Positions 1 through 62,519 of a stretch of 62,519 bases of DNA are shown piece after piece (position 1 is the first letter of the stretch; each line of letters begins with the position of its first letter). The DNA is from an uncultured delta proteobacterium. Its GTDB lineage: Bacteria > Desulfobacterota > Syntrophia > Syntrophales > UBA8958. The notes under the pieces were generated by a model. That model saw nothing but the letters and a program-made list of their open reading frames with translations, ran no database searches and was not told the origin of the DNA. Position numbers and translations under genes: made by a program. The stretch is taken from assembly GCA_903885795.1 (NCBI GenBank), contig CAISJV010000049.1:1-62519 (forward strand), written 5' to 3'.

Positions 1-112
1 AACTCCTCAGCAAGAACCGCTGACGAGGAAAGCGAACATCCGCCGCTCACCTCCTGCTCTCAAATGGCCCTCCATTCAAGAACAGCAAAAGCGGACAACT
101 CATTTGCTACAA

Positions 113-128
113 AACCGGACAAGTCTAT
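113..128. repeat. 16-bp motif, possible insertion-sequence end remnant
   Basis: The motif AACCGGACAAGTCTAT recurs with one difference at 60914-60929. The flanking text (TTTGCTACAAAACCGGAC) resembles the terminal sequence of some insertion sequences, but no transposase is present near either copy. The insertion-sequence reading is a guess from pattern memory; the recurrence itself is visible directly. Confidence 0.25.
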
Positions 129-156
129 TTACTCTTGACACCGACCACTTTCCCGA

Positions 157-185
157 TTGACATGTCGCGGTGGAAACCCTATGAT
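157..185 (+). promoter_or_regulatory. Sigma-70 promoter for the ccdA-tlpA operon
   Basis: A perfect TTGACA at 157-162 is followed by a 17-base spacer and TATGAT at 180-185, about 65 bases ahead of the ccdA start. A second TTGACA lies at 135-140. This is the strongest housekeeping-type promoter seen in the window. Activity is inferred from consensus only. Confidence 0.7.
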
Positions 186-250
186 GTCCATCAAATGAAA
201 AGCATCACATAAATTGATCCTTCCGAAACCGGTATTGGCAAATTTTGGCC

Positions 251-967
251 ATGATTGAAAATTTTATCGAAAATGCCTCCTCGTACGTTCAGACCTCCAT
301 GTTCCTGGCATATCTGGCTGTGTATCTGGGCGGGGTGCTGGTAAGCTTCACCCCCTGCACCTATCCGGTTGCCCCCATTACGGTGGCTTTTATTGGCGCC
401 CACAGCAGCGGTTCAAAGAGGAAGGGATTTGTTCTCTCCATAATTTACGTCTTGGGAATGGCACTGACCTATACGGCCATCGGCGCCGCGGCAGCACTGA
501 CGGGGAAACTCTTCGGCCAGATGCAGAGCAACCCCTGGGTATACTTTTTCATGGCAAATGTGTGTATGATCATGGGTTTGTCCATGCTGGAAGTATTCAA
601 CCTGCCGATCCGGACGCCCGATTTTATTGCCCGGATTCAGCCCCGGAAAAAAAATAAGGGGGTCATCGGGGCATTTTTTGTCGGCGCGGCGTCTGGTTTG
701 ATCATGGGGCCCTGTACAGCCCCGGTGCTGGCCGTCCTCCTCAGTTTCGCCGCTACCCGGCAGAGCGTCCCCTATGCCATGAGCCTCCTGTTTGTATTTG
801 CCTTTGGCATGGGTACCCTGCTTATCATCCTGGGAACCTCGGCGGGACTGCTGGCAAATCTCCCCCGATCAGGGATGTGGATGACCCGGGTGAGCCATAT
901 TTCCGGCTGGATCATGATCGGGGTGGGGGAATATCTGCTGATTCAGGCGGGGATGCTCTGGGGATAA
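251..967 (+). CDS. ccdA: Cytochrome c biogenesis protein, CcdA/DsbD transmembrane family
   Basis: A polytopic inner-membrane protein of 238 residues with about six hydrophobic segments. Proteins of this family carry electrons from cytoplasmic thioredoxin across the membrane to periplasmic thiol-disulfide proteins. The two family cysteines sit in Pro-Cys contexts at the expected places: FTPCTYP (Cys36) in the first segment and GPCTAP (Cys155) after the midpoint. The ATG at 251 is preferred over an in-frame TTG at 245; neither has a strong ribosome site. The next gene encodes a TlpA-like thioredoxin, a natural partner for the reducing power. The consensus promoter at 157-185 should drive both. 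Confidence 0.85.
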   Translation: MIENFIENASSYVQTSMFLAYLAVYLGGVLVSFTPCTYPVAPITVAFIGAHSSGSKRKGFVLSIIYVLGMALTYTAIGAAAALTGKLFGQMQSNPWVYFFMANVCMIMGLSMLEVFNLPIRTPDFIARIQPRKKNKGVIGAFFVGAASGLIMGPCTAPVLAVLLSFAATRQSVPYAMSLLFVFAFGMGTLLIILGTSAGLLANLPRSGMWMTRVSHISGWIMIGVGEYLLIQAGMLWG

Positions 968-1055
968 CAAAGCTCGAAAACGGACTATGACCAATGTGAG
1001 AGAAAGAACAGAAAACGGAAATCATCAACTAACTGAGGGGATTTGGAGAATTTCT

Positions 1056-1532
1056 ATGCCGAACCGTCATTTAAAGGTTTATTGGGTAACAGCGATCCTC
1101 GTAGTATTATTTCTTGCCGCCTCCGGGTGTTTCGCCCAGGAGCAGGCGCCACGATTCAGCATCCGGGATGTCAACGGCCGGATCTTCAGTATGAATGACT
1201 ACGGGAAAAAAACCGTCCTTCTCATCTTCAGCACTACCTGGTGCCCCTCCTGCCGGACGGAGATTCCCCATTTCAAGCAAATCTATCAAACCTACAGACA
1301 CCGGGGATTGGAAATGGTCAACATCGACATCCAGGAATCCCGGGATAAGGTCGCCCGCTTCGCCGCCAAAAATCAATTACCCTATCGGATCCTGCTGGAT
1401 GAAAAGGGTGATGTTTCAGGGGCCTACGGGATCGTGGGCGTTCCCGCCATGATCCTCATCAAGGATGGCGTGGTGGTTACAAGAAATTATCGCCTGGTGG
1501 ATGGAAACCTGGAAAAACTCTTCAGGAAATGA
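1056..1532 (+). CDS. TlpA-like periplasmic thioredoxin-fold protein
   Basis: A 158-residue exported thiol-disulfide protein. An N-terminal hydrophobic stretch ends at a cysteine (ASGCFAQ), so it may be a lipoprotein facing the periplasm. The AhpC-TSA/redoxin fold carries the active-site WCPSC at about residues 62-66, and the cis-proline loop VGVPAM is near the C-terminus. The start at 1056 follows GGAG with good spacing; an upstream in-frame start at 987 would add 23 charged residues that fit no signal peptide. It lies directly behind ccdA, which probably keeps its cysteine pair reduced. Likely roles are cytochrome c maturation or repair of periplasmic thiols. Confidence 0.82.
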   Translation: MPNRHLKVYWVTAILVVLFLAASGCFAQEQAPRFSIRDVNGRIFSMNDYGKKTVLLIFSTTWCPSCRTEIPHFKQIYQTYRHRGLEMVNIDIQESRDKVARFAAKNQLPYRILLDEKGDVSGAYGIVGVPAMILIKDGVVVTRNYRLVDGNLEKLFRK

Positions 1533-1559
1533 TGGAGCCAATTCAAGGAATTGTCGAAT

Positions 1560-3617
1560 ATGTTCAGACCATCTTTCTATATTTTTGCGGTTTTTTCCAT
1601 CTATACTATGACCAGCAGCCCCCTTGATCCAACCATCGTTTCAGCGGCAAGCCATCCTTTTTCCGTCCGGGAAATGCTGGCTATGGAAAGGATCGCCGAT
1701 CCCCGGGTTTCTCCGGACGGTCGCCGGGTCGCCTTCACGGTCTGGCGGGCCGATCTTACCGCCAATCGGGGACATACTTCCATCCAGCTAACGGATTTTC
1801 AGAATAAAACTCCCCTCGTCGTCAACCCCTCGGTCGGGGCCGACGATACCAATCCCCGCTGGTTCCCGGACGGCAAAACCCTTTATTTTCTTTCCACCCG
1901 TTCCGGTTCCCAGCAGGTATGGAAGACCTCTCCGCCCTATAAAAAACCTATCCCCGTCACTGACTTGCCCCTTGATGTGGGGGCCTTTGAAGTTTCCCCG
2001 GACGGGCGGTTTCTGATCCTGTCCATGTCCGTCTTTCCCGGCAGGACAACCGGGGAAACCAGGACGATACTGGCGGAGAAGGCAAACCAGATCGGGTCGG
2101 GCATGGTCTTCGACCGCCTCATGGTCCGCAATTGGGACACCTGGAGTGATGGCACCCGTAACCACCTGTTTTTTTATCCCCTTCCCGGCGGTCCGGCCCG
2201 GGACCTCATGGCAGCGATGGACGCCGATTGTCCGTCAAAACCGGCCGGGGGAACGGAGGAATTCTCCCTCTCTCCCGACGGCGGGACCCTGGTCTTTGCG
2301 GCCAAGGATGAAGGCCGCAAAGAGGCGTGGTCAACGAACAGCGACCTTTTTATTGTTTCCCTGCGGACAGGAACAAAACCGGTGCGGATCACGAAGAATC
2401 CCGCCACGGATACGCAGCCCCATTTTTCCCCTGACGGCGGGACCCTTGCCTATCTCGCCATGAGCCAGCCCGGCAACGAGGCGGACCGTTACCGGATCCG
2501 GTTGCGGGATATGACTTCGGGGGAGGAGCGCGTCCTCGATCTGCGGGCCGACGACACCCCCTGTGGCGACCGCTCCCCCGACTTCATTACCTGGTCTCAA
2601 GACGGGAAGACCCTTTATTGCACCGCCGATCATCTAGGGCAACATGCCCTCTTTGCCATGGACGTGGCGACGGGCAAGAGCCGGATAATCATGAAGACGG
2701 GTAACACCTTTGCCCCCCAGCCCCTGCCGGACGGGCGCATCTCCTTTGCCTGGAATTCCCTCAACCAGCCGACGGAGCTTTATCTCCTCGGAATTAAAAA
2801 TGAGGAATCCCAAAGGGTCACCAAATGGAACGATGAGCGGGTGGAAGAAATCCGCTTTGGCAAGGTCGGGGCTTTTACCTTCCAGGGCGCAAAAGGAGAC
2901 ACCGTGTACGGACGGATCGTTTACCCCGTTGATTTCGATCCCGCCCGGAAATATCCTGTCGCCTTTATCATTCACGGCGGTCCGGAAACGTCCGACCTCA
3001 ATGAGTTTCACTACCGCTGGAACCCCCAGATTTACGCCGGGGCAGGCTATGCCGTCGTGCAGATCGATTTTCACGGTTCAACGGGCTATGGAGAGAAGTT
3101 CACCGATGCTATCCGGCAGGACTGGGGCGGGGCGCCCTATGAAGACCTTATGACGGGCCTCGATTTTGCTCTGAAGGAATATCCCTTTCTGGACGAAAAG
3201 AGGATGGCGGCGCTGGGTCCCTCCTATGGCGGCTACATGATCGACTGGATCGGCGGACAAACGGATCGTTTCCGCTGTCTGATCAGCCATGCCGGTCTTT
3301 TCGACAAGCGTATGGCCCACTATGAAATGGATACCCTGTGGTTTCCCGAATGGGAATTCGGCAACCCCAAACAGCATAACCCGCTAGATTATATCAGTAA
3401 CTGGCGGACGCCAACCCTGATTATTCATGGCCAGAAAGATTTTAGGGTCTCTTACACCCAGAGTCTCGCCCTCTTTTCCGCCCTCCAGCGCCAGGGCGTG
3501 TCTTCGGAGCTCCTGATCTTTCCTGACGAAGGCCACTGGATCCTCAAGCCCCAAAACGTTCTGCAATGGCACGACAAGGTTCTTACCTGGCTGCGTCAGT
3601 GGCTACGGCCCCAGTAA
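1560..3617 (+). CDS. S9-family prolyl oligopeptidase (DPP IV/acylaminoacyl-peptidase type)
   Basis: A 685-residue exported serine peptidase. After an N-terminal signal-like segment come beta-propeller repeats containing SPDGR-type blades (residues about 45-400), then an alpha/beta-hydrolase domain. The triad is visible: nucleophile in GPSYGGYM (about Ser555), Asp in GQKDFRV (about 625), His in DEGHWI (about 657). The family cleaves short peptides after proline or removes N-terminal blocked residues. The ATG at 1560 has AAGGAA about ten bases upstream; a TTG at 1551 sits too close to it. It starts 27 bases after the thioredoxin gene and may share its promoter, though no functional link is evident. 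Confidence 0.85.
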   Translation: MFRPSFYIFAVFSIYTMTSSPLDPTIVSAASHPFSVREMLAMERIADPRVSPDGRRVAFTVWRADLTANRGHTSIQLTDFQNKTPLVVNPSVGADDTNPRWFPDGKTLYFLSTRSGSQQVWKTSPPYKKPIPVTDLPLDVGAFEVSPDGRFLILSMSVFPGRTTGETRTILAEKANQIGSGMVFDRLMVRNWDTWSDGTRNHLFFYPLPGGPARDLMAAMDADCPSKPAGGTEEFSLSPDGGTLVFAAKDEGRKEAWSTNSDLFIVSLRTGTKPVRITKNPATDTQPHFSPDGGTLAYLAMSQPGNEADRYRIRLRDMTSGEERVLDLRADDTPCGDRSPDFITWSQDGKTLYCTADHLGQHALFAMDVATGKSRIIMKTGNTFAPQPLPDGRISFAWNSLNQPTELYLLGIKNEESQRVTKWNDERVEEIRFGKVGAFTFQGAKGDTVYGRIVYPVDFDPARKYPVAFIIHGGPETSDLNEFHYRWNPQIYAGAGYAVVQIDFHGSTGYGEKFTDAIRQDWGGAPYEDLMTGLDFALKEYPFLDEKRMAALGPSYGGYMIDWIGGQTDRFRCLISHAGLFDKRMAHYEMDTLWFPEWEFGNPKQHNPLDYISNWRTPTLIIHGQKDFRVSYTQSLALFSALQRQGVSSELLIFPDEGHWILKPQNVLQWHDKVLTWLRQWLRPQ

Positions 3618-3824
3618 GGGATAAATCAGGAAATTGGGGTCCAGTAATCACAATCTTTAGTATATTCGGTAATTACATGATCAACAAATCGGGCGAAGCG
3701 GAGGCAATTCTCCCGATTCTCCTCGGGATGAACTTCATAGAAGAGGCATTCCTGGCATCTTTCTTCCCGACCATTATCATTCATATCCTAACCCTCCCGA
3801 CAGATGATTGACCAGATTAACAGA

Positions 3825-5168
3825 TCAACGCCTGACCAAGGCACTTATCAGCCGCTCGATGTGTTCCAGGGTGTTACACTCCTTGACCATCGTGCAATAA
3901 GGTTTGTACTGGCGGATCTCCGAATCCCCCGATCCCCAGAGGGCCGGCACTTCGGGATTGAGCCAGATAAGGCGCTTGCAACGCTCGTAGATCGCCTTGA
4001 GATTCTCCGGACGGGGAGCGTTGTAGTTGTTCCGGGCGTCACCTAAGACCAGTACCGTCGTCCTGCGCGTCACCGCCACGAGATGATCCCGGCGGAAATC
4101 ACCAAAAGAACGCTCGTAATCCGTTCGCCCCATAATCAGGGGGATATCCGTCCCGCCCTGGATCCGGGTCAGGGCCTCATCCACAGGACCGCTGCCCAGG
4201 ATGTCGCTGACTTCGACAAGATTGGTGCAGAAAACAAAGGTCCGGATTTTGGCGATCTCCTGGTTGAGACCGTAAAGAAAGAGGAGGAGGAAACGCACCG
4301 TCCGCAGTGCGGAGCGGCTGATGTCACAGATAACGACGATCTGGGAGCGTTCGATTTTTTTCTTCTTCCAGGAGGGAGCGAACAGCATCCCCTGATAGGA
4401 GATATTTTCCCTCAGGGTTCTCTTGAAATCCAGCACCCCTCTTCTTGCCGCTTTGCGGCGGCGGGAGTGAAGATCGTTGAGACGCTTGACCATCCGCTGG
4501 ATAATATTGTAGATGCGGGCAAAGTAACATTGTTCCAGGTTGGACAGTTTCACGAGGCGCAGTTCGCTCTCCAGACGCCTCTCCCCTTCGTTACGGGCAA
4601 AGAGATCGTACTGGCTCTGCACATAATTTCTTACATTTTCCACAAGATAGGCCCGGGCGCCCTCGAGACGGGCCTTATCCGCGGCGGCGGCCGGGGTATC
4701 AATCTGCTGGAGGGACTGAATCTGGCCATCGAGCCCGCCCGCCCCCATCCGGCCGAGAATTCGCAGGGCGAAAAGGCTGCGCTGGGTAAAGTATCTGATT
4801 TGTGAAATGTTTTCCAGGCGCGCCGCTTCGGTCATGGCGGCCATAAGGCCGGCCCGGTCCTCCTCCATGAGCAAGCGGGCCAGGGAGGATTCCGTTTGCA
4901 GGAGGCTTGGTATGTCCCTATCCTTACGGGCCCGGTCGGAATCGGCGGCAAAAAATCGGAAGGCAAAGAACCGCTCGAAGCAGTCCTCAAGAAGGATTTT
5001 TTCTTCCACCGTCTTGGCCAGGGAGACGGCGAGGGCGTCTTTCATCAGCGTGCGGTCACGGTAGCCGACTACCTTGACGGCCCGGACAGCGTCGAGGGTT
5101 TCAGAAATGGAAATGCGGACACCGGCGGTTCGGGCGGCAGTGACAAAATCTCCGAGAACTCGCTCCAT
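3825..5168 (-). CDS. CoxE-like VWA-domain protein
   Basis: A 447-residue cytoplasmic protein of the VWA/CoxE family. The von Willebrand A fold is in the C-terminal half, with the metal-ion-adhesion motif DISRS (matching DxSxS) near residue 276. The N-terminal half is helical and charged. In characterised systems CoxE works with a MoxR-type ATPase, CoxD, to mature metal centres such as that of CO dehydrogenase. Here the MoxR ATPase lies just upstream on the same strand, but no cox structural genes are in the window, so the client is unknown. The ATG at 5168 follows GAGG. The two genes are separated by about 200 bases containing an imperfect inverted repeat. Confidence 0.78.
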   Translation of the reverse strand: MERVLGDFVTAARTAGVRISISETLDAVRAVKVVGYRDRTLMKDALAVSLAKTVEEKILLEDCFERFFAFRFFAADSDRARKDRDIPSLLQTESSLARLLMEEDRAGLMAAMTEAARLENISQIRYFTQRSLFALRILGRMGAGGLDGQIQSLQQIDTPAAAADKARLEGARAYLVENVRNYVQSQYDLFARNEGERRLESELRLVKLSNLEQCYFARIYNIIQRMVKRLNDLHSRRRKAARRGVLDFKRTLRENISYQGMLFAPSWKKKKIERSQIVVICDISRSALRTVRFLLLFLYGLNQEIAKIRTFVFCTNLVEVSDILGSGPVDEALTRIQGGTDIPLIMGRTDYERSFGDFRRDHLVAVTRRTTVLVLGDARNNYNAPRPENLKAIYERCKRLIWLNPEVPALWGSGDSEIRQYKPYCTMVKECNTLEHIERLISALVRR

Positions 5169-5212
5169 TTCAACCTCTTATGCCATTTAGAAATGATCGT
5201 TTCGAGACCTTT

Positions 5213-5351
5213 GAAAAAATGGCTTCGCCGCTGCTCAAAAATCTTTTTCGCTGCTCGTTGGTTAGCATATTACTGTTATTGATTACGGAATGTTAAGTTC
5301 AATCTCGGAACGGCGAAAAAAATTTGATTCGCTGCTTGCGAACCATTTTTC
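5213..5351. repeat. Imperfect inverted repeat between the MoxR and CoxE-like genes
   Basis: A left arm at 5213-5251 and a right arm at 5313-5351 are roughly complementary over about 38 bases, with several mismatches and small gaps. Both arms contain GAAAAA..ATGG and TTTTTTCGC blocks. The pair would form a long bulged hairpin in the leader of the CoxE-like gene, or may be a degenerate mobile palindrome. Confidence 0.4.
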
Positions 5352-5374
5352 TGCGGTTATGCAAATCTCTCGTT

Positions 5375-6313
5375 TCATTTCACCGCCATCGCCGTAAGGT
5401 GGTGAACCTTTTCCGCCACGACGCCGACATCGTCCTCAAACTTGATAAAAATATTCAAGGTCTCCCGGACGAGAGCGGGATTGAGGATCTCGGCATGGAG
5501 GATCATGAGGACCCGCGCCCAGTCGATGGTTTCGCTGATGGAGGGGACCTTTTTCAGGTCCAGCTTGCGAACATCCTGAATGAAATGAACGACTTGATGG
5601 GCAAGCTCCACCGAAATATCCGGGACGCGGCGGCGGATGATCTCCCGCTCCAGGGCCGCCTCGGGAAAGGGTATATACAGGTGGAGGCAACGGCGCTTGA
5701 GGGCCTCGCTGAGTTCCCGGGTATTGTTGCTTGTCAGAAAGACCAGGGGCTTGGTCACAGCTTCCACCGTTCCTATTTCGGGCACGGAAACCTGGAAGTC
5801 CGAAAGGATCTCCAGCAGAAAGGCCTCGAATTCATCGTCCGATTTGTCTATTTCATCGATGAGCAGGACGCAGCCATCTTTTGCCTGAAGGGCCTTGAGG
5901 AGGGGGCGAGGTTCAAGAAAGGGCCAGGAAAAGAAGATGTCATCATACTGATGCAGCTTGTCCATGGCCGTCTTGAAACCGTTTCCCCTGGTGATGATGT
6001 CGTCCATTTTGTCTTTGAGGAGCTGGGTATAGAGAAGCTGCTTGCCGTATTTCCACTCATAGAGGGCCTTGGACTCGTCCAGCCCTTCATAACACTGGAG
6101 CCGGATGAGGGGTAATTGCAGGCAGGCGGCCGTTGCCTTGGCCAGTTCCGTCTTCCCCACCCCGGCGGGCCCTTCCACGAGAATGGGTTTTCCCAGGCGG
6201 CAAGCGAGATAAACGGTCATGGCCATCTGCCGGTTGGCAATATAGTCAACGTCCCGGAGATTTTCCAGGACCGCCTCAATGGAAACAAATTGTTCTTCAT
6301 AACTGGATCTCAT
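5375..6313 (-). CDS. MoxR-family AAA+ ATPase (CoxD-like)
   Basis: A 312-residue AAA+ ATPase. Walker A is GPAGVGKT at residues 48-55 and Walker B is in CVLLIDEIDKS near residue 150. Sensor-like TSNNTRELSEALKRR follows, where the arginines are typical of MoxR proteins. MoxR ATPases act as chaperones that insert metal cofactors or remodel complexes, generally with a VWA-protein partner. That partner is encoded next, 206 bases downstream. Length and motif order are normal for the family. The ATG at 6313 has GAGGG about ten bases upstream. Confidence 0.85.
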   Translation of the reverse strand: MRSSYEEQFVSIEAVLENLRDVDYIANRQMAMTVYLACRLGKPILVEGPAGVGKTELAKATAACLQLPLIRLQCYEGLDESKALYEWKYGKQLLYTQLLKDKMDDIITRGNGFKTAMDKLHQYDDIFFSWPFLEPRPLLKALQAKDGCVLLIDEIDKSDDEFEAFLLEILSDFQVSVPEIGTVEAVTKPLVFLTSNNTRELSEALKRRCLHLYIPFPEAALEREIIRRRVPDISVELAHQVVHFIQDVRKLDLKKVPSISETIDWARVLMILHAEILNPALVRETLNIFIKFEDDVGVVAEKVHHLTAMAVK

Positions 6314-6349
6314 CAGATTATTGCCCTCTAAATATTGAATATCATTTAT

Positions 6350-7525
6350 TTATACACAAAATCCCCCTGAATCCCTCTTTCTCAATGGGGAACGGGTCTG
6401 TTGCAATAGCGCCGCCCCTTGTTTTCTCTGCTTTAAGGTCATGACATTCCTTGCTAAATTGATGGCCCGCACCAGGTCGCCGCTTAGCATCCCGAATTCC
6501 TGGTTGCCCATCAGCAAGGCGGCGGCCGGCTTTTGCAAAGCCTCCTGAAACTGCCGGGCCAGGTCCCGGAAGGACAAAACAAGGGAGATCAGGCCCTCAT
6601 GCCTGCCGTCACTGTCCAGAATCCGCGCCGCCTCGGAGGCAATGAGCCGAAGAGTATCCCGGAGATATTGGAGACGGCCGAGATCAGCCGGCAAGTCTTC
6701 CGCAGTCGCCCCTTCCTGTCGTCTAAGTTCCTTTAATAACAAAGACATCTGCCTGTTGATCCCTCCCAGAACGAGGCCCATGAGGGTGACATCTTCGATT
6801 TCCCGGAAGGCGATGGCGATGTCCGGGTAGGCCGTCCCCTCCGGGCCAACGAGATTTTCCGCCGGGATTTCGCAATTTACCAGCCTGATGCCGCAATGGG
6901 GGGAGGGCTTGAAGTTGGCAAGTTTCATCGGCGCTGTCAGAGTGACGCCCGGTGTTTCCTTCGGAACGATTAAGGCGCTGAATTGTTTCTTTTCCCCCGC
7001 ACCCTCGGCCCCGGTGACGGCGAGAACAACATAGAGATCCACGAATGGACCATTGGTCAGATAGGCCTTTTCGCCGTTGACAACATAGACATCTCCCCGG
7101 CGCTCGGCCTTTGTTTTCAAATACTTGGGATGGGCGCCCACTTCAGGCTCGGAGATGGAAATGGAGGCCGTAATCCTTCCCTGGGCCAGGCCCGGAAGAT
7201 ACCGGGACCGTTGTCCTTCATTCCCCAGCCCGGCAAACACCAGCCGGGCCACGACATTATGGATCATCCAGGAAAGGCCGATCCCGAGACTGCCTCCCTC
7301 GGCAGCGATGGCCTCCGCGGCCAGGGTAATCGCCAGATAATTCATGCCCAACCCACCGTATTCCCGGGGAATGGCGATCCCCATCAGGCCCGCATCTCCC
7401 AGCTTCCGCCAAAGGGACATGGGGAATTCGTCATGATCGCCCTGAGCCACCCAGGGGGCGATCTCCTCACGGGCAAAACAGGACACTTTTTCTATGAATT
7501 CGGATCGATAATTATGGGATGTCAT
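6350..7525 (-). CDS. Acyl-CoA dehydrogenase-family flavoprotein with atypical C-terminus
   Basis: A 391-residue protein with clear acyl-CoA dehydrogenase N-terminal and middle domains: REYGGLGMNY, the FAD-contact block ITASISISEPEVGAHP, and NGEKAYLTNGPFVD. The C-terminal helical domain is unusual. I cannot find the usual IYEGT-type segment that carries the catalytic glutamate in many family members, so the reaction is uncertain. The last dozen or so residues are encoded by a dispersed palindromic repeat (6358-6393) that appears to have replaced the native end. The start at 7525 overlaps the MarR gene by 14 bases, pointing to translational coupling. An in-frame start at 7627 lies deep inside marR and is rejected. 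Confidence 0.75.
   Translation of the reverse strand: MTSHNYRSEFIEKVSCFAREEIAPWVAQGDHDEFPMSLWRKLGDAGLMGIAIPREYGGLGMNYLAITLAAEAIAAEGGSLGIGLSWMIHNVVARLVFAGLGNEGQRSRYLPGLAQGRITASISISEPEVGAHPKYLKTKAERRGDVYVVNGEKAYLTNGPFVDLYVVLAVTGAEGAGEKKQFSALIVPKETPGVTLTAPMKLANFKPSPHCGIRLVNCEIPAENLVGPEGTAYPDIAIAFREIEDVTLMGLVLGGINRQMSLLLKELRRQEGATAEDLPADLGRLQYLRDTLRLIASEAARILDSDGRHEGLISLVLSFRDLARQFQEALQKPAAALLMGNQEFGMLSGDLVRAINLARNVMTLKQRKQGAALLQQTRSPLRKRDSGGFCV
6358..6393. repeat. Dispersed palindromic repeat, family A, copy 1
   Basis: It begins AAAATCCCCCTGAATCCC and ends with a matching purine-rich arm. It resembles the copies at 11335-11371 and 11863-11912 and, more loosely, 13079-13100. This copy forms the 3' end of the acyl-CoA dehydrogenase reading frame. 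Confidence 0.6.
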
Positions 7526-7964
7526 TTTTGTTGCCGCCGTTTTTATTGAATTTTTCGAAAAATGATCTAAGGATGACTTTGAATATCTCCATCTCCTCCG
7601 GGGGAAAGCCGGTCTTGATTTCTTCATTAACTCTTTTGATGATCATCTTGGCCTTGTCCCCGGCGGCGATTCCTTCCGGAGTCACCTGAATGAGGAGGGA
7701 ACGCCGATCCGTCGGACTGGCCTGACGGACAACGAAGCCCGCCTTCTCCAGGCGGTCCACGAGGCCGGTGAGGGTTGAGTTATCCACCCCGATAAGCTGG
7801 CTCAGATCGGACATGGTTCGTCCGTTGCTCTGCTTGAGAAGGAAGAGGATGCTCGCCTGGACAAACGTCACCCCTACGTTCGCCGCCACCAGGGCATTGT
7901 TCAGGTATGTCCGCAACTTGTTCTGAGCGGTAAAGATGAGGAAGATAAGCCGGTCGTCTTGCAT
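7512..7964 (-). CDS. MarR-family transcriptional regulator
   Basis: A 150-residue winged-helix regulator. The wHTH is seen in SNGRTMSDLSQLIGVDNS, and the wing in VDRLEKAGFVVRQASPTDRRS with the DxRS signature typical of MarR proteins. These dimers usually repress a neighbouring operon until an aromatic or acyl ligand binds. The start at 7964 (ATG behind GGGGAG) is preferred to a TTG at 7994. The acyl-CoA dehydrogenase gene overlaps its 3' end and is probably in the regulon. Two direct copies of AACATTTGG at 7994-8002 and 8009-8017 lie in its promoter region and are candidate operator half-sites. Confidence 0.85.
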   Translation of the reverse strand: MQDDRLIFLIFTAQNKLRTYLNNALVAANVGVTFVQASILFLLKQSNGRTMSDLSQLIGVDNSTLTGLVDRLEKAGFVVRQASPTDRRSLLIQVTPEGIAAGDKAKMIIKRVNEEIKTGFPPEEMEIFKVILRSFFEKFNKNGGNKNDIP

Positions 7965-7993
7965 GATGTCTGCTCCCCTATGCTTAGTCGGCA

Positions 7994-8024
7994 AACATTT
8001 GGCATACTAACATTTGGTTGTCAA
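7994..8024 (-). promoter_or_regulatory. Promoter/operator region of the MarR gene
   Basis: On the minus strand TTGACA (8024-8019) is followed by two exact direct copies of CCAAATGTT, 15 bases apart start to start. No strong -10 hexamer stands out. The repeats overlap the expected polymerase site, so autoregulation by MarR is a reasonable inference. Confidence 0.4.
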
Positions 8025-8034
8025 GGAATATCTC

Positions 8035-9138
8035 TTAATCCGCCGTCCTGGCCAGCCGGAAACCGAGATTGCCCGGGTTCAACTTCAGGTGGCCGAGCTT
8101 GACATCGGGAAGGGCCTTGACGCGCAGCGCCATCCGGCAGGCCGTGGCATCGCTGTCCCAGGCGCCACCCCGCTGCACGCGGAAGACCCCCGATCTGGGA
8201 ACATCGGGATTCTGGACCTGACTGGAATTATAAGGTCCATACCAATTATCGACCCATTCCCAGACATTGCCGGCCATATCGTAAAGCCCCCAGGCGTTGG
8301 GGCGAAAACTACCAACTTTCATGGTTTTGCCGGGATTGGAGCCCTTGCATTCGGAACCCCACAAGCTGTTCCCATAATTCGCCCGGGAACAATCAGGCTC
8401 TTTTCCCCAAAAATAAGCCGCTGCCATCCCCGCCCGGGCAGCGTATTCCCACTGGGCCTCCGTCGGCAGCCGGTAACGGTTCGTCCCCTCCAGATCATTA
8501 AGTTTCCTGATGAATGTCTGGGCATCATGCCAGGAAACCTGTTCTACGGGACAATCTTCGCCACAATCACTGAACCGGGAGGGATTGGTCCCCATGACCT
8601 GCTTCCACTGCCCCTGGGTGACCTCGGTCGTCTGCAGATAGAAAGGCCGGGTGATGGTCACCCGTTCCTGCATTTCGTCGGTGTTGCGCCCGGGCTCGTC
8701 AGCAGGAGAGCCCATCACGACGGACCCGGCGGGGAGGAGGACAAAAGTCATGCCGATGCTGTTGATAATGCTTGGCATTCCCGTGGAAATTTCCACACTG
8801 ACCGGTTGATTCACCCCTCCGGGAAAATCGCTTAACACATACCAGACGACGCGCCTGTTTCTCCCCGGACGAACCTCGCCCAGATCTCCTTCCAGATGAA
8901 GATTTTTGGCCGGGTAGGTTTTTTCGCCCACGGTCACATAAACCGACACCCTTGCCGTGTTTTCCTCCCCCTCCAGGTCATAGGTGAACACCAGCCGGTT
9001 CTCCACCTTCTGGATGACAATATTCTTCACCTCCGCCGCTTCCAGGGGCAGGATGAACGCAGACACTATCAGCGCCGCCAGTATGAAAGCGACCCAATTG
9101 AAATTGCTCTTCCATTTATTTTTTTGAATATTTTTCAT
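8035..9138 (-). CDS. Exported SUMF1/FGE-domain protein, probably non-catalytic
   Basis: A 367-residue protein with an N-terminal signal-like segment (IVSAFILPLEAAE), a beta-rich region of about 100 residues, then a formylglycine-generating-enzyme-type fold: GMTFVLLPAGSVVMGS, TEVTQGQW, RLPTEAQWEYAARAG, WGLYDMAGNVWEWV, NPGNLGFRLAR. True FGE uses two cysteines near the C-terminus (GGSYMC....C in the human enzyme). Here the segment is GGAWDSDATAC, so the first is serine and only the second remains. Sulfatase activation is therefore unlikely; a structural or ligand-binding role is more probable. The start at 9138 follows GGAGG. Confidence 0.75.
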   Translation of the reverse strand: MKNIQKNKWKSNFNWVAFILAALIVSAFILPLEAAEVKNIVIQKVENRLVFTYDLEGEENTARVSVYVTVGEKTYPAKNLHLEGDLGEVRPGRNRRVVWYVLSDFPGGVNQPVSVEISTGMPSIINSIGMTFVLLPAGSVVMGSPADEPGRNTDEMQERVTITRPFYLQTTEVTQGQWKQVMGTNPSRFSDCGEDCPVEQVSWHDAQTFIRKLNDLEGTNRYRLPTEAQWEYAARAGMAAAYFWGKEPDCSRANYGNSLWGSECKGSNPGKTMKVGSFRPNAWGLYDMAGNVWEWVDNWYGPYNSSQVQNPDVPRSGVFRVQRGGAWDSDATACRMALRVKALPDVKLGHLKLNPGNLGFRLARTAD

Positions 9139-9183
9139 CTTTCCTCCACCATTGCGGCCATTAAGGGATAATCACTATTGACA

Positions 9184-10263
9184 TCAAGTATTTGTTAAAT
9201 TAATGGCCTGGCGATAAGCAGCCATCAGGCTATTAATTTCCATTTTCGGAGAGGGCCAGGCGGCGGCGCGGTCCCGGCAGGTCCGGGCCAAGGCGGAACG
9301 AAGAGCGTCGTCGTCGATAAGGCGGATGGCTTTTGCGATGAAATCATCCATATTTTTAGGATCATAAAGGAGGCCGCAGGGTCGATCTCCAATATTTCCC
9401 TGGATTGGCCAGCGGTTTCCTTCAATATCTGCGGCCAAAAGCGGTTTTCCCGAGGCGATGGCCTCGATGAGGACATTGGAAAGGCCCTCGGAAAAAGAGG
9501 TATTCATAACAATATCGGCTGCTTGATAAGCCGACCGCATGGCCGGGGGAGAGATGGCGGGAAGCCAGCAGGCAAATGACCGTAGGCGCCGGATCTCCTC
9601 CTGGAACCTGGCGCTGTAATCCCGATCCAGGGCCGGTCCCGCAAAGATCGCCCGGGTCTGGGGGCGGCGCTCGTGGACTTTTTCGAGGGCAAGGAGCCCT
9701 TCCAGGTTGCCCTTGACCGGACGAATCCCGGCGGGGAGAAAGAAGAGAAAATCATTAGGCCCGGCTTGCCCCTCCTCCCGTAGGGCGCAGGTCTCATCCC
9801 CCAGCCAGAGAAATGACTTGGGTACATAGATGACCCGACGCTCTTCAGCGGGGAAAAGATCTTCCATAAGGTGGGCAAACGAGCGATTTTGAACCACTAT
9901 TACCGTCACACGGGCGCAGATTGCCTGCAAGGTCTCGAGCTTGCCCACGACCCGGAGATCCTGATTGAGATCCGTACCGGCGGGAGTCGCCACTACGGGG
10001 ATACCCTGAAGCTGCTCGGCCAGGGGTGGGGCCATCAGGAGCGCCCCGGACTGGAAAAGATGGTGCATATGAATGACGTCGGGGCGGAAACGGACGACGG
10101 CTTGCCCTATTTTAGACGGTTCCACGTCCCGCGTCGTCAGGACTTCTACCTGACAGCCTTCCCTGAGCAGACCCTGGCGCCAGCGTTCGGCGGTCATGGC
10201 ATTCCCCGTAATCGCGGGCAGGGCGGTGGGGGTCAAAATGAGAACGCGGAGTGGCGACATCAT
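9184..10263 (-). CDS. GT4-family glycosyltransferase
   Basis: A 359-residue GT-B fold glycosyltransferase of the group 1 (GT4) family. The N-terminal domain begins VLILTPTALPAITGNAM with a Gly-rich acceptor loop. The C-terminal domain has the donor-binding signature FSEGLSNVLIEAIASGKPLLA, the E-x7-E type motif of retaining enzymes. The start overlaps the stop of the upstream deacetylase gene by four bases (ATGA), so the two are translationally coupled. A deacetylase paired with a glycosyltransferase suggests stepwise modification of a glycolipid or polysaccharide. Substrates cannot be read from the sequence. Confidence 0.8.
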   Translation of the reverse strand: MMSPLRVLILTPTALPAITGNAMTAERWRQGLLREGCQVEVLTTRDVEPSKIGQAVVRFRPDVIHMHHLFQSGALLMAPPLAEQLQGIPVVATPAGTDLNQDLRVVGKLETLQAICARVTVIVVQNRSFAHLMEDLFPAEERRVIYVPKSFLWLGDETCALREEGQAGPNDFLFFLPAGIRPVKGNLEGLLALEKVHERRPQTRAIFAGPALDRDYSARFQEEIRRLRSFACWLPAISPPAMRSAYQAADIVMNTSFSEGLSNVLIEAIASGKPLLAADIEGNRWPIQGNIGDRPCGLLYDPKNMDDFIAKAIRLIDDDALRSALARTCRDRAAAWPSPKMEINSLMAAYRQAINLTNT

Positions 10264-11282
10264 AACTGAATCTCCGGAAAGGGTGTCAGGAAAGCACCTT
10301 TTTCTTTCAATACCTTAAGAAGTATTGGATCAAGGAGAACATCTAATTCCTCTTCCCGGTTCATGTTTGAAAAGGCGGAAAAAGGCCCCTGACCAGGTCC
10401 TGCGGGGGCCCGCCCCGGGTGCGCCATCAATTCCGTAAGCCCGTGCGGAAGTTTGGACAGCAGGTTTTCCAGAAAAGCCAATGAGAGTCTTCCTTTAGCA
10501 TATAGCCCCCGGAAATGGTCCGTCGTCCGAACGCCGGAGTCCTGCAGGAACGGCCGGGCTGCGGCCGCCAGACGGCTGAACATGGCTGCTTCCCGGCGGA
10601 GGACTACCATATAATTATAATTTGTTTCGCTACAGTCCGGCAAATGATCCGGCCACGAAGAATCACCAGAGATTAAAGCTGATGTATTTAAAAGCGTATC
10701 TTTATTAAAGCTTGGGGAGCCCGGGTTTTGGAAAGCACTCCTCTCATGAGCGCGGTGGGGGAATTCTTCCTCACCAAAAGCGGGAGGAACCAACACCGTC
10801 TCTTCCGGAATGCGGAGCCAGGCGATACCATGCCTTTGCGCCGCCCCGACCGCCGCTGCGATCACCGCCGGGAAGATATGGACATGCTGGTGTCCGTCCA
10901 GATGGCTGATCCTGATGGCTTTCGATTCCAAAAGCCCGATTTGGGCCTCGATTTCCCGGGCGACCTCCCGCTCCAATTCCTTATTCCCTTTTTGCATCAA
11001 CAGCTTATGTGCGGATGATTTTCCCAGGAAACAACCATGTTCGTCAGGGAGGACAGCAAGTCCTTTGCAGACAGGCTCTCCTTCCGAGAGATTCACATGG
11101 AGGCCCACCGAGACGCCCCGGTCCTGCCAGGCGGGCAGGCGGGCCAGGGCATCGTCGAAGGCAGGTCCGTTGACCAGGAGGCTGACGCTGGTCACGACGC
11201 CGGCGTCGACCGCCTCGGCAATCCCCTGATTGCGATAGGCATCAGCACCAAAATCATCTGCATTAACAATAAGTTGCCTCAT
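10260..11282 (-). CDS. YdjC/ChbG-family carbohydrate deacetylase
   Basis: A 340-residue protein of the YdjC-like family. It has the metal-binding NADDFG near residues 6-11 and DGHQHVH in the middle, both hallmarks of these metal-dependent de-N-acetylases. The family includes chitooligosaccharide deacetylase ChbG and the hopanoid-associated HpnK. The start is set at 11282, where MRQLIVNADDFG matches family N-termini. The frame is open to 11402, but that extension is encoded by a family A repeat (11335-11371) and is probably not translated. The gene is coupled to the downstream glycosyltransferase by an ATGA overlap. Confidence 0.78.
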   Translation of the reverse strand: MRQLIVNADDFGADAYRNQGIAEAVDAGVVTSVSLLVNGPAFDDALARLPAWQDRGVSVGLHVNLSEGEPVCKGLAVLPDEHGCFLGKSSAHKLLMQKGNKELEREVAREIEAQIGLLESKAIRISHLDGHQHVHIFPAVIAAAVGAAQRHGIAWLRIPEETVLVPPAFGEEEFPHRAHERSAFQNPGSPSFNKDTLLNTSALISGDSSWPDHLPDCSETNYNYMVVLRREAAMFSRLAAAARPFLQDSGVRTTDHFRGLYAKGRLSLAFLENLLSKLPHGLTELMAHPGRAPAGPGQGPFSAFSNMNREEELDVLLDPILLKVLKEKGAFLTPFPEIQL

Positions 11283-11334
11283 TTGAGAATCCACGTCAAA
11301 CAATCCGATTTTCTTCGTCGCCCCGCAAAATCTC

Positions 11335-11371
11335 CCTGTATCCCCCTTTTGAGAAAGGGGGAATGATTTCA
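11335..11371. repeat. Dispersed palindromic repeat, family A, copy 2
   Basis: It contains CCCCCTTTTGAGAAAGGGGG, a near-perfect hairpin flanked by AAAATC and GATTT ends. It sits between the methyltransferase stop (11390) and the deacetylase start (11282) and extends the deacetylase frame upstream without a stop. Confidence 0.65.
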
Positions 11372-11389
11372 TAGCCACATCATGCGGGT

Positions 11390-12190
11390 TCATTTTAACC
11401 AAGGACGGGCGACTCGGAGGAAGAGGTTCTGAAAGACATACCCTCCCTCTTCCTGATCTGCGAAATCCGCCATCTTCATCGCCCGGAGGGAAAGTAAATG
11501 TTCCATAAGCCCCTCTTGCCGGGACTCGTATTCATCGAAGGTAAACCAACGATTTGTTTCGTGAATAAGACGCACATCGGCAAAATGCCTGGCCAGTTCC
11601 TGCCTTAGCCGCACCGGATTGGCAAGGCTGATGGCCAGCAGCCAGAGCCTTCCCCGCACCGGGTTCAGATGGGCGGCGGCGCCGGCGATAATGGAGAGCA
11701 GGTGGTCCGTGCCGTCCCAGCCTCCATAGCGGGAACCGCAGGGCACGGGTCCCGGGGTTTGGGGAGGAGTGGCCACAATGACATCGAAGCGCTCTTCCTC
11801 CCGGACCGCCTCAAACCAGGAACCTTCCCGCAATTCGATACGGCTTTCCAGCCCATTTATATGAAAATCCCCCCTGCCTCCCTTTGTCAAAGGGGGGTTA
11901 AGGGGGATTTTCGTGCTTCGTTGTTCCCGCTTGCAAGCAGTGGTGTTAATCCGGGCATTCTCACGCGCCGCTGCCAGGGCTGACGGGTCCACATCCGTGG
12001 CAATAATCTGCCGAGCCCCGAGTTTTGCCGCCCCTATGGAGAGCAGGCCGGACCCGCAGCCGAGATCGAGAACCGACTCGCCGGCCTGAACATCGAGAAG
12101 CCTGGCCAACTCTATACTCGACGGCGGCGGCATGTGAACCGCCTGGGGAATCAACAGCTCTACCAAACCCGAGGGTAGCTGAATCAGCAT
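11390..12190 (-). CDS. Class I SAM-dependent methyltransferase (PrmA/HemK-like) with in-frame repeat insertion
   Basis: A 266-residue methyltransferase. The SAM-binding motif I is LDLGCGSG, followed by the acidic loop TDVDPSALAAARENARIN. The motif ATPPQTPG resembles the NPPY-type motif of HemK/PrmA enzymes that methylate side-chain nitrogens, so a protein or small-molecule N-methyltransferase is plausible. About 17 residues (near 93-109, reading KIPLNPPLTKGGRGDF) are encoded by a family A palindromic repeat inserted in frame between the SAM fold strands. The frame stays open, so the protein may tolerate the insertion as a surface loop. The acceptor is unknown. Confidence 0.72.
   Translation of the reverse strand: MLIQLPSGLVELLIPQAVHMPPPSSIELARLLDVQAGESVLDLGCGSGLLSIGAAKLGARQIIATDVDPSALAAARENARINTTACKREQRSTKIPLNPPLTKGGRGDFHINGLESRIELREGSWFEAVREEERFDVIVATPPQTPGPVPCGSRYGGWDGTDHLLSIIAGAAAHLNPVRGRLWLLAISLANPVRLRQELARHFADVRLIHETNRWFTFDEYESRQEGLMEHLLSLRAMKMADFADQEEGGYVFQNLFLRVARPWLK
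11863..11912. repeat. Dispersed palindromic repeat, family A, copy 3, in frame within a gene
   Basis: The outer arms GAAAATCCCCC (11863-11873) and GGGGGATTTTC (11902-11912) are perfectly complementary, and a CCCTTTGTCAAAGGGG core lies inside. The 50-base element sits inside the methyltransferase and translates without a stop. Confidence 0.85.
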
Positions 12191-12227
12191 CGACCCCTGC
12201 TCCTTTCATGTGCAAGACCGTTTCTTT

Positions 12228-13025
12228 TTATGTCCCCTTGCCCAGAAAATAATATTCGTGCTTTTCATCCTCACCATCAACATCTCTTTCCCGGCGCAAA
12301 ATAGTTAGACCGGCGGCGGCAAGCTGCCCCGCGAATACATCCGCAGTAAAGGAGGTCATGGTGATGACATTGCGGGCGTAATCCCCTTCTTTGGGACGAT
12401 ACTTCTCCGCACCGTCGAAATACCGGATCTGAATAAAAAGGAACCCCTCTTTTTTCAACAGTCTTTCCATGACCTGAAGAACCTTGAGGGTATAGGCTTG
12501 TGAGGGAAAGTGCTTGAAGACGCCGACGGAAACGATAAAATCAACAGTGGCCGGGGAAATCAGCTCCAGAACGGCCTCCGGGTGTTCCGAGGGGAAATGG
12601 AAGGCGGTGAAATCCCCCGTCGCCGCCCGCCTCTCATCTGTCTCAGGAGCCGCCAGATCAGCCATCCGCTTCCGGCATTCATAAAGCGTCGCCGCCGAGA
12701 TGTCCACACCATAAACGGAAGCAAAATGCGCACAGAGCGTTCTGGCGATTGCTCCACCGCCGCAGCCCCAGTCCAGGGCCGTTTTCGCTTTTAAACCCGC
12801 CCGCCAATCCGGTCCCGACGCCTGCCTCAGGCCCTTCCCGGCCAGGTCGAAGAAAAAATCGCCGTAGGCAAGCCATCTTTCCTTCTCCCAGCGTCCCTCT
12901 CCATACCAGTGGGACTGGTCCCTGATCCGCTCGTTGCTGTCGCTCATGGACCAGTAACGGCCGGCGTCGCGGTCAAGGTCCGGCTGCTTGCCCCCACGGA
13001 TCTTTCGGAAAAATTTCATCGTCAT
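12228..13025 (-). CDS. Class I SAM-dependent methyltransferase
   Basis: A 265-residue methyltransferase with motif I LDWGCGGGAIAR, the acidic end of strand 2 in VYGVDISAATL, and motif IV-like VDFIVSVGVFKHFPS. It belongs to the broad UbiE/Methyltransf_11/25 type that acts on lipids, sugars or small molecules. The N-terminal block (GRYWSMSDSNERIRDQSHWYGEGRW) is unlike ubiquinone enzymes and may recognise the acceptor. The start is ATG at 13025, with another in-frame ATG at 13019. It is first in a minus-strand run with the next methyltransferase 37 bases away, then the deacetylase and glycosyltransferase, perhaps one glycan- or lipid-tailoring unit. Confidence 0.72.
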   Translation of the reverse strand: MTMKFFRKIRGGKQPDLDRDAGRYWSMSDSNERIRDQSHWYGEGRWEKERWLAYGDFFFDLAGKGLRQASGPDWRAGLKAKTALDWGCGGGAIARTLCAHFASVYGVDISAATLYECRKRMADLAAPETDERRAATGDFTAFHFPSEHPEAVLELISPATVDFIVSVGVFKHFPSQAYTLKVLQVMERLLKKEGFLFIQIRYFDGAEKYRPKEGDYARNVITMTSFTADVFAGQLAAAGLTILRRERDVDGEDEKHEYYFLGKGT

Positions 13026-13078
13026 AAGAACAGATTACAACTAACTTGTCTTAAATATCATTGCCTTAGATACTTTTT

Positions 13079-13100
13079 CCCCCTCTTTGGCAAAGAGGGG
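13079..13100. repeat. Palindromic hairpin, possible family A copy 4
   Basis: CCCCTCTTT (13080-13088) and AAAGAGGGG (13092-13100) form a perfect nine-base stem with a four-base loop, upstream of the methyltransferase gene. It resembles the core of family A but lacks the long outer arms. Confidence 0.5.
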
Positions 13101-13322
13101 CCGGGTGAGATTTAACGGAATTAGAAAATCCATCTTTCCCGCAGGGGAATCTAAAAGAAATCCGCCTTTAAGTCAATGACAAGGATAGCCTTTTCATGGG
13201 CGCCAACATTCGCCTTGACTACGGGCGGAGCTGTCATTAAGATGCCTGATCATGACACAAGCTCACACCGCTTACAAACATATCAGGTGGCCAATCGCCA
13301 TGAAAAGATTCGGTGATTTCTC

Positions 13323-13658
13323 ATGTTGAGAGATCCCGTAGAAGAGGTGCCATGTGTCGGCTGCGGCTACTGCTGTATACGCAATACCTGCGCCTTTGGC
13401 GTGGCCCTGCACCCCCACGATCGGGACAAGAACTGCCCGGAGCTGGAATGGACGGGGGCAAGGTATGTCTGCAAGCTCATGGGAGCCCATCCCTTGGCCG
13501 ATTTTTACCGGCAGGAACTTCAGTCCGGCGGCGGCTGCCGGTCTTTCAATAATCCGTGGCGGCAAAATGTCCGTCCCCGGACTGATGAGGAGGCCCAGGC
13601 CATCGTCTCGGGAACCCCGTGGCCCGCGCCGGATGATGATTTCCGGGGCGGTTTGTAA
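13323..13658 (+). CDS. YkgJ-like CxxCxxCC protein
   Basis: A small 111-residue cytoplasmic protein whose N-terminal region contains CVGCGYCCIRNTC, matching the CxxCxxCC metal-binding signature of the YkgJ/UPF0153 zinc- or iron-chelating family. Further cysteines at NCPEL, VCKLM and GCRSF probably complete the site. It stands alone on the plus strand between convergent neighbours, with about 200 unassigned bases upstream. The stop codon's last base is the first base of a 125-bp inverted-repeat element. The biochemical role of the family is not established. Confidence 0.65.
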   Translation: MLRDPVEEVPCVGCGYCCIRNTCAFGVALHPHDRDKNCPELEWTGARYVCKLMGAHPLADFYRQELQSGGGCRSFNNPWRQNVRPRTDEEAQAIVSGTPWPAPDDDFRGGL

Positions 13659-13782
13659 TGCCAATTCCAAATCAAAGCGCTATCTTCGTTGGCATCGTCA
13701 TCGGCTCCTTGACGTATAAACAATACGCCTGCGTCGCCTCTTCCTTGCCACCTTGATTTCATCTTTGATTTGGAATTGGCAT
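13658..13782 (+). repeat. 125-bp inverted-repeat element, family B, copy 1
   Basis: Perfect 19-base terminal inverted repeats lie at 13658-13676 and 13764-13782 (starting ATGCCAATTCC and ending GGAATTGGCAT). A second copy, also exactly 125 bases, lies in opposite genome orientation at 38502-38626. Hand alignment of the roughly 100-base core shows about nine differences. Both copies begin at the last base of a neighbouring gene's TAA codon, in the same orientation relative to that gene. No coding capacity is evident. Confidence 0.88.
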
Positions 13783-13848
13783 AAGTTAAGGCTCGGAGCA
13801 GTAATTCAAATGTTTTTGTAAGACCGGTTACCGTTCACCCTTCACTTT

Positions 13849-15462
13849 TCACTTTTTTGCAATCTCTTCCCGCAGCACTAATGCCGCATCCCTGACTCCG
13901 GGAATCGGCGTCTCCGTCAAACATCGCTCCACAGCTATCAGGGCTTCCTCAATTCGTCCCATCCGCACAAGAGTTCGCGCCTGCACAAGATAAGCCGCGG
14001 CATAATGGGGATCAATCTTCAGAGCCTGTCCTGCAAAATCCAGGGCCTCTTCTTGCTGACCAAGGTTTAGGCAGATCTCGGACAAGTCTGCATAGAAATC
14101 CTGGGCAGGAGCAACCCGTCCCATAATCTCGTGAGCCTCCAACAGTGCGTCGGCGTCTTTTCCTGCTTCCTTGAGCATCCGGAAGAGATTCATACGTGCA
14201 CTCAGATAGTCAGGATTCAGCAATACGGCGGTTCTAAATGCTTTTTCCGCAGCGGCATGCTGTCTCAGCCGGACATTCAGCAGTCCGAGATTATGATAGA
14301 GATCGGGATAATCGGGGTGTTGCGCTACATAATCCTGAATATAGGAGAGGATAGGCTCGCACAGGGCACAGTCATCTTCGTGAAGGTTGGCAATGATCGC
14401 AACCATATCCCCAAGATCCGGGGCGATATGCAGGGGATGCGTGACATCTCGCTTCAGCAGTTCAAGAACGGTCTCCACCCTGAAAAAGGGAAGGAGACTT
14501 TTTAAAGTTTTTGGATGCCCCTGTGGCAAGTTATGGGCCGCTTCCAAAGAAGCCACGGCATCACCCAGGTGTGGGACATGGGGGTCCATCTCTTTTACTT
14601 TACAGAGCATATCGATGGCCTTTGGCAGATCGTTCATCTCGACATGTGTCAGGGCAAGGCTGATTCCCGCCTCCCTCTGATCGGGAGCAAGGGACAGGAC
14701 GTACTGAAAAGCAACAGCGGCGCCCGGTAAATCGTGTTGTCCGAAAAGGATGGCCCCCCGGGCATAATGAACGTCAGGATCGCGGGGGCGCTGTCCCCCA
14801 ACCATCGAGATTAGCTGACTGGCTTCGTCATAATGCCCGAAATTGGCCTTCAGGAGGGCAAGTTTGACGGCGGCGTCATGGTATTTCGGGTTCAGGGCGA
14901 GAGCCCGGGACATGGCGTCGCGGGCCTCGTGTATCCTGTCCATTCCGATCAGGGCGAGGCCCAGGCGGTAATGAACATCCGGAAAGTTGGGGTAGTCCCG
15001 AAGGATGGCGGTATGATGCTGCACCGACTTATCCCAGAGTTGGAGGTTATGAAAGACGATGCCCAGATTTGTCCGGGCAGCCGAACGGTTGCGGTCTATA
15101 GTCAGGAGTAACTGAAACGCCTCGGCAGCCCCCTCATATTCCTTCATATTGTTAAGGCAGATAGCGATGAGCTGGTACAGATCAATCTGGCCCGGTTGCA
15201 AATCGAGGGCTTTTTGAAAATAGTTGCAGGCCTGGGGGAAAAGGCCCATCAGAAAATCACGAAACCCGATAAAGTGGTAGGACTGGCTGCAGTACACGGC
15301 GCTCAGGTTATAATAGACGTCAGAGGAAGCGCCCTTCTGTGCAAGAATCTCCTCGAAGGCCTCTATTGCCGCGTTATAATGTCGCTGATTGTAGAGCTCC
15401 ATAGCCTTTTCAAAGACCTTGCCCTTATCTGGCTGCCACAGCATCTTTAAAAACTCGGTCAT
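13849..15462 (-). CDS. Tetratricopeptide-repeat protein of the exopolysaccharide locus
   Basis: A 537-residue protein built almost wholly of tandem TPR units. Repeated patterns such as DVHYRLGLALIGMDRIHEARDAMSRALALNPKYHDA and DLYHNLGLLNVRLRQHAAAEKAF are spaced by 34 residues, so it should form a helical protein-binding scaffold. No signal peptide or membrane segment is visible. The ATG at 15462 follows a strong AGGAG; the longer open frame would run into the preceding gene. It begins 29 bases after the sugar-phosphate transferase stop, so it is co-transcribed. It probably organises or regulates the biosynthetic complex; the partner is not known. Confidence 0.75.
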   Translation of the reverse strand: MTEFLKMLWQPDKGKVFEKAMELYNQRHYNAAIEAFEEILAQKGASSDVYYNLSAVYCSQSYHFIGFRDFLMGLFPQACNYFQKALDLQPGQIDLYQLIAICLNNMKEYEGAAEAFQLLLTIDRNRSAARTNLGIVFHNLQLWDKSVQHHTAILRDYPNFPDVHYRLGLALIGMDRIHEARDAMSRALALNPKYHDAAVKLALLKANFGHYDEASQLISMVGGQRPRDPDVHYARGAILFGQHDLPGAAVAFQYVLSLAPDQREAGISLALTHVEMNDLPKAIDMLCKVKEMDPHVPHLGDAVASLEAAHNLPQGHPKTLKSLLPFFRVETVLELLKRDVTHPLHIAPDLGDMVAIIANLHEDDCALCEPILSYIQDYVAQHPDYPDLYHNLGLLNVRLRQHAAAEKAFRTAVLLNPDYLSARMNLFRMLKEAGKDADALLEAHEIMGRVAPAQDFYADLSEICLNLGQQEEALDFAGQALKIDPHYAAAYLVQARTLVRMGRIEEALIAVERCLTETPIPGVRDAALVLREEIAKK

Positions 15463-15491
15463 TCCATCTCCTCTGCATCTTTCGGGAACGG

Positions 15492-16952
15492 CTATTCCGC
15501 TCCCTTTCTCGAAAAAACCACAAAAGCAGTTTTGAACAATATTTTCAGATCTAAAACCAGAGACCAATTGTCAATATACTGGCGATCAAGGCGCATCCAC
15601 TCATTGAACTTTATCTCATTTCTGCCGCTGATCTGCCAGAGACATGTAATCCCGGGCTTTACGGATAAACGCTTTTTCTGCCAGAGACCGTACTGGGCCA
15701 CCTCACTGGGAACCGGTGGTCTTGGGCCCACCAGGCTCATGTCCCCGATAAAGACATTGAACAGTTGGGGAAGCTCATCAATGCTGGTCTTGCGGATAAA
15801 ATGGCCCATTTTTGTTATTCTCGGGTCCGCTTTGATCTTGAAAACAGGCCCGTCCATTTCATTGAGTTGGTCCAGGGAAGCCCTCAGTCGCTCCGCATCC
15901 TGAACCATGGAACGGAACTTGAGCATCTTGAAACGACGCCCGTTTTTTCCCACCCGCTCTTGGGCAAAAAAGGATGGTCCGGGGGAATCGATCCTGATCA
16001 TCGCAGGAATAATGATCCAGAAAGGAAGCAAAAAAACGATGAGAGCCGCCGACACCGCCAGATCAAAGAGGCGTTTTAGAAAGAGCTTAAAGGGGGCACG
16101 ATTGACAAATTTATAGACGACCAAGGTCGTCTGACCATATTTTTCCACAAAAGGTGCGTTCGTCTTGCCTGTCACGAGGGACGAATTCATGGTAAAATCA
16201 ACTCCTGCGAGGCTGCACAGCTCAGCGATCTGCCGCATGGCCGCCACTTCGCGAATGGTCTCCGAAACGAGGACGCTGTCCACAATGGTACTTGTCAGCA
16301 CCTTTGGCAGGTCGTCGATGACGCCAAGCACGGGAAACCCCTCGATAGTCTTTCCCACATCTCCCGGCGCATTGCTCAAAAAACCGACGATGCTGATCGG
16401 CCATCCCTGATTAGAGGAGAAAGCCAGGGCCGTCTGAACCGCCATCCTGCCCGTACCGATAATGAGCAGATGGTTCAGCACGTCCGGTTGTCTGGAATAC
16501 ATTTTTAAATAAGTTGTGAAAATAAGGCGATTGCACACAAACAGAACCCAGACAACGAGAACGACCATGACGACCATGGTGAGCTTTTCCAGATTAGGGG
16601 CATTGGTGACAAAAAATGCGGACAGAAGAGCGCCGCTGATCAAAAAAAGGAGCGATGTCTCCTTTAGAATCTCCCTGAGGGTGTAAATCTTCGTCAGGCT
16701 GTAGCTGTCACTGAACTTCAGGGCGATAAGGGGAAAAAGGAGCATGGGCAAAAGAAAGTCGTGATACTGGGACCAATGAAACAGCAACACCTCCGTAAGT
16801 GACGTGGCGGGAAACCAGGTTAGAACATCCCGGCGAGCCAGGGCAACGACCCAGCCGGAGAGGGGTGAAGCGATGGCGTAAGCCAGGAAAATGGAAATAT
16901 AGTCGAAGGTGAGAATGAAGTAGGAATAGTACCGATCTTCTTCTTTGATCAT
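15492..16952 (-). CDS. Polyprenyl-phosphate sugar-1-phosphate transferase (WcaJ/EpsE type)
   Basis: A 486-residue membrane enzyme that should start repeat-unit assembly by moving a sugar-1-phosphate from a nucleotide sugar to undecaprenyl phosphate. The N-terminal half has about five hydrophobic segments followed by a Rossmann-like soluble region (LLIIGTGRMAVQTAL). The C-terminal catalytic domain has the expected order: KRLFDLAVSAALIVFLLPF membrane helix, FAQERVGKNGRRFKMLKFRSM, the DELPQLFNV block, and SLVGPRPP with KPGITCLWQISGR. All core family motifs are present. It is encoded with the TPR gene and the GT4 gene upstream. Confidence 0.9.
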   Translation of the reverse strand: MIKEEDRYYSYFILTFDYISIFLAYAIASPLSGWVVALARRDVLTWFPATSLTEVLLFHWSQYHDFLLPMLLFPLIALKFSDSYSLTKIYTLREILKETSLLFLISGALLSAFFVTNAPNLEKLTMVVMVVLVVWVLFVCNRLIFTTYLKMYSRQPDVLNHLLIIGTGRMAVQTALAFSSNQGWPISIVGFLSNAPGDVGKTIEGFPVLGVIDDLPKVLTSTIVDSVLVSETIREVAAMRQIAELCSLAGVDFTMNSSLVTGKTNAPFVEKYGQTTLVVYKFVNRAPFKLFLKRLFDLAVSAALIVFLLPFWIIIPAMIRIDSPGPSFFAQERVGKNGRRFKMLKFRSMVQDAERLRASLDQLNEMDGPVFKIKADPRITKMGHFIRKTSIDELPQLFNVFIGDMSLVGPRPPVPSEVAQYGLWQKKRLSVKPGITCLWQISGRNEIKFNEWMRLDRQYIDNWSLVLDLKILFKTAFVVFSRKGAE

Positions 16953-16969
16953 CTTGGCATCGCCCTTGC

Positions 16970-16989
16970 TCCCACGCGCCAGCGTGGGA
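16970..16989. repeat. Short palindromic repeat between exopolysaccharide genes
   Basis: TCCCACGC and GCGTGGGA form a perfect eight-base stem with a four-base loop (GCCA). It lies in the 51-base gap between the GT4 gene and the sugar-phosphate transferase gene on the transcribed minus strand, and may stabilise or attenuate the message. Confidence 0.6.
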
Positions 16990-17003
16990 ACGATAACCGT
17001 TTG

Positions 17004-18116
17004 TTACAAGAGACTTTTAAAATATTCAGCATAACGGGTGGATACGGCCTCCCAGTTATACTCTTTGTTAACCCGGTCCATAGCAGCTTGACCAGCTTTC
17101 CTGACTTCATCAGCATCATTTACCAATTTGCCCAATGTTGCCGCAAGATTACCTTCTTCTTTTGTAAAAACAAACCCCTGCGGTCCAACAACATAGCGAT
17201 TATAATCAACATCCATAACGAGCGGGGCCGTTCCAAATCCCATGGCCCTGAGCAGGGAAGGATTCGTTCCCCCTACTTCGTGACCGTGAAGATAGAGATA
17301 GGCGCCTTTATACAGGGCATTGAGTCTTGCCTGATCGCTGAACTGACCGGCAAAGATCACTTTCTCGTTAGCCAGGGAGCGCAGGTGGTCCATGTACTCC
17401 TCGCCATATGGCGCCCCCCCCACAATGACCAACGGCATCTCCACCTTAGCGGCGACATATTCCCTGATAATTATATCGACATTATTTTCGGGCTCTAATC
17501 TCGCCACCGCCAGGAGGTATGAACCCTGGGCAACGGCAAGTTCATTGTAGATGGTCTCATCAACTCCATAGGGGCTCGATGCGCCGTAAGCTATTTGCAT
17601 GGAATCGGCATGATAGTTACGCAAATAGTAATCTGCCATCCCTTGATTATCAGTGATGATGTTCTTCACCATCCGTGCCGATACCCACTCAGTCCACCGG
17701 TAATATCGCCTGGCAAGATAGCCCCACTTTCTTCGCTTCCACCCTAAACCGTCCGTATGTATGACGACGATTTTATTAAGCAACTTAAGCATGACGGCAA
17801 TCGGCGCATTTCCGGGATCTACGATGAAAATCAGGTCGTAATTCCTGCTCAAAGCATGAAGAGAACAGAGAAATGTATGGATAAGGCTCTCCAAGCCCTT
17901 TATCCTCGGTGCGGAAATATAGACACATTCTACCCCGGAGAAATACTTCGGTCTCTCAATATAGTAATCCGTCCGGCAATAGACCGTCACTTTCATCGCG
18001 TGATCGCGAACAAGTCGCACGGAAAGTTCCTCAACGAGGGTATCGAACCCCCCATATGTCGCCGGAATACCCCGCGCCCCGATTATGGCTATATCCAAAT
18101 TGCCTGAAGTTATCAA
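17004..18116 (-). CDS. GT4-family glycosyltransferase with DUF1972-type N-terminus
   Basis: A 370-residue GT-B enzyme. The N-terminus (IAIIGARGIPATYGGFDTLVEELSVRL) matches the DUF1972 domain seen in rhamnosyl- and related transferases of capsule and exopolysaccharide loci. The C-terminal GT4 half has VARLEPENNVDIIIREY and HGHEVGGTNPSLLRAMGFG, where the nucleotide-sugar-binding acidic residue is expected. It is the first gene of the minus-strand arm and is divergent from the export lipoprotein gene. It probably adds the second or a later sugar to the lipid-linked unit. Confidence 0.82.
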   Translation of the reverse strand: MITSGNLDIAIIGARGIPATYGGFDTLVEELSVRLVRDHAMKVTVYCRTDYYIERPKYFSGVECVYISAPRIKGLESLIHTFLCSLHALSRNYDLIFIVDPGNAPIAVMLKLLNKIVVIHTDGLGWKRRKWGYLARRYYRWTEWVSARMVKNIITDNQGMADYYLRNYHADSMQIAYGASSPYGVDETIYNELAVAQGSYLLAVARLEPENNVDIIIREYVAAKVEMPLVIVGGAPYGEEYMDHLRSLANEKVIFAGQFSDQARLNALYKGAYLYLHGHEVGGTNPSLLRAMGFGTAPLVMDVDYNRYVVGPQGFVFTKEEGNLAATLGKLVNDADEVRKAGQAAMDRVNKEYNWEAVSTRYAEYFKSLL

Positions 18117-18416
18117 GATTGCCTACTTTAAACTGGTGAAAAAATGTGGTTATTTCTATCACATTTATCATGCCCTCACAACCGTTTCTTGCTATTTTCA
18201 CTTTGAATACGGGGATTACCCCTTGATTGATCGTTAAGAAAATGGTATGGAAATTGCTGAGAATGGGTCGCTTTTTTTGTAATGTTTTAATATTGTTAGA
18301 CATCTTCTTCATGTTTATTGTGACCCGCATGGATTGTCAGGGGGAACATTCGGTTTCTTCGGAAAACCCGGGAAACCGCTAGCCTGCTTTGAGGTAAGAC
18401 GGATCTATTGGAGGTC
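18117..18416. other. Divergent intergenic region of the exopolysaccharide locus
   Basis: About 300 AT-rich bases separate the two arms of the locus and must carry both promoters. I see T-tracts and a minus-strand CTGACA with TAAACA 17 bases on, but no convincing consensus pair for the plus-strand operon. No ops element (GGCGGTAG) is present. Confidence 0.4.
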
Positions 18417-19502
18417 ATGAAAATTCATTCTCCGGCGCTACTTCTTTTGCTTGTCTTTTTCCTCACTCTTATCACGCCTGGGTGTGCGCCTGTTCGCACC
18501 CATCAGCAGACGGTCGACGGCAAAAAAAGCTACATTGATCAGATCAGCGATATCGAAAAAAACAAGATCAGGGCCAGTGTCATTACCAGCCTCAATGAAG
18601 GCCTGAATAAATATCGTCTTTCTCCCGGAGATCAAATCGAGGTCATGTATCACATCTCCCTGACTCCCCAGGCCGAGGATTACTCCCTGGGCGTCAATGA
18701 CGAGGTGAACGTCGAGTTTTACTACCACCCCCAGATCAACCGGACCCTGGTCATTCGGCCTGACGGCAAGATCACCCTGCCCATTAAGGGGGATTTCATG
18801 GCCGCCGGCATGAAACCGGCCGTGCTGGCAAGTGTCATTGTCAAGGCCTATTCTGACATCCTGAGCGATCCCCAGGTCACCGTCAACGTCAACAAGTTTT
18901 CATCCCATATCACGGAATTACAGAAGGCCATTACCAATTCACCGCGCGGACAGGCGCGGCTGTGTATCATTGCCCCGGACGGCAAGATCTACCCGCCGCT
19001 GTTAAAAGGCATCCAGGCGGCAGGCAGAACGGTGGACGAACTGAAAAACGATCTTGCCAGGGAATACAGGCGTGATTTCAACAATATCCAGATCTCTGTC
19101 CTCGTGGAGAGCATTGTGGGCAACAGAATCTTCGTGTTCGGCGAGGTACAACGGCCCGGCGCCATCTCCATGTCCAAACCGATGACGGTCCTTCAGGCCA
19201 TCGCCTTCTCCGGAAATATCTTGCCCACAGGCACCCTGGGAAAAGTCAAGGTTCTCACGTGGAATGAAAACAACCAGGCGACGGTCCGAACAATTAATCT
19301 TGAAAATGTCCTTCTGGGAGCGAAAACGGAGGAAGATTTCATTCTTCCCAGCAATAGTGTCATTTTTGTCCCCAAAACAGCCATCGCCATAGCAGATGAG
19401 TTTGTTGACCAATATATCAGCAAGCTTCTCTTATGGCAGGGGTCGAACCTATCATTCCAGTATGAAGTCCACAAGATACCCGTGGGGGTGTCACGATACT
19501 GA
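18417..19502 (+). CDS. Polysaccharide export outer-membrane lipoprotein (OPX/Wza family)
   Basis: A 361-residue exported lipoprotein with lipobox LITPGC and the acylated cysteine at residue 23. The polysaccharide-export domain follows (YRLSPGDQIEVMY, NRTLVIRPDGKITLPIKGDFMAAG), then SLBB-like segments (NRIFVFGEVQRPGAISM). OPX proteins form the outer-membrane channel for the finished polymer. The ATG at 18417 follows GGAGG; a TTG at 18408 is rejected because it overlaps the ribosome site. It heads the plus-strand arm, 33 bases before the chain-length gene. The protein is similar in length to Wza and has a C-terminal segment long enough for the membrane helix. Confidence 0.88.
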   Translation: MKIHSPALLLLLVFFLTLITPGCAPVRTHQQTVDGKKSYIDQISDIEKNKIRASVITSLNEGLNKYRLSPGDQIEVMYHISLTPQAEDYSLGVNDEVNVEFYYHPQINRTLVIRPDGKITLPIKGDFMAAGMKPAVLASVIVKAYSDILSDPQVTVNVNKFSSHITELQKAITNSPRGQARLCIIAPDGKIYPPLLKGIQAAGRTVDELKNDLAREYRRDFNNIQISVLVESIVGNRIFVFGEVQRPGAISMSKPMTVLQAIAFSGNILPTGTLGKVKVLTWNENNQATVRTINLENVLLGAKTEEDFILPSNSVIFVPKTAIAIADEFVDQYISKLLLWQGSNLSFQYEVHKIPVGVSRY

Positions 19503-19535
19503 TGCAGCGTTTTGTATTTGCCGGGAGCCGTTGAC

Positions 19536-21089
19536 ATGGAAACCAAGAGAACCTTCTCTCTTCGCGACTTTTTCGATATCCTCTTTAAAAACAAGCGGCT
19601 GATTCTCTCCGTGTTTTTTACCTCCATGATTCTCTCCACCTGCTATTGCCTGTTCGTTTCACCCCTCTACCGGGCAGAAGCCAAGATCATCGTCAAGCTC
19701 GGCAAGGCCCAGTTCGCAGGGATGGAGCAGTACCGGCCGGAGAACTATAATGTTCTCATTCAGGAACGATCCGCCAACATCAACAACGAAATCGAAATGA
19801 TCAAAGGTCAGTATCTTGCCCAGAAGGTCGCGGCCAGAATAAAGAGTCACTCCGAAGAGACAAAAAACCGTGGTTTCTTCGCCACCAAAGTTGGAGACCG
19901 ACTCCTGGAATGGTTCGGTATGCACCGCAAGGCAGATGATGAAAAGGGATATGTTGAATCCCTTCTCAAAGCCCTGAAGGTAACTTACATCGAAGATACG
20001 GATATGCTCGATCTCTCCTTTCGCTGGACGAATCCGATCTTTGCCGCTTATGCAGCCAATACCTATGTCGATGAATACATCAATCAGCATACGAAGGTTC
20101 ATGAATCCAAGAAGACCTATCAGTTTTATCTCGAACAGTTAGAACTTTACGACAAGTTGTTGAAACAGGCGGAAGATGAACTTCAGAACTTCCTGAACCA
20201 GACGAACATCAGCAATCTTTCCCTCCAGAAGGATTTGCTCCTGAGACGTGTTGCCGAGCTGGAAGCAGACCATGTAACCAATCGCGTCATTGTCGAGCAG
20301 GGGGTTGCAAAACTCGGCAGCGTAAAAAAAATGTCTGCCAACATCGAGGGCTGGATCGAAACACCTGAACTCGGATCTCCCAACGCCGACAAGCTGGTCT
20401 ATTTAGCTGCCCTTGACCAGTCTTATTTTCGTCTCAAGGTTGAGAGAGACCGACTTTTGAAAACATACACCCACAAAGCCACGGAAGTGCAAAGCATTGA
20501 CCGTCAGCTCAGCGGCCTTCGCAAACAGAAGACAGAAAGTCTCAATAACATCATCAATACGGAAGTGACCGTCGCCGAATCAAAAAAGGCCATTCTTTAC
20601 AGGGAGTTGACAACACAGAAAAAGCAACTCGAAGAAATAAACGGCCTGACCATGCGGTTGCGACAGCTCGAACGACAGAAAGAGATAGTTGAGCTCAATT
20701 ATCAGATATACAAGAAAAAAGCAGAAGATCTGCGCGTTTCCGACGATCTGGATACCAAGAAGATCTCCAGTGTGAAGATCGTCAGTCCGGCAATTCCGCC
20801 GATGACGCCTTTCTTCCCCAATTCCGCCCTGATTATCGGCCTTTCTTCGCTTCTTGGACTCGTTTTTGCCTTTACCCTTTCCGCAATCCGGGAATTCTTC
20901 AATCATACCTTCAAGGAGGATGTCGACGTCCAAGCATTTCTCGATGTCCCCCTGCTCATGACCATCCCCCTTCGCCAGGTGCAGGATATCACTCCGGCCA
21001 GGAAACCAACTGACAGCATTGACACAACGCCTGCGGAAAAAAGGGATTCCCTGGTAACAAAGGGAAAGATGCCGAAATCAAAGATTTAA
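19536..21089 (+). CDS. Chain-length determinant protein (Wzz/GumC-like PCP)
   Basis: A 517-residue inner-membrane polysaccharide co-polymerase. A first membrane segment (LILSVFFTSMILSTCYCLFVSPLY) follows the Wzz N-terminus. A long periplasmic part is rich in coiled coil (residues about 200-430). The proline-rich stretch SPAIPPMTPFFPNS precedes the second membrane helix. The cytoplasmic tail is short and has no kinase domain; the ATPase partner is the separate next gene, starting six bases after the stop. The ATG at 19536 is chosen with GGGAG upstream. It sets polymer length and couples polymerisation to export through the OPX channel. Confidence 0.88.
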   Translation: METKRTFSLRDFFDILFKNKRLILSVFFTSMILSTCYCLFVSPLYRAEAKIIVKLGKAQFAGMEQYRPENYNVLIQERSANINNEIEMIKGQYLAQKVAARIKSHSEETKNRGFFATKVGDRLLEWFGMHRKADDEKGYVESLLKALKVTYIEDTDMLDLSFRWTNPIFAAYAANTYVDEYINQHTKVHESKKTYQFYLEQLELYDKLLKQAEDELQNFLNQTNISNLSLQKDLLLRRVAELEADHVTNRVIVEQGVAKLGSVKKMSANIEGWIETPELGSPNADKLVYLAALDQSYFRLKVERDRLLKTYTHKATEVQSIDRQLSGLRKQKTESLNNIINTEVTVAESKKAILYRELTTQKKQLEEINGLTMRLRQLERQKEIVELNYQIYKKKAEDLRVSDDLDTKKISSVKIVSPAIPPMTPFFPNSALIIGLSSLLGLVFAFTLSAIREFFNHTFKEDVDVQAFLDVPLLMTIPLRQVQDITPARKPTDSIDTTPAEKRDSLVTKGKMPKSKI

Positions 21090-21094
21090 GAAGG

Positions 21095-21823
21095 ATGTTC
21101 ACCGTGTTCAGAGAAAAAAACGTCCCGAGAGCCGCTGCCAGACTCCCCCTGATGTGGCATCTTTTTGATCAATTCTACCGGGCTATCCTCAATCTCCCCT
21201 CCTTTCAGGAAAAAGATTCCTACAGCGTCGTCATCGCTTCTGCGAACAGCGGCGAAGGGGCCTCAACCATTGCCACGAATCTGGCTTATGCTTATGCCTA
21301 CGACTCTACAAAAAACGCCCTCCTGATCGACGGAAACCTGCGGACCCCTTCTCTTCATAATTATTTCGGGGTCTCCAGAGAAAAGGGACTGACAGACCTG
21401 ATAGACGGGACAGCGGGACTGGACGAGGCGCTGGTACATGTGCAATTGGACGAAACAAAGAGATACCAGCGTGAACAGGCAACAGACGCCGGCCCCTGTT
21501 TTCATTTTATCCCCGCCGGCCACTCCGTACCGAATCCGATTCTTGATTATCAGTCGACGGGCTTCCTGAACCTTATGGAACAGTTGCGGAGCATGTTTTC
21601 TTTCATCATCTTCGATGCCTCACCTCTGGTTCGCTATCCAGAGACCTCGGTTCTCGCCAGTAAAACCGATGGTCTCATCATGATCCTTGAGCATGATAAA
21701 ACGAGCAGGGAGGTGGCGCAGGTCGCAAAAAAATACCTGGAAATGACCAACGCCAAAATTATTGGCGCAATTTTAAACAGTAAGCAGTTCTACATTCCGG
21801 CGCAGATTTACAAATACCTCTAA
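21095..21823 (+). CDS. CpsD/CapB-like ATPase (BY-kinase family) with altered Walker A
   Basis: A 242-residue cytoplasmic P-loop protein of the bacterial tyrosine autokinase family, partner of the preceding Wzz-like protein. Walker A reads SANSGEGAST, with alanine where the catalytic lysine of GEGKST normally is. Motif A' is present as ALLIDGNLRTP, and Walker B-like FIIFDASPL is intact. The tail KQFYIPAQIYKYL keeps a tyrosine cluster. The lysine change suggests weak or lost kinase activity, although homologues with this variant occur. The ATG at 21095 abuts the AAGAAGG ribosome site; a GTG at 21104 has better spacing and may be the true start. Confidence 0.8.
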   Translation: MFTVFREKNVPRAAARLPLMWHLFDQFYRAILNLPSFQEKDSYSVVIASANSGEGASTIATNLAYAYAYDSTKNALLIDGNLRTPSLHNYFGVSREKGLTDLIDGTAGLDEALVHVQLDETKRYQREQATDAGPCFHFIPAGHSVPNPILDYQSTGFLNLMEQLRSMFSFIIFDASPLVRYPETSVLASKTDGLIMILEHDKTSREVAQVAKKYLEMTNAKIIGAILNSKQFYIPAQIYKYL

Positions 21824-21831
21824 GCGATTCC

Positions 21832-23346
21832 ATGAAAATCCTCTCTTCCGAGTGGGCCACAGCAATGAAATCCGCAGAAAACACATTGCTGCTGGTTATC
21901 TGCCTCACGTTAGGTCTGCTGTCCACCTTTCTGGCCGCAATGATCAGTGATCTGGAATTCAAGTATCTCTTTGGCATTTTCGGGACAATACTTGTTTTCT
22001 TTGCCATGGTGACAATCCGCTCCAACGAGAAGCTAATTGTCGGTTTTCTCATCCTCTTTGCCATGAGCATCCCCCTGCGGATCAACCTCGGTTTTTTCTA
22101 CCGAAAAGAACACGTGGGCGGCGCCCAGGGTATAGATATTTCCGCCATTCACGTGACTGTTCTCGTCCTGTTTCTCCTCTTGCTCTACAAATACTGGTCA
22201 ACACGGCAGCAGCCCCTGTTGGAATACAATGGTCTCCTTTGGGGATCACACGTATTATTTTTTCTCACCGTAATCCTCAGTCTATGGAACGCCGCCGACC
22301 GAATGCTCAGTTTTTATGAGATCATCCGCATCATGGTTCTGATTGCCGTCTTCTTTGTGATCATGAATCTTCGGGAGGAAAAGTATCTTCGCATTCTGCT
22401 GTTTTTTTTCACCGTTGGTGTATTTTCCCAAGCCGTCCTGGCCATTATCCAGTATAAAACGGGTCTTGCCCTCGGCCTGAAATTCCTGGGAGAGCAGACC
22501 ATTGTGGGACAGAGGCTGGGAGGGATGCTCAGCAGGGCCACCGGTACGATCGGTCATCCCAACAACCTGGCCTATTATTTCGAAATGCTGCTTCCCCTGA
22601 ATTTGGCCCTCCTCATGGTCGAAAAGAAAAAATCCTTGAAGGTTTGGTATTTTATCACCTTCACCCTTGGCCTGTTGGGGATACTGACCACCCTTTCCAG
22701 AGCTGCATGGATAACCCTGCCCATTTCACTGCCCCTTGTTTTCCTTTTTCTCGTCAGGAAAAAACTTTTCCAGGCGCAAACGGTCATCATCATCAGCGCT
22801 GCCCTGGCCTTTTCAATCTTTTTCATCTATCCTAATTATTCAATGATTGAGAAGCGATTTTTCTACAGCGATGAAGGTTCCGCCCGGTCCAGGATACCGA
22901 TGAATAAAGCGGCCATCTCCATCATTGAACAGTTTCCGGTAACAGGTGTCGGCATCAACAATTTCCAAAAGGCCTTCAGCGAATATGATCTTACCGGTGG
23001 TTCCCGGATTCAAAGATCAGACCGTCATGTTGTGCACAATCTGTACCTCCTGGTTGCGGGTGAATTGGGAATACCGGGGCTTTTGGCCTTTCTGTGGATA
23101 TTTGTCGCTGTTTTTATGGTCGCCCTGCATTGGGCCACCCGGGTCAATACCTGGCAATCCGGCGTCCTCATCGGCATTACCGCCGGATTGATTGCCCAGA
23201 TGATCCATGGTCTGTTCGATCCCGGCTTCAAGATTCTCATGAATCTTTCCACCCTTGTCTATGCGATGTTCGGGATTGTCGGCGCCATCAGTCTCATGGG
23301 CAGAAAAGGGGAAGCTGTCTCAGCACCCAGTACACACATAACATGA
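21832..23346 (+). CDS. O-antigen ligase/polymerase family membrane protein (Wzy/WaaL-like)
   Basis: A 504-residue protein with about 10-12 hydrophobic segments. The large periplasmic loop lies near residues 330-400 and contains FPVTGVGINNFQKAF and the HNLYLLVAGELGIPGLL motif typical of the O-antigen_lig family. It should polymerise lipid-linked repeat units or ligate chains. Its position between the ATPase and glycosyltransferases favours the polymerase role. The start at 21832 has a weak ribosome site; an in-frame ATG at 21865 is an alternative. Sequence alone cannot separate Wzy from WaaL. Confidence 0.82.
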   Translation: MKILSSEWATAMKSAENTLLLVICLTLGLLSTFLAAMISDLEFKYLFGIFGTILVFFAMVTIRSNEKLIVGFLILFAMSIPLRINLGFFYRKEHVGGAQGIDISAIHVTVLVLFLLLLYKYWSTRQQPLLEYNGLLWGSHVLFFLTVILSLWNAADRMLSFYEIIRIMVLIAVFFVIMNLREEKYLRILLFFFTVGVFSQAVLAIIQYKTGLALGLKFLGEQTIVGQRLGGMLSRATGTIGHPNNLAYYFEMLLPLNLALLMVEKKKSLKVWYFITFTLGLLGILTTLSRAAWITLPISLPLVFLFLVRKKLFQAQTVIIISAALAFSIFFIYPNYSMIEKRFFYSDEGSARSRIPMNKAAISIIEQFPVTGVGINNFQKAFSEYDLTGGSRIQRSDRHVVHNLYLLVAGELGIPGLLAFLWIFVAVFMVALHWATRVNTWQSGVLIGITAGLIAQMIHGLFDPGFKILMNLSTLVYAMFGIVGAISLMGRKGEAVSAPSTHIT

Positions 23347-23368
23347 TAAAGAACGCGAGGTCGGCAGT

Positions 23369-24310
23369 ATGAACATGCCGAGACTGACCATTATCGTTGT
23401 CAACTGGAATACCGTTTCCCTGCTGAGAGACTGCCTTGACTCCCTGCTACGGAAAGAAATGGGGATAGCCCACGAGATCATCGTCGTGGACAACGCCTCG
23501 GCGGACGGATCTCCGCAAATGGTCGCAGCAACATTTCCCACCGTCCGGCTGATCTGCAATAATGAAAATCTCGGTTTCGCCAAGGCCAACAATCAGGCCA
23601 TGAAAGAAGCTGAAGGGGATTACATCCTCCTCCTCAATTCGGACACCGTGGTTCCCGATAATCAGATCTTTACGGAATGGTTGTCTTTCATGGATATCCA
23701 TCGGGAGTCAGGGGCAAGCGGTTGCAGGCTTGTCAAGGCCGACGGCGCCCACTGGGTCGGTGATGCGGGCTTCAAGCCGTCTCTGGGAACCATCTTCGGT
23801 TACTCATTTTTTCTATCAAAGCTTTTCCCGGGTAGGTTCAAGGGTCTTTTCCTGAATTACCATGTTGAAGCTGCCGCCGCAGAGGTCGACTGGGTTAGCG
23901 GCGCCGCTTTATTAGTCCGGAGGACGATACTTCCCGAAGTGGGGATCCTCGATGAAAATATTTTCATGTACGCGGAGGATGTAGAGTGGGGTTGCAGAAT
24001 CAGGTCCAGGGGTTACAAAATCTTCTATCTTCCGGAACTGGTCATCATCCATCTGGTGGGGGCAAGTACGAAGAAGCATGAAGAGGGCGTCTTTTCTTAT
24101 TTGTGGATTGAGAATCTCCGTCGTCTATACCAGCGATTTAATCCAAAACAGCCGCTTTTCCTTTTTGATCTCATCTTTGCCACCGGTTTCTTGTTGAGGT
24201 CCTTTCTTTATCTGCTTGTTTATATGGCTTCCGGGAAAGACAAGTGGCGATATAAATTCAAGGAAATGTTCAGTTATTTATCGTTTTTGGCGTTGGAAAA
24301 AAGAGATTAA
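23369..24310 (+). CDS. GT2-family glycosyltransferase
   Basis: A 313-residue inverting GT-A enzyme. The nucleotide-binding start is LTIIVVNWNTVSLLRDCLDSLL; DNASADGS and the metal-binding LLLNSDTVVPD follow, and the catalytic-region acidic motif is FMYAEDVEWGCRIRSRGY. Two hydrophobic segments near the C-terminus suggest membrane association. This layout is typical of rhamnosyltransferase-like WbbL proteins. It begins 22 bases after the polymerase gene and is followed by a 222-bp inverted-repeat element that separates it from the next transferase. Confidence 0.85.
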   Translation: MNMPRLTIIVVNWNTVSLLRDCLDSLLRKEMGIAHEIIVVDNASADGSPQMVAATFPTVRLICNNENLGFAKANNQAMKEAEGDYILLLNSDTVVPDNQIFTEWLSFMDIHRESGASGCRLVKADGAHWVGDAGFKPSLGTIFGYSFFLSKLFPGRFKGLFLNYHVEAAAAEVDWVSGAALLVRRTILPEVGILDENIFMYAEDVEWGCRIRSRGYKIFYLPELVIIHLVGASTKKHEEGVFSYLWIENLRRLYQRFNPKQPLFLFDLIFATGFLLRSFLYLLVYMASGKDKWRYKFKEMFSYLSFLALEKRD

Positions 24311-24371
24311 ACGTGATAGTTAAAGAAAAATGATGTTGAACCCGCAAGAAGTATAGAACTTGGCCATAATG

Positions 24372-24593
24372 GACGGCTTCGTAAAAAGATCCGCAGGCAA
24401 GGCGCGCAAAGTGCTTGCCTGATGGTGCACACCGGCAAGGACTCATTTTTTTCTGAAAAGCGCCCTGTCGCCCTGCTTAGGCAGGCCTCCGGGATGCGCT
24501 CCCGGAACCTGAGGACTGCGGCGTACTTGGCGTACGCCGCAGTGACGAAGGATGCCGTGCAACGCAGCATCCGGATCTTTTTACGAAGCCGTC
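24372..24593. repeat. 222-bp MITE-like element with 22-bp perfect terminal inverted repeats, family C
   Basis: Positions 24372-24393 (starting GACGGCTTCGTAAAAAG) are perfectly complementary to 24572-24593. Internal hairpins include a 12-base stem around GCGGCGTAC/GTACGCCGC (about 24515-24545) and CCGGG/CCCGG. No coding sequence is evident. It lies between two glycosyltransferase genes, ending 13 bases before the second start, so the operon transcript should carry it as a long hairpin. Similar ends are, to my knowledge, widespread in deltaproteobacterial genomes. Confidence 0.88.
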
Positions 24594-24606
24594 AAGGGTG
24601 ACTCAT

Positions 24607-25617
24607 ATGCGTGTATGCATTGTCTCCACGATTTTCAAAAAAACACCGCCCGATGGTTACGGCGGGATTGAAAGGGTTGTTCACATCCTGGTGGAGGCGC
24701 TGGTCCGGGCCGGACACGAGGTTACCCTCTTTGCCACCCCGGGGAGCCACTGTTCGGGGACAACCGTCGAGGTGGCGGGCTATGATCCGGCCACGGCGCC
24801 CAGCGGAATTACCAGCAAGGCCGATATCCTCTCCGAGGAACTACTCTATGAGGCCATGTCCGCCCATCTGAAAGCGCATCCTGCTGATATAATTCACGAC
24901 TGGTCCTTCCAGAATCTATATGTCCTTCGCCATCCGGAAAAATTTCCCTATATAATTTCCACCTGCATCCCTCCGGCCCCCGATTTCATAAGACAAAATC
25001 TCGTGGCATGCAGCCGTGCCCATGCCCGGCTTTGCGGCAGCACCACGAAACATGTCTATTACGGCCTGGACCTGGATAGTTTTCAATACAGTTTCCGGAA
25101 GGAGCCCCATTTCATCCACATCTCCAAGATCGCCCGCTACAAGGGACAACATCTGGCCATCCTGGCAGCCCTGAGGACGGGAAGCAGACTGTCCATCGCC
25201 GGGAACATTGAAGAATCCTTGTATTTCTACACCATGATCAAGCCCTTCGTCGCCCTGTTTCCAAAGATATCCTACATTGGAGAAATTCACGGCACCAACC
25301 AGCACCTCCTCAAGGCTACGGCCCTGGTCCAGACCCCCCGCTGGTTCGATGCCTTTCCTCTGGTGATCCTCGAGGCCTTCGCCTCGGGAACCCCGGTCAT
25401 CGGCCTTGCCGAAGGGGGGATTCCGGAACAAATCGTCAACGGCGTCAATGGTTTTCTATGTCACAACACCGGGGATATCGCCGCCGCGATGGACAACATC
25501 TCCCAAGTAAAGCCCGAAACATGCCGGCAATACGCGGAAGAGCACTTTACGGCGGCGCGGATGGCCCGGGACTATGTCGAACTCTATCAACAGGTCAGAG
25601 ACGGTGAGACATGGTAA
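24607..25617 (+). CDS. GT4-family glycosyltransferase
   Basis: A 336-residue GT-B enzyme. The N-terminus has VCIVSTIFKKTPPDGYGGIERVVHIL, with the glycine loop that binds the donor phosphate. The C-terminal signature is FDAFPLVILEAFASGTPVIGLAEGG. It resembles the short GT4 proteins that act on exopolysaccharides. The ATG at 24607 has AAGGGTG about seven bases upstream; a GTG at 24598 is rejected because that codon overlaps the ribosome site. The family C repeat ends just ahead of the start, so translation initiation may be affected by that structure. Confidence 0.82.
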   Translation: MRVCIVSTIFKKTPPDGYGGIERVVHILVEALVRAGHEVTLFATPGSHCSGTTVEVAGYDPATAPSGITSKADILSEELLYEAMSAHLKAHPADIIHDWSFQNLYVLRHPEKFPYIISTCIPPAPDFIRQNLVACSRAHARLCGSTTKHVYYGLDLDSFQYSFRKEPHFIHISKIARYKGQHLAILAALRTGSRLSIAGNIEESLYFYTMIKPFVALFPKISYIGEIHGTNQHLLKATALVQTPRWFDAFPLVILEAFASGTPVIGLAEGGIPEQIVNGVNGFLCHNTGDIAAAMDNISQVKPETCRQYAEEHFTAARMARDYVELYQQVRDGETW

Positions 25618-25633
25618 GGGAAAGGCAATCAAC

Positions 25634-26755
25634 ATGAAAATTGGCATTGATTTTCATCTGGCCGAGCGGGAAGGTACGGGAAACTGCACCTACATGAGAA
25701 ACCTCGTGGAATCCCTCCTGGCCATAGATGCTCGAAATGAATACATTTTATACATCACCAGGGAAAATTATCCCTATCATGAGCGCTTCCGGGCCCACAA
25801 GAATGCCTCCCTGTCTTATCTCGGCAGCGGCTCTCCCTTGGAGCGGATGTTTCGTCTGGCCAGGCAGACCTTCCGGGACGGCATCGATATCCTCCACGTC
25901 AACTACTACGGCCCTCCCTTTTACCGGGGAAAGCTGATCATGACCGTTCACGACCTGTCCTTCGAGCACCTGCCCGATTGCTTTACCACCTTTGAACGGG
26001 TGAAAGACCGGCTCCTCATCCCCTTCTACATCAGAAGGGCGGACCGGATACTGACTGTCTCGGAGTTTTCCAAGCAGGATATGGTGGCATTATACGGGGC
26101 GGTACCGGAAAAGATCGTCGTCGGTTATAACGGCGTCAATCCCGCCTTCAAACCCCTGTCGGACGGGGGAGAACAGGAAGAGGCGGCAAAGATTCTAGGC
26201 AGTTACGGAATCAACAAGACTTTTATTCTTTATATCGGGCGGCTGAACAGAAGAAAAAATCTCCATATCCTCATCGACGCCTTCAACAGGATTAAAAAAG
26301 ACGGAAAGTTTGAACATCAACTGGTCATCGTCGGGCGCCGCGACTACCTGCCCGCCTCGGATATGGAGATGATCAATTCGTCGCCCTTTTATCAAGATAT
26401 CGTTTTTACTGGCTATCTACCTGACCAGCACCTGCCCCTCGCCTATGGCCGGGCGGATGTATTTGTCTATCCTTCCCTTTTTGAGGGTTTCGGCCTGCCC
26501 TGCCTGGAGGCGATGGCCTGCGGCTGCCCGGTGGTGACGTCAAATACAACGTCATTACCGGAGGTTGTCGGCGATACGGGGATACTTATCGATCCCCTAA
26601 ACCCCGGGGAGATCGCCGCCGCCATCACTACGGTCCTCACCGATCCCGGACGAAGATCGGCAATGGCAAGGATGGGCCTGGAACGGGCGAAGCTCTTTAC
26701 CTGGAAGCATACGGCAGAAAAAATGCGCGAAATAATTGACGATCTCGCAAGGTAA
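25634..26755 (+). CDS. GT4-family glycosyltransferase
   Basis: A 373-residue GT-B enzyme. It begins KIGIDFHLAEREGTGNCTYM (glycine-rich loop). The C-terminal domain has LYIGRLNRRKNLHILIDAF and the retaining-enzyme motif PSLFEGFGLPCLEAMACG, the E-x7-E arrangement. It is close to mannosyltransferase-type GT4 proteins, but sugar specificity is not readable. The ATG at 25634 has AAAGG nine bases upstream; an earlier in-frame start would overlap the preceding gene. It lies 16 bases after the previous transferase and 3 bases before the next. Confidence 0.85.
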   Translation: MKIGIDFHLAEREGTGNCTYMRNLVESLLAIDARNEYILYITRENYPYHERFRAHKNASLSYLGSGSPLERMFRLARQTFRDGIDILHVNYYGPPFYRGKLIMTVHDLSFEHLPDCFTTFERVKDRLLIPFYIRRADRILTVSEFSKQDMVALYGAVPEKIVVGYNGVNPAFKPLSDGGEQEEAAKILGSYGINKTFILYIGRLNRRKNLHILIDAFNRIKKDGKFEHQLVIVGRRDYLPASDMEMINSSPFYQDIVFTGYLPDQHLPLAYGRADVFVYPSLFEGFGLPCLEAMACGCPVVTSNTTSLPEVVGDTGILIDPLNPGEIAAAITTVLTDPGRRSAMARMGLERAKLFTWKHTAEKMREIIDDLAR

Positions 26756-26758
26756 GAC

Positions 26759-27718
26759 ATGGATACCTCCAAACTTGACATCTCTGTAATCATCCCCAGC
26801 TACAACCGGTGCGCCATCCTGGAGCGGTGCCTCGCCGCCCTGATCACCCAGACCATGCCTGCCGAGACCTATGAGATTGTTGTCTGCGACGACGGCTCCG
26901 CTGATCAGACCCGGGCCATAACCGAATCCTTTGCAGCCAAAGCAGCCTGCTCCATCGTGTACATTTTTCAGCCCAATGCGGGGGCCAACGCGGCCAGAAA
27001 CAGAGGCATCACCTCGGCAAAGGGGAGGCTGCTCCTGATCATCAACGACGACACCATTGCCATCCCCGACCTGCTCCGCCAGCATAAACTATCTAACGAC
27101 CAGTATCCCGAGGAGAGTATCGCCATTCTCGGCAGGATGACCATCTCACCGGAGGTGCCGCCGTCCTTTTTTGCCGCCTTGCACCTTGACGCCGACTATG
27201 AACAGTGGCAAGGGAAAAAGGAACTCGACTGGCGGGCCTTCTATACCTGCAACGTGTCCGTTAAACGCTCTTTCTTATTGAAATACGGCCTCTTTGAAGA
27301 AGGCATCCGGTATCATGAGGATCTGGAACTCTCGGAGCGATTGTCCCACCACGGGCTGAAAATCATCTATAACTCCGCGGCCCTCGGTTATCATTATCAC
27401 CACCTCGAAGAGGCGGAATATCTCAATGCCGCCAAAAAGGACGGGAAGGCCCTGGCCCGCTGGTACCTGAAATTTCCCCACCTGGAAAAAGTACTCGTCC
27501 CCTTTGGCTTTCATCTGACCAGCGACCCCATAAAGCGTGCCTATTATATCCTGGGGGACCTGTTGATCAATCGTTACACCCGCCCGATGCTCCTGAAGCT
27601 GGCGCGTTGGTCCATTAATAAAAACGGTGATTTAGCCAAATTTATCTACTGGAAGCTCTACGCTTCCTTCCGAAGGGAGGCCATCAATGAAGAACTTAAA
27701 GCTGCGTCGTCAAGGTAA
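26759..27718 (+). CDS. GT2-family glycosyltransferase
   Basis: A 319-residue GT-A enzyme. The fold start is ISVIIPSYNRCAILERCLAALI, followed by VVCDDGSADQT and NAARNRGI, with the metal site in LLIINDDTIAIPD. Its acceptor-side region has EEGIRYHEDLELSERLSHHG, a typical ED motif. No membrane segment is obvious. It starts three bases after the preceding gene and its end overlaps the aminotransferase start by 32 bases, so all are expressed together. Confidence 0.84.
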   Translation: MDTSKLDISVIIPSYNRCAILERCLAALITQTMPAETYEIVVCDDGSADQTRAITESFAAKAACSIVYIFQPNAGANAARNRGITSAKGRLLLIINDDTIAIPDLLRQHKLSNDQYPEESIAILGRMTISPEVPPSFFAALHLDADYEQWQGKKELDWRAFYTCNVSVKRSFLLKYGLFEEGIRYHEDLELSERLSHHGLKIIYNSAALGYHYHHLEEAEYLNAAKKDGKALARWYLKFPHLEKVLVPFGFHLTSDPIKRAYYILGDLLINRYTRPMLLKLARWSINKNGDLAKFIYWKLYASFRREAINEELKAASSR

Positions 27719-28922
27719 GGGGAAAACCCGACTCGCCCTGGAAGGGGGAAGCCCGGTTCGTCCTAAAGAGGAATTTCTCGTCTTCGGGGCCCCCCAGATT
27801 TGCGAAGAAGAGATCACCGAGGTTGTCCAGTGCCTGCGGAGTGGCTGGATCGGGACGGGACCCCGGGCCCATCAGTTTGAAAACGATTTTGCCGCTTACA
27901 AAGGCAAACGTCACGCCATGGCCGTTCATTCCTGTACGGCGGCGCTGCACCTCTCCATGCTCGCAACCGGGGTCAGGTCGGGAGATGAGGTCATCACTAC
28001 GCCCATGACCTTCTGCGCCACCGTCAATTCCATCATCCACTGCGGAGCCACCCCGGTCTTGGTGGACTGCGACCGGGAGACGATGAACATCTCCCCCGCC
28101 CAGATTGAAGAAAAGATAACCGCCAAAACCAAGGCCATTCTTGTTGTCCACTTTGCCGGCCGCAGTTGCGACATGGACCCGATCCTCGACCTTGCCAGAA
28201 GCTATGACCTGATGGTCATCGAGGATTGCGCCCACGCCATCGAAACCCAGTACAAGGGCAGGAAGGCGGGAACGGACGGCGACATGGGCTGTTTCAGCTT
28301 TTATATCACCAAGAACATGACCACGGGGGAAGGCGGCATGGTCATCACGGACGACGACCGGACGGCCAACCGCATCAAGATGCTGGCCCTCCACGGTATG
28401 AACAAGGACGCCTGGAAGCGGTTTTCCGACGCCGGCTACCGTCACTATGAGGTTGCCTTCGCCGGTTTTAAATACAATATGATGGACCTGCAAGCCTCCC
28501 TGGGGCTTCACCAGCTCCGGCGGGTGGAGGAGAACTGGCTCCGGCGGGCGGAAATATGGAAACGCTACAACGAGAGCTTCGCCCATCTGCCCTGCATCCT
28601 TCCCGCCGCGCCGGAACCGGATACGCGACACGCTTATCATCTATACACCCCCCTGATCGATATCGACCACATAGGCAAATCGCGGGACTGGGTGCTCGAC
28701 GCCCTGACGGCGGAAGGCATCGGCGTGGGCGTCCATTACATCCCCGTCCATCTCCATCCCTTCTACCGCAAGACGTTCAGATGGCATAAGGGCGACTTTC
28801 CCAACTCCGAGTGGATCGGGGCGCGAACCATCTCCCTGCCTATATCCCCCGCCCTTTCGGAAAAGGATGTGCAGGATGTCATCACCGCCTTTGACAAGGT
28901 GCTAAGAGCTGCCTCCGGCTGA
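27687..28922 (+). CDS. DegT/DnrJ/EryC1/StrS aminotransferase
   Basis: A 411-residue PLP-dependent sugar aminotransferase. The family landmarks are in order: SGWIGTGPRAHQFENDFA, HSCTAALHLSMLATGVRSGDEVITTPMTF, the PLP-ring aspartate region VIEDCAHAI, and the internal-aldimine lysine in FYITKNMTTGEGGM. Such enzymes convert a keto-sugar nucleotide to an amino sugar, so the polymer probably contains an amino-deoxy sugar. The start lies inside the end of the GT2 gene (32-base overlap). The stop shares one base with the flippase start. The first 20 residues are basic and unlike the family core, so a slightly later start is possible. Confidence 0.9.
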   Translation: MKNLKLRRQGKGKTRLALEGGSPVRPKEEFLVFGAPQICEEEITEVVQCLRSGWIGTGPRAHQFENDFAAYKGKRHAMAVHSCTAALHLSMLATGVRSGDEVITTPMTFCATVNSIIHCGATPVLVDCDRETMNISPAQIEEKITAKTKAILVVHFAGRSCDMDPILDLARSYDLMVIEDCAHAIETQYKGRKAGTDGDMGCFSFYITKNMTTGEGGMVITDDDRTANRIKMLALHGMNKDAWKRFSDAGYRHYEVAFAGFKYNMMDLQASLGLHQLRRVEENWLRRAEIWKRYNESFAHLPCILPAAPEPDTRHAYHLYTPLIDIDHIGKSRDWVLDALTAEGIGVGVHYIPVHLHPFYRKTFRWHKGDFPNSEWIGARTISLPISPALSEKDVQDVITAFDKVLRAASG

Positions 28923-30355
28923 TGCTGAAGAGCTATCTGATTAACGTCGTCGCCCAGGGGATCGGGAAAGTCGTCAGTTTCGGCGCCAATTTCTTCGTCT
29001 TCATTTTTATCGCCCGCTTGGGGGGAACAGAGCTCTTCGGACAATATTCCTTCGTCTTGGCCTTTCTCGCCGTTGCCGTCGCCGTCGCCGATTTCGGCAT
29101 GTCCCAGGTCCTGGGAAAGGACATCGCTCAGCTCCAGGAAGCGGCCCCCGTTTACTGGGGAAACTATCTGTTCCTCCGCCTGGTGATCAGCCTGGTAGTC
29201 GCCGCCGTGGCGATTATCGTGGCCTACCAGATGAGAAACGATTTTCTTTTCTCCCTTGTGATCGGCGCCTTCGCCCTGCCATTTTTAGCCTCCCGGTTTT
29301 TTGAACCGGTGTATCAGGTTTATGACCACCCCTGGTTTTCGACCTATCCCTCCTTCGCCTACGGCGTCGCTTACATCGTCCTATCCCTGGCGGTTTTTTT
29401 ATTAAAAGGCTCATTATTCTGGCTGATTGTGTCATACTGCACAGCCAACATCATCTATTTCGCCGTCGCCTTCACGGCCTCCTGCAAGTTGTTGAAGCCC
29501 GTCTTTTCCATAAACCGGGAAATGCTCCTGAAGATCATCAAAATCGCCGCCCCCCTGGGTGTTTCCTCTTTTTTTGCCATCGTCGGCGGCCGCGCCGCCA
29601 TCTTTATGCTCCAAAGCATGAAATCGGACCACGACGTGGCCATTTTCAATGCCGCTTACAAGTTTATCGAATTGGCGGCCATGGCCGCGTCGATGATTGT
29701 AGGCCCCCTGATCCCCATTTATTCCGCCAAGATTATTGCGGAGAAAGAAAATCTGCGGGCGGAATTTTCCTCTACTATCGAGATACTAGCCATAATGCTC
29801 ATCCCCTGCGCCCTGATCTGTCCCTTTATTTCCCATGACCTGATCACTCTCCTCTATGGACAGAACTTTACCGCCTCGGCCCCCGTGCTCAATGTTCTTG
29901 CCTGGGTGGGGGTGCTGATCTTCTATTCCCTCTTCTTCACATCCCTGGCCGTCTCCACCGGCTTCGTCCATTTTGCCTACTGGGACACCGCCGCCGGCGC
30001 AATCATCAGTATCGCGTTGAATTATTTACTGATCCCCCACTACTCGGCCTTCGGGTCCGCCGTGACAGCCCTCGTTTGTGAAATCTTTCTTCTATCCGTG
30101 ACTGGTTATTTCGTGATCAAGTACTTCGGAAACGTCATCAGGTGGAACCGGTGGGCAAAAGTCGCCCTGGCGAACGCCGTTTTGGGGGTTCTTCTCTACT
30201 CTTTGACGGGATACTTCCCCCTGTTCCTTAATATTTTGGCGTGCCTGTGCCTTTACGGAGCCTGCGTTTACATCCTCAAGGCCATTCCAAAAGAGGAAAT
30301 AACTGCCTTTCTAATAAACATGAAGACGGCGGAAAGATTCAAAAGCAATTTGTAG
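28922..30355 (+). CDS. Polysaccharide flippase (Wzx/RfbX type, MATE-like fold)
   Basis: A 477-residue integral membrane protein with about 12-14 hydrophobic helices. The N-terminus is YLINVVAQGIGKVVSFGANFF and the internal repeat AAPLGVSSFFAIVGGRAAIFML is typical of the Polysacc_synt family. It moves the undecaprenyl-linked repeat unit to the periplasmic face for polymerisation. The start overlaps the aminotransferase stop by one base (TGATG), so translation is coupled. It is the last gene of the plus-strand arm; about 100 bases beyond its stop the cassette array begins. Confidence 0.88.
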   Translation: MLKSYLINVVAQGIGKVVSFGANFFVFIFIARLGGTELFGQYSFVLAFLAVAVAVADFGMSQVLGKDIAQLQEAAPVYWGNYLFLRLVISLVVAAVAIIVAYQMRNDFLFSLVIGAFALPFLASRFFEPVYQVYDHPWFSTYPSFAYGVAYIVLSLAVFLLKGSLFWLIVSYCTANIIYFAVAFTASCKLLKPVFSINREMLLKIIKIAAPLGVSSFFAIVGGRAAIFMLQSMKSDHDVAIFNAAYKFIELAAMAASMIVGPLIPIYSAKIIAEKENLRAEFSSTIEILAIMLIPCALICPFISHDLITLLYGQNFTASAPVLNVLAWVGVLIFYSLFFTSLAVSTGFVHFAYWDTAAGAIISIALNYLLIPHYSAFGSAVTALVCEIFLLSVTGYFVIKYFGNVIRWNRWAKVALANAVLGVLLYSLTGYFPLFLNILACLCLYGACVYILKAIPKEEITAFLINMKTAERFKSNL

Positions 30356-30451
30356 GGCTTGTAAATTAAAGCGGTTGTTTCAGGCATTTTGAAACGCTAT
30401 TGAAAAGGGTATGATACAGGCTCACAGACAATAAAACCGGTTTATCAAGTT

Positions 30452-30458
30452 GTTATGT
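30452..30458 (+). repeat. Left boundary R' core of the cassette array
   Basis: GTTATGT, a GTTRRRY core, lies immediately upstream of the first cassette gene. The matching R'' and L boxes upstream are not recognisable, so the site to its left may be an attI-like or degenerate attC sequence. Confidence 0.45.
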
Positions 30459-30475
30459 GTAATTGGAGATATGAC

Positions 30476-31321
30476 ATGTCAAGCGCAACGATAAAGATTT
30501 TTCTGGTACATGGCGATCCGAAACGGCTGAGAACTGCCGAAATTTCAAACTGGACTGGCAAAGCCATCGCAGGACCACGTAGTGAATTTGAAGGCGTGAT
30601 CGGACGTGAAGAATCCGGAAGTTCAGGTGTGTACTTCCTAACGGGCAATGATCCAGAATCAGGCAAGCCTGCTCTATATGTTGGTGAAGCTGAAAACATC
30701 AAAGATCGCATTAAGGCACATCTGGCAAAGGACTTCTGGAATCAGATCGTCTATTTCGTAAGCAAGGACGAAAACCTTACGAAAGCCCACATCCGCTATC
30801 TGGAAGGAAAACTTATAGAACAAGTCCGAAAGGTCAATCGAGCTCTTGTCATGAACGGCCAGAGCAGTGGAGCAAAACTTCCTGAGTCAGATCGTGAAGA
30901 TATGGAAGTTTTTTTGGAAAAGATATATCAGCTTCTGCCAGTACTTGGTGTTGAACTATTAGTAACCGCTGCCAGTAAAGCTACGACTGACGCAGAGAAG
31001 GAAATGCTATACTGTGAAATAAAAGGGCTGAAAGCAAGAGGCCGTCTCACACCGAATGGATTCCTTGTCCTGAAGGGATCTCAAGTCGTACTGCAAGATC
31101 GTGCATCGTCGAAAAAATACCCATGGCCCCTTAACATGCGGCAAAGGCTCAAAGATGAAGGTGTTCTTTTTGTCTCTGAAGACCATCTTGTATTCACTCA
31201 TGACGAGGAATTTTCCAGCCCCAGCGCGGCGGCAGCTGTAGTACACGGTGGTCATGCCAACGGTCTTACTGCATGGAAAAACAAAGAAGGGAAAGCCTTA
31301 AAGGAGATTGAATCAACATAA
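30476..31321 (+). CDS. GIY-YIG nuclease-family protein with C-terminal DUF4357
   Basis: A 281-residue protein. A GIY-YIG nuclease fold lies near residues 50-125: GVYFLTGN (GIY position), ALYVGEAENIKDRIKAHL (YIG position with the catalytic arginine), and RYLEGKLIEQ (catalytic glutamate). The C-terminal about 60 residues (NGFLVLKGSQVVLQDRASSK, RQRLKDEGVL) match the DUF4357 pattern. The architecture is known in scattered genomes, often in accessory regions, and a defence role is possible but unproven. The ATG at 30476 follows TTGGAG. It is the first cassette gene; the stop codon falls inside its attC site. Confidence 0.78.
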   Translation: MSSATIKIFLVHGDPKRLRTAEISNWTGKAIAGPRSEFEGVIGREESGSSGVYFLTGNDPESGKPALYVGEAENIKDRIKAHLAKDFWNQIVYFVSKDENLTKAHIRYLEGKLIEQVRKVNRALVMNGQSSGAKLPESDREDMEVFLEKIYQLLPVLGVELLVTAASKATTDAEKEMLYCEIKGLKARGRLTPNGFLVLKGSQVVLQDRASSKKYPWPLNMRQRLKDEGVLFVSEDHLVFTHDEEFSSPSAAAAVVHGGHANGLTAWKNKEGKALKEIEST

Positions 31322-31372
31322 CCAAAGAATCCACCGGTCGGCTTCCAGCCGCCGGTGATCAGGCCGTTATGC
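31316..31372 (+). repeat. attC recombination site of cassette 1
   Basis: The R'' box is ACATAAC (31316-31322) and the R' box GTTATGC (31366-31372). The interior stem CACCGG..GGC/GCC.GCCGGTG surrounds a short loop. The total of 57 bases is in the attC size range. It overlaps the preceding stop codon, as is common for cassettes. Confidence 0.8.
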
Positions 31373-31382
31373 AGGAGGAAAA

Positions 31383-32162
31383 ATGAATGCGTACCTCTAT
31401 ACATGGAATCCTAGTCTTTGGCATTGGAGCGATCAACAAGATGCTATTTATCGCGTCAATAACGGCGAACAATACGATATGTATTGGAGCTGTGGCAACA
31501 CCAGGAAGATAGAGATCGGTGACGTTTTTTTTCTAATAAGGCTCGGTCTTGAACCCAAAGGCATCATTGGCTGTGGTTATGTCACATCCGATCCATACCC
31601 TCTACCACATTGGGATGAAGAAAAGGCAAAAACAGGTAAAGAGGCTCTAAGAACTGACCTCCTGTTTAAGGCGTTATCTGAGGAGCCAATAGTTTCATTG
31701 GAATTTCTTCAACAAAGATATCAGGAATACAAATGGACACCTCAAGCTGGCGGAATATCACTTCCACAGAACATTGCAGAAGAATTATTTTCATTAATCC
31801 AAGGGAATGAAAAGGTTTCTTTTCCCCCTGTGAGCAAACATGACATCGATGTCTATGTAGAAGGTAAATCAAAAGTTATCACGTACAAAACCTATGACAG
31901 AAGTCCTGCCGCAAGGCAAGCCTGCATCGAGCACTATGGGTATAACTGCTCTGTTTGCGGCTTCAGCTTTGAAGACGCATACGGAGCCATTGGCTCAAAA
32001 TATATAGAGGTGCATCACTTGCGTCAGATTGCAGATTCCGGTAAGGAACACATTGTTAACCCAATTCAAGATTTGAGGCCTGTCTGCGCAAATTGCCATT
32101 GCATGCTTCATAAAACTAGACCCCCTCTTTCCATAGAGGAGCTGCGCATAACAAGCCGCTAA
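31383..32162 (+). CDS. EVE-like/HNH endonuclease, candidate modification-dependent restriction enzyme
   Basis: A 259-residue two-domain protein. The N-terminal about 150 residues (YLYTWNPSLWHW, RKIEIGDVFFLIRLG, GIIGCGYVTSDP, PHWDE) match the EVE/PUA-like fold that binds modified bases. The C-terminal HNH domain has CSVCGFSFEDAYG, EVHHL and PVCANCHCMLHK, with cysteine pairs for a structural zinc and the catalytic histidine. EVE-HNH enzymes such as VcaM4I cut DNA carrying modified cytosines, so a phage-defence role is plausible. AGGAGG precedes the ATG. No methyltransferase is adjacent, which fits a modification-dependent nuclease. GCATAAC inside its 3' end is the start of a truncated attC. Confidence 0.75.
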   Translation: MNAYLYTWNPSLWHWSDQQDAIYRVNNGEQYDMYWSCGNTRKIEIGDVFFLIRLGLEPKGIIGCGYVTSDPYPLPHWDEEKAKTGKEALRTDLLFKALSEEPIVSLEFLQQRYQEYKWTPQAGGISLPQNIAEELFSLIQGNEKVSFPPVSKHDIDVYVEGKSKVITYKTYDRSPAARQACIEHYGYNCSVCGFSFEDAYGAIGSKYIEVHHLRQIADSGKEHIVNPIQDLRPVCANCHCMLHKTRPPLSIEELRITSR

Positions 32163-32175
32163 AGCCGATCGTGGC
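32146..32175 (+). repeat. Truncated attC of cassette 2
   Basis: GCATAAC at 32146-32152 is the exact complement of the GTTATGC that begins this cassette (31366). No GTTRRRY partner follows within 150 bases; instead the sequence changes into a 5'-truncated toxin gene. A deletion or illegitimate join has removed the right half of the site. Confidence 0.6.
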
Positions 32176-32422
32176 ACTCAAAGCGTCACGGGGCATCTGT
32201 TTCGAGGATGTAGTTTTCTATATTGAAAGGGGTGAAATATTAGACGATTATCTACATCCTGACCAGCAGGCGTACCCCGGACAACGAATTATGGTCATAA
32301 GTCTTGCCAATTACGCCTATCTTGTACCTTATGTTGAGAATGAAGAAGAGTTATTTCTGAAGACCATTATTCCAAGCAGGAAGGCAACACAAAGATATCT
32401 TGGAGAAAAATATGAAGACTAA
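32171..32422 (+). pseudogene. BrnT-like toxin, 5'-truncated
   Basis: About 83 codons encode the body of a small toxin-like protein: ISLANYAYLVPYVENEE and FLKTIIPSRKATQRYLG resemble BrnT/RelE-fold toxins of the kind that end in a conserved RKAT block. Relatives usually begin with a WNEEKN-type segment, which is missing here. The homology starts abruptly at LKASRGICFEDV, right after the broken attC. The GTG/ATG-like starts available have no ribosome site. It is probably a remnant left after a deletion. Confidence 0.55.
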
Positions 32423-32686
32423 GTTAACGAAAGAAGAAAAGGAAATACTCGATAGCTTCGAGAAAGATGAATGGATACCCGTTAAAAATCTTGCAGAAAG
32501 AAAGAGTTGATTGCGTACGCCCGCAATACCCTGCGAAAAGACAAGAGACTGAACATACGGATTTCTGAAAGAGATCTCCTTGAGCTTCAAAAAAAAGCGG
32601 TTAGCGAAGGTCTACCCTATCAGACTTATGTATCAAGCATCATCCATAAATTCATCAATGGGTCGCTGGTCGAAGCGAGAAAATAA
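32412..32686 (+). pseudogene. Antitoxin partner of the BrnT-like remnant, frameshifted
   Basis: It begins MKTKLTKEEKEILDSFEKDE and overlaps the toxin stop by 11 bases, as in many toxin-antitoxin operons. At about 32505 a single missing base (GAAAGAAAGAG where GAAAGAAAAGAG restores frame) brings in a TGA. Beyond it the other frame continues with LIAYARNTLRKDK, then RISERDLLELQKKAVSEG and YQTYVSSIIHKF, a ribbon-helix-helix DNA-binding domain. The whole would be about 91 residues. Loss of toxin and antitoxin together fits decay of the module. Confidence 0.65.
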
Positions 32687-32689
32687 AAC

Positions 32690-32753
32690 GGCCAACCAGG
32701 CAATCCAGCCGATCGCAGGGCACGCCCGGCTCCGGCTGATTTTTTCGTTACAG
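32690..32753 (+). repeat. Degenerate attC-like site
   Basis: GGCCAACCAGGCAATCCAGC pairs imperfectly with CGGCTGATTTTTTCGTTA (stem through CAGCCG/CGGCTG). The outer cores AAC/GTT are present, but R' is GTTACAG rather than GTTRRRY. It lies 3' of the antitoxin remnant, where a cassette end is expected. Confidence 0.5.
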
Positions 32754-32761
32754 AGAGTGAC

Positions 32762-32790
32762 TTGACATATATGCATAAATGATACATACT
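32762..32790 (+). promoter_or_regulatory. vapBC promoter with overlapping inverted-repeat operator
   Basis: TTGACA at 32762-32767, a 17-base spacer and CATACT at 32785-32790. Inside, TATGCAT and ATACATA form an inverted repeat with one mismatch, a good candidate VapB-binding site. It drives the pair starting at 32820. Confidence 0.55.
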
Positions 32791-32819
32791 CAGGCATCCT
32801 AATTGCGTGAGGTGAAAAC

Positions 32820-33014
32820 ATGAGAACAACTTTGAATATCGAAGATAGCCTGATCGACAAAGCATCCAAACTGACGGGGATTAAGGAAAAAACTGCCCTC
32901 GTTAAACTCGGTTTGGAGGCGCTCATTGCCAGAGAAAGTGGTAAGAGGCTTGCAATGCTCGGTGGGACTCAAAAGCAGTTGGAATCGATACCAAGAAGAA
33001 AAGGGGCATTATAA
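32820..33014 (+). CDS. vapB: VapB-family antitoxin
   Basis: A 64-residue protein. The N-terminus MRTTLNIEDSLIDKASKLTG forms a ribbon-helix-helix DNA-binding domain. The C-terminal tail, rich in basic and polar residues (GGTQKQLESIPRRK), would thread onto the toxin. It neutralises the VapC ribonuclease encoded three bases downstream and probably represses the operon through the inverted repeat near 32768-32786. The length is normal. The module has its own promoter, unlike most cassette genes, and may stabilise the array. Confidence 0.82.
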   Translation: MRTTLNIEDSLIDKASKLTGIKEKTALVKLGLEALIARESGKRLAMLGGTQKQLESIPRRKGAL

Positions 33015-33017
33015 GCA

Positions 33018-33380
33018 GTGGTTCTTGTGGATACATCAGTATGGGTTTCACATTTGCGGGATGGAAATGCTGAGTTGGCAAACCTGCTCAATGATGGGAG
33101 GGTGCTATGTCACCCATTGATTCTAGGCGAACTTGCCTGCGGGAATCTTAAGGATAGAGCAGTCATCCTTTCGTTTTTGCAATTGCTGCCAATGAGCATC
33201 GAAGCTGAACATGAAGAAGTAATGTTATTTATAGAGAATAACCGCTTAATGGGAAAAGGGATGGGCTATGTGGATGTCCATCTTATTACATCCGCTGTAT
33301 TAACCGGGGTACCTGTCTGGACACTGGATAAAAAACTGGTGCAGGCTGCGGCTGGTCTGCATATAACTTATAAAAATTGA
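33018..33380 (+). CDS. vapC: VapC-family PIN-domain ribonuclease toxin
   Basis: A 120-residue PIN-domain protein. The acidic metal-binding residues are in the expected places: LVDTSVW near the N-terminus, LGELACG near residue 38, and YVDVHLI followed by LDKKL toward the C-terminus. VapC toxins cut tRNA or rRNA when released from VapB. The start codon is GTG, three bases after the vapB stop, so translation is coupled. The stop TGA overlaps the start of the next attC-like site. All catalytic residues are present, so the toxin looks functional. Confidence 0.85.
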   Translation: MVLVDTSVWVSHLRDGNAELANLLNDGRVLCHPLILGELACGNLKDRAVILSFLQLLPMSIEAEHEEVMLFIENNRLMGKGMGYVDVHLITSAVLTGVPVWTLDKKLVQAAAGLHITYKN

Positions 33381-33440
33381 CAACAAATCGCCGCATGCGA
33401 TTGGCGTGCACGCACACCTCCCCGTGAGCTTTCGTTAGGC
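33378..33440 (+). repeat. attC-like site after vapC
   Basis: R' is the consensus GTTAGGC (33434-33440). The left core is TGACAAC (33378-33384). The interior contains AATCGC/GCGATT and GGCGTGCACGC stems. It overlaps the vapC stop codon. The two cores are not exact complements, as expected if the vapBC cassette's left boundary has decayed. Confidence 0.6.
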
Positions 33441-33601
33441 TTTGGGGGTGAAAACAGAGATGAAAAAATTATCAATTGTAGCCGATCACGATTTGACCGA
33501 CCGGGGTAATAGGTAACAAAAATATTCTAGGGATATGGGTACTATTTGTGTAATTCATAGGCACAGGAGGTGTCTATGGGTTGGAAACGGCAGAGGGACC
33601 A

Positions 33602-33712
33602 ATGGCTGAGAAAATACTCGGGATCGTCGGGAGCTACCGAAAAAACGGGATCATTGACTGCTTGGTGACAGAAACACTGTCGAGCGCAGAGGCCGCCAAC
33701 TTGCCACAGGAC
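33602..33712 (+). pseudogene. NADPH-dependent FMN reductase, N-terminal fragment
   Basis: The first about 35 codons (MAEKILGIVGSYRKNGIID) match the start of the flavodoxin-like NADPH-dependent FMN reductase family, including the phosphate-binding GSYRKNG loop. Homology stops at about SSAEAA. The frame then runs on through an attC-like site and out of phase into the next gene, so the rest of the enzyme is lost. An 18-codon open frame at 33460-33516 (MKKLSIVADHDLTD) between this fragment and the previous attC is another possible remnant. Confidence 0.55.
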
Positions 33713-33724
33713 CATGATAGTGAT

Positions 33725-33805
33725 TTCCAATCAAAGCGTCAATCGGACGGCTACGCCGCCGGTGATGCCTGCCGTTCAGTGGCGATTACGCGCTCGCCGT
33801 TATGC
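33725..33805 (+). repeat. attC-like site after the FMN reductase fragment
   Basis: R' is GTTATGC at 33799-33805. The left box is degraded (CCAATC near 33727), whereas GCCTAAC would be expected from the cassette's 5' boundary. The interior contains complementary GGACGGC/GCCGCCGG segments. The site length is about 80 bases. Confidence 0.5.
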
Positions 33806-33842
33806 TTTAGGTTTCTTCAGGCAACACTGATGGGAGAATCGT

Positions 33843-34331
33843 ATGAAGATGAAGTCGTTGAGCCTGCTTTTGATTGCTATCGGTCTTGTCGGCTGTGCCT
33901 CAAACCAAGCAGCGCATACCGGCACACAGGGCGCACGCACAGAGAGTTGTAAGGCAACTACCGAAGCGGAAATCGCGTCGCTGTTCGATCGCTGGAATCA
34001 GGCGCTGCAGACAGGTGACCCGCATAAGGTGGTCGCCAACTATGCGGAACGTTCAATCCTCTTGCCAACGGTTTCAAACAAACCACGTCTCACACCAGCC
34101 GAAAAAGAGGATTACTTCCACCACTTCCTGGAGAACCGCCCCTCCGGCAAGATTGACTTGAGAACCATTGAGATTGGTTGCAACACTGCGTTTGATGCAG
34201 GTCTTTACACCTTCACGTTTGCCAAGACAGGGGCAGTGGTCAGCGGGCGTTACACCTACACCTACCGCTGGAACGGTTCAGAGTGGTTAATTACAAGCCA
34301 CCACTCTTCCGCTATGCCAGAGAAGAAATAG
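33843..34331 (+). CDS. SgcJ/SnoaL-like (NTF2-fold) lipoprotein
   Basis: A 162-residue exported protein. A signal peptide with lipobox LVGCAS (cysteine near residue 18) precedes an NTF2-like fold of the SgcJ/EcaC type: EAEIASLFDRWNQALQTGDPHKVVANYAE, then GRYTYTYRWNGSEWLITSHHSS at the C-terminus. The fold forms a small ligand pocket, and many members have no known reaction. It is the last clear cassette gene; the 5' boundary GTTATGC is 38 bases upstream and the 3' one at 34390. GC content is close to the chromosome, so it may have a different source from the first cassettes. Confidence 0.75.
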   Translation: MKMKSLSLLLIAIGLVGCASNQAAHTGTQGARTESCKATTEAEIASLFDRWNQALQTGDPHKVVANYAERSILLPTVSNKPRLTPAEKEDYFHHFLENRPSGKIDLRTIEIGCNTAFDAGLYTFTFAKTGAVVSGRYTYTYRWNGSEWLITSHHSSAMPEKK

Positions 34332-34396
34332 TAAAGAGATTTAATCCATCGTTCCGGCGGACTGCCGACAGCATCTGCTGATCTCTGACGTTATGC
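34328..34396 (+). repeat. attC-like site at the right end of the array
   Basis: R' is GTTATGC at 34390-34396. AGAGAT (near 34336) and ATCTCT (34381-34386) pair as the outer stem. The R'' box is not conserved. Beyond it about 150 bases hold only a 35-codon open frame (34444-34551) of unknown meaning, then chromosomal genes resume. Confidence 0.5.
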
Positions 34397-34547
34397 TTGA
34401 AATAGAGGAGGTCGGGTTACAGAAACGAAAGTCACTACCCTGAATGGAGCAAACAGAATATGTCCAATACATTGAAGCAGTACGAAAAGTTTATGATTCA
34501 GGCACTCATGGTAATGATGGCACAAACATTCTCCAAGCTATCTCTAA

Positions 34548-35120
34548 ATGATGAAAAGTCTTAAACATATTCTGCTTTTTTTGATCGCTACTTTTTTTGT
34601 CTGCCTTATTACCGGGGCAGCCGGTGCCGGTCAGTGTTATATCGGCAAAGAAACCTTTGGGGTCAGCCAACCCTACTTTAAGGAAAGGGTCTGTCAGTAC
34701 TTTTTCCATGAAATCAGGACGTACTCGGTTCCCCCCCGAGAGTCGGAATACGCCCAGACCCTCCCGGACATCGAACTCCACTCCGATCCTCTCCATATTG
34801 CCTTTGTAAAAATGCTTCAGGACAAGAAGATGGTCTCCATGAAAAAGGGGACCCCCGTCTTTTCCTGCCAATTTGACCTGGAAACGCTGAAGAACGACCC
34901 TCAGCAGGCCGCGCTGCAGGGCATGGACCTCCCCGAGTATAACTGCCAGGGCACCCTTTTCAGGTTTGTCCCGATCAGACCGGTCAATTTCAGTGTCTGC
35001 TACTGGGTCGCTATTGACGATGTCGTCTGCCCGGGGACAGAAGATTTCCCCCTTTTTGCCGGCAGCGATGTGCATGAAGAGCCGGATTCGCCGGCTATTG
35101 CGGGAAAGGTTGAAGAATGA
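34548..35120 (+). CDS. Secreted protein of unknown function
   Basis: A 190-residue protein with a clear signal peptide (HILLFLIATFFVCLITGAAGAG) and six cysteines in the mature part, three of them in QCYIGK, RVCQYFF and FSCQFDL, suggesting disulfides in the periplasm. I recognise no family. The sequence has alternating charged and hydrophobic segments without repeats. Its stop overlaps the start of the GH9 lipoprotein gene by four bases (ATGA), so the two are coupled and probably act together, perhaps on envelope or extracellular glycan. It could equally start at the second ATG (34551). Confidence 0.55.
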   Translation: MMKSLKHILLFLIATFFVCLITGAAGAGQCYIGKETFGVSQPYFKERVCQYFFHEIRTYSVPPRESEYAQTLPDIELHSDPLHIAFVKMLQDKKMVSMKKGTPVFSCQFDLETLKNDPQQAALQGMDLPEYNCQGTLFRFVPIRPVNFSVCYWVAIDDVVCPGTEDFPLFAGSDVHEEPDSPAIAGKVEE

Positions 35121-37510
35121 GGGGATACCGAAAATATTGGTGGATGGCGGGTTTTTTCATCTTGGTTGTTTTTTCCCAACTCGCCTGCACGTCGAAGCCG
35201 ACCGTCGAGGCCCCTAAGCCGGCAAGCATCTTCACCTCCCAAATCCAACCCGTGATGCCTGACTTCCTTGGGATAGTCATTACGACCGGGAATGTAGAAT
35301 ATGGTTCCCTCCAACCCTATCGGACGGAAAAAGACGACAAATTCCTGACGAATGACCCGGATAACACCTGGCTGGTCCGTAATGGCCAGGTCAAAGGCGC
35401 TATTTTGGGGACAAAAGAGGCCTACCTGATGAGCTTCGATCAATTATCCGGGGAGAATTTGAATCTTACCCAGGCCGATGATCGCACCCAATACCTGATT
35501 TCCTCACCCGATGATCCCGATTACGGGCAACCCCTGGAACCGGTTGCCGTGTTTCGGAAGACCAGGCCGACGGATCTGCTACGGACAAGCTTGGAACCTA
35601 TGACCGCCCCGCTGGAGCATACCCTGTACCTGAAACTTCCCCGCCCCCTCAAGATGGGCCATCAATATATCCTAACCTTCAAAAGCAAGCAGCTTCCCGG
35701 TATTGCCTTCCGCTACGATCCCCGGTCGATGAGGAGCGATGCCGTCCATATGAGCCATGTCGGTTTCCGCCCCGACGACCCGGTCAAGGTTGCCTTTCTC
35801 TCCCTCTGGGCGGGCAGCGGCGGGCCCATTGATTTCCGGGAGGGAACCCCCTTTTATGTCCTCGATCAGGCGTCGGGGGCAGAGGTGTTCCGGGGAACAG
35901 TGAAACTTGCCAAGGCCGCCAAAGACAAAGATGAGGATGCCTATTATAAAAATTACAGCGGCGTCAACGTTTACTGGATGGATTTCAGCAATGTAAAGCA
36001 AGAAGGGTTATACCGGATCTACGTGGAAGGCACGGGCTGCTCATATCCTTTTGAAATCAGGAAGGGCGTCTGGGAAAAAGCCTTCTCCATCTCCGCCCGG
36101 GGCCTATACCATCAGCGCAGCGGCATTGCCCTGGGACCGCCCTATACGGATTTTCGAAGACCCCGCAATTTCCATCCCGATGACGGCGTCAAGGTTTATG
36201 CCTCCCGAACCACCCTCATGGAGACACCCAACGGCTTCTTAGAGGGAGAAGACAACTTTTCGAAGCTCGTCGCCGGAAAAACCTCGGAGGTGGTTCCGCA
36301 ATCATGGGGAGGATATTGCGACGCCGGGGACTGGGACCGGCGAATCCAGCATCTGGAAGCGACAAGGCGACTTCTTGACCTTGCCGAAACCTTTCCCGAT
36401 TATTTCTCCCGGGTGAATCTCAACATTCCGGAATCCCGGGATGCCATTCCCGATATTGTCAACGAGGCCCTCTGGGGAATTGATTTTTTCCGCCGTCTTC
36501 AAACAGCGGACGGCGGCGTCCGGGGAGGGATAGAATCATCAGGCCATCCGAGCTTCGGCGAAACAAGCTGGGGGACATCGCAGTCCGTCATGGCCTATGC
36601 CCCGGATTTGTGGTCCACGTATCTGTATGCAGGTGCGGCAGCCCGGGTCGCCCGCTGGTTCCGGAAGGGGGACCCGACAAAGGCGCAGGAATATGAAAAA
36701 AGCGCCCTCTCAGCTATGGAATGGGCGGAAAAAGATCTCAAGAGCGGCAACAGGAGGGTTCACCCGCATCAGGTCCATGATGCCCGGAATCTGGCGGCGG
36801 CGGAGTTATTCGGTCTGACCGGTGAAGGCAAATGGCATGATATTTTCCTCACAACAACAGTCTTCAGGAAAGGCAATGAACCTGTTTATCGTCATGAAAA
36901 GCACGATCAGGGGGAGGCGGCGTGGGTTTACTGCCGCATAAAGAATCCGAAGGCGGATAAACAACTCCAGCAGAGATGCCGGGAGTCTATCATCCAGGCG
37001 GCGTCACAGCGCATCACCGCCCAGGGAAAAACAGGATTCAAATGGTCGAAAGACCCCTGGCGACCCGCCCGGGCCGGGGCGTTCACCACTCCCGACGCCC
37101 TGTATCTGATTCAGGCCCATATTCTGACGGGGAAGGAAAGTTTTCTGAAGGCAATCCTCCTGGCTGCCCAGACAGGAGCTGGGGCCAACCCCCTGAATAT
37201 CTGCTATACGACCGGTGTCGGGCATAAAAGCCCCCGCCACGCCCTCCACGTCGATTCCCGCTTCACCGGACAGCCTCCTCCGCCTGGTCTGACCGTACTC
37301 GGCCCCGTGGACGTGGAATGGTCCAAGGCCGATGCTCCGGATCATCAAGTGGCAGGCAATTTCTGCTATCCCGCCGTGAAAACCTGGCCGATCATGGAAA
37401 GCTACTGGGATGTTTTCTGGTATCCCCTCATGTCTGAATTCACCGTTCATCAGACCATCGTCCCCAACGCATTCGTGTGGGGATACTTGGCGGCAAGGGG
37501 CTATCATTAA
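35117..37510 (+). CDS. GH9-family glycoside hydrolase lipoprotein
   Basis: A 797-residue exported lipoprotein (lipobox near LACTSK). An N-terminal region of about 200 residues is followed by a CelD-type Ig-like domain (HMSHVGFRPDDPVKVAF near 205-310) and a GH9 catalytic domain. The catalytic-base motif GGYCDAGDWDRR lies near residue 400. The acid region near the C-terminus reads LMSEFTVHQTIVPNAFVWG, with the glutamate in the place of the usual NEV..DYNA motif. GH9 enzymes are mainly endoglucanases, but exopolysaccharide or other beta-glucan cleavage is possible here, near a polysaccharide locus. The long N-terminal extension is unusual. Coupled to the secreted protein upstream. Confidence 0.78.
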   Translation: MRGYRKYWWMAGFFILVVFSQLACTSKPTVEAPKPASIFTSQIQPVMPDFLGIVITTGNVEYGSLQPYRTEKDDKFLTNDPDNTWLVRNGQVKGAILGTKEAYLMSFDQLSGENLNLTQADDRTQYLISSPDDPDYGQPLEPVAVFRKTRPTDLLRTSLEPMTAPLEHTLYLKLPRPLKMGHQYILTFKSKQLPGIAFRYDPRSMRSDAVHMSHVGFRPDDPVKVAFLSLWAGSGGPIDFREGTPFYVLDQASGAEVFRGTVKLAKAAKDKDEDAYYKNYSGVNVYWMDFSNVKQEGLYRIYVEGTGCSYPFEIRKGVWEKAFSISARGLYHQRSGIALGPPYTDFRRPRNFHPDDGVKVYASRTTLMETPNGFLEGEDNFSKLVAGKTSEVVPQSWGGYCDAGDWDRRIQHLEATRRLLDLAETFPDYFSRVNLNIPESRDAIPDIVNEALWGIDFFRRLQTADGGVRGGIESSGHPSFGETSWGTSQSVMAYAPDLWSTYLYAGAAARVARWFRKGDPTKAQEYEKSALSAMEWAEKDLKSGNRRVHPHQVHDARNLAAAELFGLTGEGKWHDIFLTTTVFRKGNEPVYRHEKHDQGEAAWVYCRIKNPKADKQLQQRCRESIIQAASQRITAQGKTGFKWSKDPWRPARAGAFTTPDALYLIQAHILTGKESFLKAILLAAQTGAGANPLNICYTTGVGHKSPRHALHVDSRFTGQPPPPGLTVLGPVDVEWSKADAPDHQVAGNFCYPAVKTWPIMESYWDVFWYPLMSEFTVHQTIVPNAFVWGYLAARGYH

Positions 37511-37615
37511 GAGAGAATATTGACCCTGTTTCACATTGACACACAAGGGCCACACCGGTATATACCACCATAAAATAAAGCGATTCTTGACAGTTTCGCA
37601 AAAAGTCTCCACCGC

Positions 37616-37708
37616 CGTCACCCCGACGAAAGTCGGGGTCTAGAAAATCCTGAAAATACTGGATTCCGGATCAAGTCCGGAATGACGAAAGTCAGTATTT
37701 AAGATTTT
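37616..37708. repeat. Nested REP-like palindromes, family D
   Basis: CCCCGAC-GAAA-GTCGGGG at 37621-37638 and ATTCCGG/CCGGAAT at 37663-37683 are perfect hairpins. An outer pair of GAAAATC.../...GATTTTC arms encloses the second. Similar GTCATTCC-type hairpins recur at 46237-46258 and 46424-46443. Confidence 0.7.
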
Positions 37709-37735
37709 CGTCATTCTTAGCTAAGAAAGAAGCTT

Positions 37736-38488
37736 ATGCTCAAGGACAAGAAAATCATCGTTGTCATGCCGGCCTACAATGCCGCCAAAACCATCGTCAA
37801 GACTTATGAAGAGGTCATGGAGCAGGGCATTGTGGACATGGTTATCCTGGTGGACGACGCCAGCCGGGATGAGACAGTTGCGGTCGCAGCCCGCCTTCCC
37901 GCAGCCAAGGTTCATGTCCATGAAAAGAACCGCGGTTATGGGGCAAACCAGAAAACCTGTTACCGCCTGGCCCTTGAAGAAGGAGCCGACTTCATCATCA
38001 TGGTCCACCCCGATTACCAGTACACGCCCAAGCTGATTCCAGCCATGGCCTCGATGATCGGAAACGGCCTCTACCACTGCGTACTGGGATCGCGGATTTT
38101 GGGCGGTTATGCCCTGAAAGGCGGGATGCCGCCCTGGAAATATGTCGCCAACCGCTTCCTCACCCTGATGGAAAACATCCTGATCGGAGCGAAACTATCG
38201 GAATATCATACGGGTTACCGGGCTTTCTCCCGGACATTACTGGAAAAAATTCCCCTCCATGTTAATTCCGACGATTTCGTGTTTGACAATCAGATGCTGG
38301 CGCAGATTGTCTGGCTCGACTATACCATCGCCGAGGTCAGTTGCCCGACCAAGTATTTTGAAGAAGCCTCTTCCATCAATTTCCGGCGCAGCATGGAATA
38401 CGGATTCGGATGTCTTTTCACGGCCTTGACGTTCCGGCTGTCGAAAATGAACCTCTTAACTTCCCGGCTTTTTCCGCCCATAAAATAA
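37736..38488 (+). CDS. GT2-family glycosyltransferase, dolichol-phosphate-mannose-synthase-like
   Basis: A 250-residue GT-A enzyme. The fold start is KKIIVVMPAYNAAKTIVKTYEE. VDDASRDET and the metal-binding HPDYQYTPK (in place of the usual DAD) follow. It is close to DPM1-like proteins that transfer a sugar to a polyprenyl phosphate, but no C-terminal membrane helices are present, so it should be soluble or peripheral. It stands alone behind a cluster of repeats, with AAGAAAGAAG upstream. The acceptor is not readable. Confidence 0.8.
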   Translation: MLKDKKIIVVMPAYNAAKTIVKTYEEVMEQGIVDMVILVDDASRDETVAVAARLPAAKVHVHEKNRGYGANQKTCYRLALEEGADFIIMVHPDYQYTPKLIPAMASMIGNGLYHCVLGSRILGGYALKGGMPPWKYVANRFLTLMENILIGAKLSEYHTGYRAFSRTLLEKIPLHVNSDDFVFDNQMLAQIVWLDYTIAEVSCPTKYFEEASSINFRRSMEYGFGCLFTALTFRLSKMNLLTSRLFPPIK

Positions 38489-38501
38489 GGCCATTCTTCT
38501 C

Positions 38502-38626
38502 ATTCCATTTCTAAATCAAAGATGAAATCAAGGCGGCAAGGCAGAGGCGACGCAGGTGTATTTTTCATACGTCGAGGAACCGATGACGAAGCCAACGAAG
38601 ACAGCGCTTTGATTTTGAAACAGAAT
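38502..38626 (-). repeat. 125-bp inverted-repeat element, family B, copy 2
   Basis: The reverse complement aligns end to end with copy 1 (13658-13782) with no gaps. Terminal repeats match 16 of 19 bases. It begins at 38626, the last base of the HhH gene's stop codon (minus strand), the same relation as copy 1 to its gene. It lies between two convergent genes. Confidence 0.88.
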
Positions 38627-38976
38627 TACTTCTTTTTCGGCGGCTGCTTGGCTATAATCTTGTCCTTGATCTTGTCATATCCCTGATCGGTCATAATCTT
38701 CTTCGATTTCAACTGATCCTTTTTTGCGTAGGGGCGGTTCTTGATGATCTGCTGCGCCGTCACCTCGCCGACACCGGTCAGGGTCATGAGCTGTTCCTTC
38801 GTCGCCGTGTTAAGATCAATAGGTTCCGCCGCTTTTTCCGCCTTCTTTTCTACTTTCTTGTCCGGAGCCGGGGCGGGTTTGGTTGTCGCCTTCGGATCCG
38901 CCGCCCAGCCGGCGGTGGCTACAAACATCACGGCTACGATCACTGCCAACACTCTTACCAATAACGCTTTTTTCAT
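38626..38976 (-). CDS. Exported ComEA-like helix-hairpin-helix protein
   Basis: A 116-residue protein. The signal peptide (VLAVIVAVMFVATAGWA) is followed by a Lys/Ala/Pro-rich linker and a ComEA-type helix-hairpin-helix pair: IDLNTATKEQLMTLTGVGEVTAQQIIKNRPY. HhH domains bind the DNA backbone non-specifically, so it may be a periplasmic DNA-binding protein of a competence-like system, or a structural protein. The ATG at 38976 has AGGAGG seven bases upstream; a GTG at 38982 lies in the ribosome site and is rejected. It follows mnmG at 54 bases and may share its transcript. Confidence 0.78.
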   Translation of the reverse strand: MKKALLVRVLAVIVAVMFVATAGWAADPKATTKPAPAPDKKVEKKAEKAAEPIDLNTATKEQLMTLTGVGEVTAQQIIKNRPYAKKDQLKSKKIMTDQGYDKIKDKIIAKQPPKKK

Positions 38977-39030
38977 GTTCACTCCTCCTCTTCGTTGATT
39001 ATAATGGCAATCCTGCGAGGGCGTTAATTA

Positions 39031-40935
39031 TCAATCCATCGTTTTCTTGTCAACGGACTTTTTTGCCGCTTCCTCCATCTCCCCCTTCTTGACGGCGATA
39101 AGGATGGCGCTGATCGCCGCCTGGGTCATCCCCGGAATCCGGTCGGCCTGGCCGACAGTCCCCGGGCATATTTTGGCGAGCTTCATCCGCAATTCATTGG
39201 AGAGACCGGGGATGGCATCGTAATTTAAATCAGGGGGAATTTTGCGCAGTTCCATGGACTTCAGTTTGGCGACGGACTCTTGTTGCCGCTTGATATAGCC
39301 TTCATACTTCGCCTCGATCTCGATCTGCTTCTTGACAAAGGCATCGGGAAGGGGCGCCCAGCCTTCAAAGGGCCGGAGATCGTCATAGGCAAGTTCTTCC
39401 CGCTTCAGGATCTGGAAAAGGGAGACTGGATTCTTGATCGGGGGCGTCCCCAACTCTGCCAGCAGCCGCAGGGTCTCGGCAACGGGATAGACCCGCACCT
39501 CCGACAAGCGTCCGATTTCTCTGGCGATTTCATCACGGCGCTCCACCATCCGGGCGTAATGATCCGGTCCGATCAGGCCCAATTCATGGCCTTTATCCAT
39601 GAGGCGCAATGTGGCATTGTCTTCCCGGAGGATCAGGCGGAACTCGGCCCGGGAGGTGAACATCCGGTAGGGTTCATCGACGCCCTTGGTGACCAGATCG
39701 TCAATCATCACACCCATATAGCCATCGGCGCGGCTGAGGATAAAGGGAGGCCTGCCCTGAATGGCGGCGGCGGCGTTGATCCCCGCCCAGAGTCCCTGGG
39801 CGGCGGCCTCTTCGTAGCCGGAAGTGCCGTTGATCTGCCCGGCCAGATACAGCCCCCGGAGCTGTTTGGTTTCCAGGGTGGGCCAGAGCTGGGTCGGCTG
39901 AACAAAGTCGTATTCGATGGCATAGGCCCAGCGCATGATCTCCGCCGCCTCCAGGCCGGGGACGCTGTGGACGAGCCGTTCCTGGAGCTCGGGGGGAAGA
40001 CTGTTGCCCAAACCTTTCGCATAGATTTCCTCCGTATCCAGGCCCTCGAATTCGAGAACGACGGGGTGGCGTTCCTTGTCGGCAAAGCGCATGACCTTGT
40101 CTTCCAGGGACGGGCAGTACCGGGCGCCGATCCCCTTGATCCGTCCTGAATAAAGAGCTGATTCCATAATGTTTTCGCGAAGGAAGGCATGGGTCGCCGC
40201 AGTCGTGTAGCTGAAATACGAAGGCAGGCGTTCCGTCCGCAGGGCCTCCGTGGAAAAGGAAAAAGGCTGGGGGTCGGGATCGCTGTCCTGACGCTCCAGG
40301 CAGGAAAAATCGATGCTTGAGGCCCGTAGCCGGGGCGGGGTTCCGGTTTTCATTCTGCCCGTCTCGAAGCCCAGGACCTTCAGGTTTTCCGCCAACTTCA
40401 ACGACGCCCATTCTCCGGCCCGGCCCGCTGGTATTTTTGTAGTCCCGATGTGGATCAGGCCATTGAGAAAGGTTCCCGTTGTAATCACCACCCCCCCCGC
40501 ACGGTAGGAGACGCCGGTCTGGTCGATGACGCCGACGCAGCGGCGGGCTTCGATAATCAGTTCATCGACAAGCCCCTGGCGGAGATGGAGGTTTTCCTGC
40601 CGCTCCACGACGGTCTTCATCGCCAGACGGTAGAGCTGCTTGTCGCACTGGACCCGCGTGGACTGAACGGCGGGTCCCTTGGAGGCATTCAGGAGACGGA
40701 AATGGACGGCTGTCTTGTCGGCAAGCCTCCCCATTTCCCCCCCTAGGGCGTCAACTTCCTTGACGAGCTGCCCCTTGGCCAGCCCCCCGATGGCGGGATT
40801 GCAGGACATGAGGGCGATGGCGTCGAGATTGATGTTGAAAAGCAGGGTCTCGCACCCCATGCGGGCCGCCGCCAGGGCCGCCTCACACCCGGCATGCCCC
40901 CCCCCGACCACGATGACATCGTAATTATTGGACAA
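39031..40935 (-). CDS. mnmG: tRNA uridine-5-carboxymethylaminomethyl modification enzyme MnmG (GidA)
   Basis: A 634-residue FAD-dependent enzyme that, with MnmE, installs the carboxymethylaminomethyl group on wobble uridine 34 of several tRNAs. The FAD-binding motif VVGGGHAGCEAALAAARMG is at the N-terminus. The conserved blocks SCNPAIGGLAKGQLVKEVDALGG and PGRAGEW-like GRAGEWAS are intact, and the C-terminal helical domain (Y.GYI.RQ, IPGL) is present. Full length for the family. The start codon is TTG with AAGGAG ten bases upstream. The partner gene mnmE is not in the window. Confidence 0.95.
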   Translation of the reverse strand: MSNNYDVIVVGGGHAGCEAALAAARMGCETLLFNINLDAIALMSCNPAIGGLAKGQLVKEVDALGGEMGRLADKTAVHFRLLNASKGPAVQSTRVQCDKQLYRLAMKTVVERQENLHLRQGLVDELIIEARRCVGVIDQTGVSYRAGGVVITTGTFLNGLIHIGTTKIPAGRAGEWASLKLAENLKVLGFETGRMKTGTPPRLRASSIDFSCLERQDSDPDPQPFSFSTEALRTERLPSYFSYTTAATHAFLRENIMESALYSGRIKGIGARYCPSLEDKVMRFADKERHPVVLEFEGLDTEEIYAKGLGNSLPPELQERLVHSVPGLEAAEIMRWAYAIEYDFVQPTQLWPTLETKQLRGLYLAGQINGTSGYEEAAAQGLWAGINAAAAIQGRPPFILSRADGYMGVMIDDLVTKGVDEPYRMFTSRAEFRLILREDNATLRLMDKGHELGLIGPDHYARMVERRDEIAREIGRLSEVRVYPVAETLRLLAELGTPPIKNPVSLFQILKREELAYDDLRPFEGWAPLPDAFVKKQIEIEAKYEGYIKRQQESVAKLKSMELRKIPPDLNYDAIPGLSNELRMKLAKICPGTVGQADRIPGMTQAAISAILIAVKKGEMEEAAKKSVDKKTMD

Positions 40936-41183
40936 TACTTATTTTCTCCTTCTTTGGGAGGATGTCCCGAACCTGCTCCATAAGCGCCATATAAACAAGC
41001 TCTTTCGTTATTTTTTCGTTGATTTTACTTTGACTTGCAACTTATCTTATGTAAAGGTGATTTGCAATATATTTTGACTGGCAACGCTTAGGGGATACAA
41101 ATATTAATTTTGATCATTGCGACATCTCACAGTCGCGGCTGATTTCGATGTATTTGCAAAAGATCATAAGGAGGACATATTTC

Positions 41184-42368
41184 ATGTACGGCACCCGTCG
41201 ATATTTGTTGGCAGCATTTATCTTATCAACCATTTTCTTCGTCCCCGGAACCGCGATGGCGCAAACATCGCTTGATTCCATGCTCAATCCTTATCTAACC
41301 CGGTATGACCTGCCGGCCATCGCTGCGGCGGTAGTCAAAGACGGAAAGGTTATTTCCGCCGGCGCCGTGGGCACACGGAGGGTGGGGGCAAAGATTCCTG
41401 TGACATTAAACGACCGGTTTCACATCGGCTCAGATACAAAGGCGATGACGGCCTTATTGGCGGCCATGCTGGTAGAGGAAGGAAGGCTGCGCTGGGACAC
41501 AACCATCGCCGAAACCTTTCCCGAGCTTGCGGAAAAGATGGACCCCCGGTTACGACGCGTCACCCTTGAGCAACTTCTCTCGCATACTAGCGGCATCCCG
41601 TCCGACAATGAAGATGTCTTCAATTCATACGGGGAAGCAATGTCCCAGCATGAGGGAGACCTCGATGCATTGCGGTACTGGCTCGTCAAGCATTGGAGCA
41701 AACGGCCCCTGGAATCCGCTCCGGGCACTAAATTCGCCTACTCGAACCTGGGATATGTAATCATCGGCGCCATGATCGAACGCCTCGGGAAAAAGACTTG
41801 GGACGAAACGATAACGGAACGGATCTTTATCCCTTTGAAATTGCCGACCGCCGGTCTCGGACCACAGGCTTCGCTCGGTAAGATCGATGCGCCGCTCGGG
41901 CATCTCACCGTCGATGGCCAGGTAAAGGCCGTCTTGGCCGGTCCTAACGGCGATGTCCCATCGGTCATGGGCCCGGCCGGTATTGCCCACATGTCGATTC
42001 TTGATTTTGCCAGCTGGGCAGGATGGAATGCCGGCGAGGGAAAGCGTAAACCCGCCCTTGTTAAGACAGAGACGCTACGCAAGCTCCACACGCCTGTCTT
42101 TACCATGCCGGAAATGAAGGATGCCGCACCCGGCACCCCGCCGGGCGGTAAATATGCCCTGGGGTGGGGCGAGCTAACCGTTGACTGGGCTCCTTATCCC
42201 CTGCTCTATCACGGTGGTTCCAACAGCATGAACCTGGCGCACATCTGGCTCGATACGAAACGTGATTTTGCCATGGTCATAGTTACCAACATTAGTGGAC
42301 AGAAGGCAAACACGGCATTCGCTACCCTTGCCAACGAGCTGTATACGAAATTTGCGAAGATAAAATAA
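41184..42368 (+). CDS. Serine beta-lactamase/penicillin-binding-protein-like hydrolase (class C fold)
   Basis: A 394-residue exported enzyme of the Beta-lactamase (PF00144) family. A signal peptide ends near TAMAQ. The catalytic SxxK is in HIGSDTKAMTALLAAMLVEEG, the second motif is YSN in FAYSNLGYVI, and the third is HGG in LYHGGSNSM. Members include esterases, D-aminopeptidases and penicillin-binding-like proteins. The C-terminal lipocalin-type domain of some relatives is absent. The ATG at 41184 has AGGAGG nine bases upstream. About 250 AT-rich bases separate it from mnmG and carry near-repeats of TTTGACT.GCAAC. Antibiotic resistance should not be assumed. Confidence 0.82.
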   Translation: MYGTRRYLLAAFILSTIFFVPGTAMAQTSLDSMLNPYLTRYDLPAIAAAVVKDGKVISAGAVGTRRVGAKIPVTLNDRFHIGSDTKAMTALLAAMLVEEGRLRWDTTIAETFPELAEKMDPRLRRVTLEQLLSHTSGIPSDNEDVFNSYGEAMSQHEGDLDALRYWLVKHWSKRPLESAPGTKFAYSNLGYVIIGAMIERLGKKTWDETITERIFIPLKLPTAGLGPQASLGKIDAPLGHLTVDGQVKAVLAGPNGDVPSVMGPAGIAHMSILDFASWAGWNAGEGKRKPALVKTETLRKLHTPVFTMPEMKDAAPGTPPGGKYALGWGELTVDWAPYPLLYHGGSNSMNLAHIWLDTKRDFAMVIVTNISGQKANTAFATLANELYTKFAKIK

Positions 42369-42414
42369 GGGGGGCAATGTCCCAACCGGTGGTTATAACT
42401 CCAGAAACCATACC

Positions 42415-42482
42415 CCGGAGTGTCTCCGGAGAGGGAATCACGCCCAAAGAAACGGGTGGGCGTCAGACCTAGCCTGAGGCTA
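42415..42482 (+). ncRNA. Three tandem perfect hairpins, candidate structured leader
   Basis: CCGGAG-TGT-CTCCGG (42415-42429), ACGCCCA/TGGGCGT with a ten-base loop (42440-42463) and TAGCC-TGA-GGCTA (42470-42482) follow one another with short linkers, ending 16 bases before the glycosylase start. No poly-T follows, so it is not a simple terminator. It could be a cis-regulatory RNA or a fragment of a mobile ribozyme. I do not recognise a known class. Confidence 0.4.
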
Positions 42483-42498
42483 CATAAAGAACCGAGTC

Positions 42499-42951
42499 AT
42501 GCGCCTTTGGACATTACATCCTGAATACCTGGACCCTCGCGGCCTTGTCGCGCTCTGGCGTGAGGCGTTGCTGGCACAAGCGGTCCTGGGAGGGCTAACA
42601 TCCGGTTACACCCGCCATCCCCAGCTAATTCGCTTCCGTCACTCTCCATCACCCTTAGAAGCGATCGCCTCCTATTTGCAAGCCGTTCATGCCGAAGCCA
42701 CCCGGCGGGGTTACTGTTTCGACGGAGCGAAAATAGCCGCTATCGGCTGCGCCGAACCTATTGTTGTCACTCGGGGTCAAGTCGATTACGAGTGGGCACA
42801 CCTCAAAGAGAAACTGCGAGTCCGCGCTCCGTCGTGGCTCGCCGGACTGGGACCATCTTCTCATCCTCCCAAAACGCACCCCCTGTTTCACATTGTTCCC
42901 GGCCCGGTGGCGGAGTGGGAGGTCACGCAGCCAAAGAAGATGTCCAAATAG
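42499..42951 (+). CDS. Pyrimidine-dimer DNA glycosylase family protein
   Basis: A 150-residue cytoplasmic protein. The N-terminus MRLWTLHPEYLDPRGLVALWREALLAQAVL matches the Pyr_excise family related to T4 endonuclease V, including the basic, aromatic N-terminal helix. The following RHPQLIRFRHSPSPLEAIASYL block is also typical. Such enzymes excise UV-induced dimers. The usual catalytic N-terminal threonine of T4 EndoV is not in the same place, so activity is inferred only from family. A structured leader precedes it. The neighbour two genes on is a DNA alkyl-damage repair enzyme. Confidence 0.75.
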   Translation: MRLWTLHPEYLDPRGLVALWREALLAQAVLGGLTSGYTRHPQLIRFRHSPSPLEAIASYLQAVHAEATRRGYCFDGAKIAAIGCAEPIVVTRGQVDYEWAHLKEKLRVRAPSWLAGLGPSSHPPKTHPLFHIVPGPVAEWEVTQPKKMSK

Positions 42952-43089
42952 CAGATGAAACAATTCTTCCTCCATGATACTGGAAACGGAGGAATATCGA
43001 AATTAATAGAGAGTTTAGTGCAAATGAACTGCGATGAGGACAAACCAGTTTAATATGCCTTACCATCAAACCGGCAGGAGGGACCAGAA

Positions 43090-43602
43090 ATGAAAAAGTT
43101 ATTAATAGTATTGATTATGTTGCTTACTGGATGCGTTGGAATACCTGAAAATGTGAAACCCGTTGATAATTTCAAGGCACAGAAATATCTCGGGAAATGG
43201 TATGAAATTGCAAGGCTGGATCATTCGTTTGAAAGAGATTTGACCCGAGTAAGTGCAAATTATAGTTTGCGAGATGACGGTGGGTTAAAAGTAATAAATC
43301 GCGGTTATTCCGCAAAAGAAAATAAATGGAAAGAAATCGAAGGGAAGGCCTATTTCGTCAATAAATCAGATCAAGGCTACCTGAAAGTCTCTTTCTTTGG
43401 CCCCTTTTATGGTTCTTATATCGTGTTTGACCTTGACCATGAAAATTATCAATATTCCCTCGTATGTGGTCCTGACAAATCTTATTTATGGATACTGGCC
43501 AGAGAACCAAAAATAAAAGAAGATATTAAAGTTATCCTCGCAGCAAAAGCAGGCGCATTGGGTTTCGACACAAGCAAATTGATCTATGTCAATCACGATT
43601 AA
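43090..43602 (+). CDS. blc: Outer-membrane lipocalin Blc
   Basis: A 170-residue lipoprotein. The signal peptide ends in LLTGCVG (lipobox). The lipocalin signature KYLGKWYEIARLDHSFER is followed by the barrel motifs YLKVSFFGPFYGSYIVFDLD and YLWILAREP. Bacterial lipocalins bind lysophospholipids or fatty acids and aid envelope maintenance. The gene is clearly AT-richer than its neighbours, with a matching ribosome site (CAGGAGG), which suggests transfer. An attC-like structure follows at 43669-43729, and lipocalin genes are known as cassette cargo elsewhere, so it may be a former cassette. Confidence 0.88.
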   Translation: MKKLLIVLIMLLTGCVGIPENVKPVDNFKAQKYLGKWYEIARLDHSFERDLTRVSANYSLRDDGGLKVINRGYSAKENKWKEIEGKAYFVNKSDQGYLKVSFFGPFYGSYIVFDLDHENYQYSLVCGPDKSYLWILAREPKIKEDIKVILAAKAGALGFDTSKLIYVNHD

Positions 43603-43668
43603 TCGTCTGGTGATTCATTTCAGCCGACTCCTCAGACGCCTATGGCGGTGTTGCCGGAACTTCAGAAA

Positions 43669-43729
43669 CATCAACGCGGCCGTGGATTCCGCTACGCTTC
43701 ATCCGCGCCGGTTAAGTGGAGCGTTGGCA
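43669..43729 (+). repeat. attC-like inverted repeat downstream of blc
   Basis: The left core is CATCAAC (43669-43675) and the right core GTTGGCA (43723-43729). A stem GCGGCCGTGGAT/ATCCGCGCCGG lies between them around TCCGCTACGCTTC. Outer cores are not exact complements. It resembles an attC site, but could also be an unrelated palindrome. Confidence 0.4.
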
Positions 43730-43740
43730 ATGGTAAACTT

Positions 43741-44304
43741 ATGAAAAAGATAAAAATCGATCCCCAGGCATTCTGTATGCTCGCCACCCCTTTTGGCCCC
43801 GTGGCGGTGCTTTGGTCGCTCTACCAAGGGGCGCCGAAAATCGGTCAGATCCTGATATCCAACCCGGAAATCTCAGCCCTTCAGGCAGTTGAGATGTTCT
43901 TCCCTGACGCCGTCGCCTCCTCCTGTACGGAAATAGACATCTTTGTTGATCAGGTGGAGGCCTTCCTGAACGGCGCGGATATTCATTTTTCCCTCGATCT
44001 GCTGCGCCTTGACCTTTGCTCTCCCTTTCAACAGCAAGTCCTGCGCGCCGATCATACCATTCCCCGGGGCAGCGTCAGCACATACAGGCTCATTGCGGAG
44101 CATATAGGGAATCCCCGCAGCGCCCGCGCGGTGGGAACGGCTCAGGCGAACAATCCCTTTCCCATTGTCATCCCCTGCCACCGGGTGATCCGTTCCGATG
44201 GCGCCCTGGGCGGTTATGGTGGCGGTCCGGAAATGAAACGAACACTCTTGGATATGGAAGGCTTTGTCGTAAAAAAAGGACTGGGGTTGTTGTATGGCTT
44301 TTAA
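43741..44304 (+). CDS. ogt: Methylated-DNA-[protein]-cysteine S-methyltransferase
   Basis: A 187-residue suicide repair enzyme that moves O6-alkyl groups from guanine to its own cysteine. The active-site block PFPIVIPCHRVIRSDGALGGYGGG is intact, and the helix-turn-helix recognition part (IPRGSVSTYRLIAEHIGNP) precedes it. The N-terminal domain is short and divergent. The ATG at 43741 was chosen because the upstream extension is encoded by the attC-like palindrome. The 3' end overlaps the lipid-kinase gene by 11 bases, so both are expressed together. Confidence 0.9.
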   Translation: MKKIKIDPQAFCMLATPFGPVAVLWSLYQGAPKIGQILISNPEISALQAVEMFFPDAVASSCTEIDIFVDQVEAFLNGADIHFSLDLLRLDLCSPFQQQVLRADHTIPRGSVSTYRLIAEHIGNPRSARAVGTAQANNPFPIVIPCHRVIRSDGALGGYGGGPEMKRTLLDMEGFVVKKGLGLLYGF

Positions 44305-45253
44305 AAATATCGTCTTCATCGTCAATCCCCATTCGGGGAACGGCGCCACGGGCAGGGAGTGGCCCCGCATTCAGGCCGCCGCCAAAGACCGGTTGGGGAC
44401 TGCCTTCAGCTCCTGTCTGACATCGGGACCGGGGGAGGCCGCCCGCATTGCCAGGTCGCATCTCCTTGACGGCGCCGATGTGATCGTATGTGTCGGCGGA
44501 GACGGCACTCTCAATGAGGTGGTCAACGGATTCATGGATGAAGATGGACCGATCAGGAAAGACGCTCTGTTAGGATTCATTCCCAACGGCACTGGTTGCG
44601 ACTTCGTAAAGACCTTACCAATACCCCACCGACTTGAAGAAGCTCTCGATACGATCCAGGAAGGCCATGCATGTTTGATAGATCTGGGACGCCTCCGCTA
44701 CCGAACCCATCAGGACGCCCCCGGCACCCGTTATTTCCACAATATCACGAGTCTCGGCCTCGGCGGGGAGGTTGACGCCCGGGTCAACAGAACCACCAAG
44801 GCCTTCGGCCCCTTTATATCTTTCATCTGGTCAACCCTGATAGCTATACTTCTGTACGGAAAAAAGACAATCCGCCTCAAGATAGATGACCATTATGACG
44901 AGGAAATAAAAATCTGGAACGTCGCGGTGGCCAATGGGCAGTATCATGGCGGGGGGATGCGGGTTGCTCCCGAGGCGGTCATCGATGACGGGCTGTTTCA
45001 TATCACTGTGATTGGAGATCTGACCCTGTCCGGGGTATTTCGGCACCTTCCCAAGCTCTACAATGGCAAAATTCGGGAGATAAAGGAAGTAACCAGTCTG
45101 ACCGGGAAAAGGGTGGAGGCCTTTTCTCAACAGCCCGTGCTCCTCGACGTGGATGGAGAGCAGCCGGGGAGTTTGCCCATCATAATTGACATCATGCCCG
45201 CCGCGCTGTGGGTAATTACACGTAATTTGTCATCCCAAGGATGTCATGTCTGA
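44294..45253 (+). CDS. Diacylglycerol kinase-family lipid kinase (YegS/DgkB type)
   Basis: A 319-residue cytoplasmic kinase. The NAD-kinase-like catalytic domain starts IVFIVNPHSGNGATGREW and has the key CVGGDGTLNEVVNGF motif, then GFIPNGTGCDFVKTL. The C-terminal beta-sandwich includes VDGEQPG, where metal and lipid head-group bind. It should phosphorylate diacylglycerol or a related lipid with ATP. It overlaps the genes on both sides (11 and 8 bases), forming a compact three-gene set with the methyltransferase and the radical-SAM gene; no pathway logic links them. Confidence 0.88.
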   Translation: MAFKNIVFIVNPHSGNGATGREWPRIQAAAKDRLGTAFSSCLTSGPGEAARIARSHLLDGADVIVCVGGDGTLNEVVNGFMDEDGPIRKDALLGFIPNGTGCDFVKTLPIPHRLEEALDTIQEGHACLIDLGRLRYRTHQDAPGTRYFHNITSLGLGGEVDARVNRTTKAFGPFISFIWSTLIAILLYGKKTIRLKIDDHYDEEIKIWNVAVANGQYHGGGMRVAPEAVIDDGLFHITVIGDLTLSGVFRHLPKLYNGKIREIKEVTSLTGKRVEAFSQQPVLLDVDGEQPGSLPIIIDIMPAALWVITRNLSSQGCHV

Positions 45254-46208
45254 AATAAATCAAGGGCTTATACTGCGACCGGCCTTCTGGAACAACAGCA
45301 AGCGTTACTACGACCTGAAGAGTTTCTGGCGGAACCAGTTCGGCTGCAAGGTCTACAAGCTGCCCATCGACGCCGGTTTCACCTGCCCCAACCGGGACGG
45401 ACAGGCAGCGGTTGGGGGCTGCATTTACTGCGACGGCCGGGGATCGAAGCTACGCCAGGCGGGGCCGCTGCCGTCGGTGACGGAGCAGATCCGCAAGGGC
45501 ATGGCCTACTACACCGTTCACCGCCAGGCAGGGAAATTTATCGCCTACTTTCAAACATTTACGAATACATATGGGAATATTGAACACTTGAAGAACCTCT
45601 ATGACGAGGCCCTTGACCAACCCGACGTCCTGGGTTTGTCCATCGGGACCCGGCCGGACTGTGTTCCCGCTGCCGTGCTCGATCTACTTGAATATTACGC
45701 AAAAACCCGTCATATCTGGCTGGAACTGGGCCTTCAGTCCATCCATGACCGGACCTTGACCTTGCTCAACCGGGGCCACAGCAGGGAAACCTTTTTAGAC
45801 GCCGTCAGTCGGATTCAAGGACGGGGAATCCACCTCTGCGTCCACATCATCGTCGGCCTCCCCGGGGAGACTCATGAAGACATATTAGAGACGGCCCGGA
45901 TCCTGGCCGGCCTGCCGATCCAGGGCATCAAGATTCACTCTCTTTTAGCCTTGCAAGGCACGGAGCTGGGAAGTCTTTACGAAAGCGGCGCTATATCCAT
46001 GATCTCCAAAGAGGAATACGTGACAACCGTCTGCGATATTCTTGAGATTTTGCCCCCGGAAATGGTCATCCAGCGGCTCACCGCCGATGGCTATAAAGAC
46101 ATTTTCCTCGGTCCCGCCTGGGCCGTCAACAAGATGGGCGTCCTCAACAACATCGACGGGGAACTCAAACGGAGACAAACTTGGCAGGGGTTCCGCTACG
46201 GGAAATAA
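45246..46208 (+). CDS. Radical SAM protein of the TIGR01212/YhcC family
   Basis: A 320-residue radical-SAM protein. The 4Fe-4S cluster cysteines are in FTCPNRDG and GGCIYCDGRG, the spacing (C-x11-C-x2-C) being typical of the YhcC/Elp3-like subgroup rather than CxxxCxxC. SAM-binding glycines lie in GLSIGTRPDC and the ELGLQS block follows. The family's reaction is not well defined; tRNA thio-modification-related roles have been suggested for relatives. Length and motifs are complete. The gene is last in the overlapping set. Confidence 0.85.
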   Translation: MSEINQGLILRPAFWNNSKRYYDLKSFWRNQFGCKVYKLPIDAGFTCPNRDGQAAVGGCIYCDGRGSKLRQAGPLPSVTEQIRKGMAYYTVHRQAGKFIAYFQTFTNTYGNIEHLKNLYDEALDQPDVLGLSIGTRPDCVPAAVLDLLEYYAKTRHIWLELGLQSIHDRTLTLLNRGHSRETFLDAVSRIQGRGIHLCVHIIVGLPGETHEDILETARILAGLPIQGIKIHSLLALQGTELGSLYESGAISMISKEEYVTTVCDILEILPPEMVIQRLTADGYKDIFLGPAWAVNKMGVLNNIDGELKRRQTWQGFRYGK

Positions 46209-46236
46209 GGGGACATCATTCTTTTATTATTCGCGA

Positions 46237-46443
46237 TGGGTCATTCCGGCGAAAGCCGGTGTGACGGCTTGTGAGTCTTACATCAAATATCGACGTTCTC
46301 TCAAAAAATTAATTTCCTCCCTCCCCTTCAAGGGGATGGGTTTGCGGGGGGAATATGGGGACGCCTTATTTAATCCGTTAATTATTTACGGCGTCCCCAT
46401 ATTTTTGTCCAAAAGTCGTCATTCCCGCGGCGTCGGGAATCCT
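46237..46443. repeat. REP-like GTCATTCC hairpins, family D, two copies
   Basis: GTCATTCCGGC-GAAA-GCCGG at about 46238-46258 and GTCATTCCCGCGGCGTCGGG at about 46424-46440 bracket a spacer between convergent genes. They match the hairpin type at 37616-37640. The intervening sequence has GGGGACGCC and GGCGTCCCC (about 46358-46398) as a further inverted repeat. Confidence 0.55.
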
Positions 46444-46445
46444 GT

Positions 46446-47276
46446 TTACTTCAGATAATCGGGGAGTTGCTTCCCTTCCTTCCCCTGAAAACTGCAGGCC
46501 TGATTGCAGGTCTTGCAAGGGGTCTTGGCTGCCGGTAGCGGTGGTTCACCCTTGATCTTCTGCTCAATGAATTTTATGCATTTGTTCACCTTGGCATCCG
46601 CTCCTTCCACCACCAGGGTCACACAGCCTTCCGCGCCTCCCCAGCCCCCGGAGGCAAAATGGATGGCATAGACGCCGAAGAGGGTTTCAATGGCGTCAAG
46701 TTCCGTGAAGACCCTGCCGTCAGCCACACAGGCCATGCCGGCACGGGCGCCGATGGTCTTGCCAAGGGTCACCGTTCCTGCGAACTGCGCCGCCGCCTCC
46801 ACGGAAGGAATCATCTTTTCGAGACCCACCGGATAGATGATCTCCAGCCCCCGGGCCTTCATGGCCATGTAAAACTGTCCCATCGTTCCACCCACGGGGC
46901 TGGCCATGATTACCCCCACGTTTCCATCCGCATCGATGGCATTCGCCCCTTTCAGCAGGATATCGCCGGCGGTGAGTTTGTCCAAAACCGCTCCCGGCTC
47001 CACCGGTAAGGGCGAGCCCTTATGGAAGGTTACCGGTTTGGTTCTTTCCTCCGCACCGAGGACGCACAGCACCCCTTTAATGACCTGGCCAGCCGTATAT
47101 CCCTCTTTCTTGATTTTTTTGCCGAGCAGTTCCTCAAGAATGTAGGCGTTCGTCGATCCCCTGCCTACGAGGAGGTAACCGTTCTTCTGGGCATGCTGAA
47201 TCTCGGGCAGGGCCGCCACACCCTTGCCGATCAACCGTTTTGACTCCGCCGGGGTCAAGGTAAACATTGCCTGCAT
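46446..47276 (-). CDS. Conserved protein of unknown function with C-terminal cysteine motif
   Basis: A 276-residue cytoplasmic protein I cannot assign. It has glycine-rich stretches that look like a nucleotide- or cofactor-binding fold (YLLVGRGSTNAYILEELL, GANAIDADGNVGVIMASPVGG, FASGGWGGAEGC) and a C-terminal four-cysteine set in TPCKTCNQACSFQ, suggesting a metal site. It starts 33 bases after recD2 on the same strand, with AAAGGAG seven bases ahead of the ATG, so co-transcription is likely. Similar proteins occur, as far as I recall, in anaerobes and methanogens. No function is claimed. Confidence 0.6.
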   Translation of the reverse strand: MQAMFTLTPAESKRLIGKGVAALPEIQHAQKNGYLLVGRGSTNAYILEELLGKKIKKEGYTAGQVIKGVLCVLGAEERTKPVTFHKGSPLPVEPGAVLDKLTAGDILLKGANAIDADGNVGVIMASPVGGTMGQFYMAMKARGLEIIYPVGLEKMIPSVEAAAQFAGTVTLGKTIGARAGMACVADGRVFTELDAIETLFGVYAIHFASGGWGGAEGCVTLVVEGADAKVNKCIKFIEQKIKGEPPLPAAKTPCKTCNQACSFQGKEGKQLPDYLK

Positions 47277-47309
47277 TCTGAATTCTCCTTTCTTTGCTTT
47301 GCGAGGGGG

Positions 47310-49490
47310 TTAATTCCCCATCAATCGTTGCTTCAGCAGCGAATACCGCTGCTCCGTCTTGTTGTTTTTCACAGCTATGGCCAGGGCCTTTTTGGTTCCC
47401 ACCAAGACTACCAGCTTGCGGCCCCTCGTCACGGCCGTGTAGATCAGATTCCGCTGGAGCATCATGTAATGCTGGGTCATAATGGGAATGACCACGGCGG
47501 GATACTCGGAACCCTGGCTTTTATGGACCGTCACGGCGTAGGCAGTGACCAGCTCATCGAGATCCGCAAATTCATAGGTGACGAGTCTCTCATCAAAAAG
47601 AACCTTGATTTCCTGATCTTCCTCATCGATATGAAAAATCCTACCGATATCGCCGTTGAAAATCTCTTTATCATAATTATTACGAATTTGCATGACCTTG
47701 TCATGGATCCGGAAGGTATTCCCCCCCCGGGAGACCCCGCCTTCTCCGGGATTCAATGCCTGTTGAAGCGCGGCGTTCAGATTAGTCACGCCCACGGTCC
47801 CTCTGTTCATCGGGCTTAACACCTGAATATCATTGATGGGATTCAATCTGAACCGCGCCGGTATCCTTGTTTTTACCAGGTTCAGGATCGTCTCCAGGGC
47901 CTTCTCCGGGTCCTCCTGTTGAATAAAATAGAAATCGGACAGGGTATTGGCATCCGGTGTGATTCTTGTCTCCGGAAAGAGCCCCTCGTTGATCCGATGG
48001 GCATTGACAATAATGGAACTCTCCTTGGCCTGGCGGAAGATTTCATTCAGTTCGACTACCGGCGCCACCCCCGAAGCAATGATATCCCGCAAAACATTGC
48101 CCGGGCCGACAGACGGCAACTGGTTCACATCGCCTACCAGGATCAGGGTTGCCCGGGTGGGGATCGCCTTCAGGAGGTAATGCATAAGGACAATATCAAT
48201 CATGGAGGCTTCATCGACAATCAAAATATCGCAATCCAGGGTGCTGTTTTCATTTTTCTGGAATCCCCCGCGCTTGAAATTGAACTCCAGCATGCGATGA
48301 ATGGTCTTCGCTTCCTGGCCCGTGGATTCGGCCATCTTTTTTGCCGCCCTTCCCGTCGGGGCCGCCAGGAAAATGGTCGTTTTGACGGTTTTGTAGATTT
48401 TCATGATGGCGTTGATAATGGTCGTTTTCCCGGTGCCGGGGCCGCCGGTGATGATCATGAGCTTGCTTTCAATCGCCGCTTTGACAGCCTGGAGCTGTTT
48501 TTCCGCCAGGGTAATGGCCAGCTTCTCCTGGACCCAGCCCAAGGCCTTGTCGACATCGATCTGCCGCGTCTGCTTGGGGGCGGGAATCAGCGCCTTCAAT
48601 CTTGCTGCCGCCTGGCATTCGGCCAGATAAAAGTGGGACAGATAGATTGCCTGGTGATCGCGGCCAAGTTTTTCTTCACTCGTAACCATTTGTTCTTTAA
48701 CCAGATTCAGGATGGCCTTTTCGATAATGTCGGCGCCAATCCCCAGGATGGCCTGGGATTGCTCGACGAGAAACGGTTGGGGCGCATAGACGTGTCCCTG
48801 CTCGGCCAATTGATTCAGGACATAAAGGATTCCCGCCTCCGCCCTGACCAGTGATTCTTTGGCAAAGCCCATCTTTTCCGCAACCTTGTCCGCCGTGAGA
48901 AAGCCGATGCCGAAGATATCCTTTGCAAGGCGATAAGGATTCTCCTGGACAATCCCGATGGCGTCGTTGCCGTACTGCTTGAAGATCTTGGCCGCAAATC
49001 CCGTGCTGACACCGTGGGTCTGGAGAAACAGCATGACCTCCCGGATCTCCTGCTGATCCTGCCACGCCTTCCGGATCATGCCAATGCGTCCCTCGCCAAT
49101 CCCCGGTATTTCCGCAAGCCTTTCAGAGCTGTGTTCAATTATCTCCAGGGTATTCTTGCCGAATTTGGCGACGATGCGCTTGGCCATGACCGGTCCAATG
49201 CCTTTGATCAGGCCCGAACCCAAGTATTTCTGGATACCGTGAACGGAGGCGGGGGTCGTCGTCTGGGAAAAGGAGATCTTGAACTGGCGTCCGTATTTCT
49301 CGTGATTGGTCCATTCGCCTTTCATGCTGAGGACCTCCCCGGGAGTGGGGCGGATCAGGTTGCCGACACAGGGGACGAGGTCTTTGTTCCCGGCGACTTT
49401 GACCTTGGCAATGGTATAGCCGGTCTCTTCGTTGAAGTAGGTAATGTTCTCGATCTGACCCTGGAGGTCCGTAAGATTTGTCTGGGTCAT
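47310..49490 (-). CDS. recD2: RecD2-family ATP-dependent DNA helicase
   Basis: A 726-residue SF1B 5'-3' helicase. The N-terminal region, present in RecD2 but not RecD, includes an OB-like start (QGQIENITYFNEETGYTIAKVKV) and helix-hairpin-helix units (GSGLIKGIGPVMAKRIV, LAEIPGIGEGRIGMIRKAW). Helicase motif I is GGPGTGKTT near residue 350. Motif II appears as LIVDEASMID, and the final UvrD-like motif is AYAVTVHKSQGSEYPAV. RecD2 acts outside RecBCD in DNA repair and fork stability. No recB or recC is nearby. It has the usual length and is followed by the unknown 276-residue gene. Confidence 0.92.
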   Translation of the reverse strand: MTQTNLTDLQGQIENITYFNEETGYTIAKVKVAGNKDLVPCVGNLIRPTPGEVLSMKGEWTNHEKYGRQFKISFSQTTTPASVHGIQKYLGSGLIKGIGPVMAKRIVAKFGKNTLEIIEHSSERLAEIPGIGEGRIGMIRKAWQDQQEIREVMLFLQTHGVSTGFAAKIFKQYGNDAIGIVQENPYRLAKDIFGIGFLTADKVAEKMGFAKESLVRAEAGILYVLNQLAEQGHVYAPQPFLVEQSQAILGIGADIIEKAILNLVKEQMVTSEEKLGRDHQAIYLSHFYLAECQAAARLKALIPAPKQTRQIDVDKALGWVQEKLAITLAEKQLQAVKAAIESKLMIITGGPGTGKTTIINAIMKIYKTVKTTIFLAAPTGRAAKKMAESTGQEAKTIHRMLEFNFKRGGFQKNENSTLDCDILIVDEASMIDIVLMHYLLKAIPTRATLILVGDVNQLPSVGPGNVLRDIIASGVAPVVELNEIFRQAKESSIIVNAHRINEGLFPETRITPDANTLSDFYFIQQEDPEKALETILNLVKTRIPARFRLNPINDIQVLSPMNRGTVGVTNLNAALQQALNPGEGGVSRGGNTFRIHDKVMQIRNNYDKEIFNGDIGRIFHIDEEDQEIKVLFDERLVTYEFADLDELVTAYAVTVHKSQGSEYPAVVIPIMTQHYMMLQRNLIYTAVTRGRKLVVLVGTKKALAIAVKNNKTEQRYSLLKQRLMGN

Positions 49491-49823
49491 GAATATTCAT
49501 CCCTCGGTGATTGCGATGATGACAAATGACATGTTTCCTTACTTTTTTCAAGCACATGTTCCTTCGGGTCACCAGCAATTTTATGCTGATCCTGTGCGAA
49601 AATCAGGTAAGGAGATACTGATCGTCAGCAGAAGCTTCCCAAGGAACACGCCCTCCTCGTGAAGATAGATGAACTGTCAGGTAAAATGTCAATGTTACCC
49701 TGGAATAACTGGTCTGAAGACGATCGAAACGATCGTACCAAGAATGATTAATAGAAATTATTTATTGATAGCGATATTTATAGCAGATACATACGCACGT
49801 TTGCTTTCAAAGCGTACTTATTA
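49491..49823. other. Intergenic region upstream of recD2
   Basis: About 330 bases with low GC. The only structure seen is a perfect seven-base hairpin, ACGATCG-AAA-CGATCGT, at 49720-49736. The recD2 promoter must lie here on the minus strand, but no strong consensus is visible. Small open frames look random. Confidence 0.4.
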
Positions 49824-50273
49824 TTATGGGCATATCAGAGTGATCTGCTTTCTGATACCGGCCTCAGGAGTAGCTATCGCGGTGCGTACGTCTTGATCGT
49901 TACCACAGCGCCATTCAGCTATGTAATCCTTGCTGCATCCTAAAACTGGATCGCCGATGATTTTGGAGTCAATGACATAAACACAATGTTTCTTGCCATT
50001 GCAATCCTGAGCAAGATGCTCGGTTGTGTTCCCGTATGTAGCGCCGCAATTTTTCCCGTATGTGCCTGCTATAATACCAATCAGGCTGCTGCTTTTCTTC
50101 GTGCTGATATCACTGTTGAAATGGATACTTTTTATGGTGTAAGCGGGTTTTGAAAGTGTGACTTTCTGCGATTTCCCATCATTGAAGATAATAACCATCT
50201 TGTCTTGGGCAAATGCAAACTTGCTGCAAAGGAAAAACATAAAGATGATTATAATAATACTGGTTTTATTCAT
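49824..50273 (-). CDS. Secreted SUEL/galactose-binding-lectin-like protein
   Basis: A 149-residue exported protein. After the signal peptide (IIIIIFMFFLCSKFAFAQ) the mature part has the SUEL-type lectin pattern: IAGTYGKNCGATYGNTTEHLAQDCNG and GDPVLGCSKDYIAEWRCGN, with six or so cysteines that would form disulfides. In animals this fold binds galactose or rhamnose; bacterial examples are little studied. The ATG at 50273 has GGAGG six bases upstream. AT-rich and isolated, so possibly transferred. A role in cell-surface sugar binding is inferred only from the fold. Confidence 0.65.
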   Translation of the reverse strand: MNKTSIIIIIFMFFLCSKFAFAQDKMVIIFNDGKSQKVTLSKPAYTIKSIHFNSDISTKKSSSLIGIIAGTYGKNCGATYGNTTEHLAQDCNGKKHCVYVIDSKIIGDPVLGCSKDYIAEWRCGNDQDVRTAIATPEAGIRKQITLICP

Positions 50274-50469
50274 ATATTCCTCCATTCAGAGATTGTGGTT
50301 GATTAAGAAGTAGGTTTTTGATCATTGGTGTACATAGGGTAAGTGTGTTTGTAAGTCAAAAGTTATTTGGCGTTGAAACGGGGGTTGACCAAGGAAGGCT
50401 GCCCCGCTTTTTTGTCTGAAAAAATTCATGGAACTTTTAAAAGTGGGTAGAGGAAGGGTAAAATTCGCC

Positions 50470-50512
50470 AGGAAAACAAAAAGCACTTAAGCAGTGATCG
50501 CCTAAGTACTTT
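50470..50512 (-). terminator. Rho-independent terminator downstream of the tRNA-like fragment
   Basis: Arms at 50500-50512 and 50480-50492 (minus strand AAAGTACTTAGGC against GCTTAAGTGCTTT) form a 13-base stem with two mismatches and a seven-base loop. A T-rich run (TTTTTGTTTT) follows on the minus strand, the correct polarity for the fragment upstream. Confidence 0.6.
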
Positions 50513-50520
50513 ATTTCATT

Positions 50521-50567
50521 TGCCTGGGAGACGTGGATTCGAACCCGACTCACGGAGTCAGAGTCAC
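50521..50567 (-). tRNA. tRNA-like 3' fragment, probably a pseudo-tRNA
   Basis: On the minus strand GGGTTCGAATCC has the T-arm loop of a tRNA, followed by an acceptor-like stretch ending TCTCCCAGGCA. It is preceded by a perfect small hairpin GACTC-CGT-GAGTC. The expected 5' half and a matching acceptor strand are absent, and the T-stem is poorly paired. A terminator follows at once. This looks like a remnant left by integration or deletion at a tRNA gene. Confidence 0.35.
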
Positions 50568-50698
50568 ATGATAATCCATGATATCATTGAGTATTTATCC
50601 TCCTGGCCGTAGAGATAAATCGTTATTACTTAATAATGGGGTCCATGATCACTGCCACCACACCCTCCGTCTCTCAGGGGCTATCATCGGCGCAACCG

Positions 50699-51541
50699 CT
50701 ACCATTCCACCAATTCTACGCGCCTGTTTTTAGCACGCCCTTCCTCGGTGCGGTTCGTGACCACCGGTGCGATCGGCCCTGCGCCTTCAGCCTTCAGGCG
50801 GTTCGCGGCGACACCATGACTCCTGGTGAGTGCCTGGACCACGGCCTCGGCCCGTGCTTGCGAGAGCTTCATGTTTGCATCGAACTGTCCCATAGAGTCG
50901 GTGTGACCGACAACGAGCAGCTTAAGGTCCGGGTCGCCTGAAAGCAACTTCGCAACCTCCTGCAGAGCGGCCTGCGACTCAGACTTAACCTCGGACTTCC
51001 CGGTGTCAAAGTAGATTCCATAGACGGTGGCGTGGCCCGTGGACTTAATGTCGTTCCCGAAGGCATCCGCGTTGGCCACAATGTCCTGAGCCATTCCTGC
51101 CTTCTCGACGATGGTGAGCCAAATTTTTCCGTTGCCTTTCTCAGCCTGGACCCAGATCTCCTTGCCGTCTTTCACAAGCTTCCCGTTCACGAACCGGTTG
51201 CTGTTTTTGTCTATAAAGAGGACGGTGCCCTGGACGCTCTTAATTGCATTCCCATAGTTCCGGACGACCGCGAGGCCGCTTGCTTCCTTGGAACGATCCT
51301 CGATCCGGTAGGTCAGTTTGGTGATGCGCCCTTCGATACCGGTTTTGTCCTTCTTTCCGGTCTCGAAATTGAATACGTCAAAGTCCTTCGTGTCACAATT
51401 CTCAATACTATATCCCGGCATCCGCGTCGGGAAGACAGGATGGTCGACGCAGCCCGTTTTGTCGGGCAACGCGGCGCTTGCGAGACCGGAGGAGATAAAG
51501 AAAACAATAGCCATGATCCAAACGTGTTTGATTTTTTTCAC
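50699..51541 (-). CDS. OmpA-family outer-membrane/peptidoglycan-binding protein
   Basis: A 280-residue exported protein. The signal peptide is VKKIKHVWIMAIVFFISSGLASA. The N-terminal about 150 residues form a beta-rich region of unclear type. The C-terminal OmpA-like domain has VYGIYFDTGKSEVKSES, LLVVGHTDSMGQFDANMKLSQARAEAV and GPIAPVVTNRTEEGRAKNRRVEL, with the residues that bind diaminopimelate in peptidoglycan. It should anchor the envelope. The start is GTG at 51541 with AAAGGA seven bases upstream; a TTG at 51559 is less suitable. Confidence 0.85.
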   Translation of the reverse strand: MKKIKHVWIMAIVFFISSGLASAALPDKTGCVDHPVFPTRMPGYSIENCDTKDFDVFNFETGKKDKTGIEGRITKLTYRIEDRSKEASGLAVVRNYGNAIKSVQGTVLFIDKNSNRFVNGKLVKDGKEIWVQAEKGNGKIWLTIVEKAGMAQDIVANADAFGNDIKSTGHATVYGIYFDTGKSEVKSESQAALQEVAKLLSGDPDLKLLVVGHTDSMGQFDANMKLSQARAEAVVQALTRSHGVAANRLKAEGAGPIAPVVTNRTEEGRAKNRRVELVEW

Positions 51542-51704
51542 AGGAATTTCCTTTCTCAAGTTGAGGGTTATTCTTCAGAATAAAATTATTTATTGACGAG
51601 GTTGTTCTACGATTGGAGCTCTAACAAAAGTGTGTCCTATGTCAAAGAGCTTTTAGTAAAAATACTGCTTTCGAAGACCCACCGCCGGGCCCCCCCCGCC
51701 GAGA

Positions 51705-52606
51705 CTAAGGCAGCGCGGCTTTCAGTTTCGTCAGGTCGATCTGCCCCAGGAAATCCCGCACACTTTGCGGCTTTTCCTCCGGCCCGGCAACAACGAGCGC
51801 CATGCCGCGGGGCTTTGTGGGTAAGCTGAGGTTCACATTTTTCAGGTTGTAACGCGTGTACCCGCTAATCCGCTTCTCTCTCTCGAAGGCACCGAGGAGG
51901 ACCGTAATGCAACTGGTGTTGTAGTCCCGGCAACCGTCACCCTGCTCGAAGGCCAGCGGGAATCCCGGGAGTTTGTACGGACTGGCCTTATCGTTGAGGT
52001 TCACTTCCTGGTTGACGAAGGCCCGCACAGTGAGCTCCTTTGCGGGGAGGTTTCGCTCCGCATTCTGTAGCGCAGCCGTTGCGCCCCCCGAGGCGACCCA
52101 TGCCTGGTAGTCGGCCATGACCTGATCGCGCAGCTTGTTCCCTTCATTGCGGACGGTCTTGAGCTCAGCCCGGATCCTCTCCTTCTCGCTACTGTCACGG
52201 GTCTTGTTACGGGCGCTCGTCAGCTCGGCGTCCTTCGCATCGAGGGCGGCGAGTCGCGCCTGCTGCTCGGGGGTTCCCTTGGCGCGGTCCGTGAAGGAGG
52301 CGCGCTGCTGCCCGGCCTGGTATAGTCACGGCTCAGGGTGTACGTAGCCGTGAAGGACATCCGGGCCATCTGGTCGGGCTTGATCGCCTCCGGCAGCATG
52401 ATCTCGCCGGCATCGTTCCCGTATTTTACTGTGAGCGTATAGTTTGCGGGGGTCTTGGGCAGGGCCCCCTGGAAGTTACTCTTGAGGGCATTGAAGGCCG
52501 CGGCCTCCGGACCGGTCATCTTGCGAGTGGGGCCATCGCCATCGGCGAGGGCGAGGGGTGCCGTAAGAAGGAGACACATTATCGTGAGCATTAAACACCG
52601 TTTCAT
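51705..52606 (-). pseudogene. Secreted coiled-coil-containing protein, disrupted by a single-base frameshift
   Basis: Two adjacent open frames join as one protein of about 300 residues. The first part starts MKRCLMLTIMCLLLTAPLALA (signal peptide) and runs to SFTATYTLSRDYT. Near 52320 one base is missing (GACTATACCAGG, where ACNCAG restores phase). The other frame then reads QAGQQRASFTDRAKG, a Glu/Arg-rich helix, and a C-terminal domain ending TKLKAALP. No family is recognised. It could be a true mutation or a sequencing error. The start at 52606 follows AAAGGA. Confidence 0.6.
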
Positions 52607-52921
52607 GATTCGCATCCTTTCCCATTGATAAGGCATTACTTTTAGGCTTTGGGACTATATGAAGAAGGATCTTGTGTGTCAAGATGATATTTGACCGCAG
52701 AATGTAAGTGCAGTGCCAATGTCCATCGTCGGACATGAATGGTGTTTAGTTCGGATTGAAATCCAGGATCATTGTCGAGGTTTAAGTTTTGCTTTGAAAA
52801 GCAACAATGCATTTGTCTTTTTCCTTAAAATAGTTTAGCTTTATACGCGGAAGAGGGACGCTACAGGCGACGAGCCAGGAAAAGACATGCTAACAACCCA
52901 TCACTAGGAGGAGGGCGGATT
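52607..52921. other. Divergent intergenic region upstream of the OsmC-family gene
   Basis: About 315 bases. Two hairpins are visible: ATGTCC/GGACAT (52719-52736) and TTGCTT-TGAA-AAGCAA (about 52789-52804). A T-rich stretch follows the second. The OsmC gene has a strong AGGAGG ribosome site at its right edge, but no clear -35/-10 pair. Confidence 0.4.
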
Positions 52922-53392
52922 ATGGGAGAGATCGTTCACACTTCAAAGATCAGGATCGTCCGGGAGAAGGGACCCACGCGGCGCGCCATGATCGAGGGCT
53001 TTAACGAACCGGTCTATTACGGCGTCCACGGGGGGATAAAGAAATTCTACAAGATTGATCCGGAGGAGGAACACGCCGCCACTCTGGATCACATCGTTGC
53101 GGCGACAGCGGGCTGAATGATGGGGACACTGGCCACGGTGCTGGCCGGAAAAAAGATCGCGACTCCGGAGGCTCGCTACTGGGCCGAAGTAGAAGGAGAC
53201 ATTGAAAACGTTAGCAATGTTCTAAAGATAACACGAATCCGGGTGAAGTATCACCTGCAGGTGGCGGAAGACCGGAAACAGGACGTAAAGGAGGCCTTCG
53301 CCGCTTACCTGGTGCGATGCCCTGCTGCCCAGAGCGTCATCGGCTGCATTGACATCCAGGATGAAATGGCGATGGAGGACCTGCCCGCTTAA
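52922..53392 (+). CDS. OsmC-family peroxiredoxin-like protein, probable selenoprotein (TGA = Sec at 53114)
   Basis: Read through one in-frame TGA (53114-53116), the gene gives 156 residues, the normal OsmC/Ohr length. The first part ends EEEHAATLDHIVAATAG. Family members follow this with a Cys (ATLDHLVAAVAGC-type), the peroxidatic residue; here that codon is TGA. The second part continues MMGTLATVLAGKKIATPE and has the partner cysteine in VRCPAAQSVIGC. OsmC-like selenoproteins with Sec at this site are known. A 7-bp hairpin with a G in the second loop position lies at 53129-53148, fitting the bacterial SECIS pattern. It would reduce organic or fatty-acid peroxides in the cytoplasm. A Cys-to-stop mutation is the alternative. 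Confidence 0.75.
53129..53148 (+). promoter_or_regulatory. SECIS-like hairpin following the in-frame TGA
   Basis: In RNA, CUGGCCA (53129-53135) pairs with UGCUGG-type UGGCCGG (53142-53148) giving seven pairs, one of them G-U. The six-base loop CGGUGC starts 19 bases after the UGA and has G as its second base. These agree with the published bacterial SECIS outline. Folding was done by hand. Confidence 0.55.
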
Positions 53393-53410
53393 GGAGTGTA
53401 TCAATTAACA

Positions 53411-54049
53411 ATGATTGGAATTATTGACTATAAGGCGGGGAACCTCACCAGCGTGGCCCGGGCGCTCCACTATCTGGGCCAGCCCTGTGAGGTCACGGAC
53501 GATCCGGAGGTACTGGAGGCCTGCGACCGGATTATCTTTCCCGGCGTGGGGGCAGCCGGAGAGGCGATGATTAATCTCCGCAGCCAGGGACTGGACCTGC
53601 GGCTCCGGGAATGGGTGGCCTCCGGCAAAACCACCCTTGGCATCTGCCTGGGAACACAGGTTATTTTCGAGGGCAGCGAAGAAAACGACGCTGTCTGTCT
53701 GGGCATCGTTCCGGGGTCCGTCCGGCGATTCCCCGGAGACCTGAAAGATCGGGAAGGCCGTTTCCTCAAGATCCCCCACATGGGCTGGAATCACGTCGAA
53801 TTTTCCCGGCCTCACCCGGTTTTTGCGGGCCTGTCGGCAGACGCCGAGTTCTATTTTGTCCACTCCTATTACCCGGCCCCGGCGGATGATCGCTGGGCAA
53901 TTGGCTGGACCGATTACGGCCTGCGCTTCTGCGCCGCCGTTGCCCACGAGAATCTGGTGGCCGTTCAGTTTCACCCTGAAAAGAGCGGCGCCCCGGGCTT
54001 GCAGATCCTGGCCAATTTCTGTCGCTGGGAGGGAAACGATGCTCAGTAA
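53411..54049 (+). CDS. hisH: Imidazole glycerol phosphate synthase, glutaminase subunit HisH
   Basis: A 212-residue class I glutamine amidotransferase that supplies ammonia to HisF in histidine and purine-linked AICAR formation. The nucleophile-elbow is [11 protein letters not shown] (Cys), and the His/Glu dyad is VQFHPEKSG. The N-terminus [22 protein letters not shown] is typical. The start at 53411 fits the family; an in-frame GTG at 53396 sits on the ribosome site. It begins 19 bases after the OsmC gene stop and overlaps hisF by 11 bases. No other his genes are nearby, so the histidine operon is split in this genome or this is a second copy. Confidence 0.93.
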
Positions 54050-54818
54050 ACGTATCATCCCCTGTCTGGATGTCCGGGACGGCAAGCTGACGAAAGGCAT
54101 CAAATTTAAAGGCAATATCGACATTGGCGATCCCGTGGAGGCGGCCCGGGAATACTACGAACAGGGGGCCGATGAAATTGTTTTCTATGACATCACCGCC
54201 TCGTCGGACGCCCGCAACATCATGCTCGACGTGGTCCGCCGGGTGGCGGAGACGATCTTCATCCCCTTCTCCGTCGGCGGCGGGATTCGCAGCGTCGAGG
54301 ACATGCGGGCCGTTATTCTTGCCGGAGCCGAAAAAATAAGTGTCAATTCCGAAGCCGTGAAGAATCCCGCTCTTATCGAAGAAGGGGCGAAGGCTTTCGG
54401 CAATCAGTGTGTGGTTCTGGGCATGGACGTCAAGAAGGTTGCAATCCGCCCGGAGATCCCTTCGGGATATGAGATCGTCATCCATGGCGGCAGGATCTAC
54501 ACGGGCCGGGACGCCCTGCAATGGGCCAAAGAGGGGGAAAGCCGGGGGGCGGGGGAGATCTGCCTCAACTCCATCGACGCCGACGGCACCCAGGAAGGCT
54601 ATGAAATCGAGCTGACCCGGCTGGTTTCATCACAGGTCAGGATTCCCGTAATTGCCTCCGGCGGGGCCGGCAAGGCGGAACATCTGCTAGACGTCCTGAC
54701 CAAAGGCCAGGCCGACGCGGCCCTCATCGCCTCTATCGTCCATTACCGGACCCATACTATCCAGGACTTGAAGACCTATCTGAACGGACAGGGTGTAAAA
54801 GTACGGATGCAATGGTAA
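54039..54818 (+). CDS. hisF: Imidazole glycerol phosphate synthase, cyclase subunit HisF
   Basis: A 259-residue beta/alpha barrel enzyme. The catalytic aspartates are in [15 protein letters not shown] (first strand) and [17 protein letters not shown] (the second, in the [10 protein letters not shown] block). Phosphate-binding glycines are in [12 protein letters not shown] and [12 protein letters not shown]. It converts the ribulosyl intermediate PRFAR plus ammonia to imidazole glycerol phosphate and AICAR. It overlaps hisH at the start and the next gene by seven bases at the end. Sequence is complete for the family. Confidence 0.95.
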
Positions 54819-55783
54819 AGCGTAGCTTCATTGTCGCAATTATATCTCTTCTTTGTCTTCTCCCCGGAATCACGGCAGCCGGCGAACTCCGCGCCGTGAC
54901 CTTTTTGCCCCAGTGGCTTCCCCAGGCCCAGTTTGCCGGCTATTATGTCGCCTACGAAAAGGGATTTTATCGCAAACACGGGATTGATATGAAGCTTCTC
55001 AAGGGCGGTCCGGATTTTCCTGCCGCCGAGATGCTTAGCAAAAATCGGACTGATTTTACATCCATGTTTCTCTCCGAAGCCATCCAGCAGCGTGATAAAA
55101 AGATCCATCTCGTCAATATCGGTCAACTCATGCAGCGTTCCGGGTTTATACTAGTTACGAAAAAAGGTAGCGGCATCTCCAAGCCTTCGGATTTACAAGA
55201 CAAAAAAGTCAGCATGTGGCCAAATTTCCAGGCTCAACCCCAGGCCTTTTTCCGCAAGTACGGCATCGAGGTCAAATCCGTTTCCCAGGGGGCAACAGTC
55301 AATCTGTTTCTGAGAGGAGGAGTCGATGCCGCTTCCGCCATGTGGTACAACGAGTATCACACGATCATCAACTCCGGAATCAATGAAGATGAGCTAACCA
55401 CCTTCTTTTTTGACCAGTATGGCCTCAATTTTCCCGAAGATGGTATTTATGTCCTCAAAGAAACCTATGAGCGCGACCGGGAGCTCTGCTGTAAGTTCGT
55501 CAAGGCCTCCCTCGCGGGCTGGAAGTATGCCTTTGAAAATCTCGACGAGGCCACGGACATCGTCATGAAATATATCAAAGACGCCCATGCCGGCGGCAAC
55601 CGGGTCCATCAGCGCTGGATGCTTGCCAGAATGAAGGATCTGATGCAACCAGTGGACCCCAAAGTGCCCATCGGCGCCCTCAACCCAAAGGATTACAATA
55701 CGGTAGCCGGAGAATTGCAGAAAAGCGGTCTTATCCAGACAATCCCCCCCTTCGGTGAGTTCTATGCCCCTTGCCTTGAATAA
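54812..55783 (+). CDS. THI5/NMT1-like periplasmic substrate-binding protein
   Basis: A 323-residue exported binding protein. The signal peptide ([19 protein letters not shown]) precedes a NMT1-like fold of PF09084: [32 protein letters not shown] and [39 protein letters not shown]. Relatives bind thiamine precursors, sulfonates or other small anions. No ABC permease or ATPase is adjacent. It overlaps the downstream sensor-phosphatase gene by about 20 bases, so its role may be to present a ligand to that receptor's periplasmic domain. Ligand unknown. Confidence 0.82.
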
Positions 55784-57746
55784 CCTCAAAGCGTCCGGAA
55801 AGGGGGGACTAGCCTTCCGGATGTCCCTTTTCATCCTGACCAGTACGGCCTGCATCTTCATTGCAGCCTTTGGTTACAGCTATTTCTATTCCCGAAACCA
55901 GATCCTGGACGATGTGGAAAAGAATGCCGAGATCATCACCATTGCCACGGTGAGCAAGATCGAGATTGTCCTGAACGGCGTAGAGAAGGTTCCTTCCTAT
56001 CTCGCCCGCTCTCTGGGGAGTTCAAAGCCGGCACTGCCGGAACTTCAGAAACAGATCATCGACCTCCTGCAAACCAATCCCGAAATCTTCGGTTCCGCCG
56101 TCGCCTATGAGCCCTATGCCTTTGACGGAAAATCATTGTATTCAGCACCTTATATCTGCCGGGGTCAATACGGTGGTCTTGTTCCATCTTTCTTGGGAGA
56201 TAACGAATATCAATATTTTTTCCTGGACTGGTATCAGATCCCTAAAGAACTGGGCAAGCCGGTATGGAGCGAGCCCTACTTCGACGAGGGTGCGGGAAAC
56301 ATAATGATGTCAACCTATTCCGTCCCATTCTACAATTATAAAGACGGCAAGCAGGTCTTCACCGGGGTCGTCACTGCCGACATCTCCCTGGAATGGTTGA
56401 TGGAGACGATCAAAAAGATCTCCTCCCATCAATCCAGTTTCTCCTTTCTCATCTCCCGCAATGGCGTTTTCGTCTCCCATCCGAACAAGGACTACATAAT
56501 GCGGGAAAGTATCTTCAGCATTGCAGAAGCCAATAATGACCTGGCACTAAGAGAGATAGGCAGGAACATGATCCGGGGGAAGAAAGGGTTTGTTACCCTG
56601 CAGAATCACTTCGCCGGTCAGAAGGCCTGGATGTACTATGCCCCCCTGCCCTCCCTGGGGTGGTCAATCGGGGTGGTCTTCCCGGAAGACAAGCTCTTTG
56701 CAAGTATTGGCAGACTGGGCGTCATCATTATGGCAATCGGCGGCGCCGGGTTTCTGGCCCTTCTGGTCGTCATCATCGCCATTTCCGGAACCATCACCAA
56801 GCCCCTCCGCGTCCTTGCTGACAAAGCGGGGGAAATCGCCCGGGGCAACCTGGAAGTGGAGGTTCCCACGGTCAGGTCCCATGATGAAGTGGCTGCCCTT
56901 TCAAACTCCTTCAACAATATGAAGGACGCCCTGAAGGAGTATATCAGCAACCTTGCCGAAACCACCGCCGCCAAGGAACGGATCGAGAGCGAACTGAAGA
57001 TTGCCCATACAATCCAGATGAGCTTTCTTCCCAAGCGCTTTCCGCCCTTTCCGGAAAAGGAGGAATTTGAAATCTTCGCCGCCCTGGAACCGGCAAAGGA
57101 AGTGGGGGGAGATCTCTATGACTTCTTCCTGATTGACGAGGAGCACGTATTCTTTTCCATCGGCGACGTCTCCGGCAAGGGGGTGCCGGCGGCCCTGTTC
57201 ATGGCCGTAACTAAAACCCTGATGAAAGGGATCTGCAGCCAGGCGGTTTTCCCTTCCATGGCCCTGGCAACAGTTAATCAGGAACTCTGCAAGGACAATG
57301 ACTCCTCTATGTTTGTCACCGTATTTTGCGGCATTCTGAACTTCAAGACCGGGGAACTCCTTTTCGCAAATGCCGGCCATAATCTCCCGGTCCTGATTTC
57401 TGCAGGCGGCGAAATTAGCTGGCTGGAGTCTCCGCCGGGTTTCCTCCTGGGAATCATGGAAGACGCTGAATTTGAAACTTCCCGGATGATCTTGACTCCC
57501 GGCGACACCTTGTTCCTCTATACCGACGGGGTAACGGAGGCCATGAATCTCCAACAGGAATTCTTTTCCGACCCAACCCTGATCGAGACTATCGCCAAAT
57601 GCCCGGACCAGCGGATACCGGAAACGATCATTCACTGCGTCCTCAAGGCCGTCAAGGCGTTTACCGGATCAGAACCCCAATCAGACGACATCACCATGCT
57701 CGCGCTGCATTATCGTGGTAAGGGAGCGGGGAACGGAATTCATTAG
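55764..57746 (+). CDS. Membrane sensor phosphatase: Cache, HAMP and SpoIIE/PP2C domains
   Basis: A 660-residue inner-membrane signalling protein. A first membrane helix (FRMSLFILTSTACIFIAAFGYSYFY near residue 20-42) and a second (VIIMAIGGAGFLALLVVIIAI near 315-335) bracket a Cache-type periplasmic domain with WSEPYFDEGAGNIMMSTYSVPFY. A HAMP linker (ITKPLRVLADKAGEIARGNLEVEVP) follows. The PP2C-like SpoIIE domain has LEPAKEVGGDLYDFF and SIGDVSGKGVPAALFMA, with metal-binding aspartates, and GDTLFLYTDGVTEAMN. RsbU-like phosphatases of this type act on anti-anti-sigma factors. No anti-sigma pair is near. The start may be the GTG at 55755. Confidence 0.87.
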   Translation: MPLALNNLKASGKGGLAFRMSLFILTSTACIFIAAFGYSYFYSRNQILDDVEKNAEIITIATVSKIEIVLNGVEKVPSYLARSLGSSKPALPELQKQIIDLLQTNPEIFGSAVAYEPYAFDGKSLYSAPYICRGQYGGLVPSFLGDNEYQYFFLDWYQIPKELGKPVWSEPYFDEGAGNIMMSTYSVPFYNYKDGKQVFTGVVTADISLEWLMETIKKISSHQSSFSFLISRNGVFVSHPNKDYIMRESIFSIAEANNDLALREIGRNMIRGKKGFVTLQNHFAGQKAWMYYAPLPSLGWSIGVVFPEDKLFASIGRLGVIIMAIGGAGFLALLVVIIAISGTITKPLRVLADKAGEIARGNLEVEVPTVRSHDEVAALSNSFNNMKDALKEYISNLAETTAAKERIESELKIAHTIQMSFLPKRFPPFPEKEEFEIFAALEPAKEVGGDLYDFFLIDEEHVFFSIGDVSGKGVPAALFMAVTKTLMKGICSQAVFPSMALATVNQELCKDNDSSMFVTVFCGILNFKTGELLFANAGHNLPVLISAGGEISWLESPPGFLLGIMEDAEFETSRMILTPGDTLFLYTDGVTEAMNLQQEFFSDPTLIETIAKCPDQRIPETIIHCVLKAVKAFTGSEPQSDDITMLALHYRGKGAGNGIH

Positions 57747-57757
57747 ATAATTCTCAT

Positions 57758-58783
57758 ATGCGCGCCCTTTTTATCGACAAGATATGCGACCTGCGAATTG
57801 AACGTCACCCCCTGACACCGGGTCATGCACCTGATCCTGTGGTTACAGCCGATGAGATTGTTCTGAAGGTAGGGGCCTGCGGCGTCTGTCACACCGAACT
57901 TGATGAAATCGAAGGCCGCACGCCACCGTTGTTTTTCCCGATGATTCCCGGTCATCAGGTCGTGGGACGGGTAGTCGAGAGAGGGGCCGGGGTAACCCGG
58001 CTCCAGATCGGCAACCGTGTCGGCGTGGGCTGGATATTTTCCGCCTGTGGGGTATGCACCTGGTGCCGCACGGATCGAGAGAATCTATGTGAACAATTCC
58101 GCGCCACCGGCCGGGATGCTCACGGCGGCTACGCGGAATTTATCAAGGTTCGGGAGGCTTTCGCCATTCCCATCCCGGCGGAACTTTCAGACAGCGAGGC
58201 GGCCCCCTTACTGTGCGCAGGGGCTATCGGCTACCGGTCTCTGCGGCTGGCAGGTATTCAGGACGGCCAAACCCTGGGCCTGACCGGCTTCGGAGCTTCC
58301 GCACACCTTGTATTGAAAATGGTCCGTCACCAATATCCGAAATCGGATGTATTTGTCTTTGCCCGGAGCGAGCAGGAACGACTATTTGCTCGGGAATTGG
58401 GTGCCGCCTGGTCGGGGGACACGGAGGAGACCCCGCCGGAGCTGCTCGATGCCATCATTGACACCACCCCCGTTTGGCGGCCCATCATCGCCGCCCTGAA
58501 AAACCTCAAAAGCGGCGGTCGGCTGGTTATCAATGCCATCCGGAAGGAAGACGCAGACAAGGACAGCCTCCTGGGGTTGGATTACCCCCATCACCTGTGG
58601 CTGGAAAAGGAAATCAAGAGTGTGGCAAACGTAACCCGACGGGATATTCAGGAATGCCTTGATCTTGCCGCCAGCATCCCCATCAAACCGGAATACCGGG
58701 AATATGGCCTGGAAGACGCGAATCAGGCTTTGCTGGAACTCAAGGAACGGAAGATCCGGGGGGCCAAGGTCATCAGGATATAA
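57758..58783 (+). CDS. Zinc-dependent alcohol dehydrogenase (AdhP-like MDR family)
   Basis: A 341-residue medium-chain dehydrogenase. The catalytic zinc ligands are in GACGVCHTELDE (Cys) and IPGHQVVGRVVERG (His). The structural-zinc set is CGVCTWCRTDRENLC, four cysteines at C-x2-C-x2-C-x7-C. The nucleotide-binding region is GLTGFGASAHLVLKM, lacking a classical GxGxxG, as in some NADP-using members. It oxidises alcohols or reduces aldehydes. It starts 11 bases after the phosphatase gene, probably on the same transcript. Confidence 0.88.
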   Translation: MRALFIDKICDLRIERHPLTPGHAPDPVVTADEIVLKVGACGVCHTELDEIEGRTPPLFFPMIPGHQVVGRVVERGAGVTRLQIGNRVGVGWIFSACGVCTWCRTDRENLCEQFRATGRDAHGGYAEFIKVREAFAIPIPAELSDSEAAPLLCAGAIGYRSLRLAGIQDGQTLGLTGFGASAHLVLKMVRHQYPKSDVFVFARSEQERLFARELGAAWSGDTEETPPELLDAIIDTTPVWRPIIAALKNLKSGGRLVINAIRKEDADKDSLLGLDYPHHLWLEKEIKSVANVTRRDIQECLDLAASIPIKPEYREYGLEDANQALLELKERKIRGAKVIRI

Positions 58784-58867
58784 ATCACGAAAACAGCCTA
58801 ACGCTCCCCCAAAACTAGACAGGGCAATAAGGTGCATTTTAGTCTGCCAAGGGCTAAGATGCTGACT

Positions 58868-58882
58868 TTCAAATACAAAGCG
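58868..58882 (+). repeat. 15-base direct repeat, left copy (possible att site)
   Basis: TTCAAATACAAAGCG occurs here and again at 62363-62377 in the same orientation. The pair brackets the recombinase, the DUF4258/YgiT-like pair and the HTH gene. Chance recurrence of a 15-mer is not negligible in this length of sequence. Confidence 0.35.
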
Positions 58883-59029
58883 ATAAACCCCGGATGCTGA
58901 GGGATTATTGAATCCCGGTCGAAACATGCGACTTTTGACGCATTGCTTTTTCTTCGACAAAATACGTTACTATGCCTCTATATGATCTCATATTATAGAT
59001 AGTGTGTTCCCCTTCACTTCCCATAATTC

Positions 59030-59059
59030 TTAACATATCTTGCCCACCTGAGGTATAAT
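59030..59059 (+). promoter_or_regulatory. Promoter of the tyrosine recombinase gene
   Basis: TTAACA (59030-59035), an 18-base spacer and a perfect TATAAT (59054-59059). A ten-base perfect inverted repeat encloses it, one arm overlapping the -35 and the other ending at the ribosome site. Autoregulation by the recombinase is possible. Confidence 0.6.
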
Positions 59060-59109
59060 TCCCGGGACTCCCAAAGACCTCACAAAGCAAAGAATTATGG
59101 AGGTGGACC

Positions 59110-59949
59110 ATGACAATGCAAGAAGCGATCAAACTGTTCAATAATTATCTCCATTCAAACCATAAAAAACGGACCATTGACAGTTATGTTCATGTGCTTG
59201 GCCGGTTTGAAATGATTCACGCGCAGAGGGAGCTGGATTCCATTGGTTCCGATGAAATCTATACCTTTCTGGAAACACTAACGCAGGATCTTGCAAAATC
59301 AACCCGAAGACTCCGATATGCCCAGTTAAAATCCTTTTATAACTTCATAATCGACCGGTGTTCGCTGAACATGAGGAATCCATGCAACACGGCGTTGCTC
59401 AGAAAATCCTATCGAACGCCAAAGCAGGTGTCGCGCAAGATTCTCGAACGGGAAACGGTGGATGAGATGATCTATAATACGAAAGGACAGAGAGACCGGT
59501 TGATATTGGAACTTCAGGCAAGATGCGGATTAAGGATTGGCGAATTGCTGAAGATAAAAGTGTCGGATGTCTCAGATAGAACCATTACCCTGCGAAATCC
59601 GAAATCCGGCAAAGAAACAGAACTGGCTTATATGCCGGAGAACGTTTCAAAAAAGCTGACAAAGTATATCAAGGATAATTCCCTGCAAGCTGATGACCGC
59701 CCATTTCCCATATGTTATTCAACAGCAAGAACTCTTGTCAGGCGGCGAGGAGAAAAAGTAAATGTCCGTATTTCTCCCCATGATCTCCGGAGATACTCGG
59801 CCACTTATGCAAGCAGAAACGGTGTGCCTCTGGAAGTCGTATCGAAGGTAATCTTACGGCACCAGGATTTAAAAACCACGCAGGTCTACCTCGGCAAGAT
59901 CAGCGATTCCGAAGCGATCCGATGGATGGACATCCTGCATGGGAAGTAG
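59110..59949 (+). CDS. Tyrosine-type site-specific recombinase/integrase
   Basis: A 279-residue recombinase. The N-terminal SAM-like core-binding domain (MQEAIKLFNNYLHSNHKKRTIDSYVHVLG) is followed by a catalytic domain with the expected residues: Arg in ARCGLRIGELLKIK, Lys in NPKSGKETEL, HDLRR (His-x-x-Arg), His in LRHQD, and the nucleophile in TTQVYLGK. It lacks the extra helix that marks integron integrases, so it is not an obvious IntI. The size is short, nearer XerC/D or small phage-type enzymes. AT-rich surroundings, a nearby HTH gene and flanking 15-base repeats suggest a small integrated element. Confidence 0.88.
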   Translation: MTMQEAIKLFNNYLHSNHKKRTIDSYVHVLGRFEMIHAQRELDSIGSDEIYTFLETLTQDLAKSTRRLRYAQLKSFYNFIIDRCSLNMRNPCNTALLRKSYRTPKQVSRKILERETVDEMIYNTKGQRDRLILELQARCGLRIGELLKIKVSDVSDRTITLRNPKSGKETELAYMPENVSKKLTKYIKDNSLQADDRPFPICYSTARTLVRRRGEKVNVRISPHDLRRYSATYASRNGVPLEVVSKVILRHQDLKTTQVYLGKISDSEAIRWMDILHGK

Positions 59950-60128
59950 GATTGTCCAGCATAACCAGCAGGAACATTGAGGTCTTTGGGATTCATAAAT
60001 GCATCTTAACGTCCAATGTGCTTAAGCTTATTCGAGTATATAGATTGTTATTTTACTTCCTTTTCCACAAATCATCGATCTCGGCGATGAAGAAATATGG
60101 TGGATCTATCCATCTTATTTATTCAGGT

Positions 60129-60157
60129 TTTGACAAATCAGCTGATTCTTGATACAA
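60129..60157 (+). promoter_or_regulatory. Promoter with palindromic operator for the DUF4258/YgiT-like pair
   Basis: TTGACA (60129-60134), a 17-base spacer and TACAAA (60152-60157). The spacer contains a perfect 12-base palindrome, AATCAGCTGATT (60135-60146), well placed for repression. Confidence 0.6.
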
Positions 60158-60182
60158 ATCCAGCAACAGGAAAATTGATTCC

Positions 60183-60491
60183 ATGATCGATGATATCAAG
60201 CAAAAGACTGCAACCGGGCAGTATGAATATTCAAAACATGCGGTTGATCAGACCATCAAACGACGAATCGCCGTCCATGAGATAGCCGAGGCCATTGCAT
60301 CACAAAGCATGATCATTGAGGATTATCCTGATGACAAGTACGGCCCAAGCTGCTTGATATTAGGCTTTACGGAAGCAGGTCGACCGTTGCATATACAGTG
60401 TAGCTATCCAGATCGTTCGCTTGTGAAAATCATAACGGCTTATGAGCCCGATACAGAGCTATGGATCGACTATAAGATCAGGAGGAAATAA
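60183..60491 (+). CDS. DUF4258-domain protein, toxin-like
   Basis: A 102-residue protein. EYSKHAVDQTIKRRIAVHEIAEAIASQ and IEDYPDDKYGPSCLILGF.EAGRPLH match the DUF4258 pattern, a RelE/BrnT-like fold found as the first gene of candidate toxin-antitoxin pairs. The YDDKYGPSCL region and the C-terminal KIITAYEPDTELW fit a small RNase-type fold, but catalytic residues are not defined. It lies 4 bases ahead of a YgiT-like gene and has its own promoter with a palindromic operator. Confidence 0.72.
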   Translation: MIDDIKQKTATGQYEYSKHAVDQTIKRRIAVHEIAEAIASQSMIIEDYPDDKYGPSCLILGFTEAGRPLHIQCSYPDRSLVKIITAYEPDTELWIDYKIRRK

Positions 60492-60495
60492 AGCG

Positions 60496-60735
60496 ATGGG
60501 AAGCGCAATCAAGGAAACATATAGAGAGCAGTACGTAACGTATACGATAGAGATGGATGGGAAATTTTACCTCGTAGAGCATGTTCCAGCCAAGGTATGC
60601 TTGGAGACGGGGGAACAGTATTTTGCCCCGGAGACAGTTGATAAAATTCAGAAGATCATCTGGGGGAAAAAAAAGCCGATCAAGTTTATCGAAACGCCTG
60701 TTTACGAGTTCGGGTTAGCCGCTACGAGTTCCTAA
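60496..60735 (+). CDS. YgiT-like antitoxin-type protein lacking zinc ligands
   Basis: A 79-residue protein. The block VEHVPAKVCLETGEQYFAPETVDKIQKII matches the YgiT/MqsA N-terminal domain, which normally binds zinc through two CxxC pairs. Here the first pair is missing and the second is reduced to one cysteine (VCLETGE), so zinc binding is probably lost. No C-terminal HTH is present. Paired with DUF4258, it would be the antitoxin. The ATG at 60496 has AGGAGG nine bases upstream. The frame opens earlier, but the extension is in the preceding gene. Confidence 0.7.
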   Translation: MGSAIKETYREQYVTYTIEMDGKFYLVEHVPAKVCLETGEQYFAPETVDKIQKIIWGKKKPIKFIETPVYEFGLAATSS

Positions 60736-61064
60736 CCACAGATCCCCCCTTTAGGTATGTGAATGGGAGCATAACAAACGATATATAAAATGTCCTGCAT
60801 TCATCAAATAATATCCTCTCGATATTAACCAAATGTGTATTTTGGGACCGCCGTAAGTCATTATTCTATGAACCGCGCACTCATTCAGTACAAATCAAAT
60901 CGAGACGCAAAATAACCGGACAAATCTATGAAAATCGTTTTGAAACGAGCACTTCCTTGCCAATCAAAATCCCTTTGCTGTTTTCAATATGACCTTTATT
61001 TTCCAAATATCAATTGGACATAAAAAAGGTGACCCTTGTCTAATTAATCGCTCTCTGAGGCAGA
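60736..61064. other. AT-rich intergenic region
   Basis: About 330 bases between convergent genes. It contains the second copy of the CCGGACAA motif (60914-60929) and a palindrome CGTTTTGAAACG just after it. GCATAACAAACG near 60770 resembles an attC left end, but no right end follows. No gene. Confidence 0.4.
60914..60929. repeat. 16-bp motif, second copy
   Basis: AACCGGACAAATCTAT, one base different from 113-128. No transposase or clear ends nearby. Confidence 0.25.
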
Positions 61065-62198
61065 TCATTCGACCAATGGGTCAAGACGGTCTGCCTGTTT
61101 AGTGGCCCACGTAAGCCATTGCTGGAGCTTACTGTCGGGTTTTATTTCTCCGTATTTCTGAATCCCCCATTTCTTAACAGCATCGATGTATGAACGGATC
61201 TGCTGGCTTCGCTGCCAAGACGCAACCTCCCTGTCCAGGACCTTCATTTTTTCCTCTTCCTCCCGCCTGATCCTCTCCGATTCTTCCCTCCGGCGCCGTT
61301 CCTCCTGCCATTGAAGCTCTCGCCGTTCCCTCTCAGCGCGCAGATGCTTTATGGCTATTGCTGACTTGATCAGGCCTCCGACAAACGAATTCAGACAGTC
61401 CTCCAGCCGCTGGTTCTTTCCATCCGACCATGTCTTGCGGATATTCAAGGCATCATCGTTCTTAATCCTCAGGAATAATATCCCATTCGGAGAATAGTCA
61501 TATTCCTGTGTGCGATACATCCAGGGGTGCTTTTCTTTTTCTTTCATTTGGGCAGCGGTCAATTTTCTCTCGGTGCGGTTGAGGTCTTCATTGAGGGCGA
61601 ATTTTATAACTTCATCCATGACCGATATGGAAGTGGAAAACGGCGGCTCTTTCGCAACAGATATATCGAACCCCCTGGTCTCCAAGGCTTTGACAAGTGT
61701 GTCCATAATGAGCATGGCTCGATCAATACTATCCTGCCCCACGTTTATATCAAGGCAGCCTCGTGCCCTCGGCTGCTTCAAACCTCTATCATCGACCTTA
61801 GCCCCTATCAAGCTCCTCTGGGTCATCGCGATCAAGGAATGAGGGGAATCCAACGAAGGCGGAACCGTAATTTTGTTCTCGGGTAGTCTTTCGGCCGTGA
61901 TTAAGTCACATGTTTCGTGGTCTTGTTCGGCATCCATCCGGGGCTTCGACGTTCTGTTTATATATGTGCCCGTGGCATTTAATTTCTTAGTCGGTCGTAA
62001 AGGGGGCACAGGCATCTTCAACCCTTTCTTCTTCATCTGCCAATATCCCCTGCTGGGCACAGGAATTTCCAGCCTCTCGCAGATTTTTCCCAAACCACGA
62101 TCAGACAGTCCGTACTCCCGTGCAAGCTTGGATACGGGCTCAGACCAGACCATTTTGTATAACTCCTCACGCTTCAGAAAAATTGTTTTATTATCCAT
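61065..62198 (-). CDS. HTH-containing protein of a mobile region, function unknown
   Basis: A 377-residue protein. The N-terminal part (LKREELYKMVWSEPVSKLAREYGLSDRGLGKICERLEIPVPSRGYW) is a helix-turn-helix of the type seen in many accessory-region proteins, with a conserved PSRGYWQ tail to the domain. A long charged coiled coil (RERRELQWQEERRRREESER) lies near residues 270-330, and the C-terminus has no recognised domain. The ATG at 62198 has GGAG ten bases upstream; an in-frame start at 62255 has none. Likely a DNA-binding or structural protein of an integrated element. Confidence 0.65.
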   Translation of the reverse strand: MDNKTIFLKREELYKMVWSEPVSKLAREYGLSDRGLGKICERLEIPVPSRGYWQMKKKGLKMPVPPLRPTKKLNATGTYINRTSKPRMDAEQDHETCDLITAERLPENKITVPPSLDSPHSLIAMTQRSLIGAKVDDRGLKQPRARGCLDINVGQDSIDRAMLIMDTLVKALETRGFDISVAKEPPFSTSISVMDEVIKFALNEDLNRTERKLTAAQMKEKEKHPWMYRTQEYDYSPNGILFLRIKNDDALNIRKTWSDGKNQRLEDCLNSFVGGLIKSAIAIKHLRAERERRELQWQEERRRREESERIRREEEEKMKVLDREVASWQRSQQIRSYIDAVKKWGIQKYGEIKPDSKLQQWLTWATKQADRLDPLVE

Positions 62199-62264
62199 CT
62201 GTTTCTTCTCCCCGATAAGTTTAATGCGACAAATATACACGTTTTCCGCATCCAAAAGGCTATC

Positions 62265-62519
62265 ATGATAATAATTTTCAAAACATTATATTTTTTTATC
62301 ACAACTAAGGCATGGTTAGTCGATCAACAAGACGCGCTCAACCGATGCTTGGGCGTTTCTCATTCAAATACAAAGCGTGACTTTGACGATCGTGCCATGG
62401 CATTGAATATGGGGGGAAAGTCGCAATTTTCAGAGATTGATTTTTCTGATGACCGAGGGTATCGTCATTTCACTGAACTCATGGAGACGATTATCTTTAT
62501 GAATATTCTCCATTTTCAG
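62265..62519 (+). CDS. Start of an unidentified gene, cut by the window end
   Basis: An open frame of 85 codons runs from the ATG at 62265 past the window edge. The product (ITTKAWLVDQQDALNRCLGV, then a FSDDRGYRHF-type stretch) has plausible composition but matches no family I know. It is divergent from the HTH gene. A start further in, such as the ATG at 62398, is equally possible. The right 15-base repeat (62363-62377) falls inside it. Confidence 0.4.
   Translation, partial: MIIIFKTLYFFITTKAWLVDQQDALNRCLGVSHSNTKRDFDDRAMALNMGGKSQFSEIDFSDDRGYRHFTELMETIIFMNILHFQ
62363..62377 (+). repeat. 15-base direct repeat, right copy (possible att site)
   Basis: Identical to 58868-58882 (TTCAAATACAAAGCG). 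If these are attachment sites, the element between them is about 3.5 kb and the truncated gene here would be its target. Confidence 0.35.

What the first reader, a model, noticed from the sequence alone, without database searches (positions are those of the whole stretch)
11863..11912. Palindromic repeat inserted in frame inside a methyltransferase
A perfect outer inverted repeat of 11 bases encloses a family A element within the coding sequence. It translates to a Pro/Lys/Gly-rich loop without a stop. Family A copies also form the end of the acyl-CoA dehydrogenase and extend the deacetylase frame. Protein-coding palindromic repeats are best known from Rickettsia.
Basis: partly seen in the sequence, partly recalled or inferred. 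Interest (0 to 1): 0.58.

Follow-up and report, generated by a model that had tools for sequence, protein, structure and literature searches.

The report
Mobile DNA hairpin inside a methyltransferase
A 90-letter piece of mobile DNA, apparently a stripped-down relative of jumping genes that use an RNA guide, has inserted into a methyltransferase gene without breaking its reading frame, and relatives of the same piece have lengthened or joined other proteins in sister species.

Summary
The palindrome at 11863-11912 is real (fold z -5.5) and lies in frame in a methyltransferase gene. It is part of a 90-nt insertion (net 11856-11945) that five of five orthologues lack. The unit is a two-hairpin mobile element; a 22-base piece of its left end occurs in 52 of 155 genomes of the order, the reversed control in none. 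One intact IS110-family insertion sequence (G086) has matching ends, and IS110 gene fragments adjoin such ends in G085. Nine insertion loci have empty sister sites; six show AA at the junction, as expected of a two-base IS110 core. YT precedes AA in 62 of 92 left ends. I read it as an IS110-derived MITE. Only 1 of 7 pattern-recognised copies in this genome is in a gene. G008 has one in frame in its YdjC gene, and three species share one joining exosortase and EpsI-like genes. Insertion and in-frame reading are firm; the "family A" grouping and Rickettsia analogy hold only in part; trans-mobilisation and protein effects are inferred.

The parts
11390..12190 (-). Methyltransferase gene (266 aa, PrmA/MTS-like) carrying the insert
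   Evidence: ORF; Pfam (PrmA 1.1e-17); five orthologues without insert
11856..11945 (-). Net insertion, 90 nt (30 codons); with the left AA the unit is 11856-11947
   Evidence: Alignment to G004, G007, G008, G009, G010; element ends
11946..11947 (-). Left AA of the proposed two-base core
   Evidence: Single AA at the junction in G004, G007 and G008; AA at 6 of 9 empty loci
11856..11857 (-). Right AA of the proposed core (end of CATATAAA)
11924..11939 (-). Degenerate left-end hairpin 1 (family consensus GCCCG-nnn-CGGGC)
   Evidence: here GCTTGCAAGCGGGA, so the family stem is degenerate
11907..11924 (-). Conserved left-end linker ACAACGAAGCACGAAAAT, including the left subterminal inverted repeat
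11863..11912 (.).
11326..11364 (.). Half-palindrome ('type B'), shares only the C-rich core; upstream of the YdjC domain, probably not translated
6358..6389 (.). Half-palindrome ('type B') encoding the last residues of ORF 6350-7627
10260..11402 (-). YdjC-like deacetylase ORF; its orthologue in sister genome G008 carries its own in-frame copy of the element

Best explanation
The feature is a miniature, transposase-less derivative (MITE) of an IS110-family insertion sequence. It keeps only the parent's two ends: a left end with a small hairpin plus the linker ACAACGAAGSATGAAAAT, and a right end ATTTTCATATAAA. A C-rich palindrome stands in place of the transposase gene. An IS110-type transposase with its guide RNA, acting in trans, would move it, through a circle, into a site with a two-base AA core, preferentially after YT (YTAA), without other duplication. 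In the methyltransferase the net gain is 90 nt, a multiple of three, read in an open frame, so a 30-aa Pro/Lys/Gly-rich segment was added at a tolerated position. Shown here: the insertion, its ends, empty sites, ends shared with an IS110 element, the open frame. Inferred: mobilisation in trans, the circle, the guide RNA's role, that the lengthened protein is made and works.
For: Five of five orthologues (G004, G007, G008, G009, G010) lack this 90-nt segment. The whole ~90-nt unit recurs in sister genomes with unrelated flanks. Left-end signature in 52 of 155 genomes of the order, reversed-pattern control 0 of 155. G086 has a complete ~1.6-kb IS (CDS 419 aa; PF01548 5.7e-20 and PF02371 5.6e-16; NCBIfam NF033542 'IS110 family RNA-guided transposase' 234.9 bits, cut-off 140) bounded by matching ends (its left end reads AACTCTTATG where most copies read AACCCCCATG). 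In G085 four left-end contigs hold the transposase N-terminus and four right-end contigs its C-terminus; the left ends are identical from CTAAC inward, the right ends up to CATATAAA, and both differ outside. Five further left ends of this type in G124, three with transposase N-terminal matches (L155, L159, L194). Six of eight other IS110 loci examined, at about 41-45% identity, have the same left-end plan with other, complementary stems. Nine loci with empty sister sites, six with AA at the junction. YT before AA in 62 of 92 distinct left ends against 5.4% of NNAA in the same loci. Of 82 left-hairpin places in eight genomes, all read, 78 continue into the linker, a variant of it, or the IS right-end region. 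dN/dS of the methyltransferase, insert codons left out, is 0.08-0.31 in pairs with this genome and 0.08-0.42 in pairs among three orthologues.
Against: No IS110 with E<=1e-60 to the G086 transposase in the window's genus (0 of 8); the seven IS110-type genes found there show no convincing ends of this kind and are at best 22-24% identical, so a mobiliser is absent or missing from the drafts. The right-end string ATTTTCATATAAA (up to 1 mismatch) was not found in any of the eight other IS110 loci examined. Junctions: L069 shows CA, L073 GA, L070 AG in the one sister with both flanks; L097 differs by about 10 nt in length; single sisters at L063 and L078 lack AA. The left subterminal repeat lies about 30 nt from the end, not the 7 bp usual in IS1111 elements (PMC11187229, passages). 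No guide RNA was identified; Rfam gave none. This copy's own hairpin 1 is degenerate, so it may be immobile. The origin of the C-rich interior is unexplained.
Confidence: 0.82

Rival explanations
1. The unit (or its left hairpin) is an independent REP/MITE-like repeat of other origin, and IS110 elements merely use it as a landing site, as IS1111 does with QMITE2 in Coxiella.
For: Such a case is published (PMC5896051, passages). IS110-family elements insert into specific targets such as REP elements (PMC11208160, passages). By the IS1111 rule (7 bp and 3 bp outside the subterminal repeats) the IS would start inside the unit.
Against: Four IS copies in G085 share an identical left hairpin while three solo copies read in that genome differ. 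At the methyltransferase and YdjC sites the whole unit, hairpin 1 included, is absent from relatives. Of 82 left-hairpin places only four do not continue into the element: two strands of one palindrome (L249/L257), one running into N (L303) and one probable chance match (L316). The stem differs in a complementary way between IS110 subgroups.
Confidence: 0.1
2. REP/REPIN system moved by a Y1 (RAYT) transposase.
For: Two-hairpin form; YTAA-like left target; Y1 matches in 5 of 6 genomes searched; a unit lies near Y1 genes in G009 and G004.
Against: No Y1 match in the window's own genome. Eight of ten Y1 loci have no unit in the stretch held. The full ends are found on an IS110 element instead.
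Confidence: 0.05
3. Rickettsia-palindromic-element-like selfish DNA specialised for life inside genes.
For: In-frame copies in three unrelated coding contexts across four genomes; several stop-free frames in the consensus.
Against: Only 1 of 7 pattern-recognised copies in this genome is inside a gene; six of nine insertions with empty sister sites are intergenic as I read the ORFs. No excess of open frames over base composition was shown.
Confidence: 0.03

Closest known systems
IS110 family (IS110/IS1111 groups) with bridge RNA / seekRNA
   Same: Transposase family on the parent element; insertion with a two-base core; subterminal inverted repeats; right noncoding end (226 nt) longer than left (123 nt) as in IS1111 (PMC11208160 passages)
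   Different: The window unit has no transposase gene; left subterminal repeat is about 30 nt from the end; guide RNA not identified
Bacterial MITEs derived from IS elements (e.g. MITEPsy1, 100 nt)
   Same: Short, multicopy, no transposase, ends shared with an autonomous IS (PMC3189936 passages)
   Different: I met no IS110-derived MITE: the MITE review has 0 occurrences of IS110 and mentions IS1111 only as inserting into QMITE2 (passages); searches (15 of 29 listed; 20 of 35; 25 of 150; 11 of 11) show none by title or abstract start; one MITE table was seen only in part (PMC3852290)
Rickettsia palindromic elements (RPE)
   Same: Palindromic, can be inserted in frame in protein genes
   Different: Shorter (90 against about 150 bp by the review), other taxon, mostly outside genes in what was examined, IS parent identified
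QMITE2 of Coxiella burnetii
   Same: Small palindromic repeat associated with an IS110-family (IS1111) element (passages)
   Different: There the repeat is the target of the IS; here the repeat carries the IS ends
REP/REPIN with RAYT
   Same: Hairpin repeats spread over the genome
   Different: No Y1 match in this genome; two unlike hairpins

Membership tests
MITE | Short element without transposase gene, in several copies at unrelated sites | tested here: met
   67-114 nt copies with unrelated flanks
MITE | Ends shared with an autonomous IS | tested here: met
   G086 complete IS; G085 left- and right-end contigs with transposase fragments
MITE | Terminal inverted repeats | tested here: inconclusive
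   Inverted repeats ATGAAAAT/ATTTTCAT are subterminal, not terminal
MITE | Mobilised in trans | not testable with these tools
   Needs an experiment
IS110-family derived | Insertion at a short core without other duplication | tested here: met
   AA at the junction in 6 of 9 empty loci; exceptions L069 (CA), L073 (GA), L070 (AG in the sister with both flanks)
IS110-family derived | Subterminal inverted repeats 7-17 bp (IS1111 group) | tested here: met
   11 bp in G086, 9 bp in G085, 8 bp in G124 (its right end read from transposase-less copies), by eye
IS110-family derived | Terminal extensions 7 bp left / 3 bp right of the repeats (IS1111 group) | tested here: not met
   About 30 nt on the left; 3 nt plus the core on the right. 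So I file it under the IS110 family, not the IS1111 group
IS110-family derived | Bridge/seek RNA with guides for target and ends | tested here: inconclusive
   Right noncoding end folds but no guides demonstrated; Rfam silent
Rickettsia palindromic element | Inserted in frame in ORFs in a large share of copies | tested here: not met
   1 of 7 pattern-recognised copies in this genome
REP/RAYT | Y1 transposase in the genome | tested here: not met
   PF01797: 0 matches in the window's genome

The most novel reading that the evidence does not exclude
A lineage-wide family of passengers of RNA-guided IS110 recombinases exists: about 70-nt and about 90-nt units with ends only, and a 143-nt form that keeps the parent's right-end noncoding (putative guide-RNA) region but no transposase. 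Because the recombinase prefers YTAA, which contains the stop codon TAA, and the units have open frames, they act as natural protein remodelers: they add internal segments (methyltransferase, YdjC), alter C-termini, and can abolish a stop codon and join neighbouring genes, as with exosortase and EpsI in three species.
Probability: 0.4. Interest if true: 0.75.

Novelty: new variant of a known kind. Interest (0 to 1): 0.6.

Why it matters
IS110-family recombinases are RNA-guided and are being developed as genome tools. Natural minimal passengers would show which end sequences suffice for recombination in vivo, and the empty/filled pairs give a natural record of target choice. The unit also offers a second bacterial lineage, with a traceable IS parent, in which palindromic mobile DNA is read as protein, so that tolerance of such insertions and gene joining by insertion can be tested.

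Tried and rejected
Ordinary conserved loop: rejected, five of five orthologues lack it. REP/RAYT origin: followed through Y1 searches and dropped when the full ends appeared on an IS110 element. Integron attC-like and IS200/IS605-like readings: considered by eye only and dropped. Known structured RNA: no Rfam match for the window or, apart from a tRNA in L151, for four loci. AlphaFold of the methyltransferase with three rows: mean pLDDT 36, uninformative. Guide-RNA loops sought by eye in the right noncoding end: an ATATAAA string shared with the right end, nothing convincing. Codon-position test of the exosortase-EpsI linker: differences 10, 8, 5 at positions 1-3 (G008-G007) against 31, 15, 74 in the exosortase part, so no sign of amino-acid constraint on the linker; its openness is weak evidence, helped only by a 6-nt indel that keeps frame. 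Spanning ORFs: of 48 distinct copies found by pattern in the held loci (ORFs of at least 90 aa reaching 30 codons before and 20 after), 7 are spanned; I accept 3 as real (methyltransferase, YdjC, exosortase-EpsI) and not L005, L014, L082, L150.

The hairpin test was first based on 30 of 82 places; the other 52 were then read too (and loci already held). These two mends pull in opposite directions and I left the odds as they were.

Solved structure of the IS110 transposase: no match at E<=0.001. Literature search for the C-rich core string gave papers unrelated by title (15 of 33 listed). A search with Syntrophus and repeat terms listed nothing on this element (10 of 582 listed). The Rickettsia paper PMC186582 is not held, so statements about it rest on the review.

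Full report
The observation. The window holds a palindrome at 11863-11912 with perfect 11-base outer arms, 23-nt arms overall and a fold far better than shuffles (z -5.5, 0 of 200). It lies within a minus-strand ORF of 266 aa, 11390-12190, with methyltransferase matches (PrmA 1.1e-17), and is read without a stop.

What is inserted. A search of the 11 genomes of the family, this one included, gave orthologues in G004, G007, G008, G009 and G010; the other five gave only weaker, partial matches. All five orthologues lack 90 nt (30 codons), so the insertion runs beyond the palindrome: net 11856-11945. In G008 the site reads ATC-AA-TGG; here it reads ATT-AA-[insert]-AA-TGG. Contig lengths suggest that G007 and G008 are the records JANXZC010000012.1 ('Syntrophus sp.') and JAPLJZ010000252.1 ('Deltaproteobacteria bacterium').

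What the unit is. Copies from four genomes of the genus (G000, G004, G007, G008) share the plan: (Y)TAACACCCATGCCCG-nnn-CGGGCACAACGAAGCATGAAAAT, then a C-rich palindrome, then ATTTTCATATAAA, with unrelated flanks. A 22-base piece of the left end occurs (up to 3 mismatches) in 52 of 155 genomes of the order, and its reversed control in none. The interior varies: 71-74-nt versions with a short interior, C-rich versions, and versions in which the left end runs into a longer leader. Both the short and the C-rich kind occur in the window's genome.

The parent. In G086 that leader is followed by a 419-aa gene with both IS110-family domains that passes NCBI's 'IS110 family RNA-guided transposase' cut-off (234.9 against 140 bits). 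This IS is bounded by matching ends (left noncoding part 123 nt, right 226 nt, 11-bp subterminal repeats), though its left end reads AACTCTTATG. In G085 four contigs break inside a left end with the transposase N-terminus and four inside a right end with its C-terminus, as expected of a multicopy IS in a draft assembly. All four left ends are identical from CTAAC inward and different outside. G124 has five left ends, three with transposase N-terminal matches, and 143-nt elements that join the left hairpin to the right noncoding region with no transposase gene between. These lie at five places (C13, C16, C24, C31, C82; C16 and C82 share the left flank but not the right). Six of eight other IS110 loci examined (about 41-45% identity) carry the same left-end plan with different but complementary stems; the right-end string was not found in any of the eight. 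Transposases at E<=1e-60 are in 10 of 155 genomes, none in the window's genus. G008 does keep a left-end leader without a transposase behind it (L251).

How it inserts. I joined the flanks of 23 copies in a script and searched 12 of them. Seven gave sister sites matched across the junction; L084 is filled in two sisters; for L066 the sisters lack the element but also about 46 nt around the site; L077, L088 and L089 gave no match across the junction. With the methyltransferase and a copy in G008 (L063) this makes nine loci. In six (methyltransferase, L063, L064, L074, L078, L097) at least one sister has AA at the junction; L069 has CA, L073 GA, and L070 AG in the one sister with both flanks. 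L097 differs in length by about 10 nt, and single sisters at L063 and L078 lack AA. Among 92 distinct left ends 62 have YT before AA, against 5.4% of NNAA in the same sequences (the AA was part of the pattern that found them). L064 and L074 have sisters that already show TT or CT before AA, so YT looks like a property of the target. A short core is what is published for IS110 elements, and a 22-bp donor was recombined when the bridge RNA was given in trans (PMC11208160, passages). That makes a passenger with ends only plausible; it is inference here.

The main rival. In Coxiella, IS1111 lands in the MITE QMITE2 (PMC5896051, passages). Here I searched for the left hairpin alone in eight genomes: 82 places. 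I read all of them: 30, 40, 12 in loci already held. It continued into the linker, a variant of it, or the right noncoding region in 78. The four others are one place seen from both strands (L249/L257), where two left ends face each other, one that runs into N (L303) and one probable chance match (L316). The identical hairpins of the G085 IS copies and the two sites where relatives lack the whole unit also speak against the target reading.

Effects on proteins. In this genome 7 copies match the 22-base pattern, and only the window's copy is inside a gene as I read the ORFs; more degenerate copies (for example L002, L005, L014) are not among the 7. Of the nine insertions with empty sister sites, two are in frame inside genes (methyltransferase here; YdjC-like 319-aa ORF in G008), one is near the C-terminus of an ORF (L064) and six are intergenic, four of them about 8-33 nt after a stop. 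In G008, G007 and G004 a shared copy joins an exosortase domain (PF09721 2e-53) to an EpsI-like domain (DUF3485 3.7e-17; both scanned in G008 only) in one frame (531 aa in G008). The nearest relatives without it, G003 and G144, have two separate genes. On paper, by the AA rule, the site before insertion would have had the exosortase frame ending at a TAA and the EpsI frame starting at an overlapping ATG (my reading). Against over-reading this: exosortase families with a built-in C-terminal domain exist (the XrtW and XrtD profiles span both parts, below their cut-offs), and the linker shows no amino-acid constraint. In the methyltransferase, dN/dS outside the insert is low in pairs with and without this genome (0.08-0.31 and 0.08-0.42, four genomes), which does not tell how old the insertion is. 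The structure model failed. Alignment of the insert-free orthologue to solved methyltransferases puts the site after the stretch that follows 'DVDP', before the next conserved stretch.

Verdict. A 90-nt IS110-family-derived MITE inserted in frame in a methyltransferase gene: insertion very well supported, IS110 origin well supported, mobilisation in trans and biological effect inferred. I met no description of IS110-derived MITEs in the held papers: the MITE review has no occurrence of IS110, and searches show none by title or abstract start in the rows listed (15 of 29, 20 of 35, 25 of 150, 11 of 11); most subscription papers are not held. Papers were seen as passages or listings only, none whole.

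Noticed in passing
window 6358-6389 and about 11326-11364; also L007, L008, L009, L093, L095: A second repeat, half-palindromes AAAATCCCCCTGnATCCCCCTTTGTCAAAGGGGGA, shares the C-rich core with the element but not its left end; relation and origin unknown.
   Followed up: partly
G124: L183, L185, L190, L191, L265: 143-nt elements with the IS110-type left hairpin and right noncoding region but no transposase, possibly mobile units carrying only a guide RNA.
   Followed up: partly
L249 around 1491-1525 (G124:C13:30809-30839): Two left ends joined head to head as a short palindrome without the rest of the element.
   Followed up: no
L084, L235, L236 (G008:C178, G007:C60, G004:C277): Shared insertion that joins exosortase and EpsI-like genes in one reading frame; separate genes in G003 and G144.
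   Followed up: partly
L109 1079-1150 and L111 3259-3324: Copies of the element (degenerate in L111) lie about 0.4-1.5 kb from RAYT-like Y1 transposase matches in G009 and G004.
   Followed up: partly
window 46352-46403: Another strong inverted repeat, 23-nt arms 87% complementary with 6 nt between (AATATGGGGACGCC...), unrelated to this element by eye.
   Followed up: no
L251 (G008:C24): IS110-type left-end leader without a transposase gene behind it, a trace of the parent IS in the window's genus.
   Followed up: partly
L284, L285, L288, L298 (G020): In G020 several left ends run into a shared CATTCCGGACCCGATCCGGAATC repeat instead of the usual interior.
   Followed up: no
L322 (G008:C100:2250-2700): At the L070 site G008 carries a different insert of about 70 nt with its own palindrome (CACCCCGGCGAAAGCCGGGGTG), so the site may attract more than one kind of repeat.
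   Followed up: no
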